Made by a program: the position numbers and the translations under genes. A stretch of 64,000 nt of DNA, taken from assembly GCF_003402535.2 (NCBI RefSeq), contig NZ_AP025171.1, forward strand, positions 1,240,001-1,304,000. The letters are read 5' to 3'. Under the pieces are notes generated by a model, which was given only the letters and a program-made list of their open reading frames with translations, was not told the origin of the DNA and ran no database searches. The number at the start of each line of letters is the position of its first letter. The stretch's first letter is position 1. Source of the DNA: Cupriavidus sp. P-10 (GTDB taxonomy: Bacteria; Pseudomonadota; Gammaproteobacteria; Burkholderiales; Burkholderiaceae). Positions 1 to 64,000 of this stretch are shown here, piece by piece.

Positions 1-210
1 GTTGAGCACGCCGATCGACGTGATGCCAATCTGCACCGTCGACAGGAAGCGCGTGGGATCTTCGCCCAGCTTGGCGGCTGCGATCGCCCCCCGGTCGCCG
101 TTCTCGATCTGGCGTTGCAGGCGCGCCTTGCGCGCAGTGACCAGCGCGATCTCCGACATCGCGAACAGGCCGTTCAGCAAGATCAGCGCCAGTAATATGG
201 CAATTTCCAT
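1..210 (-). CDS. HlyC/CorC-family (DUF21/CBS) membrane protein, N-terminal part
   Basis: Only the first 70 codons lie in the window; the gene continues past base 1. The start is ATG at 210 on the minus strand, reading MEIAILLALILLNGLFAMSE. It is followed by ALVTARKARLQ and a segment with STVQIGITSIGVL. This is the typical first transmembrane segment and small-residue loop of the DUF21 (CNNM) domain found in hemolysin-like, CorC-type or magnesium-efflux proteins. The CBS pair and CorC C-terminal domain expected in the family would lie outside the window, so substrate and completeness cannot be judged. It is divergent from the XRE regulator that starts at 434. Confidence 0.85.
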   Translation of the reverse strand, partial: MEIAILLALILLNGLFAMSEIALVTARKARLQRQIENGDRGAIAAAKLGEDPTRFLSTVQIGITSIGVLN

Positions 211-433
211 CAAAGTGCGCGCCCTTTGCGCGCCCGGTGTTCCAAAAGATCAAGCATACCATTCGGCCGTTACAGGAAGCCTGCACAGTGACGCCCGCGC
301 CGCAAAGCTGTCAACGCACTCCTGCAAGGCAGCAAACGCCGCACCACCGCACTACGCAACGAGGCGGCAGGGAATTGCGGTCATTACCTGGCAGGTAGTC
401 GCTCCCGCCGTCCGACCATGCTGTAATAGGCGC

Positions 434-1345
434 ATGGAAACGCTGACACCCGCCTCCGAAGCTACCCTCGACTTCCCCGGCCTGCTGCGCTACTGGCGCG
501 GCAAGCGCGGCTACAGCCAGCTCGCGCTGTCGCTGGCCGCCGGGGTTTCGCAGCGCCATATCTCCTTCCTGGAATCCGGCCGTGCCCGGCCCAGCCGCGA
601 AATGGTGCTGGCGCTGGCCGAGCGCCTGGGCGTGCCGCTGCGGCAGCGCAACCGCATGCTGCTGGCGGGCGGCTTCGCGCCGGCGTACAGCGAGCACGCG
701 CTGGCGTCGCCGCCGCTGCAAATGGTGCAGCAGGCGATCGCGCTGATCCTGTCCAAGCAGGAGCCGTACCCGGCCGTGGTGCTGGACCGTTTCTGGAACC
801 TGGTCGATGCCAACCATGCCTACCGGCGCATGCTTGATACGCTGCTCGACGGACGCGCGCCCGCGTCGCTGGCGGATGGCGACGGGCAGGCCGGCGGTCC
901 GCGCCGCGTCAATCTGATGCTGTCGGTGTTCGACCCGAAGGGGCTGTGGCCGGTGATCGAGAACGCGCGCCAGGTCGGACGCTACCTGCTGCGGCGCGTC
1001 TGGCAGGAACTGCAAGTGCAGGCGCACGACCAGATCGCGCGCGAGATCTTTCGGCGCATCGCCGCGTGGCACCCCGACATGGTCGGCCCCGGTGGCGTGC
1101 TGCTGCCCGACGAAGACGGCGGCGAAGGACCACCGCCACCGGTACTGCCGGTGGTGCTTCACGCCGGCGCGTTCCGTGCGTCGCTGTTCTCGACGCTGAC
1201 CACGCTTGGCATTCCGCAGGACATCACGCTGCAGGAGCTGCGCATCGAGTCCTTCTTCCCTGCCGACGAAGCGACGCGCGCCCTGTTCGAAACGCTGGGC
1301 GCCGCGCAGCCACCGGCGCTCAGAAGCGGTAGCGCAGGTAGATGA
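434..1345 (+). CDS. XRE-family helix-turn-helix regulator with MmyB-like sensor domain
   Basis: This is a 303-residue cytoplasmic transcription regulator. Residues about 16-70 form an XRE-type helix-turn-helix (GLLRYWRGKRGYSQLALS, then GVSQRHISFLESGRARPSRE). The rest (VVLDRFWNLVDANHAYRRML, and FDPKGLWPVIENARQVGRYL) matches the MmyB/PAS-like ligand-binding region of this family, often found next to short-chain dehydrogenases. The frame is open upstream to base 2, but ATG 434 places the HTH at the usual distance from the N-terminus. The region before it is the 5' end of the divergent membrane-protein gene. The stop overlaps the convergent PagL-like gene by 26 bp. The ligand is unknown. Confidence 0.9.
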   Translation: METLTPASEATLDFPGLLRYWRGKRGYSQLALSLAAGVSQRHISFLESGRARPSREMVLALAERLGVPLRQRNRMLLAGGFAPAYSEHALASPPLQMVQQAIALILSKQEPYPAVVLDRFWNLVDANHAYRRMLDTLLDGRAPASLADGDGQAGGPRRVNLMLSVFDPKGLWPVIENARQVGRYLLRRVWQELQVQAHDQIAREIFRRIAAWHPDMVGPGGVLLPDEDGGEGPPPPVLPVVLHAGAFRASLFSTLTTLGIPQDITLQELRIESFFPADEATRALFETLGAAQPPALRSGSAGR

Positions 1346-1916
1346 CGTGGAAGGTGGTGCCAGGATTGGGCTCCTTGATGCCGCCGTTGGACAGGTGCTG
1401 GAAGCGGTAGCCGGCGGTAAAGCGCCGGTCCGAGCCGAAGGTCACGCCGACACCGGCGGATTCCGCGAACTGGAACGCAGTGGAAATGACATGGTCGTCC
1501 GAGGTTCGCGTCCCGGTCATCAGGCGCGGGCCGACAGACAGTTCCAGAAACGGCGCCCACGCGTGCTTCCACCAGCCGATCCGCACCACCGGCGAGGCAC
1601 CGAACTCCCACAGGTCATGCGGATTGTTGTCGCTGCTGCTGTTCCAGCGCGCGATATTGACTTCCCATTGAAGATCGACCAGCCAGCCCTGCGGATTGCC
1701 CCACGCAAAGCCTGAATCCCACAGCATGGCCACTTCGGCCTTCTGCACGTGATGGGTTTCGTCGAAGCCGTACCCCAGCTGCACGGCCGGCGCGGCGTGG
1801 GCCGTGCCGTGAACCAGGTGCAAGGCCAGCAGACCCGCGGCGGCGGCCTGGCGCACCGCCTGCAGCGCTATGCGCCGCTGTCGATGCCATGGAGACCTCG
1901 CGCGTGCCGGTGACAT
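1320..1916 (-). CDS. pagL: PagL-like lipid A 3-O-deacylase (acyloxyacyl hydrolase)
   Basis: The 198-residue protein has an Arg-rich N-terminus and a signal peptide ending near AHAAP (residue 42), then an eight-strand barrel-like pattern ending in aromatic YLRYRF, as expected for an outer-membrane enzyme that removes the 3-O acyl chain of lipid A. The PagL hallmark H-x-S-N is present (His174, Ser176, Asn177, followed by GGIKEPN). By alignment to Pseudomonas PagL from memory, the third catalytic residue (Glu, 12 after Ser) falls on Thr188, so activity is less certain than the fold. ATG 1916 is the first start giving a complete signal peptide. It is convergent with the XRE gene, overlapping it at the 3' end. 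It could alternatively be an inactive barrel homologue. Confidence 0.82.
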   Translation of the reverse strand: MSPARARSPWHRQRRIALQAVRQAAAAGLLALHLVHGTAHAAPAVQLGYGFDETHHVQKAEVAMLWDSGFAWGNPQGWLVDLQWEVNIARWNSSSDNNPHDLWEFGASPVVRIGWWKHAWAPFLELSVGPRLMTGTRTSDDHVISTAFQFAESAGVGVTFGSDRRFTAGYRFQHLSNGGIKEPNPGTTFHVIYLRYRF

Positions 1917-2224
1917 GGGGTGGAGGTCGGCAAGACTGGCTCGGCGATCTTGTCCGGCTTCTTGGTCTTGTTGGCGCATGGAAAGCAAGCTTGGGTTGCT
2001 GCGTTGCTGTCGGACTTCGCATCGGGCGGCATCCGTCACGGGCGCCGCCATGCAAGGCCGGCCTCCATACCCTATTTGTAGTACACCGGCAGGCACATTG
2101 CTGGCGTGGGGTGCGGAGCTGCGCAATCCAGGCGCCTGTGCGCAACGCATGCAAAGCGACCAGATGGTGCCTGTCGTGTGCGACAATGCGGCTCGCTTTT
2201 TCCCGTCTATACGAGGGCAATTCA
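1917..2224. other. Divergent intergenic region, no confident site
   Basis: This gap separates the PagL-like gene from the exported protein at 2225. Frames run open across it on both strands but have no start, signal or family likeness of their own. It presumably holds two divergent promoters. I could not fix a -35/-10 pair with confidence. A GAGG Shine-Dalgarno lies just before ATG 2225. Confidence 0.5.
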
Positions 2225-2788
2225 ATGATGTTCCGCATGTTTGGGCATGCTGCCGCGCTCGCCGGTTGCATGTTCGGTCTGGCCGTGCCGACCGCCCACG
2301 CTGAAGGCAGTGCCATGCCCGCCCAGCGTCCGGCCGCAGCGGCCGGCCTCTATGAGTGCCAGATGCCCGGCGCTGGCACCGTCTTCCGCGCCACGCCCAA
2401 GGAAGGCTGCCGCCAGGTCGCCGCGCCCGACGCCGGCGCACCCGACCCGCAGCGCTGGTTGCCGCTGATGGGCGCCAACGGCGTGATCTCGTATGTCGAC
2501 CAGTCCGCGACCCGGCGCCAGGGTAGCCAGGTCGGCGTCGTGCTGATGCGCAATTCACCGTCCGGCGTCATCCGCACCGCCAGCGGCGAGCCGATCCGTT
2601 CTTCGCTCAGGCGCATGGTGCTTGACTGCGCCACCTCGATGTTCGCGGTGGTCGAGCAGACGCTGTACAGCAAGCGCTATGCGCGCGGCAACCCGCTCTA
2701 TACGATCCGCGCGCCGCAGTCCGGCACCTTCCAGCCTGCCGGCCCCGGCACGATCGCGGGTGAACTGCTGCGCAGGTTGTGCCGCTGA
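2225..2788 (+). CDS. Exported protein resembling the surface-adhesin E family
   Basis: This is a 187-residue protein with a signal peptide (hydrophobic core GHAAALAGCMFGLAVPTAHA, cleavage after AHA near residue 25). The mature part opens with a Cys-containing stretch (YECQMPGAGTVFRATPKEGC), as in DUF4124-like segments. It then carries W-x-PL, GVISYVDQSATRRQGSQVGV and a Cys-pair region (VLDCATSMFAV ... LLRRLC). The pattern of a Trp-Pro motif, a Tyr/Val-Asp strand, and 'RR.G..V.V' is that of the surface-adhesin E-like (Adhesin_E) fold, by memory of the family. Two in-frame ATGs abut at 2225 and 2228, and GAGG precedes them. No molecular function is known. Confidence 0.72.
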   Translation: MMFRMFGHAAALAGCMFGLAVPTAHAEGSAMPAQRPAAAAGLYECQMPGAGTVFRATPKEGCRQVAAPDAGAPDPQRWLPLMGANGVISYVDQSATRRQGSQVGVVLMRNSPSGVIRTASGEPIRSSLRRMVLDCATSMFAVVEQTLYSKRYARGNPLYTIRAPQSGTFQPAGPGTIAGELLRRLCR

Positions 2789-2942
2789 GCTGAGTGGCCT
2801 GCGCCCGGTCACCGGCGCCCTTGTCAGGGTTTGTCCCGGTCAACCGCGTGCAAAGCGTCCTCGTTGATGCAAATGAACCGGCGCGATGGCGTGCCGGTCA
2901 TTGCAGGCATTCCCACACGCAGGGCTCAAGAGGAGACCGAAA

Positions 2943-3167
2943 ATGAAGAAGTGGATCGTCATGCTGTCGCTGGCAATGTTCGGTGCAGGCGCGATGGCGC
3001 AGGCAACGCCGGCAACCCCCGCCACGCCGGCGGCACCGGCTGCCGACAAGGCCACCCCGGCCAAGGCCGACAGCAAGAACAAGGCGAAGGCCAAGAAGAC
3101 CAGCGCCAAGAAAAAGAAGAGCCACGCACCCGGAACCAAGGACCCGATGACGAACAAAGGCGCCTGA
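2943..3167 (+). CDS. Small Lys/Ala/Pro-rich secreted protein
   Basis: This is a 74-residue exported protein of unknown function. A signal peptide (MKKWIVMLSLAMFGAGAMAQ, cleavage after AMA) is followed by repeated ATPATPATP and a very basic tail with KNKAKAKKTSAKKKKS. The composition resembles small periplasmic basic proteins that may bind nucleic acid or anionic polymers, but that is inference. A strong Shine-Dalgarno (AAGAGGAGACC) ends seven bases before ATG 2943, supporting translation. It stands alone; the next gene is convergent. Confidence 0.75.
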   Translation: MKKWIVMLSLAMFGAGAMAQATPATPATPAAPAADKATPAKADSKNKAKAKKTSAKKKKSHAPGTKDPMTNKGA

Positions 3168-3439
3168 GCGCGCTGCCGATGGCGTGGGACGCCCGGCTCC
3201 CCGGAAAGCGGGGAAGCAGGCGGTGTCCGTCGCGCCATGCCGCCGCGCTGCGAGAGCGTGACACGCCAGGCGGGGATATGCGCCCGCCGCGCGCACGACA
3301 AACCGTGGCACGCCATGCAGTGCCTTCCGGGGGGGAAAGGCAGGGTCGTCGCGGTGGATCGAGACAGGAGGCTACGGCCTCCTTCTTTTTATTCCGGCGC
3401 GCGGCGTTGCTGGCTCAGTCGCCGCTACGCGCGATCCGC

Positions 3440-3874
3440 TCAGCCGTCGACGTGGCGCGCCTTCCATTGCCCGCTGGGCTGCTTGCAGAACCAGCCTTTC
3501 CAGTGCTCCTGCGAGCTGCCGCGCTTGAGTTCCGACTCCAGCCGCCGGCACTGCTGGCCCTTGTCGGTCTTGCTTTCAACGGGAGTGATGGTGCCATCGA
3601 CCTGCGGGCGCCGGCCGTTGGCTGGATAGGTCCACGTCACCGACTGGCCGTCGGCAGTATCGTTCAGCGCCTTGCGCACCGATTGCGACAGCGAGGCGCC
3701 TTCCTTCTCGTTGAGCGTGCCGATGATGGATCCGCTCAGGTAGTTGTCGAAGTACGCGTGGGCCGGCGTGGCCATGGCGAGCAGCACCGTGGAGCCGAGC
3801 ACGCCGGCGATGGCGGCGCGGATGGAGGGACGGGTGGCCGGGCGGGCAGTGCGGTCTGGTTGCCGAGGTAGCAT
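3440..3874 (-). CDS. RT0821/Lpp0805-type surface antigen domain protein
   Basis: This 144-residue exported protein has a basic N-terminus, a signal core (GVLGSTVLLAMATPAHA) and a short mature region. The C-terminal domain reads ALNDTADGQSVTWTYPANGR, then DGTITPV, QQCRRLESEL and WFCKQPSGQWK. This fits the conserved C-terminal domain of 17-kDa/RT0821-Lpp0805 surface proteins (Asn-Asp, SVTW, G-x-I-TP, CR, and C-x-x-x-x-G-x-W). The family's usual glycine-zipper segment is reduced to SGSIIGTL. Start ATG 3874 gives the complete signal peptide. The family is thought to sit in the outer membrane; its role is unknown. Confidence 0.72.
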   Translation of the reverse strand: MLPRQPDRTARPATRPSIRAAIAGVLGSTVLLAMATPAHAYFDNYLSGSIIGTLNEKEGASLSQSVRKALNDTADGQSVTWTYPANGRRPQVDGTITPVESKTDKGQQCRRLESELKRGSSQEHWKGWFCKQPSGQWKARHVDG

Positions 3875-4148
3875 GACGATTCCTTTGGCTTCGTGTTGGC
3901 ATGCCGCGAGCCGCGGGGAGGGCATTGCGCGGGCAAGCCGGATGGGTCGTTTGGGTGGCATTGTAAGCGCAATGCCGCGCTGGCGACGACCACTTTGCCG
4001 CATTGCGGCGGCGCCGGCGCGGTTGACACCGGCATGGCGCTGACCTAGCGTTGATTGCTGCCCCAACGCTTGCCATCCCTTGTTCCGCAGCAGCTGTCAG
4101 CGGTGCCCGCCGCAAAGTGCAAGCGCCTTTCCCCCGAGAGGAGACCTC

Positions 4149-4517
4149 ATGAAGCTGCGCTATCTCATCATCGGTCTGGCCGGTGCCTGCGCCTTCGGCG
4201 CGCTGCACGCCCAGACCGGCAAGGCCGACAAGTTCAACCCCTACACCGACGGCGCCAGGCAGGACAAGTTCAGCACGTACACGGATGGGGCCAGGCAGGA
4301 CAAGTTCAGTCCCTATTCGGATGGCGCAAAGAGCGACAACGTGACCTCGCTCAACCCCGGTGCTCGGCCGGACCAGATGGAACCGATCCAGGGCGGGGCG
4401 CAGAAGTCGTTTGATTCCTACAGCCAGGGCGGCATGAAGAGCGGCAAGTTCGATACGTACTCCGAAGGCGCCAAGAGCGGGAAGTTCGACCCCTACAGCG
4501 AAGGGGCCAAAAAGTAA
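4149..4517 (+). CDS. Exported protein built of eight 12-residue repeats
   Basis: The 122-residue protein has a signal peptide ending at ALHA (residue 21). After five further residues, everything is repeat: residues 27-122 divide exactly into eight 12-mers such as DKFNPYTDGARQ, DKFSTYTDGARQ, DKFSPYSDGAKS and, at the end, GKFDTYSEGAKS and GKFDPYSEGAKK. Units 4-6 are diverged. The core is [DG]-KF-x-[PT]-Y-[ST]-[DE]-G-A-[RK]. A good Shine-Dalgarno (GAGAGGAGACC) precedes ATG 4149. A second small exported protein at 48781-49119 carries a related unit. I do not recognise a functional family. Repeated acidic/aromatic units in a secreted protein could bind metal or polymer, but that is a guess. Confidence 0.82.
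   Translation: MKLRYLIIGLAGACAFGALHAQTGKADKFNPYTDGARQDKFSTYTDGARQDKFSPYSDGAKSDNVTSLNPGARPDQMEPIQGGAQKSFDSYSQGGMKSGKFDTYSEGAKSGKFDPYSEGAKK
4227..4514 (+). repeat. Eight in-frame 36-bp repeats (12 residues each)
   Basis: The coding part of the mature protein above is eight consecutive 36-base units. Units 1-3 and 7-8 are closely alike, with a shared GACAAGTTCA-type start and GATGGCGC or GAAGGCGC end. Units 4-6 have drifted. The array suggests growth by tandem duplication. Confidence 0.85.
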
Positions 4518-4918
4518 CACTGTATTAAAAGTGTGGAGCGCGGGGTGTCGGCGGGCACCCCGGTCAATCACGCTTGCCGCGAGGTCCGACGAGCTTAACG
4601 CTCGCCCGCACTCGAGCGGTGTGACCCTAACGCCCGGAAACCCTTGCCCGGAGCGGCTTTCGGGCAACCTCACCAACATTTTGTTTCAAACCTTGCGTGA
4701 TCGAAACGTGACTTTCGCGTCTCGAATTGTTATGGTTTATTTCGCATCGCAACAAACCGGACACAGTGCCCCGCGGGCGCCGAGACCCATGTCTGGGCCA
4801 CGCCATGTTTGGCCGGGCCCGTCTCTTGCTGTGCCCTGCCTTGCTGCGCCGCCTGCAAGGTCCTTCGTCCCGACCGTCGATGCCGGTCACCCCGATTTAA
4901 CCGTTCACCCTGGCATAC
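4518..4918. other. 401-bp region ahead of opgG
   Basis: No gene is seen. The central part (about 4677-4760) is clearly more AT-rich than its surroundings and carries the promoter-like pair described in the next entry. A long leader of about 175 bases would then separate the promoter from opgG. I found no recognisable riboswitch in it. Confidence 0.5.
4708..4736 (+). promoter_or_regulatory. Candidate sigma70 promoter for opgGH
   Basis: GTGACT (4708-4713) and TATGGT (4731-4736) are spaced 17 bp apart in the only AT-rich part of the gap. Each hexamer matches four of six consensus positions. It is read towards opgG. Confidence 0.4.
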
Positions 4919-6508
4919 ATGTCACAGATCGCCACGCCACGCTTGTCCGTAATTTTCACCGTGCCTGCCTCGGGTCAGGCCCGTCGCCGCAGCGTGGGCG
5001 TACGGATCGCGGCATGGCTGGGCGGCGGCGTCCTGGCCCTATGCGCCATGACGGCGCAGGCGTTCGACTTCGATACCGTCGCGGCGCGCGCCAAGCAACT
5101 TGCCTCATCGCCGTACAAAGCCCCGCCGCAGAACCTGCCGCGCGAACTGCGCGAACTCACGTACGAGCGCTACCGCGAAATCGAATACAAGCCCGAGCGT
5201 TTCGCCTGGCGCGGCACGCGCTCGCCGTTCGAGCTGTCGTTCTTCCATGAGGGCATGGTGTTTGACCAGCCGGTGCGCATCCATGAAGTGGTGGGCAACA
5301 GCGTGCGTGAGTTCCGCTTCGATCCCGCCGCGTTCAACTATGGTCCGCACAAGGTCGACGCCGCCAAGCTCAAGGGGCTGGGCTTCGCCGGCTTCCGTAT
5401 CCTGTATCCGCTGAACCAGGGCAAGCGCAAGGACGAACTGGCGTCGTTCCTCGGCGCCAGTTATTTCCGTGCGCTCGGCAAGGACCAGTGGTACGGCTTG
5501 TCGGCGCGTGGCCTGGCGGTGGATACCGCGCTCAATTCGGGCGAGGAATTCCCGCGCTTCGTTGAATACTGGATCGAACGGCCGGGCCCCAACGCCAAGG
5601 AAATCACCATCTACGCGCTGATGGATTCGCGCCGCATGAGCGGCGCCTACCGTTTCACCATCAAGCCGGGCGCGGAGACCGCGATGGAGGTCAAGTCGCG
5701 CCTGTTCCTGCGCGAGAACGTGACCAAGCTGGGCCTGGCACCGCTGACCAGCATGTATCTGTTCGGAGAAAACCAGCCGGCGCCGGCGCAGGATTTCCGT
5801 CCCGAGGTGCATGACTCGGACGGCCTGTCGATCCACCTGGGTACTGGCGAATGGGTCTGGCGCCCGCTGGTCAATCCCAAGCGCCTGCTGGTGACGTCCT
5901 TCTCCGCCACCAATCCGCAGGGCTTTGGACTGATGCAGCGCGACCGCAGCTTCAACAGCTACCAGGAACTGGGTGCATGGTATGAACGCCGCCCCAGCGG
6001 GTGGGTGCAGCCGCGCGGCAACTGGGGCTCGGGCCGGGTCGAGCTGGTGCAGATCCCGACGCCGGACGAGACCAACGACAACATTGTCGCGTACTGGGTG
6101 CCGGACAACCCGCCCAAGCCCAGGCAGCCCTTCGATTATGAGTACCGGTTGCTGTGGCAGAAGGACGGCGAACAACTGCCGCCGCTGTCGTGGGTGAGCC
6201 AGACCCGACTGGGCCAGGGCCAGTCAGCCAGCAAGGAGGACACGAGCTTTTCGCTGGTGGTGGACTTTGAAGGCCCGGGCTTCCGCAAGCTGCCCGCGGA
6301 CGTTCGCATCGACCCGGTGGTTTCGGCCGATGCCAACGGTGAACTGCTCAAGACGTCGGTACAGCGCAATGAAGCGACCGGCGGCTGGCGCATGACCATG
6401 TTGATGCGCCGCAAGGATGAAACCAAGCCGGTAGAGTTGCGCGGCTATCTTCGCAACGGCAATACAACCCTATCCGAGACGTGGAGCTACATCTTACCCC
6501 CAGGCTAA
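4919..6508 (+). CDS. opgG: Glucan biosynthesis protein G (periplasmic OpgG)
   Basis: This 529-residue protein matches OpgG/MdoG throughout. It acts in the periplasm in making osmoregulated periplasmic glucans, together with OpgH. The N-terminus has a basic patch (ARRRSVGVRI) and a long hydrophobic signal ending at MTAQA (residue 48). Family segments follow: NLPRELRELTYERYREIEY, FFHEGMVFDQPVRIHEV, GLGFAGFRILYPLN, EEFPRFVEYWIERP, GTGEWVWRPLVNP, FGLMQRDRSFNSYQ and WYERRPSGWVQP. The length is normal. The start ATG at 4919 has only a weak Shine-Dalgarno. The 3' end overlaps opgH by 28 bp, indicating translational coupling. The twin-Arg-like patch lacks the full Tat consensus, so Sec export is the default. 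Confidence 0.97.
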   Translation: MSQIATPRLSVIFTVPASGQARRRSVGVRIAAWLGGGVLALCAMTAQAFDFDTVAARAKQLASSPYKAPPQNLPRELRELTYERYREIEYKPERFAWRGTRSPFELSFFHEGMVFDQPVRIHEVVGNSVREFRFDPAAFNYGPHKVDAAKLKGLGFAGFRILYPLNQGKRKDELASFLGASYFRALGKDQWYGLSARGLAVDTALNSGEEFPRFVEYWIERPGPNAKEITIYALMDSRRMSGAYRFTIKPGAETAMEVKSRLFLRENVTKLGLAPLTSMYLFGENQPAPAQDFRPEVHDSDGLSIHLGTGEWVWRPLVNPKRLLVTSFSATNPQGFGLMQRDRSFNSYQELGAWYERRPSGWVQPRGNWGSGRVELVQIPTPDETNDNIVAYWVPDNPPKPRQPFDYEYRLLWQKDGEQLPPLSWVSQTRLGQGQSASKEDTSFSLVVDFEGPGFRKLPADVRIDPVVSADANGELLKTSVQRNEATGGWRMTMLMRRKDETKPVELRGYLRNGNTTLSETWSYILPPG

Positions 6509-9090
6509 AGCAGCGACCGGCCCAGGCAGCGGCATGCGAGCGCTATGTCGACCGCCTGCCCGTATCGCCTGAAATCCGCAACGAACTGCTGGCCGATGTG
6601 CCCGGTGCGGCCGTAGTGCCGGTGGCATCGCTGGCGCCGGTGAGTCCGGTCGTGCCGGTCGGCAGCGACGGCCGCGACGCGCAGGAAGCGATCTCGCGCC
6701 TGCAGTCGCGCCTTGCCGCCAAGGACGCGCCCGCCGCGCAGGGCGGCGGCGCCTACGCTTCGGTCGGCCGCCGTTTCACCATCGCTTACGGCAACCCGCA
6801 GGTTGGCGGCGAGCCGCTGCTGCAGCGGCGCGAAGATGGCACCGTCAAGGTCGATACCGGCCCGGAGCCCGAGCGCAGCTCGATGGTGCCGCGCCAGTGG
6901 CCGCCGCATATCGTCACCGGCTGGCTGCGCAATACCTGGCGCCGCATGCTGGGCCGCCCCCCCGTGCCCGAAACCTGGGACACGCTGCACGACGGCCCCG
7001 ATGCCGAAGGCAAGTGGCACCCGGCCGGTTCGCATCGCCGCTGGTTCCTGCTGGCGCTGGTCGTGATCCAGACCGTGCTGGCCACCTACTTCATGACCAG
7101 CGTGCTGCCGTACCACGGCGCCGATCCGGTCGAGATCGCTATCCTGGGCCTGTTCGCCATCCTGTTCTCGTGGGTGTCGGCGGGCTTCTGGACCGCGATG
7201 ATGGGTTTCCTGGTGCTGGCCAAGGGCGGCGACCGCCATCTGGTCTCGCGTTCCGCAGCGCCTGACGGGCCGCTCGCGCCCGAGGCGCGCACCGCGATCA
7301 TCATGCCGATCTGCAATGAGGACGTGACGCGGGTGTTCGCGGGGCTGCGCGCGACCTATGAATCGATGGCACGCACCAGCCACCTGTCCAATTTCGACTT
7401 CATCGTGCTGTCCGACAGCGGCAACCCGGACCTGCGCACCGCCGAGCACGATGCGTGGATGGAACTGTGCCGCGCGGTCGGCGGCTTCGGCCGCATCTTC
7501 TATCGCTGGCGCCGCCACCGCGTGAAGCGCAAGACCGGCAACGTCGCCGACTTCTGCCGCCGCTGGGGCAGCAAGTACCGCTACATGGTGGTGCTCGATG
7601 CCGACAGCGTGATGAGCGGCGACTGCCTGGCCACGCTGGTGCGGCTGATGGAAGCCAACCCCGGTGCCGGCATCATCCAGACCGCGCCGCTGGCAGTGGG
7701 CCGCGAGACGCTCTATGCGCGCGTGCAGCAGTTCGCCACGCGCGTGTACGGGCCGCTGTTCACCGCGGGCCTGCACTACTGGCAGTTGGGCGAATCGCAC
7801 TACTGGGGCCACAACGCCATCATCCGGGTCAAGCCGTTCATCGAGCATTGCGCGCTGGCGCCGCTGCCGGGCCGCGGCCCGCTGTCCGGCGAAATCCTGT
7901 CGCACGACTTCGTCGAAGCCGCGCTGATGCGCCGTGCCGGCTGGGGCGTGTGGATCGCCTACGACCTCGAAGGCTCGTACGAAGAACTGCCGCCCAACCT
8001 GCTCGACGAAGTCAAGCGCGACCGCCGCTGGTGCCAGGGCAACCTGATGAATTTCCGGCTGTGGCTCAAGCAGGGCTTCCACGTGGTGCACCGCGCGGTG
8101 TTCCTGACCGGCATCATGGCCTACCTGTCGGCGCCGCTGTGGCTGTTGTTCCTGCTGCTGTCCACCGCGATGCTGGCCAAGCATGCACTGGTGCCGCCGG
8201 AGTACTTCACGCAGCAGTACCAGCTGTTCCCGACCTGGCCCGAGTGGCATCCGGAGAAGGCGCTGGCGCTGTTCTCGGCGACCGCCACGCTGCTGTTCCT
8301 GCCCAAGCTCGCCAGCGTGGTGCTGCTGATGAAGCAGGCGCGGCGCTACGGCGGCGCGGTGCAGCTCTTTGCCAGCATGCTGGTCGAGGTACTGCTGTCG
8401 GCGCTGCTGGCGCCGACGCGGATGCTGTTCCATACCAAGTTCGTGATCGCCGCCTATAGCGGCTGGGGTATCTCGTGGAAATCGCCGCCGCGCGAAGACG
8501 CCGAGACCACCTGGGGCGAGGCGTTCCGCCGCCACGGCTGGCATACCGCGCTGGGACTGGCGTGGGGCGGGCTGGTCTACTGGCTGAACCCGTCGTACGT
8601 GCTGTGGCTGTTGCCGATCGTCGGATCGCTGGCATTGTCGATCCCGTTGTCGGTGATGTTGTCGCGGGTGTCGCTGGGCCGCGCCTCCCGCAATGCGGGC
8701 CTGTTCATGATCCCGGAAGAAACGCTGGTGCCGCGCGAGATCGTCGAAACGCAGCAGCATGTCGAGAACGCCGCCGACACGCCTGACTTTGTCGATGCGG
8801 TGGTGGACCCGGTCACCAATGCGCTCATGTGCGCGACCGCGTCGGCGCGGCTGGTACAGCCGGAATCGGCAAGGCAGCGCCACCAGACGCTGGTCGAACA
8901 CGCGCTGACCCACGGCCCGCGCGCGCTGACACCGGCGCAGAAACACTTGCTGCTGGGCAACCCGTTCGCGCTGGCCCGGCTGCATGAGCTGGTGTGGGGT
9001 TCGCCGCTGGCAGATGCCGGCTGGAAGGATACGCGCATGCTGGTGCGCAGGGCGGCCAATGTGCTGCCATTGCGGCCGCGCGCGGCGTGA
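6481..9090 (+). CDS. opgH: Glucan glucosyltransferase H (OpgH)
   Basis: This is an 869-residue inner-membrane family 2 glycosyltransferase that polymerises and exports the beta-glucan backbone of periplasmic glucans from UDP-glucose. The first 190 residues are cytoplasmic. Membrane segments at about 187-210 and 220-255 flank the route to the catalytic domain, which has LDAD near residue 374, HDFVEAALMRRAGW near 475 (catalytic Asp), and the R-D-R-R-W (Q/RxxRW) motif near 515. Several further membrane helices follow (MAYLSAPLWLLFLLLSTAML and others). The start is GTG 6481 inside opgG; the first ATG downstream (6545) is out of frame. A near-perfect terminator follows the stop. Confidence 0.95.
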   Translation: MELHLTPRLKQRPAQAAACERYVDRLPVSPEIRNELLADVPGAAVVPVASLAPVSPVVPVGSDGRDAQEAISRLQSRLAAKDAPAAQGGGAYASVGRRFTIAYGNPQVGGEPLLQRREDGTVKVDTGPEPERSSMVPRQWPPHIVTGWLRNTWRRMLGRPPVPETWDTLHDGPDAEGKWHPAGSHRRWFLLALVVIQTVLATYFMTSVLPYHGADPVEIAILGLFAILFSWVSAGFWTAMMGFLVLAKGGDRHLVSRSAAPDGPLAPEARTAIIMPICNEDVTRVFAGLRATYESMARTSHLSNFDFIVLSDSGNPDLRTAEHDAWMELCRAVGGFGRIFYRWRRHRVKRKTGNVADFCRRWGSKYRYMVVLDADSVMSGDCLATLVRLMEANPGAGIIQTAPLAVGRETLYARVQQFATRVYGPLFTAGLHYWQLGESHYWGHNAIIRVKPFIEHCALAPLPGRGPLSGEILSHDFVEAALMRRAGWGVWIAYDLEGSYEELPPNLLDEVKRDRRWCQGNLMNFRLWLKQGFHVVHRAVFLTGIMAYLSAPLWLLFLLLSTAMLAKHALVPPEYFTQQYQLFPTWPEWHPEKALALFSATATLLFLPKLASVVLLMKQARRYGGAVQLFASMLVEVLLSALLAPTRMLFHTKFVIAAYSGWGISWKSPPREDAETTWGEAFRRHGWHTALGLAWGGLVYWLNPSYVLWLLPIVGSLALSIPLSVMLSRVSLGRASRNAGLFMIPEETLVPREIVETQQHVENAADTPDFVDAVVDPVTNALMCATASARLVQPESARQRHQTLVEHALTHGPRALTPAQKHLLLGNPFALARLHELVWGSPLADAGWKDTRMLVRRAANVLPLRPRAA

Positions 9091-9109
9091 TGCCGATCGC
9101 CTGCTGAAC

Positions 9110-9142
9110 AAAATCGGCCCGCTGCATGCGGGCCGATTTTCT
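9110..9142 (+). terminator. Rho-independent terminator of opgGH
   Basis: A 13-bp perfect stem (AAAATCGGCCCGC at 9110-9122 with its complement at 9128-9140) and a 5-nt loop TGCAT end in a T run. It lies 20 bp after the opgH stop. The A/T-rich stem ends mean it could also work on the other strand. Confidence 0.9.
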
Positions 9143-9237
9143 TTGCGGACAGGGTGCCGGCCTCTGCCAACATCAGCCGGCACCGCCGAAGTGCCAGTTG
9201 CAATCGATTTTTGTTTCCCGGATGGTTGTTGCTTGCT

Positions 9238-9834
9238 TCAGCGCAGCGCCGACGTGCAGATCGGCGCGTTGATGTAGACATCGCCGATACGGCGCTCGCC
9301 GCGGTCCTTGCGCGTCATGTAGCGGAACATCAGGCTGACGCCGAGCTTGGTCAGGATTTCCACGTCGCGGTTGGCGCAGATATTGCGCTGCAACGGCGCG
9401 GCATAATTCACCTCGAAGCTGGCGAGGTCCAGCATCGGCCCGCGGTAGTTGGTCAGTTCCAGCTGGAACAGCACGTGCTTGCCCGGCACTGACTGGCAGC
9501 GTCGCAGCCGCGTCTCGCCGTCGATCTCGATCGGCAGGGCATCGTTGAGCTGGCGGCAGGCGCGCGCCAGCACGCTGTCGGGACGGGTGGTGTTGCGCAA
9601 CAATTCGGGCACGCCGGCGGCGCCGGTATTCTGGCCCGTGGCCGCCCCCTTGAGCATGCGCGACAGGGCTTCGGCTTCGTCGATCACGGGTGCTGGCGCC
9701 GAAGCCGCGGTGGCATTGCGCGCCGGCATCGGTGTCGGTGCCGCATGCAGCTGCAGCGGCCACAGCAGCGCTGCCACCCATGCAAGGGTGGCCAGGCCAG
9801 GCGAAGCGGAATGCAGCGTATGTCGTGTTCTCAT
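9238..9834 (-). CDS. Exported Cys-containing protein of unknown family (copy 1)
   Basis: This is a 198-residue protein with a signal peptide (LATLAWVAALLWPLQLHAAP, cleavage near residue 32) and a variable Ala/Pro linker. The conserved C-terminal half has four Cys: ARACRQLNDALPIEIDGETR, LRRCQSVPGKHVLFQLELTN, LQRNICANRDVEILTKLGV and a final APICTS. It lines up with the protein at 55065-55619 in this window (AC..L at the first Cys, a C....PGK.V.FQL block, I...I[CN]-type Cys and LGV[ST]L.[FY]..). I do not recognise a named domain. Four spaced Cys suggest two disulfides in the periplasm. Start ATG 9834; no partner gene is adjacent on this strand. Confidence 0.75.
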   Translation of the reverse strand: MRTRHTLHSASPGLATLAWVAALLWPLQLHAAPTPMPARNATAASAPAPVIDEAEALSRMLKGAATGQNTGAAGVPELLRNTTRPDSVLARACRQLNDALPIEIDGETRLRRCQSVPGKHVLFQLELTNYRGPMLDLASFEVNYAAPLQRNICANRDVEILTKLGVSLMFRYMTRKDRGERRIGDVYINAPICTSALR

Positions 9835-10247
9835 GCAGGCTAACGTTGCCGTGAGCGGTACTGTAGTCCGACTCTGCGAGGCCGGCGGCGCATGTCACGC
9901 GAGACTTACGCCGTCAGGCTGGCATTGTACCCTTCACCTTGCCACGCGTGAAAGGCGCGCCACACTTGTCATCCTGGCCAGCGTCAGCACAACGCATGTC
10001 AAGCCATTTGGGGCAACGGCTCGCTTGATTCCACTATCTGGCAAGTTTGCCAATCCTGCCAGCTTCGTTGAACCCGACCGCAACTGGGCAATATTCCTGA
10101 ACGAGTGTTTCAAACCTGTGCAACCCACCGCGGCATCGCTTTCGTTATGCTGTGCAACAATTGCGCCTTCCCAACGGCTTGCGAAGGCGCTCCCGGCATT
10201 GCCCCCGGCGGCCAGCGCCGCGCAACCCTGTTTTTCGGATCTGTTAC
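9835..10247. other. 413-bp divergent intergenic region
   Basis: It separates the exported Cys protein from the MFS pump. The only structure I see is a short inverted repeat, TTCAC (9933-9937) with GTGAA (9948-9952). No firm promoter pair or RNA structure could be assigned. Confidence 0.4.
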
Positions 10248-11465
10248 ATGTCCCGTTCCCCAAGCGCCGTGTCGACCGCGCGCTTTCCTGCCTGGCTCCT
10301 GATCTGCGGCTCGCTGATGGCGATCGCGCCGCTGTCGATCGACATGTACCTGCCGAGCTTTCCGGCGCTTGCGGGCGACCTTGGCGTCGATATCGGCCAG
10401 GTGCAGCTGACCCTCGGCACCTTCCTGGTCGGCCTTGCGCTGGGGCAGGCCTTCTACGGGCCGTTCAGCGACCGTTTCGGGCGCAAGCCGCCGCTGTATG
10501 TGGGGCTGGGACTCTATGTGGCTGCCGCGGTCGGATGCGCACTGGCGCGCAGCGCCGAATCGTTGATGCTGTGGCGCTTCCTGCAGGCGCTGGGCGGTTG
10601 CGCCGGCATGGTGATGGCGCGCGCCGTGATCCGCGACCGGCTTGAGGCGCATGAATCGGCGCGCGCGTTCTCGTCGCTGATGCTGGTGATGGGGCTGGCG
10701 CCGATCCTGGCGCCGATCATCGGCGGCGCAATCCTGACGGCGGCTGGCTGGCGCACGATCTTCTGGGTGCTGGCGGCGGCCGGCCTGGCCATCCTGCTGC
10801 TGGTGCACTGGCGCATGGAGGAATCGCTGGACCGCCGCCAGGCGGCGCCGCTGCGGCTGGGCACCGTAGCCAGGAGCTATGGCGAACTGCTGCGCGACCG
10901 TGAATTCGTCGGCTACTCGCTGTCGGCCGGCTTTGGTTCGGCGGGGATGTTCGCGTATATCTCGGGCTCGCCGTTCGTGCTGATCGAGTTGCACGGCATT
11001 GCGCCGTCGCACTATGGCTTTGTGTTTGGCGCCAACGCGCTGGGCCTGATCGCGATGTCGCAGCTTAACGGCAGGCTGGTGCGCGGCCGCACGCTCGACC
11101 ACGTGCTGGGACGGGCGCTGCTGGCGCCCTGTGCGGCCGGCGTAGTGCTGGCCATGGCCGCATTGGCCGGGCTGGCGACGCTGCCGGTGCTGCTGGCGTC
11201 GTTCTTCGTCTTTATCGGTGCGCTGGGTTGCGTCACGCCCAATGCTTCCGCGCTGGCGCTGGCGCACCAGGGGCATCGCGCCGGCACGGCGTCGGCGCTG
11301 ATGGGTACGCTGCAGTTTTCGCTGGGCACGCTGGGCGGCGCCGCCGTCAGCGTGTGGCGCGACGGCACCGCGCTGCCGCTGGCCGTGGTGATGGCGCTAT
11401 GCGGCGCGGGCGCGGTGCTGATGCGTTACTACGGCCGCTCCGGCGCTGGCCGGGCGGCTGCCTGA
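10248..11465 (+). CDS. Bcr/CflA-family multidrug MFS transporter
   Basis: This is a 405-residue inner-membrane proton-driven exporter with twelve predicted helices. The N-terminal Bcr/CflA signature is clear: APLSIDMYLPSFPALAGDLG, then QLTLGTFLVGLALGQAFYGP and the MFS loop SDRFGRKPPL. MVMARAVIRD follows helix 4. The closest families export drugs such as bicyclomycin, chloramphenicol or sulfonamides. Which substrate applies here cannot be read from the sequence. ATG 10248 gives the usual short N-terminus before helix 1. The gene is monocistronic, running towards the convergent mscS-like gene 20 bp on. Confidence 0.92.
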   Translation: MSRSPSAVSTARFPAWLLICGSLMAIAPLSIDMYLPSFPALAGDLGVDIGQVQLTLGTFLVGLALGQAFYGPFSDRFGRKPPLYVGLGLYVAAAVGCALARSAESLMLWRFLQALGGCAGMVMARAVIRDRLEAHESARAFSSLMLVMGLAPILAPIIGGAILTAAGWRTIFWVLAAAGLAILLLVHWRMEESLDRRQAAPLRLGTVARSYGELLRDREFVGYSLSAGFGSAGMFAYISGSPFVLIELHGIAPSHYGFVFGANALGLIAMSQLNGRLVRGRTLDHVLGRALLAPCAAGVVLAMAALAGLATLPVLLASFFVFIGALGCVTPNASALALAHQGHRAGTASALMGTLQFSLGTLGGAAVSVWRDGTALPLAVVMALCGAGAVLMRYYGRSGAGRAAA

Positions 11466-11485
11466 GGCATGCAGGCGCCGTGGGC

Positions 11486-12331
11486 TCAGGCAGCGGCCTG
11501 CTGCAGGGCGGCGGCCTGCTGTACGACCACCATGTGGGCCGGCATTGGCGCGGCATAGCCGGCCTGGCCAAAGCACTCGCGGATGATGCGGTTGGAGTCG
11601 AAGTAGACCTGCCAGTAGTGGTCGTTGTGGCAATACGGGCGTACCGCCAGCACCGGCCCGACCAGCGTGAACTCCAGGATCTCGACGTCGACCGCGGGTT
11701 CGGCCAGCACGTTCGGGATCTGCGCGATGCGCGACTTGAGCAGCGCCACCGCATCGGCCGCGTCGGTGCTGCCCGCCAGCTGGGCCTTCAGTTCCACGCG
11801 CCGGTACGGGTTGGCGGTGAAGTTCTGGATCGTGTCGCTGAATATCTTGTTGTTGCCGATCACGGTCTGCACGTTGTCCGGCGTATCGAGCGAGGTGGCG
11901 AACAGCCCGATCTCGCGCACCGTGCCGGTGACCCCGCCGATGGTGACGAAGTCGCCCACCTTGAACGGCCGCAGCACCACCAGGAAGGCGCCGGCCGCGA
12001 AATTCGACATCAGCCCCGACCATGCCATGCCAATGGCCACGCCGGCGGCTGCAATCAGTGCGGCGAAGGTGGTGGTCTGGATGCCGAAGTAGCCGAGGAT
12101 GCCGATCACCAGCACCACGTTCAGCGTGACCGTGACGATCGAACCCACATAACGCAGCAGCGTCGGGTCGACCTTCTGCTTGCCGAGCGCGTTCTGCACC
12201 ATCCGTACGACAAAATGGATCAGCCATCGGCCGATGACCCAGAATGCTAGCGCTGCCAGGATCTTGACCCCGAACTGCGTGGCATAGGCGACAACCAGGG
12301 TCTTGAGGTTGTCGAAAGTAGTGGCATCCAT
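11486..12331 (-). CDS. mscS: Small-conductance mechanosensitive channel (MscS)
   Basis: The 281-residue length is that of E. coli-type MscS. Three membrane helices lead into the pore helix (FAALIAAAGVAIGMAWSGLM, residues about 89-108), with alternating Ala/Gly packing. The beta domain follows (NFAAGAFLVVLRPFKVGDFV, TIGGVTGTV.EIGLFAT), then the alpha/beta cage domain with RRVELKAQLA. It opens under membrane tension to release solutes during hypo-osmotic shock. Start ATG 12331 is preceded by GAGG. The C-terminus ends in VVQQAAALQQAAA. A role beside the glucan genes in osmotic balance is plausible, but they are not co-transcribed. Confidence 0.95.
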   Translation of the reverse strand: MDATTFDNLKTLVVAYATQFGVKILAALAFWVIGRWLIHFVVRMVQNALGKQKVDPTLLRYVGSIVTVTLNVVLVIGILGYFGIQTTTFAALIAAAGVAIGMAWSGLMSNFAAGAFLVVLRPFKVGDFVTIGGVTGTVREIGLFATSLDTPDNVQTVIGNNKIFSDTIQNFTANPYRRVELKAQLAGSTDAADAVALLKSRIAQIPNVLAEPAVDVEILEFTLVGPVLAVRPYCHNDHYWQVYFDSNRIIRECFGQAGYAAPMPAHMVVVQQAAALQQAAA

Positions 12332-12498
12332 CGGCGTGTCCTCTCGGTTTGGGTAAGTGCCGCCCGGCGGCCGGCGGCGACATCCCAACCGACCCCGCCG
12401 GCAACTGGGTGCAAGCCCTGCGCGCTGACGCGGCGCAATACGTGGGCACGGCAATTATTGGAATGCCGTGCCTGGAAGCGCAAGCAAATAATTGTCAA

Positions 12499-12526
12499 GA
12501 CAAGCTGGCCGGCAGGCCAGCTTGTC
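12499..12526 (-). terminator. Strong hairpin after amtB
   Basis: A 12-bp perfect stem (GACAAGCTGGCC at 12499-12510 with its complement at 12515-12526) and a 4-nt loop lie 27 bp after the amtB stop on the minus strand. Downstream on that strand the tract is T-containing but broken (TTGACAATTATTTG), so termination is likely but may be weak. Confidence 0.6.
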
Positions 12527-12553
12527 CAGGCGCCGGGGGGCGGCGCTTCCGCC

Positions 12554-13756
12554 TTACCAGTTGGTTTCGCGCTCCGGCGTGGCGGAAATGCGGTGCAGCG
12601 TCAGGTCCGCGCCGTTGAATTCGCCTTCGGCATCGAGCCGGATGCCGACCAGCTTCTTGAGCGCGCCGTAGACCAGGGTGCCGCCCACCAGTGCCACCAC
12701 GATGCCCAGCACCGTGCCGATCAGCTGCGCGCCGAGCGACACGCCGCCCAGCCCGCCCAGCGCCTTAGTTCCGAAAATGCCCGCGGCAATGCCACCCCAG
12801 GCGCCGCAGAGCCCGTGCAGCGGCCAGACGCCGAGCACATCGTCGATATGCCATTTGTTCTGCGCCAGCGTAAACATGTAGACGAAGAGGGCGCCCGCGA
12901 TCCCGCCGGTGATCAGCGCGCCCAGCGGATGCATCAGGTCCGAGCCGGCGCATACCGCCACCAGCCCGGCCAGCGGGCCGTTGTACGCAAAGCCCGGATC
13001 ATTGCGCCCGGCGGCCCAGGCCGCCAGCGTGCCGCCGGCCATCGCCATCAGCGAATTGATCGCGACCAGGCCGCTGATTTTGTCGACGGTCTGCGCGCTC
13101 ATCACGTTGAAACCGAACCAGCCCACCGCCAGGATCCATGCGCCCAGCGCCAGGAAAGGGATATTGGAAGGCGGATGCGCGCTGATGCGCCCGTCCTTCT
13201 GGTAGCGCCCGCGCCGCGCGCCGAGCAGCAGCACCGCCGGCAGCGCGATCCAGCCGCCCAGCGCGTGCACGACTACCGACCCGGCAAAGTCATGGAATGG
13301 CGCGCCGGCAATTTGCGTGATCCAGTCCTGGACGCCGTAGCGCTGGTTCCACGCAATGCCTTCGAAGAAGGGATAGACAAAACCGACCAGTACGAACGTC
13401 GCCACCAGTTGCGGATTGAAGCGCGAACGTTCGGCAATACCGCCCGAGATAATCGCCGGAATGGCGGCGGCAAAAGTGGCCAGGAAAAAGAACTTGACCA
13501 GGTCGTAACCGCTTTTTTGCGCCAGCGTTTCCGCCCCGGACATGAATTGCACGCCGTAGGCAATGGTGTAGCCGATAAAGAAATAGGCAATTGTGGAAAC
13601 TGCGAAATCCACCAGGATCTTTACCAATGCATTGACCTGGTTTTTCTTGCGCACCGTGCCCAGTTCGAGGAAAGCAAAGCCGGCGTGCATGGCCAGCACC
13701 ATGATGGCGCCAAGCAGGATAAACATGGCGTCGGTGCCGGTCTTCCAGTTGTCCAT
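12554..13756 (-). CDS. amtB: Ammonium transporter (Amt/MEP/Rh family)
   Basis: This 400-residue inner-membrane ammonia channel has 11 helices. Amt features include the pore His twins near residues 163 (VVHALGG) and 313 (WPLHGLCGAWGG), KNQVNALVKILVDFAVSTIA, WNQRYG, DFAGS, NPGFAYNGPLAGLVA-like (RNDPGFAYNGPLAG), and LVGIRLDAEGEFNGADL at the cytosolic tail. No cleavable signal peptide is seen, unlike E. coli AmtB. It has no glnK next to it, which is unusual since amtB is normally paired with a PII gene. Shine-Dalgarno GAGG lies before ATG 13756. A sigma54-type promoter lies 35 bp upstream, consistent with control by nitrogen starvation. Confidence 0.95.
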   Translation of the reverse strand: MDNWKTGTDAMFILLGAIMVLAMHAGFAFLELGTVRKKNQVNALVKILVDFAVSTIAYFFIGYTIAYGVQFMSGAETLAQKSGYDLVKFFFLATFAAAIPAIISGGIAERSRFNPQLVATFVLVGFVYPFFEGIAWNQRYGVQDWITQIAGAPFHDFAGSVVVHALGGWIALPAVLLLGARRGRYQKDGRISAHPPSNIPFLALGAWILAVGWFGFNVMSAQTVDKISGLVAINSLMAMAGGTLAAWAAGRNDPGFAYNGPLAGLVAVCAGSDLMHPLGALITGGIAGALFVYMFTLAQNKWHIDDVLGVWPLHGLCGAWGGIAAGIFGTKALGGLGGVSLGAQLIGTVLGIVVALVGGTLVYGALKKLVGIRLDAEGEFNGADLTLHRISATPERETNW

Positions 13757-13789
13757 AGTGACCTCATGCTCAAAATGGGCGCATGGGTA

Positions 13790-13805
13790 TGCAAAAAGCA
13801 TTCCA
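13790..13805 (-). promoter_or_regulatory. Candidate sigma54 promoter of amtB
   Basis: Read on the minus strand, it is TGGAATG, four bases, TTGCA. This matches the sigma54 consensus TGGCACG-N4-TTGCW at 10 of 12 fixed positions, with GG and GC exactly placed. It would start transcription about 20 bp before the start codon. An inverted repeat GGTGC (13822-13826) with GCACC (13832-13836) just upstream could be an activator site. Confidence 0.65.
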
Positions 13806-14163
13806 GTGCTGGCTGCATCCTGGTGCCGGCTGCACCGGAGTGGGCAGAAACCGCACCGGAATGCCGCGTGCGGGGAATCGGGCGCGGACGACCTTGGGCG
13901 AGAGGGGTGGCAGCCGTGCCGCCAATGCGCCAGAATGGCGCGTCGCAGGCGTCCGCGGCTGATCCGTTGTGGTGCGACGCCCCAATTTCGGGCATTTGTC
14001 CCATCGGGACCCAAGCCGGCCGGTGAAACTGGCTCCTTGCGACACAACGCCGCAGCCCGGCGAATCTGGCCGGTGGCAAGCGCAAAAAGAGTGGGAAATT
14101 GCCCGCTAACCGGCCTCAAGCAAGGATTTGCGGGTTTTTTCGTTGCATTGGTGCCACTGGGGA

Positions 14164-14193
14164 TTGCTCAACGCACAAGGGGCAGATTAGACT
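14164..14193 (+). promoter_or_regulatory. Candidate sigma70 promoter of the HU gene
   Basis: TTGCTC (14164-14169) and TAGACT (14188-14193) are separated by 18 bp, about 65 bp before the HU start codon. Confidence 0.45.
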
Positions 14194-14259
14194 GCGCCGA
14201 TCGATGTTTTGGCGCCAGGCCGGCACATCGGTGACGACGACCAACAAGGGAAATCAGCC

Positions 14260-14541
14260 ATGAATAAAGGTGAACTGGTATCGGCCATCGCCACGGAAGC
14301 AGAACTGAGCAATGCGGCCGCTGAGCGCGCACTCAATGCAGCGTTGGACAGTATCAAGAAGGCAGTGGCAAAGGGTGATTCGGTCACGCTGGTAGGTTTT
14401 GGAAGCTTCAGTGCCGGCAAGCGCGCCGCCCGCACCGGCCGCAATCCGCGCACCGGCGAAACCATCAAGATCCCGGCCGCAAAGACGGTCAAGTTTTCCG
14501 CCGGACAGGGTTTCAAGGACGCGGTGAACAAGAAGAAGTAA
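14260..14541 (+). CDS. hupB: HU-family nucleoid protein
   Basis: This 93-residue protein matches HU beta along its full length. It has a helical N-terminus ([20 protein letters not shown]), [13 protein letters not shown], the DNA-binding arm [18 protein letters not shown], then [16 protein letters not shown]. It bends and compacts DNA as a dimer. The sequence is standard, with the intercalating Pro present (RNPRTG). ATG 14260 follows AAGGGAAAT. The gene ends with a clear terminator and is transcribed alone. Another, longer HU-like protein with a basic tail is encoded at 24948. The hupB assignment (rather than hupA) is by general likeness. Confidence 0.92.
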
Positions 14542-14565
14542 GCAGTTTGCGTCCACAGCGTGAGA

Positions 14566-14590
14566 AGGCGGCCAGGCAGGCCGCTTTTTT
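14566..14590 (+). terminator. Terminator of the HU gene
   Basis: Stem GCGGCC (14568-14573) pairs with GGCCGC (14579-14584) over a 5-nt loop and ends in six T, 26 bp after the stop. Confidence 0.85.
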
Positions 14591-14719
14591 GTTTGTGTGC
14601 CGTTTGCGTGCCGTGCCGCGACGACTGCCAACGGCGGGCCCGATCCGGGTTAAACTGCCGGCGCCCGGAGCCGCCAGCCGGCCCGGGCGACCGCCCCCGC
14701 AATCCAGACCTCACGCATC

Positions 14720-15205
14720 ATGAACGACCAGTCCCACCAGCTTTCCATGACCGTGCTGATGACGCCGGACATGGCCAACTTCTCCGGCAACGTCCACGGC
14801 GGCACCATCCTGAAGTACCTGGACATGGTCGCCTATGCCTGCGCCAGCCGCTATGCCGGCCGCTACGTGGTGACACTGTCGGTGGACCAGGTGGTATTCC
14901 GCCAGCCGATCCACGTGGGCGAGCTGGTGACCTTCCTGGCGTCGGTCAACTTTACCGGCCGCAGTTCGATGGAGATCGGCATCAAGGTCGTGACCGAGAA
15001 TATCCGCAGCAAGCTGGTGCGCCACACCAACAGCTGCTACTTCACCATGGTGGCGGTCGACGACAACGGCAGCCCGGCCGAAGTGCCGCCGCTGGAGCCG
15101 CGCGATGAAGTCGAGCGCCAGCGTTTTGCCGCCGCCCAGCAGCGCCGGGCGCTGCGCCAGGAAATGGAAAAGCGCCACGGCGACATCAAGTCGTCGGTGA
15201 CCTGA
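14720..15205 (+). CDS. Acyl-CoA thioesterase (hotdog fold, YciA/Acot type)
   Basis: The 161-residue protein has one hotdog domain. [21 protein letters not shown] residues 12-28 ([20 protein letters not shown]) carry the catalytic-region signature N-x-x-G-x-x-H-G-G, followed by [17 protein letters not shown]. The strands [19 protein letters not shown] and [12 protein letters not shown] are typical of broad acyl-CoA hydrolases. It likely hydrolyses medium- or long-chain acyl-CoA to free acid and CoA in the cytosol. The C-terminal tail is charged ([12 protein letters not shown]). Start ATG 14720. It is followed after 16 bp by creA and may be co-transcribed. Confidence 0.92.
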
Positions 15206-15221
15206 CACGTTGCCACCCGCC

Positions 15222-15698
15222 ATGATGAAACGATCCTGCACGATCCTGGCCCTGGCCGCCTGCGCGGCGGCCACGGGCGGCGCGCATGCCGAGGAGATCG
15301 GCAGCGTCAGCACCAATTTCCGCATGACCGGCTCCGACAAGGTCGTCATCGAAGCCTATGACGACCCGCAGGTGGACGGCATTACCTGCTATGTGTCGCG
15401 TGCCCGCACCGGCGGCATCAAGGGCCAGCTGGGCATGGCGGAAGACCCGCCGGAAGCCTCGATCGCGTGCCGGCAGGTGGGAACCATTGCCTTCAAGGGG
15501 CCGCTGAAGCAGCAGGACCACGTTTTTTCCGAGCGCATGTCGGTGCTGTTCAAGACCCTGCACGTGGTGCGCGCGGTCGACCGCAAGCGCAATACGCTGG
15601 TCTACCTGACGTATTCGGACCGTATCGTCAGCGGCAGCCCGCAGAACAGCGTGACCGCCGTGCCGGTCCCGGCCGGCACGACGATCCCCGTCAAGTAA
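15222..15698 (+). CDS. creA: CreA family exported protein
   Basis: This 158-residue periplasmic protein matches CreA. A signal peptide ([20 protein letters not shown], cleavage near AHAEE) is followed by [46 protein letters not shown], and [20 protein letters not shown]. Two mature Cys (ITCYVS, IACRQV) are conserved in the family, which has no established biochemical role. Two ATGs abut at 15222 and 15225. An upstream TTG at 15210 is less likely because it lengthens the N-region before the signal core. It sits after the thioesterase gene and before a convergent acid phosphatase. Confidence 0.93.
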
Positions 15699-15710
15699 GC
15701 GCCGGCGCGC

Positions 15711-16553
15711 TCAGGGCGCCAGTGCCGCGGCTTCTGCCTGGCAATCGCCCGCGGGGCGGGCGCCGGCGGCACGTGCGGCGGCCACTTCGCGGCGGGCCTG
15801 TTCGAGGTCGGCGCGGAAGGTCGGGTCGGCATGCAGGCGCGCCACCGTTGCGGCGGCCATCATGCGGCCTTCGTTGACATCGCTCTGCCAGTGCACGTTG
15901 CACACCACCCGGCTCTGGCCGAAGGCGCGCCCGCGCGCCAGGATGGCGTCCGCGCGGGCCGGTTCCACCTCGGCCAGGATCAGCGCCCAGGCCCAGCCGA
16001 TGGCGCTGTGTCCCGACGGGTAGGATCCGTCCTTCTCCAGCTTGGCGGCTTCGTCTGGCGTGCACATCCCGGTCTTGTTGGCGACGAATGGCCGCGTGCG
16101 CTTGTAGCGGTCCTTGGCGCCATAGGTGGACAGGCCGGCATCGACCAGGCTGCGGCGCAGCAGGATATTCAGGTAAGGCGTGTCCCTGGCACTGACCGGC
16201 ACCCCCAACGCGCATGAAAAGGTGCTGGCTGCCTGCGGAAAGTTCAGCACGGCGTCGGTGCTGGCAACCTGCCAGCGCGGCGAGCCGCGCAGCGTGCCCG
16301 CCTGGCGCGCCGCATCGTCATCCAGCGCCTGCGCGGGCGAGCCCTGTGCCGGCGGGGCGGGCAGCAGCTTCAGGCTGTCCGGGCGCGCATCGGCGGCCAG
16401 ATAGCCGGCGGGCACACCCGGGCGGAATTCCGGCACCGCGGACAGGTTAGTGCCGCCGGCCGCGCAGCCGGCCAGCAGCGCGGCTGCCGCCACGGTGGCG
16501 CCAAGGCGCAAGGGATTGGACAGGTTTCGATCCCGCTTTGCTTGGTCCGTCAA
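15711..16553 (-). CDS. Class A non-specific acid phosphatase (PAP2 superfamily), lipoprotein-like
   Basis: This 280-residue protein contains the full PAP2 phosphatase signature: K-x6-RP at 147-155 (KDRYKRTRP), PSGH at 179-182, and SR-x5-H-x3-D at 214-225 (SRVVCNVHWQSD). The phosphohistidine is His221. It should release phosphate from many phosphomonoesters outside the cytoplasm. The N-terminus ends in LLAGC (Cys30), a lipobox, so the enzyme may be membrane-anchored rather than free as in PhoN/PhoC. The start appears to be TTG at 16553 after an A-rich run; AAGGA lies about 11 bases before. It is the last gene behind the acyl-CoA synthetase on the same strand. Confidence 0.9.
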   Translation of the reverse strand: MTDQAKRDRNLSNPLRLGATVAAAALLAGCAAGGTNLSAVPEFRPGVPAGYLAADARPDSLKLLPAPPAQGSPAQALDDDAARQAGTLRGSPRWQVASTDAVLNFPQAASTFSCALGVPVSARDTPYLNILLRRSLVDAGLSTYGAKDRYKRTRPFVANKTGMCTPDEAAKLEKDGSYPSGHSAIGWAWALILAEVEPARADAILARGRAFGQSRVVCNVHWQSDVNEGRMMAAATVARLHADPTFRADLEQARREVAAARAAGARPAGDCQAEAAALAP

Positions 16554-16593
16554 TTTTTTTTATTCCTTGTCGTGATGGTTTGCCGCCGGCCGG

Positions 16594-18342
16594 TCAGGCT
16601 GCCGGGTCGAACAGCTTGCGCAGGTTCGACTTGAGTATCTTGCCATTGGCATTGCGCGGCAGCATCTCCTGGTACAGCAGGATGCGCACCGGCACCTTGA
16701 ACGCCGCCAGCCGCTCGCGCACGAAGTCCTGCAATCCCGCCTCGGTTGCCTGCATGCCTGGCTTCAGGCTGACCACGGCGGCCGGTTCTTCGCCCAGCGT
16801 CTTGTGCGCGATGCCTACCACCGCTGCGTCCATCACCGCCGGGTGTTCGTACAGTGTGCTTTCCACCTCGATGCAGTAGATGTTCTCGCCGCCGCGGATC
16901 AGCATGTCCTTCATGCGGTCGACGATATATACATAGCCTTCCTCGTCCATCCGCGCGATGTCGCCGGTGCGCAGCCAGCCGTCGACAAAGGTCTGCGCGG
17001 TGGCTTCGGGCTTGTTCCAGTAGCCGCGCACGACGTTGGCGCCGCGTACCAGCAGTTCGCCGGTCTCGCCCGGCGGCAGTGCGTGGCCGCGTCCGTCGAC
17101 CACCTTCATCTCGCCGATCGGCAGCGCCGGGCCGCTGCTGTCGGGGCGCAGCACGTATTCTTCGGCGCTGTGGCTGGTGAAGGTCGACGAGGTTTCGGTC
17201 ATGCCCCAGCCGATGCCAGGCGCGGCCATCGGGAACACGTCGCCGATGCGCCGCACCAGTTCCGGCGACGCCGGCGCGCCGCCGTAGTTGACGTTCTCCA
17301 GCGAAGACAGGTCGAAGCGCGCGCGCTCCGGATGCTCCAGGATCTGCCAGGCGATGGTGGGCACGCCGCCGGCGGCGGTGCAGCGCTCGCGCTCGATCAG
17401 CGCCATGCCGCGCAGCGCGTCCCAGCGGTGCATCAGCACGATCTTGCCGCCGGTGGCGAGCGCGCCGTTGAGCACCGCCATGCAGCCGGTGACATGGAAG
17501 AACGGCACCGCCAGCAGCATGCCTTTCTGCGGCGCCGTGGGATCGGGAGCCGGAATCGGCTCGCCGCGGCGCAGCAGGTTGCGCAGCGGACTGAAGCTGC
17601 CCGCTGCCGCGACGGTCGCGGAGTTGCGATGCGTGCCCAGCGCGCCCTTGGGTTTGCCGGTGGTGCCCGAGGTATAGAAGATGGTGGCATCGTCCTCGGG
17701 ATCGATCTCGATCTGCGGGGGCGACTGCTGCGGCAGCGCGGCCCAGTCTGAGCTGGTGCCGATCACGCTTTCGAGTGCGGCGACGCGGGCATCGCCCGTG
17801 GCCGCGCCGGTGCGCGAAACATAGACACGTTCCAGCGCCGGGCAGCCGGGCAGGTGCTCGAGGATGCGGTCGAGCCGTTCGGCATCGACGATGGCCACGC
17901 GGCTGCCGGAATCGGCCAGGCCATATTCCAGCTCGGCGCCGGTCCACCAGGCATTCAGCGGCGTCACGATCGCGCCGGCGAGCAGGGCGCCGTAGAACGC
18001 CACCGGCCATTCCGGCAGGTTACGCATCGCCAGCGCCACGCGGTCGCCCTTGCGCACGCCGTCGCGCACCAGCGCGTGTGCCAGCGCGATGGCCGCGCGC
18101 CGGAAGGCATCGTAGGAAACGCGCTCGTCCTCGTAGACCACGAAGGTGCGGTCGCCGAAGGCACTGGTCGCGTGGAACAGGTCGCACAGCGTGGGGGGTG
18201 CGTGTTTCCAGACTGTGGTGGGGATGCCGCGGATCAGGCGCGACTCGGTCTCGAAGGGCGAGCCGGGCGCGGTCAGCCGGGCATGGGCCTCGGCCAGGGA
18301 CATGACCGGCCAGTTGCCGGCCGTTTGCGGATTGCTTGACAT
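16594..18342 (-). CDS. Class I adenylate-forming acyl-CoA synthetase
   Basis: This 582-residue enzyme activates a carboxylic acid through an acyl-AMP to the CoA thioester. Visible motifs are the AMP/P-loop TIFYTSGTTGKPKGA, GWGMTETSS, the hinge region with D-G-W-L-R-T-G-D (VDGWLRTGDIA), YIVDRMKDMLIRGGENI, and the catalytic Lys near the C-terminus (PRNANGKILKSNLRK). The substrate is probably a fatty or aryl acid; the sequence alone does not tell. ATG 18342 is preceded by GGGAGGCAGTC, a strong ribosome site. It is flanked by an SDR upstream and acid phosphatase downstream on the same strand, perhaps a short catabolic operon. Confidence 0.92.
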   Translation of the reverse strand: MSSNPQTAGNWPVMSLAEAHARLTAPGSPFETESRLIRGIPTTVWKHAPPTLCDLFHATSAFGDRTFVVYEDERVSYDAFRRAAIALAHALVRDGVRKGDRVALAMRNLPEWPVAFYGALLAGAIVTPLNAWWTGAELEYGLADSGSRVAIVDAERLDRILEHLPGCPALERVYVSRTGAATGDARVAALESVIGTSSDWAALPQQSPPQIEIDPEDDATIFYTSGTTGKPKGALGTHRNSATVAAAGSFSPLRNLLRRGEPIPAPDPTAPQKGMLLAVPFFHVTGCMAVLNGALATGGKIVLMHRWDALRGMALIERERCTAAGGVPTIAWQILEHPERARFDLSSLENVNYGGAPASPELVRRIGDVFPMAAPGIGWGMTETSSTFTSHSAEEYVLRPDSSGPALPIGEMKVVDGRGHALPPGETGELLVRGANVVRGYWNKPEATAQTFVDGWLRTGDIARMDEEGYVYIVDRMKDMLIRGGENIYCIEVESTLYEHPAVMDAAVVGIAHKTLGEEPAAVVSLKPGMQATEAGLQDFVRERLAAFKVPVRILLYQEMLPRNANGKILKSNLRKLFDPAA

Positions 18343-18472
18343 GACTGCCTCCCGTAACTGCGCTGCAGGTTGAGGGCAATGCAAAGAAAGCGGCATGCGC
18401 CGGACATGCCGGCGCACGCGCGACGCTTGCGTCAGAAGCTCAGGTACAACTAAGGTGCGGCCGGGATGCGGC

Positions 18473-19237
18473 TCAGATCGTCACGCCGCCGTCGACCACC
18501 AGTGCCTGGCCGGTCATGAAGCTGCTTGCCGCCGAAGCGAGGTATACGGCCGCGCCGGCGATCTCGACGGGCTCGCCGATGCGGCGCAGCGGCGCGCCAT
18601 GCGTGGACTGCTTGTAGCGCTCCGGGTCTTCCCACAGCGCGCGCGCAAAGTCAGTCTTGATCAGGCCCGGCGCGATGCAGTTGACGCGCACGTTGTGCGG
18701 CCCGAATTCCACCGCAAGATTGCGCGCCAGCTGGAAATCCGCAGCCTTGGATATGTTGTACACGCCGATGGTCGGCGAGCCGCGCAGGCCGCCGATCGAC
18801 GACACGATGATGATCGAGCCGTCCTTGCGGTCGATCATCTGCGGCGCCACCATCTGGATCAGCCAGTGGTTGGAAATGACGTTGTTGTCCAGCACCTTGC
18901 GGAACTGGTCGTCCGAGACGCCGCCCATCGGCCCGTAGTACGGGTTGGACGCGGCATTGCAGACCAGCACGTCGATCCGGCCGAAGGTGCGGTTGGTTTC
19001 GTCGACCAGCCGCTGCAGGTCTTCTTTCGACGAGATATTGGCCGGCACCGCGATGGCGGTGCCGTCGCCATGGCGTGCATTGATGGCGTCAACCACTTCC
19101 TGGCAGGCCTCGGCCTTGCGCGAAGAAATCACTACCTTGGCGCCCTGGACGGCCATCTGCTCGGCGATGGCGCGGCCGATGCCGCGCGATGAACCGGTGA
19201 CGATGGCAACCTTGCCCGTCAGATCGAACAATGACAT
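18473..19237 (-). CDS. Short-chain dehydrogenase/reductase
   Basis: This 254-residue NAD(P)-dependent classical SDR has the nucleotide motif TGSSRGIG (14-21), NAA-type segment LVCNAAS, catalytic Ser in IIIVSSIGGLRG, and Y-N-I-S-K with the Tyr/Lys pair. The C-terminus (GEPVEIAGAAVYLASAASSF, TGQALVVDGG) is typical of 3-oxoacyl-ACP reductase-like enzymes. After the cofactor glycines, SSRKAEACQ suggests Ser/Arg contacts, often NADP preference. It is upstream of and on the same strand as the acyl-CoA synthetase (gap 130 bp). A role in fatty-acyl or alcohol oxidation is inferred. Start ATG 19237 is preceded by GGAGAC. Confidence 0.93.
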   Translation of the reverse strand: MSLFDLTGKVAIVTGSSRGIGRAIAEQMAVQGAKVVISSRKAEACQEVVDAINARHGDGTAIAVPANISSKEDLQRLVDETNRTFGRIDVLVCNAASNPYYGPMGGVSDDQFRKVLDNNVISNHWLIQMVAPQMIDRKDGSIIIVSSIGGLRGSPTIGVYNISKAADFQLARNLAVEFGPHNVRVNCIAPGLIKTDFARALWEDPERYKQSTHGAPLRRIGEPVEIAGAAVYLASAASSFMTGQALVVDGGVTI

Positions 19238-19502
19238 GGAGTCTCCTGTATCTGCGCCGGCGTCAGCGGCCGGCTTCATGCAGGCGGCGAGTCTGCCGCG
19301 CTGTTGTCCTGGCGATGCGGCGCAAACGCTGCATCGCCAGGACATTATGGTGTTGCCGCGCCGGCCGAGTCCACAGCGCCAAGGGCCGGATGGCTGCCAT
19401 ATCAGCATTCTTTCTGCGGGCAATGCGCGGCGTGCATGAAGGCTTCTGGTGCGGCGCCGCATGGGCAGCACCGGAAGGTGGCGCACAAGCCGCGCAATGC
19501 CT

Positions 19503-20360
19503 TCACGTGCGCGCATTGCGGGCAAGCAGCGGCGGCAGCGCCACCATCAGCCCGTGCCGCAGCGCATCGTCGAGCCGTATGCCGAAGCGCTCGTCCAAGA
19601 CCCGCACCACGGCGTCGGGCGTTTCCAGGTGCTGGCGCCGTACGCTGCCATCGGGCGCGCGCTCGGCCAACTCGCTATCGGCCAGTGTCACGCGCGTGCC
19701 GCCGTCGGTGCGCGCGGCCATCAGCCGATGAAGGAACACGCTGTCCGGATGGGTCGAGACATACCAGTTGCGCGGCCCGAAATCGATCCATGGCTGCGGC
19801 GTCAGGTCGAAGCGGTAGACCTTGATCCAGCCGGCATCGCCGCGTGCTTCCAGGTCGAAGCTGTGGAACGCAGTGGCGGCCGCCTGCGGCGGAGCGCTGG
19901 CGAGCCGGTATGGGAAGTCATCGTCGGCAGGCACGGACAGCGCCATCGCGCGGAACGGCGTGGGCCCGCCGAAGCCAACGTCGGCAAGATAGCTGCGATG
20001 CGCCACTTCCACGCGCAGCAGCATGTGCGACGCCACCGTCTCGACCGCATCGGGCACACCCCAGCGCACGCGCGCGGCCAGCGGCGTTACGCTGAAGCCG
20101 AGCGCGCCCAGCGCCGCTGCCAGCAGCGTGTTGAGCTCGAAGCAGTAGCCGCCGCGCCCGCGCGTGACCAGCTTGTCAAACACGGCGTCGAGGTCGATGC
20201 TGACCGGCCGCCGCAGCAGCGGGTCGATGTTCTCGAACGGAATGCTGGCCAGTTGCGCGCCGAGCACGGCGTCGAGTGCTTCGAGCGTGGGCGAGGGCGG
20301 GGCGGCGATGCCCAGCCGCGCGCAGTAGGCGTCCAGTTGGGCAGCATCGAGTGTGGTCAT
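19503..20360 (-). CDS. nat: Arylamine N-acetyltransferase
   Basis: This 285-residue cytosolic enzyme transfers acetyl from acetyl-CoA to arylamines and hydrazines. The catalytic triad is visible: Cys73 in RGRGGYCFELN, His112 in ASHMLLRV, and Asp127 in YLADVGFGG. The N-terminal segment LASIPFENIDPLL is also typical. The length is normal for bacterial NAT. ATG 20360 is used; ATG 20369 three codons upstream is possible. It is downstream of a Crp-type regulator gene on the same strand (27 bp), so the two may share a transcript. Confidence 0.95.
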   Translation of the reverse strand: MTTLDAAQLDAYCARLGIAAPPSPTLEALDAVLGAQLASIPFENIDPLLRRPVSIDLDAVFDKLVTRGRGGYCFELNTLLAAALGALGFSVTPLAARVRWGVPDAVETVASHMLLRVEVAHRSYLADVGFGGPTPFRAMALSVPADDDFPYRLASAPPQAAATAFHSFDLEARGDAGWIKVYRFDLTPQPWIDFGPRNWYVSTHPDSVFLHRLMAARTDGGTRVTLADSELAERAPDGSVRRQHLETPDAVVRVLDERFGIRLDDALRHGLMVALPPLLARNART

Positions 20361-20387
20361 GGCAGGCAAGGCTCCACGGTGGTGGAT

Positions 20388-21158
20388 TCAGTTAAGCGCT
20401 TCCAGCGCGGCCAGGTCGAGCAGCTCGATGCCGCCGTATTCCAGCCGCAGCAGGCCGCGCGCCTCGAGTTCGCGCAGGGCGTGGTTGACGGTCTGGCGCG
20501 ACAGCCCCAGCATCTGCGCCAGCTGTTCCTGCGGTATGCGCACGCGCAGCACCGCATCGGCATGCGCCGGCAGGTTGCCATAGCCATGCGCGATCGCGGC
20601 CAGGCGCCGGGCAATACGTGCCGCCGGCGGCAGCAGCTGCGTTTCCTCGACATAGTCGAAGGCCTGGCGCGTCTTCGCCGCGAGCAGTTGTCCGAATGCC
20701 TGCCACCATGCCGGATGCTGCGCCAGGCGCCGCTCCAGCGGCGCGCGCGGCACGTGCCAGAGGGCCGCAGCGCTGACCGCGCGCGCGTCGTGTGTGCGCG
20801 GCAGCCCGTCGAACAGGCAGATCTCGCCGAACCAGGTGCCGGGTTCGAGCAGGCCCAGCAGCGCCGCCTTGCCCGATTCGCCGCTGGCGTGGATCTGCAC
20901 GGTGCCGCTGGCCACGCAGTACAGGCCGTCGAAGCGGTCGCCTCGGGCAAACAAGGTCTCGCCAGGCACCAGCCGGCGCAGGCTGCCGTCGTCGAGCAGT
21001 GCCTGGCGCAACGCCGGCGGCAGCTGGCTGAACCATGCGCCGGCGCGCACCGCGGCGAGCGGGTCGTCACCCGGCGGTGCGGCGTCCGGCTGCGCGCTTG
21101 CGTGCGCGGGACTGGCCGGCAGCGGTGCGTGGCGGTGCGGCGGGGGCGCGGATCCCAT
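20388..21158 (-). CDS. Crp/Fnr-family transcriptional regulator
   Basis: This is a 256-residue regulator. An Ala/Pro/His-rich head of about 35 residues is followed by a cyclic-nucleotide-binding-like domain (ETLFARGDRFDGLYCVASGT, PGTWFGEICLFDG), a dimer helix, and a C-terminal winged HTH (RIPQEQLAQMLGLSRQTVNH). There is no N-terminal Cys cluster, so it is not an oxygen-sensing FNR. The recognition helix SRQTVNHALRELE differs from the FNR E-x-x-SR pattern. ATG 21158 is chosen because AGGAGACCG stands just before it; the frame is open further upstream. Effector unknown. Confidence 0.9.
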   Translation of the reverse strand: MGSAPPPHRHAPLPASPAHASAQPDAAPPGDDPLAAVRAGAWFSQLPPALRQALLDDGSLRRLVPGETLFARGDRFDGLYCVASGTVQIHASGESGKAALLGLLEPGTWFGEICLFDGLPRTHDARAVSAAALWHVPRAPLERRLAQHPAWWQAFGQLLAAKTRQAFDYVEETQLLPPAARIARRLAAIAHGYGNLPAHADAVLRVRIPQEQLAQMLGLSRQTVNHALRELEARGLLRLEYGGIELLDLAALEALN

Positions 21159-21361
21159 GCCGGTCTCCTGTGGGGGCGGAAAGTCTGGCAAAGCCGTTGT
21201 GTCGGATGGACACACAGCGGCGCCTGCGCGCCAGGCGGATTGTCAAAAACCAGACAGACCCGCGGGTGCGCGCTCATTACTATAAGTCCACATCGCGACC
21301 TGAGCGCGGACAGCAGCAGGCGGCAGCTTCCGCGCACGCCTGCGCACAATGGAGACGCCCC

Positions 21362-21859
21362 GTGAAAACCCTGATCGAGCACCTGGCCAGCTACGCCGCC
21401 TACCACCGTGATCCGCGCAATATCCTCACGCATTTCATCGGCATCCCGATGATCGTGCTGGCGGTTACCACGCTGCTGGCGCGGCCGGCCATGCCTCTGG
21501 GCGACGGCTCCGCCCACCTGACCCCGGCGATGCTGCTGTATATCCTGTCGTGCCTGTTCTACCTGCGCCTGTCGCTTGGCTTCGGCGTGGCGATGGCGTC
21601 GATCCTGGCGCTTTTCCTCTATGCCGGGGCGCACATCGCCGCCATGCCCACCGCTGCGTGGCTGGCCATCGGCGTCGGCCTGTTCGTGGCGGGGTGGATT
21701 ATCCAGTTCATCGGCCATTACTACGAAGGCCGCAAGCCGGCGTTCGTCGACGACCTGGTAGGGCTGTTGATCGGCCCGCTGTTCCTGGTCGCCGAGACTG
21801 CTTTTGCGCTGGGGCTGGCGCGCGACACGCGTGACGCGATGGCGGCACGCGCGCCCTGA
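21362..21859 (+). CDS. Mpo1-like (DUF962) membrane protein
   Basis: This 165-residue membrane protein is of the DUF962/Mpo1 family, whose yeast member is an iron-dependent dioxygenase acting on 2-hydroxy fatty acids. Family residues are visible: YAAYHRDPRNILTHFIGIPM with the His pair near residues 14 and 23, and GWIIQFIGHYYEGRKPAFVD with the second His group. Four hydrophobic helices are predicted. The start is GTG 21362 with GGAG in front (ATGGAGACGCCCC). Iron binding by these His residues is inferred from the family. Convergent with the PhoQ-like gene. Confidence 0.88.
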   Translation: MKTLIEHLASYAAYHRDPRNILTHFIGIPMIVLAVTTLLARPAMPLGDGSAHLTPAMLLYILSCLFYLRLSLGFGVAMASILALFLYAGAHIAAMPTAAWLAIGVGLFVAGWIIQFIGHYYEGRKPAFVDDLVGLLIGPLFLVAETAFALGLARDTRDAMAARAP

Positions 21860-21878
21860 CAAGGCGTTTCCAAGCGGA

Positions 21879-23219
21879 TCAGGGCAGGCCTGCCGGCAGC
21901 CGCAGCCGCGCCGAAAGCCCGCCCAGCGGGCTGGTTGCCAGCGCCAGGCTGCCATCGTACATCGCGGCGATCTCGGTGACGATCGCCAGGCCCAGCCCGC
22001 TGCCGGCGGCCGCCTCGTCCAGCCTGCCGAAGCGGGCGGTGGCCAGTTCGCGCGCCTCAGGCGGCATGCCCGGTCCATCGTCCTCGACCAGGATTTCCAG
22101 TTCGCCGCCGGCCTCGCGTAGCGTGGCGTGCACGCGCGTGCGCGCCCACTGGCAGGCGTTGTCCAGCAGGTTGCCCAGCATCTCGACCAGGTCCTGGCGA
22201 TCGCCGGCAAAATGCCCGTTGCCTTCGACTTCCAGCGCCAGCGCGCGCCCGGCATGCAGCCGCGACAGCGCTCGCACCAGCTCGCGTATGGCGGGGCCGG
22301 CCTCGATGCGCATGCCGCGTGCGCCCGCCGCCCCCGCGGCGCGGGCCCGTGCCAGATGGCGGTCGACCTGGCGGCGCATCGCTTCCACCTGCGCAGCGAC
22401 GGCCGAGGCGGCGCTGCCCGGCAGCGCTGCGGACTCATTGGCCAGTACCGCCAGCGGGGTCTTGACGGCATGTGCGAGGTCGGCCGCCTGGCGGCGTGAG
22501 CGCTCCAGCGCCTGCGCGTTGCGTGCCAGCAGCGCGTTGATCTCGCTGACCAGCGGTTCCACTTCCGTTGGCCAGTCGCCACCCAGGCGCGCTTCGCGGC
22601 GCGCCTGCATCGCTTCCAGCGCGCGCCGCAGCCGTGACAGCGGCGCCAGGCCGAATTTCACCTGTGCCGCCACGGCGAGCATCAGGCCCAGCCCCAGCGC
22701 CGTCAGTGACCACGCCAGCGTGCGGTTGAAGTTGCGGCGCGCGGCGCGCAGTTCAGTACGGTCCAGGGCTACCGCGATTTCCACCGGGGTATCCGCCGAG
22801 GCCAGCACCAGCTGCCGAGACACCACCAGCAGTGACTGATGGTTAGGCCCGAGACGCACTTGCGCCTGCGCGCCGGGTACGCGCCGCTCCACCGCGGTCG
22901 GCATCTCCGTGTCCCACAGCGAGCGCGAGCGCAGCAGCGCACCCGGCGCGCGCGCTTGCCAATAGGCGCCGGAGTAAGGAAGTTCATAGCGGGGATCGGC
23001 CGGGGTGCGCGTCAGTACCAGCTTGCCGTCGGCGCTCCAGTCCAGCGCCGCGGCCAGGCTGGCCAGCTGGTGGTCGAGCTGCCGCACATAGGTATCGTTG
23101 ACGTGGCGCTCGAACAGGGTCGACAGCAGCCAGCCGCTGCCGCCAAGTGCCGCGGCCAGCCAGATTGCGGCCAGCGCCAGCAGGCGCAGCGCAAGCGAAC
23201 GGCGCAGGCGGGCGGGCAT
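21879..23219 (-). CDS. phoQ: PhoQ-like sensor histidine kinase
   Basis: This 446-residue inner-membrane kinase has TM1 at about residues 10-32 and a periplasmic sensor of about 120 residues. TM2 is near 160-180, then come a HAMP-like linker, a dimerisation helix with the PhoQ-type H-box DLAHAVKTPLAVLANES (His near 250), the N box (LLDNACQWA) and DDGPGMP and GSGLGLAIV in the ATP domain. The H-box with His-x-x-Lys-Thr-Pro-Leu resembles PhoQ (LAHSLKTPLAVL). The sensor is not rich in acidic residues, so Mg2+ sensing is not proven. The start codon abuts the stop of the regulator gene (23219/23220), so the two are co-translated. Confidence 0.9.
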   Translation of the reverse strand: MPARLRRSLALRLLALAAIWLAAALGGSGWLLSTLFERHVNDTYVRQLDHQLASLAAALDWSADGKLVLTRTPADPRYELPYSGAYWQARAPGALLRSRSLWDTEMPTAVERRVPGAQAQVRLGPNHQSLLVVSRQLVLASADTPVEIAVALDRTELRAARRNFNRTLAWSLTALGLGLMLAVAAQVKFGLAPLSRLRRALEAMQARREARLGGDWPTEVEPLVSEINALLARNAQALERSRRQAADLAHAVKTPLAVLANESAALPGSAASAVAAQVEAMRRQVDRHLARARAAGAAGARGMRIEAGPAIRELVRALSRLHAGRALALEVEGNGHFAGDRQDLVEMLGNLLDNACQWARTRVHATLREAGGELEILVEDDGPGMPPEARELATARFGRLDEAAAGSGLGLAIVTEIAAMYDGSLALATSPLGGLSARLRLPAGLP

Positions 23220-23927
23220 TTATGCCAGGTTCGAAGGGGTGCCGGCACTGCCGGCATTGTCGGCGCCTGGCGGCGGCCGCAGCCGGTAACCCTGGCCGCG
23301 CACCGTCTCGATCACGTCCACGCCCAGCTTGCGGCGCAGCCGGCCGACGAAAACCTCGATGGTATTGCTGTCGCGGTCGAAGTCCTGGGCGTAGATGTGT
23401 TCGGTCAGCGCGGTCTTGCTGACGATCGCGCCTGGATGATGCATCAGGTAGTCCAGCACGCGGAATTCATGCGAGGTCAGCACGACGGTCGCGCCGTCGA
23501 CGGTGACGGTGCCAGCGCGCGGGTTCATCCGCACCGGGCCGCATTGCAGCTCCGGCACGGCCATGCCGTGTGCGCGCCGGATCAGCGCGCGGATGCGTGC
23601 CAGCAGTTCTTCCATGCGGAACGGCTTGGCCAGGTAGTCGTCAGCGCCCGCGTCGATGCCTTCGACCTTTTCAGTCCAGCTGTCGCGCGCGGTCAGGATC
23701 AGTACCGGCACGTTCACCTGCCCGGCGCGCCAGCGGCGCAGCACGGATAGCCCGTCGAGCCGGGGCAGGCCCAGGTCCAGGACGACGGCGTCGTAGGGTT
23801 CCTGCTCGCCGAGGTGGCAGGCATCGATGCCGTCGGTGGCGATGTCGACCGCATAGCCCGCCTCGGCCAGGCTGGCGCGGACCTGCGCGGCCAGGGCAGC
23901 TTCGTCTTCAACCAGCAGGATGCGCAT
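23220..23927 (-). CDS. phoP: PhoP-like response regulator (OmpR family)
   Basis: This 235-residue regulator has a receiver with the acidic pair in LLVEDE (residues 7-9), phospho-acceptor Asp51 in VVLDLGLP, the conserved Thr/Ala (LTARDS) and Lys101 (AKPFRMEEL). It ends in a winged helix DNA-binding domain (LTSHEFRVLDYLMHHPGAIV, and NTIEVFVGRLRRKLG). All key residues are intact. It is first of the two-component pair, with the kinase immediately downstream, and it follows the PepSY gene by 39 bp. A repeat matching a PhoP-type box lies upstream of the PepSY gene and would make the operon autoregulated. A Ser/Pro-rich tail after RLRPPP is species-specific. Confidence 0.92.
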   Translation of the reverse strand: MRILLVEDEAALAAQVRASLAEAGYAVDIATDGIDACHLGEQEPYDAVVLDLGLPRLDGLSVLRRWRAGQVNVPVLILTARDSWTEKVEGIDAGADDYLAKPFRMEELLARIRALIRRAHGMAVPELQCGPVRMNPRAGTVTVDGATVVLTSHEFRVLDYLMHHPGAIVSKTALTEHIYAQDFDRDSNTIEVFVGRLRRKLGVDVIETVRGQGYRLRPPPGADNAGSAGTPSNLA

Positions 23928-23966
23928 CAGTGTCTTCCGGTGGGCAGGTTGGCGGGCGGCGCACGC

Positions 23967-24329
23967 TCACGGCTTCTTGCGCGCCTCTTCCAGGCCGCGG
24001 CCCTTGGCCTTGATCAGCGCGGCGGTGCGCGCATCGTATTCCAGCTTGGCCACCGAGCCGCCCGGCAGCAACAGCTTGACTTCGTATTGCCAGACGCCAT
24101 CGTCGCGGTCCAGCTCGACGCCGATCACGTCGCCGGCAAACTGGCGCGAGACAGTCTCGAGGATGCGCGACAGCGGCAGGATCTCGCCCGACTGCACCGC
24201 GGCGCGGGCACGGTCGGCATCCTTGTCGGCATGCGCGGCAGGCATGGCCGCGAGCGCCAGCAGCGCTGCCAGTGCGGCGGCAGACAGCAGGCGGACAGGG
24301 CGGGGCAGCGGCGCGGAGAATCGCTTCAT
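23967..24329 (-). CDS. PepSY-domain exported protein
   Basis: This 120-residue periplasmic protein has a signal peptide ending in PAAHA (about residue 34) and one PepSY domain. The domain shows ARAAVQSGEILPLSRILETV, GDVIGVELDRDDGVWQYEVK and LEYDARTAALIKAKGR. PepSY domains often inhibit proteases or modulate neighbouring sensors. The gene leads the operon PepSY-phoP-phoQ, as commonly seen in betaproteobacteria, and could tune the kinase; that is inference from context. Start ATG 24329. The upstream direct repeat described separately sits 25-42 bp before it. Confidence 0.88.
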   Translation of the reverse strand: MKRFSAPLPRPVRLLSAAALAALLALAAMPAAHADKDADRARAAVQSGEILPLSRILETVSRQFAGDVIGVELDRDDGVWQYEVKLLLPGGSVAKLEYDARTAALIKAKGRGLEEARKKP

Positions 24330-24352
24330 GGCCCGAAGTTTGCATCAAAAAG

Positions 24353-24371
24353 CCTGAACGCGGGCTGAACA
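24353..24371 (-). promoter_or_regulatory. PhoP-box-like direct repeat before the PepSY-phoPQ operon
   Basis: On the minus strand, TGTTCA, five bases, CGTTCA. This is the two-half-site layout with 11-bp period of the PhoP box ((T/G)GTTTA-N5-(T/G)GTTTA), with one T-to-C change in each half. A further half-site GTTCAG on the plus strand lies at 24387-24392, towards the divergent small gene at 24437. Confidence 0.6.
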
Positions 24372-24436
24372 GAACGCTCAGGCCGGGTTCAGCCAGCGCT
24401 GCCGACAATGCCCGCATCCCACTCAAGGAACCGGAC

Positions 24437-24676
24437 ATGTCCCGACTCAGGCCCCTCGCCAGCCTTTCGCCGACTCTTCGCGGCAGGCGTCTGCGCACGC
24501 TTGCGCTCGCCGCGGTCGGACCGCTTTCGCTGCTGTGCGTGGCCAGCGTGTTCGGCATGCAGGCCGGGCTGCCGGCACTGTCGCACGCATGGACGCAGGC
24601 CGATGCATCGCTGCCGCTGCTCGCGCTCGGCGCGCTGTTTGCAGGCCCTTTGCTTGCGCTTTCGGTGCGCGACTGA
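24437..24676 (+). CDS. Small membrane protein of unknown function
   Basis: This 79-residue protein has two hydrophobic segments: residues about 22-42 (LALAAVGPLSLLCVASVFGM) and 57-75 (SLPLLALGALFAGPLLALSV). The first 20 residues are basic. It starts at ATG 24437 with AAGGAACC seven bases upstream, divergently from the PepSY-phoPQ operon, and one PhoP-type half-site lies in the shared 107-bp region. Divergence and size suggest a small PhoPQ-linked membrane protein, but no family is recognised. Confidence 0.6.
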   Translation: MSRLRPLASLSPTLRGRRLRTLALAAVGPLSLLCVASVFGMQAGLPALSHAWTQADASLPLLALGALFAGPLLALSVRD

Positions 24677-24829
24677 GGCACGGAATCCGGGCCGCGCAGT
24701 CGTGTTGCGCTGCGCGTGAAAGCGCCAAAACGGGGGTACGTAGGCCCTCTTTGCGTGTTCACTGAGGCAAAGCCGCGACAAAACCCGGGGTTTTCACGGG
24801 GTTTTGCGTTTCGCATGCACGAAAACCCC

Positions 24830-24856
24830 TTGACTTACGGTTGTTTCCGCTATGAT
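24830..24856 (+). promoter_or_regulatory. Candidate promoter for the AlgP-like HU gene
   Basis: TTGACT (24830-24835) and TATGAT (24851-24856) are each one or two changes from consensus. The spacing is 15 bp, shorter than the preferred 17. It lies about 90 bp before ATG 24948. Confidence 0.55.
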
Positions 24857-24947
24857 TCAGTGGGCGCCGACAAGGCGTTTTGCGCAGCGCTGCTGAGCGA
24901 TGCAAAACGATGAGCCGGCATCCATCGTTCAACTTACGTATATCGAT

Positions 24948-25406
24948 ATGGCGACCAAAGCTAAACCGACCGCGAAGACTGCAACCAAGCCCGCTGCCAA
25001 GAAGGCTGCGGCAACCAAGGCACCCGTGAAGGCTGCCGCCAAGAAGGCCGCGCCGGCCAAGAAGGCTGCTCCCGCCGCTGCGCCCGTTGCGCGCCCGCTG
25101 AAGGACACCTTCAACAAGTCGAGCCTGGTCGCTCACCTGGTAACCCAGACGGAACTGGAAGCCAAGACCGTGAAGACGGTGCTGGCCCATCTGGAAAACA
25201 CCATCGTCAGCGCGCTGAACAAGAAGGGCGCTGGTGAATTCACGCTGCCGGGCCTGCTGAAGGTGACGGCACAGCAAGTTCCCGCAAAGAAGAAGCGCTT
25301 CGGCAAGGACCCGTTCACCGGTGAAGAGCGTTGGTTCCCGGCCAAGCCGGCCAGCGTCAAGGTGAAGGTGCGCCCGCTGAAGAAGCTGAAGGACGCCGCG
25401 GCCTGA
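24948..25406 (+). CDS. HU-like DNA-binding protein with histone-H1-like Lys/Ala tail
   Basis: This 152-residue nucleoid protein has an N-terminal tail of about 50 residues made of Lys, Ala, Thr and Pro (KPTAKTATKPAAKKAAATKA and more), like the tails of AlgP or histone H1. Then comes an HU/IHF-type fold (KSSLVAHLVTQTELEAKTVK, GAGEFTLPGLLKVTAQQVPA, KKKRFGKDPFTGEERWFPAK, SVKVKVRPLKKLKD). The beta-arm has GKDPFTGEERW rather than the HU arm RNPxTGE. ATG 24948 (MATKAKPT) is the usual start of such proteins; an in-frame ATG at 24900 would add 16 residues. It carries its own promoter and terminator and is likely abundant. Role in chromosome packing is inferred from family. Confidence 0.9.
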   Translation: MATKAKPTAKTATKPAAKKAAATKAPVKAAAKKAAPAKKAAPAAAPVARPLKDTFNKSSLVAHLVTQTELEAKTVKTVLAHLENTIVSALNKKGAGEFTLPGLLKVTAQQVPAKKKRFGKDPFTGEERWFPAKPASVKVKVRPLKKLKDAAA

Positions 25407-25427
25407 TCTGCGCCAGCCAGTCCCAAT

Positions 25428-25460
25428 AAAAAAAGGAGCCGCTCGCGGCTCCTTTTTTCA
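25428..25460 (+). terminator. Terminator of the AlgP-like HU gene
   Basis: Stem GGAGCCG (25435-25441) pairs with CGGCTCC (25446-25452) over a CTCG loop, with A-run before and T-run after. It is active on either strand. Confidence 0.9.
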
Positions 25461-25482
25461 TGGCTGGGACATTGCGGGGCAT

Positions 25483-25496
25483 TTAATCAAGGTCAA
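25483..25496 (+). promoter_or_regulatory. FNR/ANR-type box
   Basis: TTAAT, four bases, GTCAA matches TTGAT-N4-ATCAA at 8 of 10 positions. Its centre (25489.5) is 41.5 bp before the start site predicted from the TAGAAT -10 element (25519-25524). This is the class II activator position. Confidence 0.6.
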
Positions 25497-25529
25497 TCCG
25501 CCGCCGCGCCTCGCCGCCTAGAATCTCAA

Positions 25530-25619
25530 ACGTCATGGGTGCGGGGGCGCTCCCCGTGACAGGCTTCGGCGTCTTCCCCGAAGCTGGTGCCCGCGGCCTG
25601 CGAAGGCCGCGGGTTTTTT
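25530..25619 (+). ncRNA. Candidate FNR-controlled small RNA
   Basis: No protein is encoded between the HU-like gene terminator and the convergent tautomerase gene, yet the plus strand shows a complete small transcription unit: an FNR-like box, a TAGAAT -10, and about 90 nt with three stem-loops. Stem 1 pairs CGGGG (25542-25546) with CCCCG (25552-25556), extended by GTCA/TGAC. Stem 2 pairs GCTTCGG (25563-25569) with CCGAAGC (25578-25584) and has the pyrimidine loop CGTCTTCC. Stem 3 is a 9-bp terminator (25590-25598 with 25605-25613) ending in six T. The layout resembles FNR-induced riboregulators such as FnrS or PhrS, but there is no recognisable sequence likeness. The pyrimidine loop could pair with ribosome-binding sites. 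Confidence 0.6.
25590..25619 (+). terminator. Terminator of the candidate small RNA
   Basis: Stem CCCGCGGCC (25590-25598) pairs with GGCCGCGGG (25605-25613), with a 6-nt loop and a T run. On the minus strand no T run follows, so it does not serve the tautomerase gene. Confidence 0.85.
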
Positions 25620-25625
25620 ATTGGC

Positions 25626-25994
25626 TCAGGCAATGACCTGCTTGGCGAAAGTGGCGCGCTGCATCTCGCACACTTCCACCGATACCTGTACCGATTGCCC
25701 GCCGTCCACGCCGGTGCGCACGGCATCGGCGATCACGTCGCAGACGGCCTGGCCGAGCGCCTGGCGCACGGCGGTGTCGCGCCCATCCAGGATCGACAGG
25801 CGCGCATGCACGAAAGCGCGATCAGCGGCGTCCACGCCCTGGCGGTAGGTCGAAAGCGTGATGCAGCGCGACTTGATATCGGCCTCCTGGAACTGCCCCG
25901 ATGCCAGCAGCGCGGCGTTGGCTTCATCGAGCAACTCTTCCTGCGAGCAGTTCAGGCGGGTGTTTTCCGTGAGTTCGATGACGAGGTGGGGCAT
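25626..25994 (-). CDS. 5-carboxymethyl-2-hydroxymuconate isomerase-like tautomerase
   Basis: This 122-residue protein starts MPHLVIELTENTRLN, giving Pro2 as the N-terminal catalytic base used by tautomerases after Met removal. The rest (LDEANAALLASGQFQEADIK, RCITLSTYRQGVD, AFVHARLSILDGRD) follows the CHMI family, which isomerises a dienoic acid in homoprotocatechuate degradation. No other genes of that pathway are nearby, so the substrate may differ. The frame continues upstream to 26054, but ATG 25994 is required to place Pro at position 2. Confidence 0.9.
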   Translation of the reverse strand: MPHLVIELTENTRLNCSQEELLDEANAALLASGQFQEADIKSRCITLSTYRQGVDAADRAFVHARLSILDGRDTAVRQALGQAVCDVIADAVRTGVDGGQSVQVSVEVCEMQRATFAKQVIA

Positions 25995-26151
25995 GGCAGT
26001 GTCCTGGATGATCCTGGCGATGGTGCCGGCGGGATTGCCGGCGACAGCGAGCATGATACGGGATCACGCGGGGATCGCGCGCCACGCGAAAATGCAACGG
26101 GGCGCCCGAAGGCGCCCCGCTTGGCTTGCCGCAAAGGTGGTTGGCTGCGGA

Positions 26152-26748
26152 TCAGGCGTGCACGTACTCGCGCATGACTTGCGTGGCCTGCTCCGGGGCG
26201 AAGCGCGCCGGGTTCTCGCGCGCCAGTTGCTGCAGTTGCGCGAGCTTGGCCTTCAGGCCCGCATCGAGCTTGGGCGCGGGCATCACCGTGGACGGGCAGG
26301 CCACGCCCAGGATGCCGAGCGCCTGCTGGAAGTTTTCCAGCGTCAGGCCGAGCGCGGGGTCAACGCTGACCAGGTGGTCGCGCAGGGCTTCCGGCATGGA
26401 CTCGGGCGCAGCGCAGGACAGGATCACAAAATGGACGGGCGCCGCAGCCTGCGCAAAATAGGCGGCGATCTCTGCGCCGTGGCCGCCAGCGGTGGCCGGG
26501 GTCATGGCTTCGATCTGCAAGTCCAGTTGCTGCAGGATCGCGGCCGGCGTGCCGCGACGCCAGGCATCGGACACCACGACGCGTGCACCGGCGACACCGA
26601 ACAGCCTGCGGACAAATCCGAGCGCGATCGGATCGAAGGACCTGACATCGCGCAGCGTGCCCGAATCCGGAATGCCGCCGAGGCGGGCGCGGGAGCGGTC
26701 GGAATACAGGACGCCGGGTACGTCCAGCATGATCAGTCGTTCAGCCAT
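26152..26748 (-). CDS. HAD-like domain protein
   Basis: This 198-residue cytosolic protein begins with a HAD-like motif I, LIMLDVPGVLYSDR. The expected D-x-D-G-V-L has Pro in place of the second Asp. Motif II-like VVVSDAWRRGTP resembles the SSWR segment of the HAD_SAK_1 family. Asp10 is kept but the acid/base Asp is missing, so phosphatase activity is doubtful. The C-terminal half is helical (LKAKLAQLQQLARENPARF). ATG 26748. It is transcribed alone; neighbouring genes are the tautomerase (same strand, 157 bp downstream) and a chemoreceptor gene. Confidence 0.65.
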   Translation of the reverse strand: MAERLIMLDVPGVLYSDRSRARLGGIPDSGTLRDVRSFDPIALGFVRRLFGVAGARVVVSDAWRRGTPAAILQQLDLQIEAMTPATAGGHGAEIAAYFAQAAAPVHFVILSCAAPESMPEALRDHLVSVDPALGLTLENFQQALGILGVACPSTVMPAPKLDAGLKAKLAQLQQLARENPARFAPEQATQVMREYVHA

Positions 26749-26992
26749 GGTTTCCTGGGCGGATGCCAGTTCAGTTGGTGTGAGGCAAGATTACTCGTCA
26801 GTTAGCGGCCTACACGTAACTGGCTTCGCTTCAGTTGAAACAGATCTGTAACTTTGTCGAGGAAGTCGTAAATGCCGGTTACCTCGCTATGTCAAATGTT
26901 TCGCGCTGACACATCTGCCTGACACAAAACCGCGCGGGGCAGCAACCCGGGCCCTAATCAGGCCCCTACCAGGCAGCAACAAACCTCGCCCC

Positions 26993-28612
26993 TCAGAAGC
27001 GGAAACGCGCCACATCCTCGGCCAGGACCGCAGCCTGGTGGTCGAGGCGCCCGGCCTGCCCGCCCAGCTCGTCCACCAGGGCGGCATTCTGCTGGGCGGT
27101 CTGGCGCAGCTGCGTGACGGATCCTGCAGCCGCCTGCACACTGGCGGCCTGCTGGTCGGCCAGCGTGCACAGCGTGCCGGCCAGCGCATGGCTATGCCGT
27201 ACCGCGCTGGCGATGCGCTCCATGGCCGCGACCACGTCGCCGCTCAGGCGCGCGCCCGTGCCAATTTCATGCGTGGCTGTGCCGATGATGCCGCCGATCT
27301 CGCGCGCGGCATCGGCGCTGCGCTGGGCCAGCGCGCGCACTTCCTGCGCCACCACTGCAAAGCCGCGCCCGGCCGGGCCGGCGCGGGCCGCTTCGACGGC
27401 CGCGTTGAGGGCCAGGATATTGGTCTGGAACGCGATGCCCTCGATCACGCTGACGATTTCGGCGATGTGGCGCGAGTGCCCGTGCAGCGCGTCCATGGCG
27501 CCGCGCATCTGCCGCACCACCTCCGCGCCGGCATCGGTGGCGGTGCGCGCCTGGTCGGCCAGCAGGCTCGATTCGGTTGCCTGCGCGTGTGCCTCGGCAA
27601 CGCGTCCGGCCAGTGCCTGCATGTTGGCGCCCGCGGCATCGAGTGCGGTGGCCTGCAGCTGCGTCCGCGCAGACAAGGCCTGGTTGTCCGCGGCGATCTG
27701 CTGGCTGGCAGCGGCAATCTCCTGCGCAGAGCCATGTATGCGTGCCAGCACGCCGGCGAGCTGGTCGCGCATGCCTGCCACGTGGTGCAGCATGCTGCTG
27801 CGATCCGAGGGGTGCAGCGCAATCGTGGCGGTCAGGTCGCCGCTGGCAATGCGCCGCGCAATCTCGGCGGCGTCGCGCGGCTCGCCACCCAGTTCGGCCC
27901 GCAGGCCGCGTGCGGCGATCCACGCCAGCGCTGCCGCGGCCAGCAGGCTGGCGCCAAGCAGGGCCACCATCCACGCCTGCGCGCGCAGCTGGCTGGCGGC
28001 GACGCTCCCCACCGTGGCGGCAGCCTGCCGCTCCTGCAGCACGCGCACTGCCTCGATGCGCTGGCTCAGCGCCTGCAATTGCTCGGTGACAAAGTGGCCC
28101 TCGACCGAGACCGCGCTGTCGAACTGCAACGGATCGAGCGGTTGCTTGCGCAGCAGCGCTACATAGCCTTGCACCAGCTCGGCGGCGCGTTGCCGCGCGT
28201 CGAGCAGCGGCCCGGCCTGTGCGGCATTGGCCCGGCGCACGCCTGCCAGCGCCGCGTCGAGCCGCGCCAATGCTTCGTCGATTTCGCTGGCGGCGGTGTC
28301 GCGCTCGGCGCCGCTGGTGGCCATGGTCAGCGCCAACTGGGCGCGGCCGAGTGCGGCCAGCGCCGAATGCGCGCGCTCGGCCGATATGGCGCCGTGCATG
28401 TCTTGCTGGTAGAGGGTATCGGTGCGCGCCTTGATCGACACCAGATTGGCGATGCCGGTCAACCCGACCGCGGCCCCGAACAGGTAGACCAGGGCAAAGG
28501 CGATGCACAGGCGTGCGACCAGCGGCAGGCGGCCCAGGCGCGAGGCGGCCCGACCCAGCGCGGCAAAAGCCGGGCGGCGGCCCGGCAGGCTTGACTTGAT
28601 GACGTGCAACAC
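26993..28612 (-). CDS. Methyl-accepting chemotaxis protein
   Basis: This is a 539-residue chemoreceptor with TM1 near residues 27-48 ([20 protein letters not shown]), a periplasmic four-helix-type sensor of about 150 residues, TM2 near 217-238 ([20 protein letters not shown]), a HAMP linker and a signalling domain. The highly conserved tip [20 protein letters not shown] is complete. There is no C-terminal CheR-binding pentapeptide (it ends DVARFRF). GTG 28612 is chosen because GGAG sits ten bases upstream and the N-terminus then fits MCPs. The frame runs open to 28774 with an Arg-rich, non-family extension. The ligand is unknown. It is divergent from the EAL/GGDEF gene. Confidence 0.92.
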
Positions 28613-28778
28613 GGAGATGACTCCTGACGGGCGCGCGTCCAGCCAACCGCAGCGGGCGGCAGCGCAGCCCGGGCTTGACCCGGTTTGCCGTTGCGCCTTC
28701 CTCGTGCGGGAGGGTCGCTGGCGGCGCATGGATGGTGGCCGATCAACGTGACGCCGGCGTGACATGACAGGCACGGGA

Positions 28779-28807
28779 TTGTCATCGTGCTGTCATATCC
28801 ATGTCAT
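28779..28807 (+). promoter_or_regulatory. PHO box (PhoB-binding repeats)
   Basis: Three half-sites, TTGTCAT (28779-28785), CTGTCAT (28790-28796) and ATGTCAT (28801-28807), recur with an exact 11-bp period. They match the PHO box unit CTGTCAT at 6/7, 7/7 and 6/7. A perfect reverse half-site ATGACAG stands at 28764-28770. The box faces the gene at 28909. Confidence 0.7.
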
Positions 28808-28832
28808 GCAATGTGGCCCGCTTCCACGCCTT

Positions 28833-28894
28833 TTGCTCTGCCAATCTGCTCTGCCAACCTGCTCTGCCAACCTGCTCCGCCAAATTGCTTCGCC
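28833..28894 (+). repeat. 13-bp tandem repeats
   Basis: Four full copies and a partial one of CTGCTCTGCCAAC lie at 28833, 28846, 28859, 28872 and 28885. Copies 2 and 3 are identical, the others differ at one to three bases. They sit between the PHO box and the start codon of the EAL/GGDEF gene. Confidence 0.9.
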
Positions 28895-28908
28895 TTCCGG
28901 ATCCGCTC

Positions 28909-30745
28909 ATGCCCGGCCACGATGCCGCACTGCCACCGCTCCACCTCGCGCCAAGCCTTGCTGCCGGGCCAGCGGTGCCACGCGCGCAGATTCCGCCGCT
29001 GCATGCGGTGTTCCAGCCGATCGTACAGGCTGGCACCCGAATTGCTCGGCTACGAAGCCCTGGTCCGCGGCCCGGCGGGCTCGCCGTACGCAATGCCGGA
29101 AGCCTTGTTCCGCCTGGCGCAGGGGGTGGAGACCACTGTCGCGCTGGAAATCGAGGCGGCGCGCACCGCGCTGGCTGCCTGGCGCGGCCTCGACCTGCCG
29201 GGCAAGCTGTTCCTGAATTTCAGTCCGATGACCTTGCGGCACCTGCTGGCCGATCGCGAGCGCTTGTCGGCGGCATTGCTGCGCGCCGGCATTGCACCAT
29301 CGCGGCTGGTGGTCGAGGTCACCGAGCAGACCCCGATCGGCGATGCTGCCAGTTTCGGCACGGCCATGTCGGTGCTGCGCGAGTTGGGCATGCAGTATGC
29401 GCTGGACGATTTTGGCTCCGGGCATGCCAATCTGGATCTGCTGGCGCACCTGTCGCCGCAGTTCGTCAAGATCGACAAGTCGCTGGTGCGCGGCATCGCC
29501 TCGTGTTCCCGGCGGCTGGAGATATTGCGTGCCGTGATGCGCATGATGAGCGCCTTCGGCGGGCGCGTCATCGCCGAAGGGATCGAGCATGAGGAAGAAC
29601 TTGCGGTGGTCCGCGACCTCGGGGTGACTGGTGCGCAGGGCTACTACATCGGCCGGCCGTCGGCGCAGCCGGATACGCAGGCGACACCCCAGGTGCGGCG
29701 CGCGCTGGCGTCGCGGCATATCGCCGTATTTCCGCAGATGGTGCGCTCCGGCTGGTCCGGCATGACTGCCGGGCGCCTGCTGCGGCCGGCGCCGACTGTC
29801 TCGCCCGCCACCAGCAACGACGCGGTGCTGCGCATGTTCCAGGACCAGCCCGAGTTGCATGCCGTTGCGGTGGTCCATGACGATGGACGTCCACTTGGCA
29901 TCATCGGCCGGCAAGGCTTTATCGACCGCTACGCCGCACCGTTTCACCGCGAGCTATATGGCAAGAAGGCCTGCATTGCGATGGCCAATCGCGAGCCGGC
30001 CTGCTTCGAGCGCAGCGCGACGCTGGAGGAAATGGCGCAGATCCTCTCCGGGGAGCACACGCGCTCGCTGGCCGATGGCTTCCTGATCACCGAGCAGGGA
30101 CGCTATATCGGGCTGGGCACGGGCGCCGACCTGATCCGCGCAATCACCGAAGTGCGCATGGAAGCGGCACGCTATGCCAATCCGCTGACGTTCCTGCCGG
30201 GCAACATCCCGCTCAACCAGCATATCGAGCGCCTGATCGACGCCGCCAGCGAGTTTCGCGCGTGCTACGTCGACCTGAACCACTTCAAGCCGTTCAACGA
30301 CAAATACGGCTACTGGAAGGGCGACGAAATGCTCAAGGGCGCCGCCGCCATCCTGGCCGAGGCGTGCGACCCCGCGCGCGATTTCCTTGGCCATGTCGGC
30401 GGCGACGACTTCCTGGTGCTGTTCCAGAGCAACGACTGGCCGGCGCGAATGCACGAGGCGATTCGCCGCTTCAACGACGCGGCACTCGCCATGTATGCGC
30501 CGGGGGATCGTGCTGCCGGTGGCATGCAGGGAGAAGACCGGCACGGCCACGCGGTGTTCTTTCCGCCGGTGTCGATGGCGGCGGGAGTCGTGTGCGTGAG
30601 CGGGGAGGGCGTGGCTGCGCTGCAGCGCTTGGGCAGCCAGCATATCGGCGCTGCCGCCGCAGCCGCCAAGCGCGAGGCCAAGCGTTCGGCCACGGGCATG
30701 GCGGTGCTCGACTTCCTTTCGCTGGCGGCAGCGCTGCCGGCCTAG
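28909..30745 (+). CDS. EAL-CBS-GGDEF c-di-GMP protein, frameshifted near the N-terminus
   Basis: The reconstructed protein of about 611 residues has an EAL phosphodiesterase domain (LLGYEALVRGP; FLNFSP; VVEVTE; ALDDFGSGHANLD; KIDKSL; AEGIE), a CBS pair, and a C-terminal cyclase domain with GGDDF (HVGGDDFLVLF). The start of the EAL domain (PPLHAVFQPIVQ) is read in the frame of ATG 28909. The rest, from ELLGYEAL on, is in the next frame. Removing one G at 29028/29029 restores FQPIVQLAPELLGYEALVRG, a perfect family match. So the gene carries a one-base insertion, or the assembly has an error. A PHO box and 13-bp repeats precede it. The stop overlaps the convergent regulator stop. Confidence 0.85.
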
Positions 30746-31509
30746 CAGCCGGAGGGCTTGCGTGCGGGCAGGTTGCGGCCGGACGACGGCAGGCGCGGCA
30801 GGCTGCTTTCCTCCAGCACGTCTAGCCGATAGCCGTGGGCATAGACGACGGTGACGATGATGCCGTTCTCGATGCCAAGCCGCAGCGTCTTGCGCAGCCG
30901 CGACATCAATCCCGCCAGCGCCCGCGACAGCGGCGGCAATTCATGGCGCCATACCGCCTGCTCGATGCGGCTGTTTGGCAGCATCCGGCCGACATTGGAA
31001 AACAGCAGCATGGCCAGGTCGAATTCCTTCGGCGTCAGTTCGATGCGCTCGTCGCGCAGCGTGGCGAAGCGCCCGACGCTGTTGAGCTGGTACGGGCCGG
31101 CACGCACCACCAGCCCCTGGCGTAATCGTTCGCCTGTCACGCGACGGCGCAGCGCGGCGATGCGCGCCAGCAGTACGCGGTGGCTGAGTGGGCGGCACAT
31201 GTAGTCGTCGGCACCGGCGTCGAGCGCATCGACCAGGCGGTCTTCGCTGCTGTCACTGCCCAGCATCATGATCGGTACATCACGCGAGCGCGCGCTGCGC
31301 ACCGCGCGGATCACGTCGACGGCCGGAATGTCGGCAACTTCGTCGGGAAGCAGCAGCATGTCGTAGGTCTGCTGCAGGGCGCTGTGGATCAGGTCGCGGC
31401 CCGCATCGAAGATGCTGCAGCGAAAACCTGAACGCATCAGCAAGTCTGGAACGTCCTGGAGCTGGGATGACCTGCCCAGCAGCAGCGCAATAGTGATCGG
31501 CGACGGCAT
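30742..31509 (-). CDS. OmpR-type response regulator with degenerate receiver
   Basis: This is a 255-residue DNA-binding regulator. The C-terminal winged helix is canonical (IELTPKEFDLAMLLFSNVGR, ALAGLMSRLRKTLRLGI, VVYAHGYRLDVLE). The N-terminal receiver-like domain lacks the usual acidic pair (LLLGRSSQL where VEDD is expected). The phospho-acceptor region reads DMLLLPDEVAD, with Pro at the place of the acceptor Asp by my alignment. The Lys after DDYM is also not clear (CRPLSH). It may therefore act without phosphorylation. ATG 31509; the frame runs on upstream to 31785 but without family likeness. No kinase is adjacent. Its stop overlaps the EAL/GGDEF stop by three bases. Confidence 0.83.
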   Translation of the reverse strand: MPSPITIALLLGRSSQLQDVPDLLMRSGFRCSIFDAGRDLIHSALQQTYDMLLLPDEVADIPAVDVIRAVRSARSRDVPIMMLGSDSSEDRLVDALDAGADDYMCRPLSHRVLLARIAALRRRVTGERLRQGLVVRAGPYQLNSVGRFATLRDERIELTPKEFDLAMLLFSNVGRMLPNSRIEQAVWRHELPPLSRALAGLMSRLRKTLRLGIENGIIVTVVYAHGYRLDVLEESSLPRLPSSGRNLPARKPSGC

Positions 31510-31938
31510 ATGAAGCGTGACGGCGTGTGGAGACGGCTGGCACCGGACAGGTACCGGGCAGCGTTTGAACTGGATCGGAACCGAAGCGCCGCGCATGACA
31601 GGCTGCGGAAGGCGGAGCACTGTGCGGCCCCAAAGAGTAAAAAGCCGCGTGCCGTGGAACAATCGGACATTTCCGAAAATGCTTGCCGTTTTTTGCCATT
31701 TCTTTGCCGGCGCGATACCCGGAAGCGGGTAGCGCCCGGCCGGGCGTGCGCGGGCGACGAAGTTGTCCACAGATCCTGTGGACAACGGGCTAGCCCCGGG
31801 CCTGGCGGCCGCCTGGCGCCGTCATCCCATCGGCGTGCCAAAAAAGAAGGCAGCCCGGGCGTCGCGCTATCAACATCCGGCCGGCGGGTGTGCCAAAATA
31901 GCGCGCATCGTGTTCCGGTGCGGGGACTCAAGCCACCG
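31510..31938. other. 429-bp intergenic region
   Basis: It lies between the divergent regulator and the cardiolipin synthase. It contains a long perfect inverted repeat (31762-31786, next entry) and a more AT-rich stretch near 31660-31710. No gene is supported. Confidence 0.5.
31762..31786. repeat. Inverted repeat of two DnaA-box-like sequences
   Basis: Arms GTTGTCCACAG (31762-31772) and CTGTGGACAAC (31776-31786) with a 3-nt centre. Each arm contains TTGTCCACA, one base from the DnaA box TTATCCACA. A single pair is not an origin; it could be a regulatory site. Confidence 0.6.
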
Positions 31939-33375
31939 ATGCTGCAGAGCCCGAGTGTCATCGCCGTTATCCTCCTGGCCTTTCACGTCGTCGGCGTGGT
32001 GGCGGCGCTGCACGCCGTCATGACGGTGCGCACCGCGCCGGGCGCCATTGCCTGGGCGGGGTCGCTGCTGATGATGCCGTACTTCACGCTGGTCCCGTAC
32101 CTGATCTTCGGGCGCAGCACCTTTGCCGGCTATGTCGACGCGCGCCGCTTCAATGACGACCGGCTGCGCGAGATCCGCCATGGCATGACCCCGCGCGAAC
32201 GCGAGGCCCGCAGCGCCTGTGTGGTGCATGCGCCCACGCAGGTCTGCATGCGCGCGCTGCCGAGGCTGACCGGCATGCCTTGCCTGGCCAACAACGACGT
32301 GCGGCTGCTGGTCAACGGCACGCAGACCTTCGATGCCATCCTTGCGGCGATCGGCCAGGCGCGGCAGGTATTGATCGTGCAGTTCTTCATCGTTCACGAC
32401 GATGCGTTGGGCCAGCGCCTGCAGGCGCTGCTGTGCGAACGTGCTCAGGCTGGCGTCAAGGTCTACTTCCTGTTCGACAGTATCGGCTGCCATGCGCTGC
32501 CGCGTCGCTATGTGCGCACGCTGCTCGAGGCGGGCGTCGATGCCCGGCCGTTCTCCACGCATCGCGGTTTCGTCAACCGCTTCCAGCTCAACTTCCGCAA
32601 CCACCGCAAGCTGGTCATCGTGGACGGGCGCGAGGCATTTATCGGCGGCCACAACGTTGGCGTGGAATATCTGGGCGAGCGTCCGCCGCTGGCACCGTGG
32701 CGCGACACCCATATCGCATTGCGCGGCAGTGCCGTGCTGGATCTGCAGATGGCCTTTGCCGAAGACTGGTACTGGGCCGCGCGCGAAGTCCCGCACTTGC
32801 TGATGCCGCCACCCGAGGTGGGCGGCCGCATGACCTGCCAGGTGGTCCCGACCGGCCCCGCGGACTCGCAGGAAACGTGTTCCCTGTTCTTTGTCGAGGC
32901 GATCCAGTCGGCGCGGCACCGGCTGTGGATCACCTCGCCATATTTCGTGCCGGACGAGGCGGTGTTCGCCGTGCTGCGGCTGGCGGTCTTGCGTGGCGTC
33001 GATGTACGCATCCTGATACCGGCGCGCCCCGACCACCTGGTCGTCTACGCCGCGTCGACCATCTATGCGTACCAGGCAGTCGCAGCGGGGATCAAGCTGT
33101 ATCGCTACCAGCCGGGCTTCCTGCACCAGAAAGTGATCCTGATCGACGACGAAGCCGCCGCGGTGGGCACGGCGAACCTCGACAACCGCTCGTTCCGGCT
33201 CAACTTCGAACTGATGGTGATGACGGCGGACAAGGGCTTCGCTACCGACGTGGCGGCGATGCTGGAAACCGACTTCGCCAATGCCACCCGCATCGGGCTG
33301 GATGAGTTCCTGGGCGCGCCCGCGCCACTGCGCGTGGCCATGCACGTGGCCAAGCTGTTCGCCCCGATCCTTTGA
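31939..33375 (+). CDS. cls: Cardiolipin synthase (phospholipase D family)
   Basis: This 478-residue membrane enzyme joins two phosphatidylglycerols to cardiolipin and glycerol. Two N-terminal helices (VIAVILLAFHVVGVVAALHA, and AGSLLMMPYFTLVPYLIFGR) anchor it. The two HKD motifs are intact: NHRKLVIVDG near residue 220 and LHQKVILIDD near 395, followed by GTANLDNRSF. ATG 31939 starts directly before the first helix. The frame extends much further upstream without likeness. It is followed, 112 bp on, by a TetR gene in the same direction. Confidence 0.94.
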   Translation: MLQSPSVIAVILLAFHVVGVVAALHAVMTVRTAPGAIAWAGSLLMMPYFTLVPYLIFGRSTFAGYVDARRFNDDRLREIRHGMTPREREARSACVVHAPTQVCMRALPRLTGMPCLANNDVRLLVNGTQTFDAILAAIGQARQVLIVQFFIVHDDALGQRLQALLCERAQAGVKVYFLFDSIGCHALPRRYVRTLLEAGVDARPFSTHRGFVNRFQLNFRNHRKLVIVDGREAFIGGHNVGVEYLGERPPLAPWRDTHIALRGSAVLDLQMAFAEDWYWAAREVPHLLMPPPEVGGRMTCQVVPTGPADSQETCSLFFVEAIQSARHRLWITSPYFVPDEAVFAVLRLAVLRGVDVRILIPARPDHLVVYAASTIYAYQAVAAGIKLYRYQPGFLHQKVILIDDEAAAVGTANLDNRSFRLNFELMVMTADKGFATDVAAMLETDFANATRIGLDEFLGAPAPLRVAMHVAKLFAPIL

Positions 33376-33422
33376 TACCGGCCGCGGATGCGGAGATGCA
33401 TTGAGCCGGTGGCGTCTTGTTT

Positions 33423-33430
33423 GTGTACAC
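33423..33430. promoter_or_regulatory. Palindrome before the TetR gene
   Basis: GTGTACAC, a perfect 8-bp palindrome, lies 58 bp before ATG 33488. It is short and could be chance, but TetR regulators often bind palindromes in their own promoter. Confidence 0.35.
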
Positions 33431-33487
33431 TGTTCACTATAAGCGCCTACAGATAATGAACCGAATCCAGCATCACAGGGGAGCCGC

Positions 33488-34132
33488 ATGAAGCCGGCCG
33501 TCCCCGCGCCACCGGCGCGCGCCACCTATCGTCACGGCGACCTGCGCCGCGCCTTGCTTGACGCCGGCATCGACCTCGCCCGCGAAGGCGGCCCCGACGC
33601 CATCGTGCTGCGCGAAGCCACGCGCCGTGCCGGCGTCGTTCCCAATGCCGCTTACCGGCACTTTGCCAGCCGACAGGACCTGCTGCAGGCGGTACGAGCC
33701 TCCGCGTTGTCATCGCTGGCGATCGCCATGGAGGCCGAGATCGGCGGCCTGCGCCCGGGCCGTGGCGCCGCCGCCCATGCGCGTGCATGCCTGCGCGCGG
33801 TCGGCACGGGCTACCTGCGCTTTGCACTGTCGGAAACCGGCCTGTTCCGCACGGCCTTCTCCGTGCCGGATGAAGTCGAGGATGACGCCGATCCCGCCAA
33901 GGCGGGCAACAGCGGACTCAACCCTTTCCAGTTGCTTGGCGCCACGCTCGACAAGCTGGTCGAGGCCGGCGTCATGCCGCCGGAGCGGCGGCCCGGTGCC
34001 GAATACCTGGCGTGGTCCGCCGTGCATGGCCTGGCGATCCTGCTGATCGACGGCCCGTTGCGCAGCCGCGCGCAGGAGATGGCCGAGGCGCTCGGCCAAC
34101 GGCTGCTGGACATGGTCGAGAAGGGCCTGTAA
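33488..34132 (+). CDS. TetR/AcrR-family repressor (WHG domain)
   Basis: This is a 214-residue regulator. The N-terminal HTH is clear: YRHGDLRRALLDAGIDLARE, REATRRAGVVPNAAYRHFAS, then RQDLLQAVRASA. The C-terminal ligand domain has WSAVHGLAILLIDGPL, the W-x-x-x-H-G pattern that names the TetR_C WHG group. Ligand and targets are unknown; the cls gene upstream and the divergent region offer no direct clue. ATG 33488 is preceded by GGGGAG. The stop is followed by overlapping hairpins. Confidence 0.93.
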   Translation: MKPAVPAPPARATYRHGDLRRALLDAGIDLAREGGPDAIVLREATRRAGVVPNAAYRHFASRQDLLQAVRASALSSLAIAMEAEIGGLRPGRGAAAHARACLRAVGTGYLRFALSETGLFRTAFSVPDEVEDDADPAKAGNSGLNPFQLLGATLDKLVEAGVMPPERRPGAEYLAWSAVHGLAILLIDGPLRSRAQEMAEALGQRLLDMVEKGL

Positions 34133-34438
34133 TCCCGCGCTGTGGCAAAAAAATTGCCACGATGGCGGGGACCATCGTGGCAGTGCAAGGAACCAGGAAG
34201 GGGGTCAACCTGGCTCTGTCGGGGCACCCGCGGGCCGGGTGCAAGGGGCAATGTAATACGGGGTTTCTCATGCCAATATCGGATAACTCCTAAATATGTC
34301 CTTGAATTGCCATGAGTCGCGTGGTATTGCTCGTCAAGGGATCGCCACTAACGGCCGGGTGGCAGTGGAATTGCGTGGCAGCCGCCGCGGTCTAACCCTG
34401 TGCCCGCAAACCAGGCAGGCGATGCAAGGAGGGGACCC
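34133..34438. other. 306-bp region between tetR and the Tyr-rich lipoprotein
   Basis: It holds the competing hairpins above and then a less structured stretch. No gene or firm promoter is seen. Confidence 0.4.
34142..34182 (+). other. Two mutually exclusive hairpins after tetR
   Basis: Hairpin A pairs GTGGCAA (34142-34148) with TTGCCAC (34154-34160). Hairpin B pairs TGCCACGATGG (34155-34165) with CCATCGTGGCA (34172-34182). They share 34155-34160, so only one can form at a time. Neither is followed by a T run. Confidence 0.55.
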
Positions 34439-34765
34439 ATGCGCTACGGATATGGTGTGTTGCTTGCGGCAGCGCTGGCCGCTGGATGCGTGGCCTATCC
34501 CTATGCCAGCGACGACTATCTGGCCTATCCCGCGTACCCGGTCAGTTCGCCGTACTACAGCGGCTACCCGGTCGCGCCCGGCTACCCCTATTTCGGGCCG
34601 GGATATGGCAGCTATTACGGCAGCTTTGCCTTTATTTATGGCGGCGGTGGCCGAAGCTGGAACCACGGACATCACGGGCATCACGGACACCGCGGCTGGC
34701 ATGGCGGGGGGCGTGGCAAAGGCGGCTGGGCCGCAGGGGGACGTGGCGGCGGCAGGAGCCGGTGA
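34439..34765 (+). CDS. Small Tyr/Gly/His-rich lipoprotein
   Basis: This 108-residue protein has a lipobox (LLAAALAAGC, Cys about residue 16), so it is probably a lipoprotein. The mature part is very rich in Tyr, Pro and Gly (YPAYPVSSPYYSGYPVAPGY, then YFGPGYGSYYGSFAF). It is followed by a His/Gly tail (HGHHGHHGHRGWHGGGRGKG). The His tract could bind metal; this is composition-based inference. A strong Shine-Dalgarno (AAGGAGGGG) lies before ATG 34439. It stands alone. Confidence 0.8.
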   Translation: MRYGYGVLLAAALAAGCVAYPYASDDYLAYPAYPVSSPYYSGYPVAPGYPYFGPGYGSYYGSFAFIYGGGGRSWNHGHHGHHGHRGWHGGGRGKGGWAAGGRGGGRSR

Positions 34766-34889
34766 CGGATGGCTGGCGAGGGTGGCCAGGGCGCACGGCC
34801 AGGCATAACATCCGGTCTTGCCCAAAACGGCGCACGATCGCCATGGGCCATTCAGCACTATCGCGCCATCCCGCACACTTCATCGACAC

Positions 34890-35396
34890 ATGGAAATTCG
34901 CACCCGGAATGAACGGCCGGCCGACGCCGACGCCATCACGCAACTGACCGAAGCCGCCTTCCGCAGCGAGCCGTACTCGAGCCATACCGAGCAATTCATC
35001 GTCAATGCGCTGCGCCGCGCCGGTCAGCTGACAATATCGCTGGTGGCCGTGGACGGCGATGCCATCGTCGGCCATGTCGCGGTCTCGCCGGTCATGGTCT
35101 CGTCTGGGGCAACGCGATGGTATGGGCTTGGTCCGATCTCTGTCTGGCCAGAGCGGCAAAGGCAGGGTATCGGCACCAGCCTGATGGAGGCGGCGCTGGA
35201 CGAACTGCGGCGCCTGGGCGGCGCTGGCTGCGTGGTGCTAGGCGACCCCGCTTACTACGGCCGCTTCGGCTTCCAGGTGCATGCCGGTCTGGTCCTCCCC
35301 GGCGTACCGCCTGAGTACTTCCAGGCCATCTCGTTTGGCGGCCCGGTGCCGGTCGGCGAGGTGCGCTACCACCAGGCGTTCGACGCCACGTCCTGA
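34890..35396 (+). CDS. GNAT-family N-acetyltransferase
   Basis: This is a 168-residue acetyltransferase. The acetyl-CoA motif is ERQRQGIGTSLMEAALDELR (R-x-x-G-x-G/A pattern near 90-100). The preceding strand reads GLGPISVWPE. The C-terminal part YYGRFGFQVHAGLVLPGVPP, with YF-like segment, resembles the YhbS-type group (predicted acetyltransferases). The acceptor is unknown. ATG 34890 has no strong Shine-Dalgarno. It is convergent with the unknown gene at 35420. Confidence 0.9.
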   Translation: MEIRTRNERPADADAITQLTEAAFRSEPYSSHTEQFIVNALRRAGQLTISLVAVDGDAIVGHVAVSPVMVSSGATRWYGLGPISVWPERQRQGIGTSLMEAALDELRRLGGAGCVVLGDPAYYGRFGFQVHAGLVLPGVPPEYFQAISFGGPVPVGEVRYHQAFDATS

Positions 35397-35419
35397 CGCC
35401 TGACCGCGCGCCACGATAG

Positions 35420-35839
35420 CTAAGGCAGCTGCCGCAACTGCCCGATCACGGACATCAGGCGCCCGTGCGCCACGATGACACCCGACTCGTCCTGCAATGC
35501 TTCCTGGTAGCGCCTGCGAAAGCCGGGATCGGCGCCGTCGCTGAACAGTTTTTCGGCGGCACGCGCCACGGCGCGGCAGGTGTCGTCGTGATGTTCCTTC
35601 GATTCAAGTTCTTCGTCGACCTCGATGATCAGCCGAGACAGCGGATCGAGCCAGCGAAAGAAGTTGTCCTCCGTGACCAGCTGGACAAACAGTCCGGCCG
35701 GGATCGGGCCGTTCAGCCGTTCGTACTGGCTGCGGTCGTAGCCGATGACTTCCTTGTGAACTTGCAGCAAGGCCGCCCGCAAGGCTTGAAGCCCCGAGCG
35801 GCGAGTTTCCTGGGTGGCGAGGAATTGTTCGTTGGGCAT
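35420..35839 (-). CDS. Conserved protein of unknown function
   Basis: This 139-residue, all-helical-looking cytosolic protein begins MPNEQFLATQETRRSGLQAL. It continues with HKEVIGYDRSQYERLNGPIP, LFVQLVTEDNFFRWLDPLSR and LIIEVDEELESKEHHDD, and ends QYQEALQDESGVIVAHGRL-like. I recall similar unnamed proteins in proteobacteria with the sequence DP/DNFF-x-WL.P.S.LI..ID, but no function. ATG 35839 is preferred over ATG 35845 because GGAG stands six bases before it. It lies between a GNAT gene and the integrase. Confidence 0.8.
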   Translation of the reverse strand: MPNEQFLATQETRRSGLQALRAALLQVHKEVIGYDRSQYERLNGPIPAGLFVQLVTEDNFFRWLDPLSRLIIEVDEELESKEHHDDTCRAVARAAEKLFSDGADPGFRRRYQEALQDESGVIVAHGRLMSVIGQLRQLP

Positions 35840-36078
35840 GCCCATCTCCGCGTTTCCACTGGGTTGGACCGGCAGCCGGTCCGGTCGCTCCGGCAGGCGC
35901 TCCGGCGCACATCGTGGGCTCGTCCGGGCGGGTCGCCATCACCTGCCGGACCTTCGGGTGCTGCCGGCCAGCGCATCTGGCAATGTCCGGCGCGCCTGCC
36001 AGTATAGGCACCTGACGCATCCCGGGCCAGCGTGCGGGGATAGCGAAATACCCGCATTTGCGGCGCGTTCTGCGCCCA

Positions 36079-37188
36079 CTAGCCTTTTTTCTCTTCCGCT
36101 TGTGCTGGCCCGAGCAGGTCCGCCGCGCGCGAGCGCTGCATGTCGGCCGCACGGAAATAACGCACCACCGTGGCGACGCTGGCGTGGCCAGTCATTGCCA
36201 TGGTCTCGGCCAGCGGCACCTGTTGCGCTGCCGCTTCAGTGACGAATCCCGCGCGCAGCGAATGCGCGGAGTAGTTGCCCTCCAGTCCCGCCTGCTCGCA
36301 GCGCGCCTTGACGATGCGGCTCACGGCAGCGTCGGACAACCCTTCACCCACATGGCCGCCGCGCCGGATGCGCCGGAACAGCGGCCCGCTGCCAAGGCCC
36401 GACGCGGCCAGCCACGCCTCCAGCGCCTGTCCGGCCGCGCCCGTCACGGGCTTGGTGGCATCGGCATGATCGCGGCCTGACTGGTTGGTCTTGGACCAGC
36501 CCAGCACGTAGACGAATTCGCCCGGCGCAACGCGCGTCAGATTCTCCACCGTGGCGCGCGCGACCTCGGACCGGCGGCGGCCGCCGCTGGCCCATGCAAA
36601 CAGCAGCAGCGCGCGGTCGCGCACGCCGCGCAATGAGTCATCGCAGGTAGCGAGCAGCTGCAGCAGCGGGTCGCGTGTCAGCGCGGCCTTGCGCGTCTGG
36701 CGTTGCCCGCGGCGTGCATAGGCGCGGCGGATGCCGGACATCAGCTCGCGCACCGACGCGTCGGCACAGGGATTGGGTAACTGCTGCAGGCGATGGGCCT
36801 TGGCCAATACCGCAAGGCGGTGCGTCAGCGTGGACAGCGCGGGCGCGCCGGGTCGGGCCTTGTATCCATCAGCGACCAGCGCCTGGTCGATCGCCTGGGG
36901 CAGTTCACAGACAGGCCCCTGCGGCGTCTGCCGCGTGGCGTGGTCGACGATGAACTGAACCACGACGGCAGGAGCAAGCGGAAGCCGGACCGGCTGCCGG
37001 TAGCGCAGCCCATGCCAGGCAGCCCAGTAACGCAGGGCGGAACGGTAGCTCGCCACGGTGTTGGGCGACTCGCCTTCGCGCTGAAGCGCGTTCGCGGCCT
37101 GTTCGGCAAGGGGATCCAGTTCAGACGGGCGAAGCGGCGCCGGGAATTCGACATCGGAGGCAATCTGGGGTGGGTTGGCTGCGATCAT
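36079..37188 (-). CDS. Tyrosine recombinase / integrase
   Basis: This 369-residue site-specific recombinase has an N-terminal SAM-like core-binding domain (ALQREGESPNTVASYRSALR, YWAAWHGL). The catalytic domain carries the Arg in SGGRRRSEVAR (near 204), HSLRAGF (His/Arg near 308-311), TGHAS (near 331) and the nucleophile Tyr in VVRYFR (near 342). All five expected residues are visible. It is divergent from the KfrA-like gene across a 101-bp AT-rich gap with two inverted repeats. No excisionase or att repeat pair is seen, so it may be a stable chromosomal recombinase or the relic of an element. ATG 37188. Confidence 0.93.
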   Translation of the reverse strand: MIAANPPQIASDVEFPAPLRPSELDPLAEQAANALQREGESPNTVASYRSALRYWAAWHGLRYRQPVRLPLAPAVVVQFIVDHATRQTPQGPVCELPQAIDQALVADGYKARPGAPALSTLTHRLAVLAKAHRLQQLPNPCADASVRELMSGIRRAYARRGQRQTRKAALTRDPLLQLLATCDDSLRGVRDRALLLFAWASGGRRRSEVARATVENLTRVAPGEFVYVLGWSKTNQSGRDHADATKPVTGAAGQALEAWLAASGLGSGPLFRRIRRGGHVGEGLSDAAVSRIVKARCEQAGLEGNYSAHSLRAGFVTEAAAQQVPLAETMAMTGHASVATVVRYFRAADMQRSRAADLLGPAQAEEKKG

Positions 37189-37198
37189 AATAAATATG

Positions 37199-37223
37199 AT
37201 GTATGATGTAGCATATCATACAT
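37199..37223. repeat. 9-bp inverted repeat with 7-bp spacer (site 1)
   Basis: ATGTATGAT (37199-37207) and ATCATACAT (37215-37223) flank GTAGCAT. It lies 10 bp from the integrase start codon. The geometry fits both an operator and a tyrosine-recombinase core site. Confidence 0.85.
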
Positions 37224-37237
37224 ACACATCGAATAGC

Positions 37238-37262
37238 GTTCGATAAGTCTCCATTATCGAAC
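37238..37262. repeat. 9-bp inverted repeat with 7-bp spacer (site 2)
   Basis: GTTCGATAA (37238-37246) and TTATCGAAC (37254-37262) flank GTCTCCA, 27 bp before the KfrA-like start codon. An overlapping shorter repeat ATCGAA (37228-37233) and TTCGAT (37239-37244) adds a third half-site. Site 2 is unlike site 1 in sequence but identical in layout. Confidence 0.85.
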
Positions 37263-37289
37263 CTTATTTTGGCTTTCTTCGGACCCACC

Positions 37290-38273
37290 ATGGAAACGCT
37301 CAGCACCCGAGGCACCCGAGGCACCCGAGGCATTACCCGCGACGATGTCTGGAACGCCGCCGACAGCCTGCTCAAGGCAGGACAGCGACCGACCATCGAA
37401 CGCATCCGCCTGCACCTCGGGCGCGGCTCGCCGAATACGGTGAGCCCCCACCTCGACGCATGGTTTGCCGCATTGGGCGGGCGATTGCAGGATCCGCAAG
37501 GTTTCGCGCCGAAGCCGGGTTGTCCGGAACCAGTTACCGAAGCGGCGCGTTACTTGTGGGAAGCAGCGATGCAGGTCGCCCGGGCCCAGGCGGAGGCAGC
37601 GCTGACCGTGCGCGAAACGGCGCTGGCCGAGACTCAGGCGGCGTTAGCCACCGAACGGGAAGCGCTGGAGCAGGAGCGCCTGGTCATGCAGGCGCGGCTG
37701 GACGGTGCCGAAGCGGCGATGGCGGCGTTGACGCGCGCGCGGGACGAGGCGCTGGAGCGCGGCGCGCAGGCCGAAGCCCGCGCTGCAGGCCTGCAGCAGC
37801 AGGTCGAGACACTACGCGCCGAGGCCGGCGTCGCGCTGGAGGCGCGCGCCGGCTTGCTGCGGGAATTCACCGCGGAACGCGCCGCGTGGGACCAGGAGCG
37901 CGAAACCATGACCGCCCGCGCCACGGCCAATGAGCGGCGGCTGGCGCTGGAACTGGATGCGGCCCGCGTGGCGGGCAAGGAAGCGCAGAAGTTGCTGGAA
38001 GCGGAACGCAAGGCCGCGCTGGAGCGCCTTGCGCATGCTGCCGAAGCGGCGTCGCGCCAGGGCAGCGAAATGACGCGCCTGAGCCAGTCGATTGCCGTAC
38101 TGGAAGAACGCGTCCGCCAGCGCGAGGCGATGCTTGTCGAGTATCGCGAACAGAAGAAGGAGGCAGCCAGCGCTGGCGCCGCCGCGGTGGGCCGGCGTGG
38201 GCGCCCGGCCCGGGGTACATTGGCCGGCGGCGCCAGCGGCCTGCTGCGTATCCGCGCGGTGCCGGGCGGATGA
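37290..38273 (+). CDS. KfrA-like DNA-binding coiled-coil protein
   Basis: This is a 327-residue protein. The N-terminal DNA-binding domain matches KfrA_N (ITRDDVWNAADSLLKAGQRP, TIERIRLHLGRGSPNTVSPH). It is followed by more than 180 residues of Ala/Glu/Arg-rich coiled coil (ALTVRETALAETQAALATER and on). It ends in a basic tail with GRRGRPARGTLAGG. In plasmids, KfrA binds its own promoter and helps segregation. Here the gene is chromosomal in appearance and paired with a divergent integrase. The N-terminus contains the sequence TRGTRGTRG from a 9-bp repeat. ATG 37290. Self-regulation through site 2 is likely by family precedent. Confidence 0.88.
   Translation: METLSTRGTRGTRGITRDDVWNAADSLLKAGQRPTIERIRLHLGRGSPNTVSPHLDAWFAALGGRLQDPQGFAPKPGCPEPVTEAARYLWEAAMQVARAQAEAALTVRETALAETQAALATEREALEQERLVMQARLDGAEAAMAALTRARDEALERGAQAEARAAGLQQQVETLRAEAGVALEARAGLLREFTAERAAWDQERETMTARATANERRLALELDAARVAGKEAQKLLEAERKAALERLAHAAEAASRQGSEMTRLSQSIAVLEERVRQREAMLVEYREQKKEAASAGAAAVGRRGRPARGTLAGGASGLLRIRAVPGG
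37302..37328 (+). repeat. Three 9-bp in-frame repeats in the kfrA-like gene
   Basis: AGCACCCGA followed by two copies of GGCACCCGA encode Thr-Arg-Gly three times at residues 6-14, ahead of the DNA-binding domain. Copy number could vary between strains. Confidence 0.9.
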
Positions 38274-38288
38274 GCCGCGGCCGGCGCG

Positions 38289-39875
38289 CTACGCCGCCTG
38301 CGCGCCGGCGCGCAGCATATGCTTCTGGATCTTGCCGCTGGTCGTCTTGGGCAACGTGTCCAGGAAGTGATAGCGACGCGGCCGCTTGTAGGCCGCCAGC
38401 CGGTCGCCCTGCAACAGGAAGGCGTCGAGCTGTTCGGCGCTGACCGGTGCATCGCCGCGCACCACCACATACGCACCTACCACCTGGCCCCAGGTGGTAT
38501 CGGGCTCGCCCAGTACCGCGACTTCCAGCACGGCCGGGTGCTCGATCAGCGCGTCCTCGACTTCGCGCGGGTACACGTTCTCCGCGCCGGAGTTGATCAT
38601 GTAGTCGATGCGGTCGCGGATCCACAGGTAGCCGTCGGCGTCCAGGCTGCCGAGGTCGCCGGTGTGGTACCAGCCATGCGCCAGCGCGCGCGCGTTGGCG
38701 TCGGGCCGGTTCAGGTAGCCCTGCATCATGCAGGCGCCGCGCACCAGCACCTCGCCGACTTCGCCGGGCGCGCATTGCTGCGCCGGATCGGTCGGCGCGC
38801 CATCGTCGCGCAGCTTTGCCACCACCAGGTCATGGCCGAGCGCGGGCAGGCCCGCCGAGCCGGCACGGCTGAGCTGCTCGTGGGGATAGAGCACCGACAT
38901 GCACGGGCCCATCTCGGTGGTGCCGTACACCTGTACCAGGCCAGCGCCGATCTTGCGGTCCCATTCGCGGATCAGGTGCGGCGCCATCGAAGCGCCGCCG
39001 TATTCGACCAGCCGCAGCGACGATAGGTCGCGCGTTTCCGCCTCGGGGTGGTTCAGCAGCATGCCGATCATGGTCGGGGCGGCGAAGAAGTGGGTCACGC
39101 CCTCGCTTTCCACCAGCTGCCAGGCCTCGCCCGCATCGAAGCGCCGCTGCAGCACCTGCGTGGCGCCGACCTGCAGCCGCGGCAGGAAGCTGGTGTGCAG
39201 CTCGGCGGTATGGTTCAGCGGCGCGACCGACAAGCCCACGTCCTCGCGCGACAGCGTCATGGCCTGGTGCATGATCGCGTTGTGCTGCACCTTGCTGCGA
39301 TGGGTGTGCAGCACGCCCTTGGGGCGGCCGGTGGTGCCGCTGGTGTACATCAGGATGCAAGGGTCGTCCTCGCGGATGTCGGCCGCGGGCAGCGTGGACG
39401 GCTGGCCGGCAGCGATTGCATCGAGGCGGTGCGTGGCAAATGCCGGGGCTGCGTCCGCGTCGGCATAGATGCGCAGCGCGGTGCCCGGCGACAGTTCCGC
39501 CGCCTTCTCCACCACCGCGGCGCCTTCCTGCTCGAACAGCACCGCCTTGGCGGCGCCGTCGTTCAGGATGTAAGCCAGCTCCTGTGCCGCCAGCCGGTAG
39601 TTGACGGGGTTGAACACCGCGCCCAGGCGCGCCGTCGCCAGCAGCGTGAAGACAAAGGCCGGCGTGTTGTAGAGGAACGCGGCCACCACGTCGCCCTTGC
39701 CGATGCCGAGCGCCCGCAGCCCGTGTGCGTGGCGGTTGACCTCGGCATCGAGTTCCGCATACGTCCAGGCCTGCCGCGCGGCGCCGGTGCCGCTGACCAG
39801 TGCGGTCTTGCGGGGCAGGTAGCGCGCCGGCCAGGAAAGGGTGTCGCCAAGGGTGATGCCGCGGGTCAAGGTCAT
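38289..39875 (-). CDS. AMP-dependent acyl-CoA ligase
   Basis: This 528-residue enzyme is of the fatty-acyl-CoA ligase type. The ATP motif is ILMYTSGTTGRPKGV, followed by the adenylate motif VQVYGTTEMGP, HGWYHTGDLGSLDADGY, IRDRIDYMINSGAENVYPRE and the catalytic Lys in LPKTTSGKIQKHMLR. It activates a carboxylate to its CoA ester; chain length or aryl preference is unknown. ATG 39875 gives the usual short N-terminus. It is convergent with the KfrA-like gene (15 bp between stops) and divergent from the nuclease-helicase. It is distinct from the synthetase at 16594. Confidence 0.93.
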   Translation of the reverse strand: MTLTRGITLGDTLSWPARYLPRKTALVSGTGAARQAWTYAELDAEVNRHAHGLRALGIGKGDVVAAFLYNTPAFVFTLLATARLGAVFNPVNYRLAAQELAYILNDGAAKAVLFEQEGAAVVEKAAELSPGTALRIYADADAAPAFATHRLDAIAAGQPSTLPAADIREDDPCILMYTSGTTGRPKGVLHTHRSKVQHNAIMHQAMTLSREDVGLSVAPLNHTAELHTSFLPRLQVGATQVLQRRFDAGEAWQLVESEGVTHFFAAPTMIGMLLNHPEAETRDLSSLRLVEYGGASMAPHLIREWDRKIGAGLVQVYGTTEMGPCMSVLYPHEQLSRAGSAGLPALGHDLVVAKLRDDGAPTDPAQQCAPGEVGEVLVRGACMMQGYLNRPDANARALAHGWYHTGDLGSLDADGYLWIRDRIDYMINSGAENVYPREVEDALIEHPAVLEVAVLGEPDTTWGQVVGAYVVVRGDAPVSAEQLDAFLLQGDRLAAYKRPRRYHFLDTLPKTTSGKIQKHMLRAGAQAA

Positions 39876-40029
39876 GCTCCAGTCGTGTGCCGGCCGCCGG
39901 TCGGGCGCTGGCGGCCGATATTCTTGTGAACCGAAGACTATAGGGCGCAGTACGGGGCACATGGAAATAACGATTTGCTCTTTCCTTATGCCGCCGCTGC
40001 CTCGCGCGGCCGGCGGAGCGGCTCGGATA

Positions 40030-40045
40030 CTGTATATTCATACAG
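40030..40045. promoter_or_regulatory. LexA (SOS) box
   Basis: CTGT, eight AT-rich bases, ACAG, a complete match to the LexA consensus CTGT-N8-ACAG (inner bases ATATTCAT). It lies 20 bp before the GTG start of the helicase gene. Confidence 0.9.
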
Positions 40046-40064
40046 CCTTCAGCCGTTCCCGCTC

Positions 40065-42413
40065 GTGTCCGTCGACTCACCTGCCGCCCCCGTTCCGGTC
40101 CCTGCTCCAGCCCCAGCGCCAGCCTCAGCGCAGGCCGCTGCCTACGTGGTCGCCGTGCGCGCCTTGTGCGAGTTCACCGCCAAGGCCGGCGACCTCGACC
40201 TGCGCTTCGTGCCCACACCAACCGCGCAGGAAGGCGTGGCCGGCCACGCCCTGGTGACCGGCAGGCGCGGGCCGGGCTACCAGGCGGAAGTGTCACTGTC
40301 CGCGGATTTCGGCCCCTTGCATGTGCGCGGCCGGGCCGACGGCTACGATCCGGTCGCCAACCGCCTCGAAGAAATCAAGACCGTGCGCGGAGACGCCGCC
40401 GTGCCGGACAACCACCGCCACCTGCACTGGGCGCAGGCAAAGATCTATGGCTGCCTGTTGTGCCGCAAGCTCGGCCTGCCCGGGCTCGACGTGGCCGTGG
40501 TCTATTTCGACATCGTCGGCCAGCGCGAGCACCCGGTGGTGGAGCATTTCACCGCGGACGCGCTCGGTGCGTTCTTCGTCCAGACCTGCGAACGCTTCCT
40601 GCAGTGGGCCCAGGCCGAACTGGCTCACCGGCAGGCCCGCGATGCCGCGCTGGCGCGGCTGGCTTTTCCGCATCCTGCATTCCGCACCGGCCAGCGTGAG
40701 CTGGCGCAGGCGGTCTACAACGCCAACCGCGCCGGGCGCACCCTGCTGGCCCAGGCGCCCACGGGCATCGGCAAGTCAATCGGCACGCTGTTCCCGCTGC
40801 TCAAGGCGATGCCGGGGCAGGGCATCGACAAGGCGTTCTTCCTGTCGGCACGCTCTACCGGGCGCGGCGTGGCGTTGCACGCGGCGCAGGCACTGCGCAA
40901 CCATGGCGCACAGCCGCTGCGGGTAATCGAGCTGGTGGCGCGCGACAAGGCCTGCGAGCATCCCGAGCTGGCCTGCCATGGCGAATCCTGCCCGCTCGCG
41001 CGCGGCTTCTACGACCGCCTGCCCGCCGCGCGCGAAGCCGCCTGCGAGGTGCCGGTGCGTGACCGGGCCGCAGTGCGCACGCTGGCGCTGGCGCATGGCA
41101 TCTGCCCCTACTACCTGGCGCAGGAACTGGTGCGGTGGAGCGATGTGGTCGTGGCGGACTACAACTATTACTTCGACCGCAGCGCGCTGCTGTATGCGCT
41201 GACCGTCGTCAACGGCTGGCGCGCGGGCGTGCTGGTCGACGAGGCGCACAACCTGGTCGAGCGCGGCCGCGCCATGTACACCGCTGGGCTGGATCCGCAG
41301 GCACTGCGCGAAGCCCGGCGCGGCGCGCCCGCGGCGGTGGCCCGGCCCCTGGCACGGCTGGCACGCCACTGGAGCGCACTGGCGCGGCAGGCCGACGATG
41401 CCTATGAAGTCTTGCCGGACGTGCCCGCGCCCCTGCGGCGAGCGCTCGACGACTGCTGCGCCGCCGTGCTGGCGCAAATGACCGAGCACCCCGCGGCGAT
41501 CGACCCGGCGCTGCAGCGGTTTTATTTCGATGCGCTGCATTTCAGCCGGCTGGCCGAGCAGCTCGATGCCAATTCGCTGTTCGATATCCAGCGGCCCGCC
41601 CGCGCCGCCGGCCCCACCCGCCCCGGTCGCGGCAACCATGCGCGGCTGTGCCTGCGCAACGTCATTCCGGCGCCATTCCTGCGGCCGCGCTTTGCCGCGG
41701 CGCATTCCGTCACGCTGTTCTCGGCGACGCTGGACCCCGCGGCGTTCTATCTTGATACGCTGGGTTTGCCCGCCGACTGCGCGCGCGTGGTCGTGCCGTC
41801 GCCGTTCCGGGCCGAACAGTTGTCGGTACGCATCGCCAGCCGGATTTCCACCCGCTATGCCCGGCGCGGCCAGTCGCTGCCGGCTATCGCCGCGCTGATG
41901 GCGAACCAGTTCCGCGCCCGCCGCGGCAATTACCTGGCGTTCTTCAGCAGCCACGAATACCTGCAGCAGGCCGTGTCCAGTTTCACGCAGGCCCATCCCG
42001 ACATCCCGCACTGGGTCCAGTCGCGCGGCATGGACGAGGCGGCGCAGGCCGCGTTCCTGGCCGCCTTCGTGCCGGGCGGCGAAGGCATCGGCTTCGCGGT
42101 ACTGGGCGGCGCCTTTGCCGAGGGCGTGGACCTGCCGGGCGAGCGGCTGATCGGCGCCTTCGTCGCGACGCTGGGGCTGCCGCAGTTCAACGCGGTCAAC
42201 GAACAGTTCCGCGCGCGCATGCAGTCGGCCTTCGGGCAAGGCTACGACTATGCGTACCTCTATCCCGGCCTGCGCAAGGTGATACAGGCCGCTGGCAGGG
42301 TGATCCGCACGCAGCAGGACGAAGGCGTGGTCTACCTGATCGACGACCGCTTTGCCGCGGCGGAGGTGCGCCGGTTGCTGCCGGAATGGTGGCAAATCGG
42401 CCCGGCGGCGTAG
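40065..42413 (+). CDS. PD-(D/E)XK nuclease fused to DinG/XPD-type helicase
   Basis: This is a 782-residue protein. The N-terminal 200 residues look like a Cas4/RecB-type PD-(D/E)XK nuclease domain: GRADGYD near 90, EEIKTVRG near 104, and HWAQAKIYGCLL as the downstream helix. Next comes an SF2 DEAH helicase: Walker A APTGIGKS near 232, DEAH in LVDEAHNLVERG near 392, and motif VI QAAGRVIRT near 741. Cys residues between motifs I and II (KACEHPELACHGESC, GICPYYL) suggest the iron-sulfur cluster of XPD/DinG helicases. GTG 40065 lies just after the LexA box; the frame opens further upstream but without likeness. It is expected to act on damaged or branched DNA after SOS induction. Confidence 0.9.
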   Translation: MSVDSPAAPVPVPAPAPAPASAQAAAYVVAVRALCEFTAKAGDLDLRFVPTPTAQEGVAGHALVTGRRGPGYQAEVSLSADFGPLHVRGRADGYDPVANRLEEIKTVRGDAAVPDNHRHLHWAQAKIYGCLLCRKLGLPGLDVAVVYFDIVGQREHPVVEHFTADALGAFFVQTCERFLQWAQAELAHRQARDAALARLAFPHPAFRTGQRELAQAVYNANRAGRTLLAQAPTGIGKSIGTLFPLLKAMPGQGIDKAFFLSARSTGRGVALHAAQALRNHGAQPLRVIELVARDKACEHPELACHGESCPLARGFYDRLPAAREAACEVPVRDRAAVRTLALAHGICPYYLAQELVRWSDVVVADYNYYFDRSALLYALTVVNGWRAGVLVDEAHNLVERGRAMYTAGLDPQALREARRGAPAAVARPLARLARHWSALARQADDAYEVLPDVPAPLRRALDDCCAAVLAQMTEHPAAIDPALQRFYFDALHFSRLAEQLDANSLFDIQRPARAAGPTRPGRGNHARLCLRNVIPAPFLRPRFAAAHSVTLFSATLDPAAFYLDTLGLPADCARVVVPSPFRAEQLSVRIASRISTRYARRGQSLPAIAALMANQFRARRGNYLAFFSSHEYLQQAVSSFTQAHPDIPHWVQSRGMDEAAQAAFLAAFVPGGEGIGFAVLGGAFAEGVDLPGERLIGAFVATLGLPQFNAVNEQFRARMQSAFGQGYDYAYLYPGLRKVIQAAGRVIRTQQDEGVVYLIDDRFAAAEVRRLLPEWWQIGPAA

Positions 42414-42548
42414 AAATTACACGGCGGGCGCCGCCTGGTCCAGGCCGCATGCTCGTACCGTGGGGCTGGAACGAATCTGGCAGGAATCCGGCAGCAATGC
42501 GACGATGCGTGCCGACTGCACGTCGTTTTCGATCCCAAGGACCCGACC

Positions 42549-42872
42549 ATGACCATGACCCAACATTACGCGGCCAGCGAGCCGCCCCGGACCGAAGTCG
42601 ATGCGCTGACCGGCGGCACCGTGCTGGAGTTCGGCGCCCCGTGGTGCGGCTTCTGCCAGCGTGCGCAGCCCGCGCTCGCCGAAGCCTTCGCCATTCACCC
42701 GGCACTGCGCCATATCAAGGTCGAGGACGGCAGCGGACGCCCGCTCGGCCGTTCGTTCCGCATCAAGCTGTGGCCGACGCTGGTGTTCCTGCGCGATGGG
42801 CAGGAAGTCGCCAGGCTGGTCAGGCCGACCGAGGCGGATCCGATCCGGGAGGCGATGCGACGCATTAGTTGA
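42549..42872 (+). CDS. Thioredoxin-fold protein
   Basis: The 107-residue protein has a thioredoxin fold with active site WCGFC (residues 31-35, in VLEFGAPWCGFCQRAQPALA) and the cis-Pro in KLWPTLVFLRDG. CGFC differs from thioredoxin CGPC, suggesting a more oxidising disulfide or a specialised partner. There is no signal peptide, so it is cytosolic. ATG 42549 follows GACC; a second ATG is two codons on. It stands between the helicase gene and the c-di-GMP regulator gene. Link to the DNA-repair helicase is only by proximity (135 bp). Confidence 0.88.
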   Translation: MTMTQHYAASEPPRTEVDALTGGTVLEFGAPWCGFCQRAQPALAEAFAIHPALRHIKVEDGSGRPLGRSFRIKLWPTLVFLRDGQEVARLVRPTEADPIREAMRRIS

Positions 42873-43089
42873 TGGTTTTGAGTGGCTGAAGCGGCACTTC
42901 TCGGCAACTTTCTGCCGCTCATCGCCGATCAACCCCGCTTAGGGAGGGAACAAGCCGGGCCATTTCTGCCGATTGTGCAGAAGTCGCCCCCGCGCAATGG
43001 CCGATGGCCGCGCGCGCGACCAGCCCGGCAACGGCCCGCGCCCCCCGGCGCGCAGGAAACAAGACGGTCCCAACCGCCAATTTCGACAA

Positions 43090-44223
43090 ATGAGCGCCCT
43101 TAGCCCCGACCAGCGGCCGACAGTCCTGGTCGTCGACGACGTTCCCGAAAACATTGCGACCATGGTCGCGCTGCTGCAGGACCCGTACCGCGTCAAGGTG
43201 GCAACCCGGGCGGCCACGGCGCTGCAACTGGCGCGGGAAGCGCCGCCCGACCTGATCCTGATGGACGTGTCGATGCCTGGCATGGACGGCTACGAGGCGT
43301 GCCGCCAGCTCAAGGCCGATCCGCGCACTGCCTGCGTACCGGTAATCTTCCTGACGGCACGGGCCGAGGCCCACGACGAGGCGCTCGGCTTCGAGGTCGG
43401 TGCCGTCGACTACATCATGAAGCCGGTCAGCGCGCCGGTGGCGCGCGCGCGCATTGCCAGCCAGCTGGCGCTCAAGCAGGCGCACGATTTCCTGCGCGAC
43501 CGCTCGGCCTGGCTCGAGGCCGAGGTGCAGCGCCGCACGCGCGAGATCGAGCTGATCGAGGATGCCACCATCATCGCGCTGGCGGCGCTGGCCGAGACCC
43601 GCGACAACGAGACCGGCAACCATATCCGCCGCACCCAGCACTATGTGCGCGCACTGGCGCGCAAGCTGCAGCACGAGCCGCCGTTCGCCGACCGGCTCGA
43701 CGACAAGACCATCGACCTGATGTTCAAGTCCGCGCCGCTGCACGATATCGGCAAGGTCGGCATCCCTGACCGGATCCTGCTCAAGCCCGGCAAGCTCACC
43801 GCCGAAGAATTCGAGGTCATGAAGACCCATACCACGCTGGGCCGCGATGCCATCGCCGATGCCGAGGCCCAGTGCGGCACCACCAGTTCCTTCCTGCGCT
43901 ACGCGCGCGAGATCGCGCACCATCACCACGAGAAGTGGGACGGCAGCGGCTATCCCGACGGCCTGGCCGGCGAAGCCATCCCGCTGTCGGCGCGGCTGAT
44001 GGCGGTGGCCGATGTCTACGACGCGCTGATTTCGCGCCGCGTCTACAAGCCCGCGTTTGCGGACGATGACGCGGTGCGCATCATCGCCGAGGGCCGCGGC
44101 CGCCATTTCGATCCGCGCGTGATCGACGCCTTCCTGGCGATCACCGGCGAATTCCGTGCGATCGCACTGGAGTATGCCGATCCGGCCGCTGCCGAGCCGG
44201 TGCCGGCCCCCGCGCAAGGCTGA
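43090..44223 (+). CDS. Response regulator with HD-GYP c-di-GMP phosphodiesterase domain
   Basis: This is a 377-residue protein. The receiver ([20 protein letters not shown]; Asp near 59 in [16 protein letters not shown]; Lys in MKPVSAPVA) is intact. It is followed by a coiled linker and an HD-GYP domain with [14 protein letters not shown] (HD), [20 protein letters not shown] (GYP) and [14 protein letters not shown]. Active-site metal ligands appear complete, so it probably hydrolyses c-di-GMP when phosphorylated. It begins at ATG 43090 and is followed five bases after its stop by a hybrid kinase gene, its likely phosphodonor. Confidence 0.95.
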
Positions 44224-44228
44224 CCCGC

Positions 44229-47200
44229 ATGTCACTGCGCATGGCATTTCGCCGCCGCGTCGGCGCGCGGCTGTTCGGCCCGCTGCTCGCCTATGCCGCG
44301 CTGCTGGCGGTGGCGGTATGGCTGCTCGCACTCGGCGCCGCTTCGATGGTGCGCGAGAACGAGCAGGCCAGCGTGGGCGCGCGCCTGGGCGCCACCGTCA
44401 ATACCACCGCGCGGCTGCTGGAGGTCTGGGCGGTCGAACAACGCCGCCGCGCCGTGTCGATCGCCGCGCTGGACGACACCGTGCGGCTGGCGGGGCCGCT
44501 GCTGGCCAGCCATGGCGATGCCACCCCGGCGCAGGCGGCCGAATTTGCCGGCTGGATGGCGCCGCTGCTGCGTTCGCACGGTTATATCGGCTTTGCGCTG
44601 GTGACCGCGGACGACCGCATCGTGGCTTCCGAACTGCCCGACCGCAATGGCCAGTTGCTGTTGCCCGAGTCCGCCCGCACCGCGCAGCGTGCCCGCCACG
44701 ACGGGGCCGCCGTGTCCGCGCCATATCCCGGCCCGCAGCTGATGCCCGATGCGAGCGGGCGTGCCGCCGTCTCGACGTTCCAGGTGGTATGCGCGCGGCT
44801 GTGGGATGCGGAGCGGGATAGCGGACGCGTGGCCGGCACCCTGTGCCTGCGCATCGACCCGAACGCGGTCATGCTGCAGATCGTGACGGCGGCGCGCTAT
44901 GGCCGCAGCGGCGACCTGTACATGATCGACGGCAATGGCCGCCTGGTGTCGCCCGCGCGCTTCGATGAAGAGCTGGCCGCGCAAGGGCTGCTGGCGCCTG
45001 GCATGGCGTCGATGTTCCATACCGTGGCGCGCGTTCCCGTGGCGGACGGCAACGGCACCTACCGTTTGCCGCCGGGCGCGCCGCTGACCCGGCTGGCGCA
45101 GCAGGTGCTGGCGCACCAGACACTGCAGCTTGGCTTCGGCTATCGCGACTACCGCGGCCGGCGCGTGGCCGGTGCCGGGCTGTGGGTGCCGGCGCTGGCG
45201 AGCGGGCTGATCCTCGAGCAGGACATGGACGAGGCCTTCCTCTCGTACCTGTCGACGCGCACCGTGGTCATCGGCATGGCGCTGGCGATCCTGCTGCTGA
45301 TCGGCCTGGCCGCGTGGGCGCTGCGCCGTGGCCAGCTGCGCCTGGCGCACAGCGAGGAACGGCTGCGCGCGATGCTCGACCATTCTCCTGCGATCATCCA
45401 CCTGAAGGACCGCAACCACGCCTTCCTGGCGCTGAACCCCGCCACGCAGGCGCTGATCGGACAGACCGAGCGCGGGGCGCTGGGCCGCACCGACCGCGAA
45501 TTGCCGGTGATGCCCGACGGCACGCAGGAGCGCTGGGACATCGAGGAGCGGGTCATGTCCACCGGCGCGGCGGAGGAGCACATTTACACGATGCAAGCCG
45601 CGGAAGGTACGCGCGACCTGCAGGTGATGCGCTTCCCGGTGCGCAATCCGGCCACCAACGAAGTGGTCGGCGTGGGTTCGGTCGGCATCGACATCACCAG
45701 CCAGGTGCGCGCGCACCGCGAGCTGAAGGAACTGTCGCAGACGCTGGAGCACAAGGTGTCCGAGCGCACGCGCGAACTCGCCATCGCCAACGCCGAACTG
45801 GCCGAGGCCAAGCATGAGGCGGAATCGGCGGCCCAGGCCAAGGCCAGCTTCCTCGCCAACATGAGCCATGAGATCCGCACCCCGATGAACGCGGTGATCG
45901 GCATGGCCCACCTGGCGCTGGGCACGCCGCTCGATCCCAAGCAGCGCGACTATATCGAGAAGATCCAGCGCTCCGGCCAGCACCTGCTGGGCATCCTCAA
46001 CGACATCCTCGACCTGTCCAAGATCGAGGCCGGCAAGCTGGAAGTGGAAGAGATCGACTTCTCGCTGGAGCGCGTGCTGCGCACCGTGGGCGACCTGGTG
46101 TCGGAGCGGGCCGCGGCCAAGCAGCTGGAGCTGATCGTCGAGGTTGCGCCGGACGTGCCCGACGCGCTGCGCGGCGATCCGCTGCGGATCCGCCAGGTGC
46201 TGATCAATTTCACCACCAACGCGGTCAAGTTCACCGAGCGCGGCGAGATCGTGGTGCGCGTGGCACGCTGCACCGGCGACGACGAGCTGCCGCGCGTGCG
46301 GCTGCATTTTGCCGTGCGCGACACCGGCATCGGCATCGCGCCCGAGGCGATCGGACGCCTGTTCCAGAACTTCGAGCAGGCCGACAGCTCGACCACCCGC
46401 CGCTACGGCGGCAGCGGCCTGGGCCTGGCGATCAGCCAGCGGCTGGTGCAGTTGATGGGCGGCACGCTGGGCGTGGAAAGCACACCGGGCGAGGGCAGCA
46501 CGTTCTGGTTCGAGCTGTCGCTGCTGCCGGGCAGCCAGCGCGCGCCGGCGCTGCTGGTGCGGCCGGAACTGGCCGGCCGCCGCCTGCTGGTGGTGGACGA
46601 CCACGGCTACGCGCGCCAGGTCCTCGCCGCGATGCTGCGCCGCTTCGGCTTCCGCGCTGACCAGGCCGCCTCGGGCGAAGCGGCGCTGGCTGCGATCGAA
46701 GCCGCCGATGCCGAGGGCGATCCTTACCACGCCGCCTTTATCGACTGGCGCATGCCCGGCTTGGACGGCATCGAGACCGCCCGCCGGCTGGCCCGGCTGG
46801 CGCTGCGTGGTCCGCGCCCGCGGCCGCTGATGGTGACGGCCAACGGCAGCGAGGCGGCGATGCGGGCCGGCGAGCATGGCGGCTTCGAAGCGCTGCTGCT
46901 CAAGCCGGTCAGCGCGTCGGTGCTGTTCGATGCCACGCTGCGCGTGCTGGCCGCCGAGCCTGGCACGCCGCTACAGGCCGAACCGGAGCGCCCCGCGCCT
47001 GGCCCAGGCTGGTCGCTGCCGCAGCGGCGCGTGCTGCTGGTCGAGGACAACGAAATCAACCGCGAGGTCGCCGTACACCTGCTGCAGCAGGCCGGCATCA
47101 CGCCGGACACCGCCGAAAACGGGCGCGTAGCGCTGGAGCGGCTGGCCGCGCATGCGTACGACCTGGTGCTGATGGATATGCAGATGCCGGTGATGGACGG

Positions 47201-48035
47201 CGTCGAGGCCACGCGCCGCATCCGAGCCGACGCGCGGCTCGCCGCGCTGCCGGTGGTTGCCATGACCGCCAATGCCTTGCCCGAGGACCGCGAACGCTGC
47301 CTGGCCGCGGGCATGGACGACCATATCGCCAAGCCGATCAGTCCGCCGGTGTTTTTTGCCACCGTGCATCGCTGGTTGACCCACGGCGACTCAGTGCCGG
47401 CGGTGGCACCGGCGGCGCAGGCATGGCCGGCATGGCTTGGGGCGCTCGCCGCGACGGGCGTGCTGGATGTCGATGGTCCACTGGCGCGCGCAGGGGGACA
47501 GCCAGAGACGTACCGTGGCCTGCTGGCGCGGCTGCGAGATCGCTACGCCGATGCCGGCACACGCGCTGGCCGGGCCGCGCAGCTTGCGCACGAGCTGGCC
47601 GGTGTGGCCGGCAACCTCGGCGCGATGGCAGTGTCGCGCGCCGCCGCGGCGCTGGAATGCACGCTGCGGGATGGCGGCGATGGCGCCGCGCGGCAGGCCG
47701 CCGCGCTTGAAGCTGCGATGTCGGACCTGCTCGCGGCACTGCACCGGCACCTGCCGGAGGCGCCGGACCCGCAAGACGAGCCAGCAGCGCCGGCAGCGCC
47801 GATCGAGCCTTCCGCCGCGTCCGCCGCGCAGGCAATGGCCCGGCTGCGGCGGCAGTTGCGCGAAGGCGCCAGCGAAGCCGGCTCGACCCTCGCCACGCAT
47901 CGCGCCGCGCTGGCCGCGGCGGCGCCTGCGGGCATGCTGGCCGAGCTGGAAGCCGCGATCGAAGCGTACGACTACGCCGCGGCGCTGGCCGTCCTCGACG
48001 ACATGCTGCCTGTCATGGCCTCTGGCCAGGGCTGA
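44229..48035 (+). CDS. Hybrid sensor kinase with PAS, two receivers and Hpt
   Basis: This 1268-residue membrane kinase has TM1 near residue 20-40 ([20 protein letters not shown]) and a large periplasmic sensor of about 290 residues. TM2 is near 340-360 ([20 protein letters not shown]), followed by a PAS domain and the H-box [20 protein letters not shown]. The ATP domain has [10 protein letters not shown]. Receiver 1 has VVDDHG and FIDWRMPG, receiver 2 VEDNEIN and LMDMQMP. The C-terminal Hpt domain contains [13 protein letters not shown] with the phospho-His. All phosphorelay residues are present. It begins 5 bp after the HD-GYP gene, so the two make one operon that likely lowers or tunes c-di-GMP in response to an external signal. 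Confidence 0.94.
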
Positions 48036-48060
48036 TGTCTGGCCCCGGGCCCCAGGCCCG

Positions 48061-48396
48061 TCAGCGGCCGGCCGGCAGCACCATCGTCACCAGCACCGAT
48101 GCATCGGTGTCAGCGGTCAGGTCATAGCGCACGCACGGGCCGACATAGAGCAAGTCGCCCTGGCACAGTCCGCGTTCGGCGCCGTCCACGCGGAGGCGGA
48201 CTTTTCCTTCCAGGCATTGCACAGTCATCGGGCCATCGACCGAATGGGGCGGCACATGCTTGCCCGCCTTCAGCACCAGCCGCATCACTTCCAGCGGACC
48301 TTCCTTGAACAGGGCTTGGGTGACAGTCTGGTCCAGGCGCGTGCCCAGGGGCAACACGCTGGCGATCTGTCCGGAAGCTAGGTGGGGGAGGGACAT
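48061..48396 (-). CDS. Cupin-domain protein
   Basis: The 111-residue protein is a single small cupin barrel (MRLVLKAGKHVPPHSVDGPM, TVQCLEGKVRLRVDGAERGL, GDLLYVGPCVRYDLTADTDA). One His of the metal motif is in VPPHSVDGP; the motif is otherwise partial, so enzymatic activity is doubtful. ATG 48396 has GGAG eight bases before. It is convergent with the hybrid kinase gene. Function unknown; stand-alone cupins often bind small ligands. Confidence 0.85.
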   Translation of the reverse strand: MSLPHLASGQIASVLPLGTRLDQTVTQALFKEGPLEVMRLVLKAGKHVPPHSVDGPMTVQCLEGKVRLRVDGAERGLCQGDLLYVGPCVRYDLTADTDASVLVTMVLPAGR

Positions 48397-48499
48397 GCGC
48401 GGCTCCTCGCTGTAGTGGGTCGTTTGATTTGTGCCTTGTCAGGCGCTGCTGGCATTTGCCGCCAGCAAGCCTTTCCAATCTAGCACCGGAGCGCGCGAC

Positions 48500-48751
48500 T
48501 CAATAGCGTTCAGCGTGACGTAGCCGGCGTAGCTGGCGCGGGCGACGTGCCGGCGTCTTGTGCGCAGGGGGACGCATGGCGGGCCTGTGCCTGCGCTCGA
48601 TCACGGTCCAGTCAGGGCCCGCACTGGCAGGCAGGGATACGGCAATGGCGCCAGGCGCGAGCATGGCGAGCAGGAAGGTCTTGATGGGAATGTCGTCGAA
48701 CTGGGATGGGGGCTGGCCGGAACAGGTCTTTCCGGCCAGCGGTGCCGCCAC
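48500..48751 (-). CDS. Possible small exported protein, uncertain frame
   Basis: A signal-like segment (IKTFLLAMLAPGAIAVSLPASA, followed by GPDWTVIER) is read in the frame ending at 48500. After it the translation turns Arg/Pro-rich (RRPRQLRRLRH), unlike the rest. In another frame the bases 48439-48560 read as more ordinary protein (YAGYVTLNAIES, VLDWKGLLAANA). This is consistent with a small exported gene broken by a frameshift, or with chance. No good start lies directly before the signal (ATG 48751 is 28 residues upstream of TFLL). Low confidence. Confidence 0.3.
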   Translation of the reverse strand: MAAPLAGKTCSGQPPSQFDDIPIKTFLLAMLAPGAIAVSLPASAGPDWTVIERRHRPAMRPPAHKTPARRPRQLRRLRHAERY

Positions 48752-48780
48752 GGCGAGCGCCGCGGCGGGCGGGGGCCGTA

Positions 48781-49119
48781 TCAGGCGGCGTGAGCCGGCG
48801 GCGCCGAGACGCCGGTGCGGTCCAGGCCCGCTAGGTCCATGCCGGCTGCCGGCTGGTTGGCGCCGTCGGTGAACGGGTCGCGCTTGCCATTGACGTGCGC
48901 GCCGTCGCTGAACGGATCGCGCTTGCCGTTGACGTGCGCGCCTTCGGTGAAGGGATCGCGCTTGCCGTTGTGCTGCAGGTTGTAGCCGTAGCGGTCGGCT
49001 TCGGTGCCGTGGTCATTCATGCCTTGGGCGGCAGCGGGGCCGCAGGCGAGCACGCTGGCACCGAGGGCGGCGATGGAGAGCGTCGTGGCAAGGAGGGCTT
49101 TGAGATCGTTGTTATGCAT
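48781..49119 (-). CDS. Exported protein with three 13-residue repeats
   Basis: The 112-residue protein has a signal peptide (AAQG near residue 32). The middle is three units NGKRDPFTEGAHV, NGKRDPFSDGAHV and NGKRDPFTDGANQ (residues 51-89), then a short tail. The core K-R-D-P-F-[TS]-[DE]-G-A resembles the K-F-[DS]-P-Y-[ST]-[DE]-G-A unit of the protein at 4149-4517. I know no named family. Start ATG 49119; the frame continues upstream to 49293 without a signal-like beginning. It lies upstream of the cupin region and divergent from nothing obvious. Confidence 0.78.
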   Translation of the reverse strand: MHNNDLKALLATTLSIAALGASVLACGPAAAQGMNDHGTEADRYGYNLQHNGKRDPFTEGAHVNGKRDPFSDGAHVNGKRDPFTDGANQPAAGMDLAGLDRTGVSAPPAHAA

Positions 49120-49305
49120 GTCTGCTGTGTCTTGGGTGAGGGGACGGCACGGCCCTGCAGCTTCCTGCGGGCCGTGCGGGGTGGGCGGATCTGCCTGGCC
49201 GCCAGCCGTCCGGTTCGCCTTGTGGGCGGTGCCGGGGAGCAGCAGCGACTGCAGCGCCGGGGCACGGGACGAAGTGTAGTCACGCCGATCCATTCCTGTG
49301 ATGAT

Positions 49306-50796
49306 TTAAAATGACAAAAATAAGTCGTTTTTTTCATCGTTATGCGAAGCCGTTTCCGAGGACCTTGCCGACACCTTGCGGGCGGCTTGCCAGCCGCCGC
49401 CCAGGGCGAGGAAGAGGTCCACCTGGCGGTATGACACCTGAGCCTCGGCCGCGGCCAGCGCGGCGTCGGCATCGGCCAGCGCCTGCTCGGCATCGAGGCG
49501 GTCGAGGTACGGGATGCGCCCGGCCTGCTGCAGCCGCACCTGCTGGCGCGCGGCGTCGCCGGCCTGCTCGCGCGCCGCATGCAGCAATTCCCGCCGCTCC
49601 AGCGCTCGGGTATAGGCGGACAGCGCCGTTTCCGTTTCCTGCAGCGCGCGCAGCACGGTGCCGTCGAAGCGCGCCAGCGCGGCGTCGGCGGCCGCCTCAT
49701 GGCCGTGGATGCGGTGGCGCACGCCGTTGGTCGGCAGCGACCAGCTCAGCATGGGGCCCAGGCTCCAGCGCGCCGTCGGGCCGCTGCCCAGGTCGCTGAG
49801 CACGCCGGTCAGGCCGGCGCTGGCGCCGATGCGGATCGACGGGTACAGGTCCGCCGTGGCAACGCCTACGCGCGCGGTCGCCGCAGCCAGTTCGCGCTCG
49901 GCCTGGCGGATATCGGGACGGCGCCGCAGCAGCGCGGCGCCGTCACCCACGGGCAGAGGCGCGCGCAATTCCGGCTCGGCATGGCAATCGACCTCGTCCG
50001 GCGCCAATGCTGACGGTGGCTTGCCCAGCAGCAGGGCCAGGCGGTAATGCGCCGCGGCGCGCTCCGCCGCGAAGGCCGGCAAGGCGGCGCGCACCGCTTC
50101 CGTGCGGGCGCGCTCGCGTGCCACGTCCGGCGGCTGCGCGCGGCCGGCAGCGACCAGCCGGCGGGTTGCGTCCAGCGTTCGCTCCCGCACCGCAAGCTGC
50201 TGCGTGGCCACGGCCAGTTCATGGGTGGCCGCGCAGCCTTGCACGTAGGCGCGCACGGTCTGCGCGGCCACGCTGACGCGCACCATGTCGAGGGTGGCTT
50301 CGCTGGCTTCGGCGCCCGCCAGCGCGGCCTCGTCGGCACGCGCCAGCTTGCCGAAGAAATCGATGAGGTAAGACACGCCGAAGCCGAAGTCGCCCAGGTT
50401 GAACACCGGCGGCTTGACGGTCTGCAGGAAGCTCTGGGCCGACAACTGCGCGCGCGACACGCTGGCGTCGACGCCGCCTTGTGGCAGGTTCTCGGACTCG
50501 ACTTCATGCAGCAGCGCCACTGCGCGCCGCAGGTTGGCCGAGGCGGCGCGGATGTCGGTGTTGGCCGCCAGCGCCTGACGCACCAGCCGGTCGAGCCGCG
50601 CGTCGTCATAGAGGTGCCACCAGTCGTCCGGGACCGGGCCGATGTCGACGCCATGCGCGTTGCCGCCCCGCAGCGCGCCGTTGGCCTGCGGCGCCTTGAT
50701 CGCGGCGCGCTCTGGCACGCGGTAGTCCGGGCCTACCGTGGTGCAGGCACACAGGCACGCGGCCGCGCACGCCAGCCAGCGACGGCGCCCGCTCAT
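49306..50796 (-). CDS. NodT-type outer-membrane efflux lipoprotein
   Basis: This 496-residue channel is of the TolC/NodT family, with lipoprotein Cys in LACAAACLCACTTVGPDY (near residue 18). OEP repeats follow: NLRRAVALLHEVESENLPQG, PPVFNLGDFGFGVSYLIDFF, GKLARADEAALAGAEASEAT, then RRRPDIRQAERELAAATARV and YPSIRIGASAGL in the second repeat. It forms the exit duct for the efflux pump encoded just upstream. ATG 50796 overlaps the stop of the HlyD gene by four bases (ATGA). The C-terminus is a Lys/Asp-rich tail. E. coli aaeXAB lacks such a gene, so this operon is self-contained. Confidence 0.93.
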   Translation of the reverse strand: MSGRRRWLACAAACLCACTTVGPDYRVPERAAIKAPQANGALRGGNAHGVDIGPVPDDWWHLYDDARLDRLVRQALAANTDIRAASANLRRAVALLHEVESENLPQGGVDASVSRAQLSAQSFLQTVKPPVFNLGDFGFGVSYLIDFFGKLARADEAALAGAEASEATLDMVRVSVAAQTVRAYVQGCAATHELAVATQQLAVRERTLDATRRLVAAGRAQPPDVARERARTEAVRAALPAFAAERAAAHYRLALLLGKPPSALAPDEVDCHAEPELRAPLPVGDGAALLRRRPDIRQAERELAAATARVGVATADLYPSIRIGASAGLTGVLSDLGSGPTARWSLGPMLSWSLPTNGVRHRIHGHEAAADAALARFDGTVLRALQETETALSAYTRALERRELLHAAREQAGDAARQQVRLQQAGRIPYLDRLDAEQALADADAALAAAEAQVSYRQVDLFLALGGGWQAARKVSARSSETASHNDEKNDLFLSF

Positions 50797-51680
50797 GACC
50801 GCGCCGCGGCAGGGCGCCGCGGTTCGCGTACCGACACCGTCGCGGTGCGGCCCGACACCAGCCTGACGTCGGCGGGCACGTCTTCCAGCACGATGCGCAC
50901 CGGCACGCGCTGCGCCAGGCGCACCCAGTTGAAGGTCGGGTTGACGTTGGGCAGCAGGTTCGAGCCGGCACTGCGGTCGCGGTCCTCGATGCCGGCGGCG
51001 ATGCTCTGCACATGCCCGCGCAGGTGCCGCGGCTCGCCCATGATATGGACGTCTACCGGGCTGCCGATATGGATGCGGTGCAGCTTGGTTTCCTCGAAAT
51101 ACCCTTCCACATGGAACGACGCCGCGTCGACCATCGACAGCACCGGGCGGCCGGTGGACACGTAGTCGCCCAGCCGCGGCAGGCGGTCGTTGAGGTAGCC
51201 CGCCACCGGGCTGCGCACGCTGGTGCGCTCCAGGTTCAGCCGCGCCAGCCGCACCGTAGCCTCGGCCTGCGCCAGCGCGGCTTCGCTTTGTTCCACGCGG
51301 GCGCGGCCCTGTTCGGCGACTTCGCCGGCCACCAGCCCGTCGAGCGCCCGGTTGCGCGCGGCCTCGCGCCGCGCCTGCGCCAGCGTCGCGCGCAGCGTGG
51401 CGGCGGTGGCCTGGGCCTGCTGCAGCGCCAGCGCGTAGCGGTCGCGGTCGATCTCGAACAGCACCTCGCCGCGCTGCACGTACTGGTTGTCGCGCACCGT
51501 CACGCGCGTGACCAGGCCGGAAACGTCGGGCGCGACCTGGACGATATCGGCGCGCACATGGCCGTCGCGCGTCCATGGCGCGGCGGTGTAGTAGTCCCAC
51601 AGGTGGCGCAGCACCAGCACGGCGGCAAGCACGGCCAGCAGCGTCGGCAGCAAGGGAAGGGGGCGGAGTCGGAGTGTCAT
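50793..51680 (-). CDS. aaeA: HlyD-family periplasmic adaptor (AaeA-like)
   Basis: This 295-residue membrane-fusion protein has one N-terminal helix (LLPTLLAVLAAVLVLRHLWD), then the lipoyl half-motif (GHVRADIVQVAPDVSGLVTR), an alpha hairpin of about 80 residues rich in Ala/Arg/Gln, the second half-motif (SVRSPVAGYLNDRLPRLGDY) and a beta barrel (DAASFHVEGYFEETKLHRIH). It joins the FUSC pump to the outer-membrane channel. ATG 51680 overlaps the DUF1656 stop by four bases. By family, the pump exports aromatic carboxylic acids such as p-hydroxybenzoate. Confidence 0.92.
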   Translation of the reverse strand: MTLRLRPLPLLPTLLAVLAAVLVLRHLWDYYTAAPWTRDGHVRADIVQVAPDVSGLVTRVTVRDNQYVQRGEVLFEIDRDRYALALQQAQATAATLRATLAQARREAARNRALDGLVAGEVAEQGRARVEQSEAALAQAEATVRLARLNLERTSVRSPVAGYLNDRLPRLGDYVSTGRPVLSMVDAASFHVEGYFEETKLHRIHIGSPVDVHIMGEPRHLRGHVQSIAAGIEDRDRSAGSNLLPNVNPTFNWVRLAQRVPVRIVLEDVPADVRLVSGRTATVSVREPRRPAAARS

Positions 51681-51895
51681 GACGGCAGTCCCGGCACCGC
51701 GGCGAAGACCGCCGCCACGCCGCCGAGGACGATCACATAGAGGGAAAGGTTGAACAGCGAGCGGTGCCAGACATGCCGGTAGCATCCCAGCCCTGCCAGC
51801 GCGATGCGGATCGCGGTGGTGATGGCGAAGGCCAGCACCATCAGCACCAGCACGCCTGGCACGAATACGCCATAGAGGTCGATTTCACTGAGCAT
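51677..51895 (-). CDS. aaeX: DUF1656 small membrane protein (AaeX-like)
   Basis: This 72-residue inner-membrane protein has two helices (YGVFVPGVLVLMVLAFAITT and FNLSLYVIVLGGVAAVFAAV) with the family's conserved start SEIDLYGVFVP and RHVWHRSLFN between them. It is always found between FUSC and HlyD genes in aae-like operons; its role is unknown. Stop overlaps the next start (ATGA), gap to the FUSC gene 27 bp. Confidence 0.92.
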   Translation of the reverse strand: MLSEIDLYGVFVPGVLVLMVLAFAITTAIRIALAGLGCYRHVWHRSLFNLSLYVIVLGGVAAVFAAVPGLPS

Positions 51896-51922
51896 CGTGG
51901 GGTAACAAGGGCGGTGAGTGGA

Positions 51923-53926
51923 TCAGGGTGCGCACGTCGGCGGGCAGGCGCCGGGCTGCAGCGTGACCTGGAGCACTACCAGCGCGCCCAGCGCACCACT
52001 GTCCTGGCGTGGCAGCGCGGCGATGGCATCGGCCACCCAGCGTGACAGCGCCGCCGGTGCCGCCACCGCATGGCCGCCGCGCAGCCGTGACCGGTAATGC
52101 CGCGCGACCGCCGCCAGCACCCGGCGCACCGGCTTGCGCGCCGCGGGCGGGAGGCCCGGCAGCGCCCTGTGCAGCGCCAGCGCGCAATAGCCCACCTGCA
52201 GCGCATGGAAGCCGTCCGACGAGAGCGGGTCGCCGGCCGCGCCCAGGCGAGGCACCAGCTGGCCGAGCCGGTCCAGCATGCGCGCGCCCAGCCGCGCGTC
52301 GCCGTCCGCCGCGCGCAGCGTGGCCGCCTGCGCCAGGTCCTGCCAGCTTGCGCGCACCAGCCGGTGCGCCGCCGCGCGCGCGCCGAACGGGCGCACAGCC
52401 ATCGACCACAGCGGCGCGAACAGCATCGCCGCGGCGCTGGCCAGGCTGGCATTGAAGGTGCCGAGGAAATCCGCGTCGAACACGGCCTGCACATTGGCGA
52501 ACGAGGCGGTGTTGACCGACAGCAGCATCGCGATCAGCTGGAAGCCCGGGCGCGCCACCAGCAGGCCGATGCCGAGGTAAGGCAACGCCAGCATCGCCGC
52601 CAGCGCCTCGAAGGTATGCGCATGTGGCACCACCACGAACAGGTAGCCGGAGGCCACCAGCAGGCACACCAGGCTCCAGCGCAGGAACGGCGCGGCCATG
52701 CGGCGCGGTTCGTCGATGGCAGCAAAGAAGCAGCAGGCGATCGACGCCACCGCCACCGCGCCGGCACCGTCTTCCCAGCCCGAGAAAATCCACAGCAAAC
52801 CGGCGCAGAACACCGCCAGCCCGCTGGACGCGGCCCCGAACAGCAGCATGCCGTGGTCATGGTGATGGCCGGCGCCGTCAGGTGCCTCAGGTGCCTCAGG
52901 TGCCTCCGGTGCCGGCCGGCTGGCGGCGGACGGCGCCTCGGGGCCGCGTTCGCCGATGCCACGTTGCAGCGCCAGGCATTCCGCGTACAGCGTGCACAGG
53001 CGTTGCAGCTGGTCGGCGGCGGTCGTGGCGAGCCGCGCCGGCCACCCGCCATCCCCTCCGTCCAGACGCCAGTCGCGTTGCAGGAGCGGAGCCGGCTGCG
53101 GAGCACCGCTGCCCAGCCACGAAGCGGTCGCGGCCAGCGCCTGCTGCAGCGGCGCCGGCATGCCGCCGGGCAGGGCGCGCAGCGCCTGCAGCACGCTTTC
53201 CAGCGACGACAGCAACGGCATCAGCATGGTCATGCGCTGGCGCAGCGCGCGCGCATGGCGCAGCGTGCGGCTGCCCTCGGTGTCGTAGGCGAGCTGGCTG
53301 ATCAGCTGGTCCAGCGCCAGGATGTCGGTGGCAAGCCGATGGCGGCCATCGTCGGCGCCGGGGCTGCCGCGCAGGATCGCCGAGGCCCAGCCGCTGGCGT
53401 CGGCAAGCCAGGTCGCCGCGCGCTGGCGCAGCGCGGGCGCCACCTTGGCCGGGAACACGATCGATCCGACCAGTCCGGCGCAGACAATGCCGATCACGAT
53501 CTCCTCGATGCGCGCCACGGCGATATCGAAGATCTCGGCCGGCTGGCTGACCGCCGGCAGCGCCACGATCGGCAGCGTGTATGCCGCCAGCAGGAACACA
53601 TAGCTGCGCGGCGAGCGCTGCAGCAAGGACAGATACACCAGCGCGGTGATCCACAGCCCGATCGCGGCCATCAGCACGATCGGCATGTTGACCAGCTGCG
53701 GCACCGTCGCCACTGCGGCGGTCGCGCCGAGCACCGTGCCGGCGACGCGGTACGCCGCCTTGGAGCGGGTCGCGCCGGTCAGCGGGTGCGAGACGAAATA
53801 CACGGTAGCCATGGCCCAGTACGGCCGCGGCAGGCCGAGCGCCAGCGCGATATAGAGTGCCAGCATCGCGGCGGCGAATGCCTTCAGCGAGAACAGCCAC
53901 TGTCGTGCATTCGGCCAGCTAGCCAT
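51923..53926 (-). CDS. aaeB: FUSC-family aromatic acid exporter (AaeB-like)
   Basis: This 667-residue inner-membrane protein has two bundles of about five or six helices (residues about 10-170 and 370-510), each followed by a cytosolic helical domain. This is typical of FUSC/AaeB. Helix examples are FAAAMLALYIALALGLPRPY and GAGAVAVASIACCFFAAIDE. A low-complexity linker with PEAPEAPEAPDG and a His cluster (GHHHDHG) lies between the halves, near residue 345. ATG 53926 is preceded by no strong Shine-Dalgarno; the frame continues upstream to 54055. It heads the operon FUSC-DUF1656-HlyD-OMF, divergent from a LysR regulator. Confidence 0.92.
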   Translation of the reverse strand: MASWPNARQWLFSLKAFAAAMLALYIALALGLPRPYWAMATVYFVSHPLTGATRSKAAYRVAGTVLGATAAVATVPQLVNMPIVLMAAIGLWITALVYLSLLQRSPRSYVFLLAAYTLPIVALPAVSQPAEIFDIAVARIEEIVIGIVCAGLVGSIVFPAKVAPALRQRAATWLADASGWASAILRGSPGADDGRHRLATDILALDQLISQLAYDTEGSRTLRHARALRQRMTMLMPLLSSLESVLQALRALPGGMPAPLQQALAATASWLGSGAPQPAPLLQRDWRLDGGDGGWPARLATTAADQLQRLCTLYAECLALQRGIGERGPEAPSAASRPAPEAPEAPEAPDGAGHHHDHGMLLFGAASSGLAVFCAGLLWIFSGWEDGAGAVAVASIACCFFAAIDEPRRMAAPFLRWSLVCLLVASGYLFVVVPHAHTFEALAAMLALPYLGIGLLVARPGFQLIAMLLSVNTASFANVQAVFDADFLGTFNASLASAAAMLFAPLWSMAVRPFGARAAAHRLVRASWQDLAQAATLRAADGDARLGARMLDRLGQLVPRLGAAGDPLSSDGFHALQVGYCALALHRALPGLPPAARKPVRRVLAAVARHYRSRLRGGHAVAAPAALSRWVADAIAALPRQDSGALGALVVLQVTLQPGACPPTCAP
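52881..52907 (+). repeat. Three 9-bp repeats within the FUSC gene
   Basis: GGTGCCTCA twice and GGTGCCTCC once (plus-strand reading) encode the PEA-type triplets of the linker between the two membrane halves. Confidence 0.85.
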
Positions 53927-54142
53927 GGGGCGAGGTCTTGAAGACAAGGAGTTTGGGGGCGCGCAACGCCAGCTGCCGCCCCACGCTTCATGGTGGCGCA
54001 GTCGGGCAGGGGCGATGTGTGGAAGCGAAGTGTAGCCGCACCTTTTGCATTCCATTCATGATTTAATATTGGCTTTTCCATTCGCTTTGTTCATGTAAGC
54101 GTGCCGCCAGGGCCCGACGCCGGCGGTGCGGCCCATTTGCCC
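53927..54142. promoter_or_regulatory. Divergent control region of the aae-like operon
   Basis: It contains an AT-rich block (54046-54095) between the LysR gene and the efflux operon. LysR-type operators are degenerate (T-N11-A), and I do not assign one. Confidence 0.4.
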
Positions 54143-55048
54143 ATGCCTATCGATATCCGCGCGCTGCGCTACTTCGTCGAGACCGCGCGCCTGCACAGCT
54201 TCACGCAGGCGGCGAGTTCACTGTTCGTCACCCAGTCGACCATCAGCAAGATGGTGAAGCAGCTTGAAGACGAGGTCGGCCAGCCGCTGCTGATCCGCGA
54301 AGGCAAGAGCGTGCGCCTGACCGACGTGGGGCGCGTGGTCTACGAGCGCGGTCAGGAAGCGCTCGGCGTGGTCCACCGGCTCACGCTGGAAGTGGCCGAC
54401 CTGTCATCGCTGGGCCGCGGGCAGCTGACGGTGGGTATCCCGCCGATGGTCAACCTGTTTTTCTCGCCGGCGGTCAGCGCGTTCCGGCAACGCTATCCCA
54501 ACCTGCAGCTGACACTGGACGAGCATGGCGGGCAGGTGGTCGAGCAACTGGTCGCCAGCGGCGAACTGGAGGTCGGCGCCACGGTGCTGCCCGGCGACAG
54601 CGGCCTGGCGCTTGAGGCACGGCAGTTTGGCCGCTACCCGATCTGGGCGGTCGGGCCGCGCAAGGCGAAGTGGGCACGCGGGCGTACCGTCACGCTGGGC
54701 GCGCTGGGCGACGAGCCGCTGGTGATGCTGACCGACGACTTCTCGCTGACGCGCAAGCTTAACCAGGCCTTCCTGGAAGCGCGCATCGAGCCACGCGTGG
54801 TGGCGCGCAGCGGCCACTGGGATTTCCTGGCGTCGATGGCGGCGGCGGGTCTGGGCACCACGTTCCTGCCGCAGCCGCTGGCCGAGCGCCTGCAGGGGCA
54901 GGACACGCTCGCCATGGCGCGCCTGACCGAGCCGGCAATGGACTGGACCATGGCGCATATCTGGTCGCCCGGACGCTACCTGTCGCACGCGGCACGCGCG
55001 TGGCTGGCGGTCTGCGACGAGGTACTGGGGGAAGCCGAAAAGCGCTAG
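54143..55048 (+). CDS. LysR-family regulator (AaeR-like)
   Basis: This 301-residue regulator has an N-terminal winged HTH (IRALRYFVETARLHSFTQAA, QSTISKMVKQLEDEVGQPLL) and a periplasmic-binding-type effector domain (LTVGIPPMVNLFFSPAVSAF, VGATVLPGDSGLALEARQFG). It is divergent from the FUSC-DUF1656-HlyD-OMF operon with 216 bp between start codons, the usual arrangement for the activator AaeR. Aromatic acid effectors are therefore likely. The intergenic stretch around 54046-54095 is AT-rich and probably holds the operator. ATG 54143. Confidence 0.93.
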   Translation: MPIDIRALRYFVETARLHSFTQAASSLFVTQSTISKMVKQLEDEVGQPLLIREGKSVRLTDVGRVVYERGQEALGVVHRLTLEVADLSSLGRGQLTVGIPPMVNLFFSPAVSAFRQRYPNLQLTLDEHGGQVVEQLVASGELEVGATVLPGDSGLALEARQFGRYPIWAVGPRKAKWARGRTVTLGALGDEPLVMLTDDFSLTRKLNQAFLEARIEPRVVARSGHWDFLASMAAAGLGTTFLPQPLAERLQGQDTLAMARLTEPAMDWTMAHIWSPGRYLSHAARAWLAVCDEVLGEAEKR

Positions 55049-55064
55049 CGCGGCGAGTTCGCGC

Positions 55065-55619
55065 CTATTTGCCCAGGCACTGGTCCGGCGCGATATCCAG
55101 CCGCACCAGCGACTGGCGCCCGGCGGTGTAGTGGTAGAGCAGCGTCACGCCGAGCTTGCCCAGCACCGGCACGTCCGGATTGCGGCAGATGCCGCGCTCC
55201 AGGATCGGCTTGGCCGATGCCATGTACTCGCGCGTGCCGTCGCGCGTGGCATCGACGCCCGACACTTTCAGCTGGAACTCGACGATCTTGCCGGGCCGGA
55301 CCACGCAGCCGTCAAAGCGCGTGGTGTCGTCCAGGTCCAACGGGCCGGCGCGCATCAGTTCCTGGCAGGCCATTCGCAACTGCCGGTCGGCATCGCCCGC
55401 GGTCAGCCGCGTGACGCCGGTCATGCCGGTCGGCTTGCCGCGCACGGTGCCGAGCAGCAGGGTGGCGAGGCCGGAGAGTTGCGGGCTTGGCGCGGGCGTC
55501 GCTGCCGGGGCGGCAGTGGTGGCAGTAGTGGCCACCGCGGCGACCAGGACAACGAGGGCCGCCAGCGACGGCAGAAGGCGGTGAGGCGTGGCCGTCGGGG
55601 CGGCTGGGGCAAGGCGCAT
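55065..55619 (-). CDS. Exported Cys-containing protein of unknown family (copy 2)
   Basis: This 184-residue protein has an N-terminal signal (LLPSLAALVVLVAAVATTAT) and an Ala/Pro/Thr linker. The conserved part is MACQELMRAGPLDLDDTTRF, DGCVVRPGKIVEFQLKV, LERGICRNPDVPVLGKLGV and a C-terminal DIAPDQCLGK. Four Cys and the PGK/FQL and KLGV segments match the protein at 9238-9834, so the two are diverged copies of one family. The sequence between the second and third Cys differs most (DATRDGTREYMAS). ATG 55619. No neighbour suggests a role; the gene is convergent with lysR. Confidence 0.75.
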   Translation of the reverse strand: MRLAPAAPTATPHRLLPSLAALVVLVAAVATTATTAAPAATPAPSPQLSGLATLLLGTVRGKPTGMTGVTRLTAGDADRQLRMACQELMRAGPLDLDDTTRFDGCVVRPGKIVEFQLKVSGVDATRDGTREYMASAKPILERGICRNPDVPVLGKLGVTLLYHYTAGRQSLVRLDIAPDQCLGK

Positions 55620-55754
55620 AAAGGGGGCGGGGGTGGTGAACCTGTAGCGCTGCTACTTTAGCCGCTGGCACTTGACGCCGTTGTCAGGCGTTGTCCTACG
55701 CGGCCACGCGGCCGGCGCAGTGCGCAGCACATTGTGCCGGGACGGCCGCCGCCG

Positions 55755-58097
55755 TTACAGCTCCAGCACCAGCCGGCATCCGCCGGCCGCACGCGAACAG
55801 CACGCCATCATCCGGTCGTTGGCGTCGCGCTCGGTGCGCGTCAGCACCACGTCGCGATGATCGACCTGGCCGGCCAGCACGCGCACTTCGCACGAGCCGC
55901 ACAGGCCTTCCTCGCAATCGCTCTGCACGTCGATATTGGCGCCGCGCAGCGCAGCGAACAGGGTCTGGCCGGCGGGCACCTCCATGACCAGGCCGGAGTC
56001 CTTCAGCTCGACCGTGAAGGGCTGCTCCTGCGATGCGTCCAGCGCGCCCAGCCGCGACACGAAGTGCTCGACCCGCAGCGCGTCCGCCGGCCACGCGGCG
56101 CAGCCGTCGGCCAGCGCGTCGAGCAGCCGTTGCGGGCCGCAGGCGTAGACGTGGGTGCGCGGCGCCGGCGTGGCCAGCAATGCCCCGAAGTCGGCGCGCC
56201 GGCCTTCGTCGCCGGCATAGACGCGCAGGCGCTCGCCATGCAGGGCCTGCAGCGTGTCCAGCATTGCCATCGACCGCCGCGAGCGGCCGCAGTAATGGAT
56301 CTCGTAGTCGATGCCGAGCTGGCGCGCGCGCCGCGCCATCGCGCTGACCGGCGTGATGCCGATGCCGCCGGCAATGAAGATGGCGCGCCCGCAACCCTCG
56401 TCGAAGCGGAAGTGGTTGCGCGGGCCGCGGATGCGCAGGCGGTCGCCCGCCTTGACGCTGTCGTGCACCCAGGCCGAGCCGCCGCGGCTCCCGGGCTCGC
56501 GCAGCACGGCGATTTCCAGCGCGCCGGCATCGTCGGGATCGCCGCACAGCGAATACTGGCGCGACAGCCCGGTATCGCCGCACTCCACATCGATATGCGA
56601 GCCCGGCGCCCAGCGCGGCAGCGGCTTGCCGTCCGGCGCCGCCAGCCGCAGCCGCACCACGCCGTCGGCGGCGGGGGCGATGCTTTCCACCACCACGGTG
56701 CGCGCGCTGGTGTGCGCCGACGGCTCGCCAATGCGCACGGGCTGCCGCTGCAGCAGCAGCGCGGGGTCGCGGCGCTCCGGATTCTGAGCGGGATCCCACT
56801 CGACCAGCAGGTGCTCCGGGCCGCGGAAAGAGGTGTTGGGCACGTAGGTGAAGGACTGTTCCGCCAGCCGCATATGCGGCAGCCGGCGCGTCAGCTCTTC
56901 CAGGAAGATCTGCATCTCCATGCGCGCCAGGTTCTTGCCCATGCACTGGTGCGAGCCGTAGCCGAAGGTCAGCTGCTCGCTGGCGTTGTCGCGGCGGATG
57001 TCGAACAGGTCGGCATCGGCGAAGTGGCGCTCGTCATGGTTGGCCGACGAGGTCACGATCAGCAGCTTGCTGCCCGCGGCCAGGCGGATGCCGCCCACTT
57101 CCGTGTCGCGCGTGACCAGCCGGCGCCACGCCGCCACCGAGCCGTTGTGGCGCAGGCATTCCTCCACCGCGTTGGGGATCAGCGAGGGGTCCTCGCAGAT
57201 CTCGCGCCACGTATCCGGATGCTGCAGCAGCAGCTTGAGGGCATTGGCCGAGGCATTGGCGGTGGTTTCGTGCGCGGCGACGATGCCGGCCATCATCATC
57301 GAATGCAGGTAGGAGTCGGTGACGACCTCGGGCAGCGCCTTCTGCTTGCGCAGGCCGTACTGCATCCAGCCCGGGCCCGACGGGTCCTCGCGCATCTTGT
57401 CGAGGATGCGCCCGGCCAGCTGCCAGAAATTGCCCACGGCATGCGCCACCGCGACCTGTTCCTCCGGCTTTGGCCGGCCCCAGGTGTTGACCGTGTGGGC
57501 GATGGAGTACTGGCGCAGCAGGTCCATGTCCTCTTCGGGCACGCCCAGGAAATGCAGCGCCACGGTCAGCGGCACTTCCCAGAGCATCTGGTCGACCAGG
57601 TCGGCGCGGCCATCGTCGATAAAGCGGTCGACGTATTCGCGCGCCAGGCGCCGCACCATGGGCTCGTGATGCGCCAGCTCGGCGGGCGTGAACGGGTCCA
57701 TCAGCGCGCGCCGGCGCGGCATGTGGGCGGGCTCGTCCTCGTTGACCAGCGTGCGGTTCATGGCATAGCCGTACGAGGCCAGCACCGCGTTGGCCTCGTC
57801 GCCGGTGGGCGTGATTTTCTCCAGCGCGATCGACGGGCTGAAGGTGAGGTTGTCGCGGAAGATCGCCTTGATGTCGTCGTAGCGCGTGACGACCCAGTAG
57901 CCCAGCCTGGGGCTGTAGAACACCGGTTCCTGCTCGCGCGACCAGCGTACGTATTCGGGCGGGTCCTGCTGGTAGCCGTCGCCGAAGGGATCGAATTCCG
58001 CCGCGTCATGGCTGACGGGGCAGCCGTTGGGTGCCTTGAAAGCGGAATGGTCGACGGGGCAGCCGCCGCGCGCGGCACCGTGTGAGAGGTTGGCCAT
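55755..58097 (-). CDS. Self-sufficient cytochrome P450 (CYP116B-type P450-reductase fusion)
   Basis: This 780-residue soluble enzyme fuses three parts. Residues about 1-450 are a P450 with the I-helix AGIVAAHETTANASANAL, E-x-x-R region ECLRHNGSVA, and heme Cys near 385 in FGYGSHQCMGKN. About 465-680 is a phthalate-dioxygenase-reductase-like FMN/NAD(P)H domain (SRQYSLCGDP; IFIAGGIGITPVSAMAR; VYACGPQRLLD). About 690-780 is a plant-type [2Fe-2S] ferredoxin with CEEGLCGSC near 731 and a later CC. It can therefore take electrons from NAD(P)H and hydroxylate its substrate without partner proteins. It is downstream of a Bug receptor gene (75 bp), both divergent from iclR. Relatives degrade thiocarbamates or aromatics. 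Confidence 0.95.
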   Translation of the reverse strand: MANLSHGAARGGCPVDHSAFKAPNGCPVSHDAAEFDPFGDGYQQDPPEYVRWSREQEPVFYSPRLGYWVVTRYDDIKAIFRDNLTFSPSIALEKITPTGDEANAVLASYGYAMNRTLVNEDEPAHMPRRRALMDPFTPAELAHHEPMVRRLAREYVDRFIDDGRADLVDQMLWEVPLTVALHFLGVPEEDMDLLRQYSIAHTVNTWGRPKPEEQVAVAHAVGNFWQLAGRILDKMREDPSGPGWMQYGLRKQKALPEVVTDSYLHSMMMAGIVAAHETTANASANALKLLLQHPDTWREICEDPSLIPNAVEECLRHNGSVAAWRRLVTRDTEVGGIRLAAGSKLLIVTSSANHDERHFADADLFDIRRDNASEQLTFGYGSHQCMGKNLARMEMQIFLEELTRRLPHMRLAEQSFTYVPNTSFRGPEHLLVEWDPAQNPERRDPALLLQRQPVRIGEPSAHTSARTVVVESIAPAADGVVRLRLAAPDGKPLPRWAPGSHIDVECGDTGLSRQYSLCGDPDDAGALEIAVLREPGSRGGSAWVHDSVKAGDRLRIRGPRNHFRFDEGCGRAIFIAGGIGITPVSAMARRARQLGIDYEIHYCGRSRRSMAMLDTLQALHGERLRVYAGDEGRRADFGALLATPAPRTHVYACGPQRLLDALADGCAAWPADALRVEHFVSRLGALDASQEQPFTVELKDSGLVMEVPAGQTLFAALRGANIDVQSDCEEGLCGSCEVRVLAGQVDHRDVVLTRTERDANDRMMACCSRAAGGCRLVLEL

Positions 58098-58172
58098 ACT
58101 GCGTACTCCTGGCTAAAGCACTTGCCGTCCGGTCGGTGCCGGACGGGCTTGGGGGTCAGATGATTGCCGGCC

Positions 58173-59171
58173 TTAGTTGTCCAGCGTGATCTTCAGGTCG
58201 CGGATCAGCCTGGTCCAGCGTGCCGACTCGGTGCGCAGCAGCTCGCTGAACTGCGCCGGCGTATTGCCCACCGGCTCCACGCCGAAATCCACCAGCCGCT
58301 TGTTCACCGCCGGCTCGCGGATCGCCGCGACCACATCCTTGTTCAGCGTGTTGATGACCTCCGGCGGTGTGGCCGCAGGCACCACCATGCCGACCAGCGC
58401 GGCGGCTTCCACGCGTGGGTAGCCCAGCTCGGCGAAGGTCGGCACGTCGGGCAGCTGCGGCAGGCGGGTGGCATTGGCCACGGCCAGCGGCCGCACCTTG
58501 CCGCCCTTGATAAAGCCGGCGCCGGCGGCATAGTCGACCATCATCGCGGCGAGCTGGCCAGCGGCGACGTCCGACAGCGCGGGCGCGGCGCCGCGGTAGG
58601 GCGCGTGCGTCATCGGCAGGCCGCCGGCTTCCACCTTCAGCAATTCCATGGCCAGGTGGTGCGGGCTGCCCGCTCCGGCGGATCCATAGCTGACGCCGCC
58701 CTGCGTGGACTTCGCCTGCGCGATGAAGTCCCTGGCGTTCTTCACCGGGCTGTTCGCGCCGACCACCAGGATCATCGGGAAGCGGCCCAGCAGCGTGACC
58801 GGGGCCAGGTCCTTGCCCGGGTTGTAGGAGAGCGTCTTGTACAGGACCGGGTTGAATACCAGCGTGCCGTTGTCGGCGGACAGCACGGTGTAGCCGTCGG
58901 CGGCCGAGCGCACCGTCTCGGCCGCGCCGATCGCCGTATTGCCGCCGGGCTTGTTGTCCACCACGACCGGCTGGCCGACCTTGGCCGACAGTCCCTGGCC
59001 AATGGTGCGCGCGAGGAAGTCCGAGCCGCCGCCGGCGGCGTACGGCACGATCCAGCGGATCGGCTTGGCGGGGTAGGTGTCGGCGGCGTGCGCCGGCAGG
59101 GCGGACAGCATGGGCAGGACGAGCGCGCCAAAAGCGCCGATGGCCAGGCGCGGCAACAGGGTGCGGGGCAT
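58173..59171 (-). CDS. Bug-family periplasmic solute-binding protein
   Basis: This 332-residue tripartite tricarboxylate transport receptor-like protein has a signal peptide ending near PAHAADTYP (residue 30). Family segments follow: PIRWIVPYAAGGGSDFLART, VVVDNKPGGNTAIGAAETVR, DGYTVLSADNGTLVFNPVLY, PVTLLGRFPMILVVG and GVEPVGNTPAQFSELLRTES. Bug proteins bind carboxylates and are very numerous in Cupriavidus and Bordetella. TctA/TctB membrane genes are absent here. It lies upstream of the P450 gene, so its ligand may be the P450 substrate or product; this is inferred. ATG 59171; IclR-type half-sites lie 28-53 bp before. Confidence 0.95.
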   Translation of the reverse strand: MPRTLLPRLAIGAFGALVLPMLSALPAHAADTYPAKPIRWIVPYAAGGGSDFLARTIGQGLSAKVGQPVVVDNKPGGNTAIGAAETVRSAADGYTVLSADNGTLVFNPVLYKTLSYNPGKDLAPVTLLGRFPMILVVGANSPVKNARDFIAQAKSTQGGVSYGSAGAGSPHHLAMELLKVEAGGLPMTHAPYRGAAPALSDVAAGQLAAMMVDYAAGAGFIKGGKVRPLAVANATRLPQLPDVPTFAELGYPRVEAAALVGMVVPAATPPEVINTLNKDVVAAIREPAVNKRLVDFGVEPVGNTPAQFSELLRTESARWTRLIRDLKITLDN

Positions 59172-59198
59172 GTGGTTGTCTCCGATGAATTTCTGTTT

Positions 59199-59224
59199 TG
59201 CGTAAATCTTATACGCATTGCGTA
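59199..59224. promoter_or_regulatory. Candidate IclR operator
   Basis: Three half-sites TGCGTA (59199-59204), TACGCA (59212-59217), TGCGTA (59219-59224). The last two form the palindrome TACGCA-T-TGCGTA. It lies between the divergent Bug and iclR genes. Confidence 0.65.
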
Positions 59225-59317
59225 ATCATTGAATGAGGGTTAACCTTGGGGCCGGCCGACCTACCGTCGCCAGACCAGGCGTGGCCTAATCTGCCTGCCA
59301 TTGCCACCACCATTGCC

Positions 59318-60169
59318 ATGCACGCATCCCGTTCCAAGTCCGCCGTCCCCGAAACGCCTGTTGACGCCGCCTCGCCCCGCACCCGGGAGCGTCGCCAGCG
59401 GGTGCAGTCCGCCGTCACGGGCATGGCGGTGCTCAAAGGGCTGGCCCGGCTCGGCGGGCGCGCCAGCCTGACCGCGCTGGCCGCGCATATCGACGAAAGC
59501 CCGGCCAAGGTGCACCGCTACCTGGTCAGCCTGCTGGAAGAGGGACTGGTTGCGCAGGAATCCGGTACGCAGCAGTACCACCTGGGCTACGAGGCGCTGC
59601 AGATCGGCATGGCGGCGATGCGGCAGGCCGACCCGATCCGGCTGGCCGAGGCCTCGCTGGTGCGGCTGCGCGAGACGCTGGAAGTGACGTGCTTTGTCGC
59701 GGTGATGGGCAACAAAGGGCCGACCATCATGCGTTTTGAGGAACCGGGCTTGCCGGTCACGGTGAACGTGCGCGCGGGGTCGGTGATGCCGCTGCTGTGG
59801 TCGGCCACCGGGCGCGTGTTCCTGGGCCTGCTGGACGAAACCCGGGTGCAGCAGCAGGCGAAGGAAGAACTGGAGCAGGCTGGGGCGGCGCGGCTGGCTT
59901 CGCTCGATCGGGACGACCCGATCGGCGCGCTGCGCCGCGCCGTGCAGGCTGATGACTGCGCCTGGGTGCGCGACACCAACCTGACCGGCATCAGCGCCGT
60001 GGCCGCGCCGGTGCGCGACTACACCGGCCGCGTGTGCGCGGTGCTGACGGCGCTGGGCGCCACCGGCGGCTTCGATCCGTCGATCGACGGGCCGGTCGGC
60101 ACCGCCGTGCGGCACGAGGCCCGCGTGGTCAGCGCCGCGCTCGGCTTCCACCCGGAAGCGGCGGGCTGA
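59318..60169 (+). CDS. IclR-family regulator
   Basis: This is a 283-residue regulator. The N-terminal 25 residues are basic and Pro/Thr-rich. The HTH (QSAVTGMAVLKGLARLGGRA, LTALAAHIDESPAKVHRYLV, SLLEEGLVAQE) is followed by the GAF-like effector domain (YHLGYEALQIGMAAMRQADP, LEVTCFVAVMGNKGPTIMRF, LWSATGRVFLGL). It is divergent from the Bug-P450 genes, and the palindromic half-sites between them suit it. It probably senses an organic acid linked to that pathway. ATG 59318. Confidence 0.94.
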   Translation: MHASRSKSAVPETPVDAASPRTRERRQRVQSAVTGMAVLKGLARLGGRASLTALAAHIDESPAKVHRYLVSLLEEGLVAQESGTQQYHLGYEALQIGMAAMRQADPIRLAEASLVRLRETLEVTCFVAVMGNKGPTIMRFEEPGLPVTVNVRAGSVMPLLWSATGRVFLGLLDETRVQQQAKEELEQAGAARLASLDRDDPIGALRRAVQADDCAWVRDTNLTGISAVAAPVRDYTGRVCAVLTALGATGGFDPSIDGPVGTAVRHEARVVSAALGFHPEAAG

Positions 60170-60260
60170 GGCGCCGCCGGGAAGGGCGTGGCCATTGTGC
60201 AAGCCGTGCGCGGACGCGTATATTCCTCGCGGTTTGCCGACACTCCTGCCACTGCCTGAC

Positions 60261-61445
60261 ATGAAGATCCATGCCCTTACGCGCCTCGCGGCGATAGCCG
60301 CCACCGGCCTCCTGTGCACGCCAGCCGCGTACGCCGCCGACAAGGTCGACCCGCGCCAGCTCGAACGCGCCGTCAACGAGGCGATCGCGCCCATGATGAA
60401 GGCGCACAACATACCGGGCATGGCCATCGCGGTGACGGCCGGCGGCAAGCAGTATTTCTTCAACTATGGCGTGACCGCGAAGCGGGGCGGCAAGCCCGTC
60501 ACCGAGTCGACCCTGTTCGAGATCGGCTCGGTCAGCAAGACCTTCACGGCGACGCTGGCGGGATATGCGCAGGCGCGCGGTGCCATGTCGCTGTCGGATC
60601 CCGCCGGCAAGTACCTGCCGGCGCTTGCCGGCAGCGCCCTGGGCACGACCAGCCTGCTGGACCTTGGCACCTACGCGGCCGGCGGCCTGCCGCTGCAGTT
60701 TCCCGAGGCGGTCAACAATCCGCAGGCAATGGTCGATTACTTCAGGGCCTGGCAACCCGCCTACGCGGCTGGAACCCATCGACGTTACTCGAACCCCAGC
60801 ATCGGCCTGTTCGGCTACCTCGCCGCGCGCAGCCTGGGCGAGCCGTTCGATGACCTGATGGAGAAGACCCTGTTTCCGGCGTTCGGCCTGAAACGTACCT
60901 ATATCCGGGTGCCGAAGCCGTTGATGGCCGACTACGCATGGGGTTACACCAAGGACGACAAGCCGACCCGCGTGACGCCGGGCGTACTGGATTCCGAAGC
61001 CTACGGCGTGAAGACGACGTCGGCCGACATGATCCGCTTCGTCGAGGCCAACCTGTCGCCGGCGGGGCTTGACGACAAGATGCAGCGCGCCATCGCCACC
61101 GCGCGTACCGGCTACTTCAAGGTCGGCAGCATGGTGCAGGGGCTGGGATGGGAGATGTATGCCTATCCGACGCCGGTCAGCGCCATCCTCGCGGGCAGCT
61201 CGCCGCAGGTGGTATTCGAGGCCAACAAGGTCGACAGGCTGGAGCCGCCGCAGGCACAAAGCGCCGATGTGCTGGTCAACAAGACCGGGTCGACCAACGG
61301 GTTTGGCGCCTACGTCGTGTTCGTGCCGGCCAAACGCATCGGGCTGGTGATGCTCGGCAACAAGAACATGCCGGTGCCGGCGCGGGTGGAAGCGGCGTAT
61401 CACATCCTGACGGTGCTGGACGCCGCGCTGGCGGCAAAACGCTAG
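60261..61445 (+). CDS. Class C beta-lactamase-fold serine hydrolase
   Basis: This 394-residue periplasmic protein has a signal peptide ending in AAYAA (residue 26). Catalytic motifs are S-V-S-K (Ser90, Lys93 in EIGSVSKTFTATLA), Y-S-N near 176 (RRYSNPSIGLFGY) and K-T-G near 337 (VNKTGSTNGFGAY). The length and motif spacing match AmpC-type enzymes, and HRRYSNPS plus DLGTYAAGGLPLQFP are close to them. Chromosomal class C enzymes are known in Cupriavidus relatives. No divergent ampR is adjacent (iclR lies upstream in the same direction), so it may be expressed constitutively. Start ATG 60261. Confidence 0.93.
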   Translation: MKIHALTRLAAIAATGLLCTPAAYAADKVDPRQLERAVNEAIAPMMKAHNIPGMAIAVTAGGKQYFFNYGVTAKRGGKPVTESTLFEIGSVSKTFTATLAGYAQARGAMSLSDPAGKYLPALAGSALGTTSLLDLGTYAAGGLPLQFPEAVNNPQAMVDYFRAWQPAYAAGTHRRYSNPSIGLFGYLAARSLGEPFDDLMEKTLFPAFGLKRTYIRVPKPLMADYAWGYTKDDKPTRVTPGVLDSEAYGVKTTSADMIRFVEANLSPAGLDDKMQRAIATARTGYFKVGSMVQGLGWEMYAYPTPVSAILAGSSPQVVFEANKVDRLEPPQAQSADVLVNKTGSTNGFGAYVVFVPAKRIGLVMLGNKNMPVPARVEAAYHILTVLDAALAAKR

Positions 61446-61470
61446 GTACACAACCGCCAGTCGCTGCCAG

Positions 61471-61498
61471 AAAAAAGGGCGGCCCGAAGGCCGCCCTT
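61471..61498 (-). terminator. Terminator between the beta-lactamase and acyl-CoA dehydrogenase genes
   Basis: Stem GGGCGGCC (61477-61484) pairs with GGCCGCCC (61489-61496), loop CGAA. On the minus strand it ends in six T and so serves the acyl-CoA dehydrogenase. On the plus strand the T tract is weak. Confidence 0.85.
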
Positions 61499-61521
61499 GT
61501 CTGCTGCGCGCCCGGGCGCCG

Positions 61522-63306
61522 TCAGAACTGCTCGGCCGTCAGCGCATTGACCGGGGCAGCACCGCCAACGACAGCATCGCGCAGCGCCGTTGCCTGCGAC
61601 AGGATGTGCTGTGCGAAGAAATGCGCGGTGGCGATCTTGGCGTCGTGGAAGCCCGGATCCTCGGCCCGCTTCGCATCCGCGGCCAGCATCGCCCGGCCCA
61701 GCTGCCAGCCCGAGAACACGATGCCGCAAAGCTTCAGGTACGGCACGCTGCCGGCGAACACGGCATTCGGGTCCGACTTGGCATTGGCCACCACAAACTC
61801 GACCACCGCTTCCAGCGCCGCGCGGCCATTGGCCAGCTGCGCCTGGACCGCGGTGAAGGCAGCGCCGCCATGCCGGCCCAGCGCGGCCTCGGTCTCGGCG
61901 ATCTGCGCGCAGATCGCGCGCGCCACGGCGCCGCCGTCACGCACGGTCTTGCGGCCGACCAGGTCGTTGGCCTGGATGGCCGTGGTGCCTTCGTAGATCG
62001 GCAGGATGCGGGCGTCGCGGTAGTGCTGGGCCGCGCCGGTTTCCTCAATGAAGCCCATGCCGCCGTGCACCTGCACGCCGAGGCTGGTGACGTCGATCGA
62101 CAGTTCGGTGCTCCAGCCCTTGACCACCGGCACCAGGAATTCATAGAACGCCTGGTTCTGCTTGCGCACGGCTTCGTCGGGATGCTGGTGCGCAGTGTCG
62201 CTGGCGGCCGCGGCCACGTAGGCGACGGCGCGGGCGCCTTCGGTCAGCGCGCGCATCGTCATCAGCATGCGCTTGACGTCGGGGTGGTGGATGATGGTGA
62301 CGGCCTCGCGCGCCGAGCCGTCGACCGGGCGGCTTTGCACGCGCTCGCGCGCATATCCCACGGCCTGCTGGTAGGCACGCTCGGACACCGCGACGCCCTG
62401 CATGCCGACCGCGAAGCGGGCCGAGTTCATCATGATGAACATGTACTCCAGGCCGCGGTTCTCTTCACCCACCAGCGTACCGATGGCGCCGCCGTGGTCG
62501 CCGAACTGCAGCACGGCGGTCGGGCTGGCCTTGATGCCGAGCTTGTGCTCGATCGACACGCACTGCACGTCGTTGCGCTCGCCCAGGCTGCCGTCGGCAT
62601 TGACCAGGAACTTGGGCACGATGAACAGCGAGATGCCCTTGACGCCCTCGGGCGCATCGGGCGTACGGGCCAGCACCAGATGGACGATGTTCTTCGCCAT
62701 GTCGTGCTCGCCGTAGGTGATGAAGATCTTGGTGCCGAAAACCTTGTAGGTGCCGTCGCCCTGCGGCTCGGCGCGGGTGCGCACGGCGGCCAGGTCCGAG
62801 CCCGCCTGCGGCTCGGTCAGGTTCATGGTGCCGGTCCACTCGCCATTGATCAGCTTGGGCAGGAAGGCGGCCTTCTGTTCGTCCGAGCCGGCGGTCAGCA
62901 GGGCTTCGATGGCGCCGTCGGTCAGCAGCGGGCACAGCGCGAACGAGAGGTTGGCGCTGTTCAGCATTTCGATACAGGCGGTGGAGATCAGCTTGGGCAG
63001 GCCCTGGCCGCCAAACTCCTGCGGATGCAGCACGCCCTGCCAGCCGCCTTCGCCAAACTGGCGAAAGGCGTCCTTGAAGCCGGGTGTCGTGGTGACCACG
63101 CCATCCTTCCAGCTGCTCGGATCCAGGTCGCCGGTACGGTTGAGCGGCGTCAACACCTGTTCGTTGAACTTGGCGGCTTCGTCGAGCACGGCCCCGGCCG
63201 TTTCCGGCGTGGCTTCCTCGAAGCCGGGCAGGCCGCTGACAGCTTCAAGACCTGCGAGCTCGTTCATCACGAACAACATGTCTTTGAGCGGGGCACGGTA
63301 GGTCAT
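61522..63306 (-). CDS. Acyl-CoA dehydrogenase (DmdC/AcdA-like, long form)
   Basis: This 594-residue flavoprotein oxidises acyl-CoA at C2-C3. The three-domain core is clear (TGTMNLTEPQAGSDLAAVRT, GTKIFITYGEHDMA, IYEGTTAIQANDLVGRK, with the catalytic-base region). It also has the extra N-terminal (TYRAPLKDMLFVMNELAGLE) and C-terminal helices of the DmdC group. This group acts on 3-methylmercaptopropionyl-CoA or on medium to long acyl-CoA. ATG 63306 is preceded by GGAGAC. It is flanked by a divergent-strand beta-lactamase gene and an araC-type gene on the same strand. Confidence 0.95.
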   Translation of the reverse strand: MTYRAPLKDMLFVMNELAGLEAVSGLPGFEEATPETAGAVLDEAAKFNEQVLTPLNRTGDLDPSSWKDGVVTTTPGFKDAFRQFGEGGWQGVLHPQEFGGQGLPKLISTACIEMLNSANLSFALCPLLTDGAIEALLTAGSDEQKAAFLPKLINGEWTGTMNLTEPQAGSDLAAVRTRAEPQGDGTYKVFGTKIFITYGEHDMAKNIVHLVLARTPDAPEGVKGISLFIVPKFLVNADGSLGERNDVQCVSIEHKLGIKASPTAVLQFGDHGGAIGTLVGEENRGLEYMFIMMNSARFAVGMQGVAVSERAYQQAVGYARERVQSRPVDGSAREAVTIIHHPDVKRMLMTMRALTEGARAVAYVAAAASDTAHQHPDEAVRKQNQAFYEFLVPVVKGWSTELSIDVTSLGVQVHGGMGFIEETGAAQHYRDARILPIYEGTTAIQANDLVGRKTVRDGGAVARAICAQIAETEAALGRHGGAAFTAVQAQLANGRAALEAVVEFVVANAKSDPNAVFAGSVPYLKLCGIVFSGWQLGRAMLAADAKRAEDPGFHDAKIATAHFFAQHILSQATALRDAVVGGAAPVNALTAEQF

Positions 63307-63525
63307 GGATGTCTCCTGTCTGTACGTCTGTAAGCTTGTTTGGGGTGGCGCGCAAGGCATGGCGCCTGGCCGCAACGCGGGCCGATATGAGATCGTACCG
63401 CCGGAAGCGCCGGGCGCGGTTACCCAATGCTGCCCATTCATTGACGAAACCTGCCGCCCTGCACAAACCGGCGCGCGGGGATGCCCCACTGGCCGGCCGC
63501 TGCCGCCACCGGGTGGCAGCATTTG
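63307..63525. other. Region between araC stop and acyl-CoA dehydrogenase start
   Basis: This region must hold the dehydrogenase promoter on the minus strand. I see no convincing -35/-10 pair or terminator in it. Confidence 0.3.
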
Positions 63526-64000
63526 TCAGGCGTGCGCGGGCATGGTCCGGTAGGCCTTGGGCGTGCTGCCGGTCCAGTTGCGGAAGGCGCGATGAAAGGC
63601 GGTGGGGTTGTCGAAGCCGATATCGAAGGCGATTGCCGCGATGGCGTCCGTGGTGCGCGTCAGCCGCTGGATGGCGATGTCCCGGCGCACCTCGTCCTTG
63701 ATGGCCTGGAAGGTGGTGCCCTCGGCGGTGAGCCGGCGGCACAGCGTGCGGACGGAGAAGTGCAGGTCCTGCGCCACCGCTTCGATGGTCGGCGTCGCCG
63801 GCAGGCAGTCGGCCAGGTACTGGCGCACATGGTGGCACACCATCTGGTCGGCGAACGCGACGAAGATCCAGTCTTCGGGCGCGCGCGCCAGGAATTTCTG
63901 CAGGTCGGCCTTGCGCCGGCGGACCGGCATGTCCAGGTAGGCTTCGTCGAACCTGAGCAGCGTCTGGCGGCCGCCAAACTGCACCGGGCCGGGAAACAGG
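63526..64000 (-). CDS. AraC-family regulator, C-terminal part
   Basis: The gene runs off the right edge; 158 codons are visible to the stop at 63526. The C-terminus is a full AraC/XylS HTH pair (IEAVAQDLHFSVRTLCRRLT, IAAIAFDIGFDNPTAFHRAF, NWTGSTPKAYRT). Before it is a helical dimer-like segment (LQKFLARAPEDWIFVAFADQ) of the AraC-type arabinose-binding domain group (DUF4 'Arabinose_bd'). It lies 219 bp after the start of the acyl-CoA dehydrogenase on the same strand and may regulate it. Confidence 0.88.
   Translation of the reverse strand, partial: LFPGPVQFGGRQTLLRFDEAYLDMPVRRRKADLQKFLARAPEDWIFVAFADQMVCHHVRQYLADCLPATPTIEAVAQDLHFSVRTLCRRLTAEGTTFQAIKDEVRRDIAIQRLTRTTDAIAAIAFDIGFDNPTAFHRAFRNWTGSTPKAYRTMPAHA

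Follow-up and report, generated by a model that had tools for sequence, protein, structure and literature searches.

The locus lies in a 64-kb stretch of DNA from a Cupriavidus genome, hereafter called the window. A sequence-only reading had placed there, between two convergent genes, a transcription unit that would yield a small RNA (sRNA) under the control of the oxygen regulator FNR. Domain searches bear out the setting, with an HU-type gene on the plus strand and a gene of the 5-carboxymethyl-2-hydroxymuconate isomerase (CHMI) family on the minus strand flanking the sRNA locus. The features of the unit and its neighbours are as follows.

24948..25406, plus strand: upstream convergent gene for an HU-type DNA-binding protein (PF00216), by domain search
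25435..25458, plus strand: terminator-like hairpin with a T run, 3' of the upstream HU-type gene, read from the sequence
25483..25496, plus strand: FNR-type box TTAATCAAGGTCAA, centre 25489.5, matching TTGAT-N4-ATCAA at 8/10 positions, read from the sequence
25519..25524, plus strand: -10 hexamer TAGAAT, 22 nt 3' of the box, read from the sequence
25531..25620, plus strand: predicted sRNA (type A) of about 90 nt, with a start deduced from the promoter; by fold, covariance model and covariation
25532..25560, plus strand: hairpin 1, containing the nearly invariant core TGCGGGGGCGC; by fold, conservation and covariation
25562..25585, plus strand: hairpin 2, whose loop holds CGTCTTCC at 25570-25577; by minimum free energy (MFE) fold
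25589..25620, plus strand: intrinsic terminator, a stem-loop at 25589-25614 followed by a T run; by terminator scan, fold and covariation
25626..25994, minus strand: downstream convergent gene of the CHMI family (PF02962), by domain search

The promoter described by the earlier reading was confirmed at its original coordinates: adding 41.5 to the box centre at 25489.5 gives the predicted start at 25531, so that the 8/10 box stands at -41.5, upstream of the TAGAAT hexamer. FNR-type boxes with at most two mismatches number 16 in the 64-kb window, against 5.5 expected. Such a box is unremarkable by itself; its combination with the spacing and the -10 hexamer is not chance. The pattern TTAAY-N4-RTCAA-N22-TANNNT has a single match in the 9.08-Mb genome, namely the window locus, and none in the backwards control. 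A generic sigma-70 scan called no promoter at the sRNA locus, as expected if an activator box stands in for the -35 element.

The RNA from 25531 to 25620 folds into three hairpins with an MFE of -55.9 kcal/mol (z -4.56), a stability equalled by none of 200 dinucleotide shuffles. This fold and the terminator scan agree with the proposed RNA of about 90 nt carrying three stem-loops, the last being a terminator with a T run. The minus strand at the locus folds nearly as well (z -4.45), so the strand is given not by folding alone but by the box, the -10 hexamer and the T run. The predicted sRNA scores 99.4 bits against a covariance model whose training set included the window sequence. Between the upstream HU-type gene and the sRNA unit stands the hairpin at 25435-25458, which is absent from the pattern-scan listing of terminators. 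The HU-type protein itself has an N-terminal tail rich in lysine and alanine, resembling histone H1. No Rfam family reached its gathering cut-off in the window, which fits the earlier remark that the RNA bears no sequence likeness to the FNR-controlled sRNAs of other bacteria, and none of the 25 matches listed for eight loci with related copies (types B and C, described below) reached its cut-off. As far as Rfam 15 tells, this is a new sRNA family, and we regard the window locus as almost certainly a real sRNA gene.

Conservation of the box, the -10 hexamer and the stems in relatives that keep the flanking genes had been named as a check on the prediction, and all of these are kept together. 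The type A unit stands beside the HU-like gene in 21/21 loci tested and beside the CHMI gene in 20 of the same 21, the window's own being counted in both cases. BLAST against 60 genomes, including the window's own, gave matches with E of 0.01 or less in 22; besides the window, thirteen strong orthologues were found, all from Cupriavidus, and the weaker matches were in part paralogues and in part chance. Among 14 type A sequences, block conservation is 0.74 and 0.76 for the box, 0.41 for the spacer, 0.68 and 0.62 for the blocks sharing the -10 hexamer and 0.99, 1.00 and 0.84 for hairpin 1, the core of which is the most conserved part of the unit and had drawn no comment in the sequence-only reading; conservation is also high in the neighbouring 3' end of the downstream gene (0.66-0.83).

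Two covariance models charted the reach of the family. The first, built from 17 sequences, had matches with E of 0.01 or less in 65/299 Burkholderiaceae genomes; the genus accounts for 40 of these and other genera for 25 (best non-genus E 1.3e-4). Of the places outside the genus, 14 of the 27 weak ones were read, and none had both core and box. The second, built from 53 sequences, matched 59/60 genomes of the genus, including 54/54 of good quality, and the only genome without a match is 54% complete. In 399 genomes of the order it matched 13, three of the genus and ten others, and all ten of the latter were read without finding core and box combined. We therefore rejected members in other genera, since the places read lacked the combination of box and core and were mostly a terminator behind some other sequence. 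The whole architecture, searched as a pattern, occurred three times in the window's genome; the backwards control had no match, nor had any of 368 further genomes from the class. Searches over more than 40 genomes ran with stricter filters, so that remote relatives may be missed. The records of the family include two titled Ralstonia sp. 25mfcol4.1 and Burkholderiaceae bacterium 16. A conserved hairpin and terminator, CATGCG...CGCATGGGAC, was also seen at three places in another genus of Burkholderiaceae; no FNR box was seen there, and this is possibly another sRNA.

In the window's genome, the type A copy on the second contig (C2) is accompanied by two paralogues on the largest contig (C1), both located as model matches.

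C1:2115050-2115144, minus strand: type B paralogue, with box TTGACCGCGATCAA
C1:3525761-3525860, plus strand: type C paralogue, with box TTGACGTGAGTCAA

Both boxes fit the FNR consensus better than that of the window, and the type B box is followed by the -10 hexamer TACCAT. Reading 26 further places in the genus taken from model matches yielded 25 members, the remaining place being a weak match that is no member (in genome G026). All 25 members had been found through the RNA model and not through the box, and each carries TTGAY-N4-RTCAA upstream. A hairpin pattern search gave 138 distinct sequences (identical 150-nt stretches were merged, and hairpins less than 80 nt from the start of a stretch or less than 110 nt from its end were left out). 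A box of at least 7/10 at -52 to -50 from CATG is present in 106 of these and absent from 32; record titles, listed for 80 of 115 stretches, were available for 24 of the box-less sequences, none of them Cupriavidus, and the box-less set does not include the Ralstonia record mentioned above. A simple sequence rule divides the boxed sequences into 28 of type A, 46 of type B and 32 of type C. Type A has TTAAYC-N3-GTCAA and TAGAAT at the same spacing in 28/28 distinct sequences. Type B has TTGAY-N4-RTCAA in 43/46 and CTGAY in the other three, and TANNNT follows after 22 nt in 44/46. In type C the TTGAY-N4-RTCAA box is found in 32/32 and TANNNT at that spacing in 0/32, the -10 position being occupied by CATCAT, CACACT and similar hexamers.

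Copy number rises to four or five in a few genomes. In the window's genome, type B has a ferritin-like gene on one side (domain search) and on the other a gene that we take to resemble one for a sulfate-binding protein. A search of 72,556 plasmid records found no match to type A and three to type B, all from Cupriavidus: two are records of the megaplasmid pHG1 of C. necator H16, and the third is a C. taiwanensis plasmid, which matches at two places. The pHG1 copy (type B; NC_005241.1, 222726-222833) is flanked by phaP2 and hmpA and has nap genes some 5 kb away; the gene table consulted, which leaves out RNA genes, shows nothing at the position of the copy itself. By eye, a ferritin-like reading frame ends just before this copy, as it does beside the chromosomal type B. 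One further genome (G008) has two copies on a single 361-kb contig, one of them identical in sequence to a C. taiwanensis copy, and this contig may be a plasmid of the same kind.

In all 106 distinct members the MFE fold has three hairpins and a paired GCG-GGGG-CGC core. A scripted test of the tail failed in 8/46 type B sequences; the script had ended these after 75-76 nt, most probably at an internal run of T. Because the core was part of the hairpin search pattern, its invariance was judged instead on sequences derived from BLAST and the models; there, hairpin 1 keeps UGCGGGGGCGC nearly unchanged in all three types, with departures in single members (UGCGGGGGCGU in one, ACGCGGGGGCGC in the type C copy of the window's genome). 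In the 53-sequence alignment, standard pairs fill 98.2% of the pair cells, 13/21 pairs are changed on both sides and the covariation score is 0.352, against 0.158 in shuffled and at most 0.072 in slid alignments; this alignment was fitted to the structure, and for five of the eight pairs of stem 1 the double change comes from two sequences each. In an unfitted alignment of 17 sequences, RNAalifold gave double changes in 3/21 pairs, and the consensus fold contained only hairpins 1 and 3, hairpin 2 being missing. Around the UGCGGGGGCGC core, stem 1 alternates between GGG/CCC, GGA/UCC and GAA/UUC, and these changes in step point to selection on the core as RNA.

The strict class II pattern TTGAY-N4-RTCAA-N22-TANNNT has five sites in the 9.08-Mb genome and none in the backwards control. 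Two precede ccoN (785 bits vs a cut-off of 583) and hemN (554 bits vs 325), which are classical FNR target genes; another precedes a gene for a P-type cation ATPase (Pfam ATPase-cat_bd; the partial sequence scanned stayed below the cut-off of every NCBIfam model), a fourth a fatty acid desaturase gene (PF00487), and the fifth is the promoter of the type B sRNA. Of these genes, the desaturase is the least expected. Types A (the window) and C are not among the five sites. The window box has the class II geometry, at -41.5 with the -10 hexamer at 22 nt, though not the strict TTGAY form: it lacks the G of the upstream half-site, which reads TTAAY in 28/28 type A sequences, whereas types B and C have TTGAY or CTGAY there. 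This fixed half-site may mean a weaker response or the choice of another member of the regulator family.

Twelve of the 23 Crp-type matches in the genome were examined. Four of these have the full set of cluster cysteines and count as FNR-type proteins; the other eight lack the FNR cysteines. The FNR-type four keep C20, C23, C29 and C122 together with the DNA-contact residues E209, S212 and R213 of Escherichia coli FNR, and the one scanned reached 245.3 bits against the NCBIfam Fnr cut-off of 228. The window also holds a Crp-family regulator gene, represented by its helix-turn-helix part (20394-20621, minus strand), about 5 kb from the sRNA; it has no FNR cysteines, and its recognition helix differs from that of FNR. 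The better boxes of the paralogues, the same layout before ccoN and hemN and the presence of four FNR-type proteins strengthen the assignment to FNR made in the sequence-only reading. For the family as a whole, we consider control by an FNR-type protein highly probable, and for the window copy alone somewhat less so.

Each type carries a UC-rich segment, located by eye: type A has it in the loop of hairpin 2 (CGUCUUCC), types B and C in the stretch that joins hairpins 1 and 2. The earlier suggestion that the middle loop pairs with ribosome-binding sites found no backing in the sole candidate tried: sdhC, a TCA-cycle gene chosen by analogy with the Neisseria sRNA NmsR, which directly represses TCA-cycle mRNAs, gave no convincing duplex in a comparison that used a crude choice of start codons, 45 window ORFs as null and the 5' region of one sdhC copy inspected by eye. 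Nor is GGAGACA, considered as a typical Shine-Dalgarno context for type B, significantly enriched, as it occurs twice in the window vs 0.69 expected and 13/100 shuffles gave an equal count. A 24-nt near-complement of hairpin 1 on C1 (locus L002, about 1501-1524) lies in a leader that we take to stand between genes for a malonyl-CoA decarboxylase-like and a Bug/TctC-like binding protein. It was judged to be chance and not conserved, its part CGCCCCCGC being in place in 4/24 orthologous leaders of an alignment for which 30 loci were fetched and in which one of the 24 rows had no letters.

Other explanations differ in what they take the unit to be and what reads it. The locus might hold no RNA gene at all, only a conserved terminator or repeat where two genes converge, a reading to which the weak model matches of bare terminators in other genera lend some colour; against the conserved box, -10 hexamer and spacing, the layout shared by unlinked paralogues and the separate terminator of the upstream gene, it has hardly any likelihood left. 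Equally far-fetched is a small protein or leader peptide. An ATG does lie within hairpin 1, and many type B members read by eye as an 8-codon ORF, but the core nucleotides fall in a different frame in type A than in types B and C, stem 2 changes length in steps that are not multiples of three, and the predicted start leaves no space for a Shine-Dalgarno sequence before the ATG.

The two remaining alternatives accept an sRNA and are unlikely rather than negligible. The promoter could be read by another Crp/Fnr-family protein that recognizes the same box, for example one of the DNR/NnrR type, which senses nitric oxide. Eight of the twelve Crp-type proteins examined (23 matches in the genome) are without FNR cysteines, type A boxes are unlike those of types B and C, and the pHG1 copy lies close to hmpA and nap genes, all of which would suit such a regulator; the same promoter layout before ccoN and hemN speaks for FNR instead. 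As for the action of the RNA, hairpin 1 might do most of the work, either by binding a protein or as a sponge, and leave the UC-rich parts a secondary role. The near invariance of UGCGGGGGCGC across the three types while the surrounding stem covaries, and the variation of the UC-rich parts from type to type, favour this idea, to which we give little weight: no known protein motif could be named for the core, and the type B members read hold UUGUCUACCCGUUUCC with few changes, which argues that this segment works too, although the segment was part of the rule defining type B in the 138-sequence count.

The reading that we prefer, and consider probable from comparative sequence analysis, is that of an FNR-switched low-oxygen sRNA, one of three paralogous Cupriavidus types, which most likely pairs with Shine-Dalgarno sequences. 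When oxygen becomes scarce, an FNR-type regulator would switch the gene on by binding the box at -41.5 and recruiting RNA polymerase to the -10 hexamer, and the transcript of about 90 nt would end at its own terminator. Its UC-rich segment would then most likely pair with the Shine-Dalgarno regions of mRNAs that are unneeded without oxygen, most likely assisted by an RNA chaperone such as Hfq, and hairpin 1 would be a module common to the three types, to which a protein or one and the same partner binds. That antisense silencing is the main action seems to us somewhat better than an even bet. More speculatively, the FNR-controlled trio may share the UGCGGGGGCGC hairpin as a new protein- or RNA-bound module, with the three UC-rich segments giving separate targets, and so form a split low-oxygen riboregulon; we put this forward as a tentative possibility.

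C. necator H16 serves as the standard organism in work on hydrogen-based growth and on bioplastic, and in the absence of oxygen it can respire nitrate. An sRNA family present in several copies under FNR-type promoters, one of them on pHG1, would add a posttranscriptional layer to the oxygen response of this strain, and the family is directly testable there. The split riboregulon, if true, would belong to bacteria with uses in hydrogen and CO2 biotechnology.

A functional parallel is FnrS of E. coli, a stand-alone sRNA under FNR control, to which the Cupriavidus RNAs correspond in being stand-alone and, by prediction, under FNR-type control. Its Rfam model (RF01796) matched none of the three sRNA loci; one match elsewhere in the genome stayed below the cut-off (E 0.527), and in a control the model matched 7/14 named genomes including E. 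coli, above the cut-off in one. In six comparisons of local likeness to FnrS, three type B copies gave shuffle p values of 0.002, 0.018 and 0.032, and types A and C gave 0.078, 0.172 and 0.272, none of them significant. Homology to FnrS was thus set aside, being suggestive for type B alone with the model negative. PhrS of Pseudomonas is another sRNA tied to oxygen limitation. With it and with AniS of Neisseria, for which such a tie is described in passages of PMC5362039, the Cupriavidus RNAs would share the predicted link to oxygen limitation, and they are set apart from both by the Rfam models only. The Burkholderia anti-hemB RNA (RNA 7, RF02837) matches weakly at 25551-25621, covering hairpin 2 and the terminator (E 8.5e-4), but the score of 23.9 bits falls short of 49.5, the match omits most of hairpin 1 and the promoter, and the neighbours at the window locus are not hemB.

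In build, the family resembles the Neisseria siblings NmsRA and NmsRB (RcoF, NgncR), which passages of PMC5362039 describe as having three stem-loops (SL), with UC-rich anti-Shine-Dalgarno segments in the SL2 loop and in the linker from SL1 to SL2. To the extent of that description, the Cupriavidus sRNAs are alike in having three stem-loops by MFE, and their UC-rich segments, read by eye, are candidate anti-Shine-Dalgarno elements. The NmsR model (RF02877) aligns over its full length to a type B copy, with 27.9 bits vs a cut-off of 52 and an E of 0.0059 for a 131-base stretch (0.78 in the original 17-kb search). Judged by the family models, the Cupriavidus RNAs belong neither to NmsR nor to FnrS. 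The two families differ in arrangement and in control: in the same passages of PMC5362039 the NmsRA and NmsRB genes are adjacent and under RelA control, whereas the Cupriavidus copies are unlinked and carry FNR-type boxes. Control like that of FnrS and a build like that of NmsR would join two designs in one RNA.
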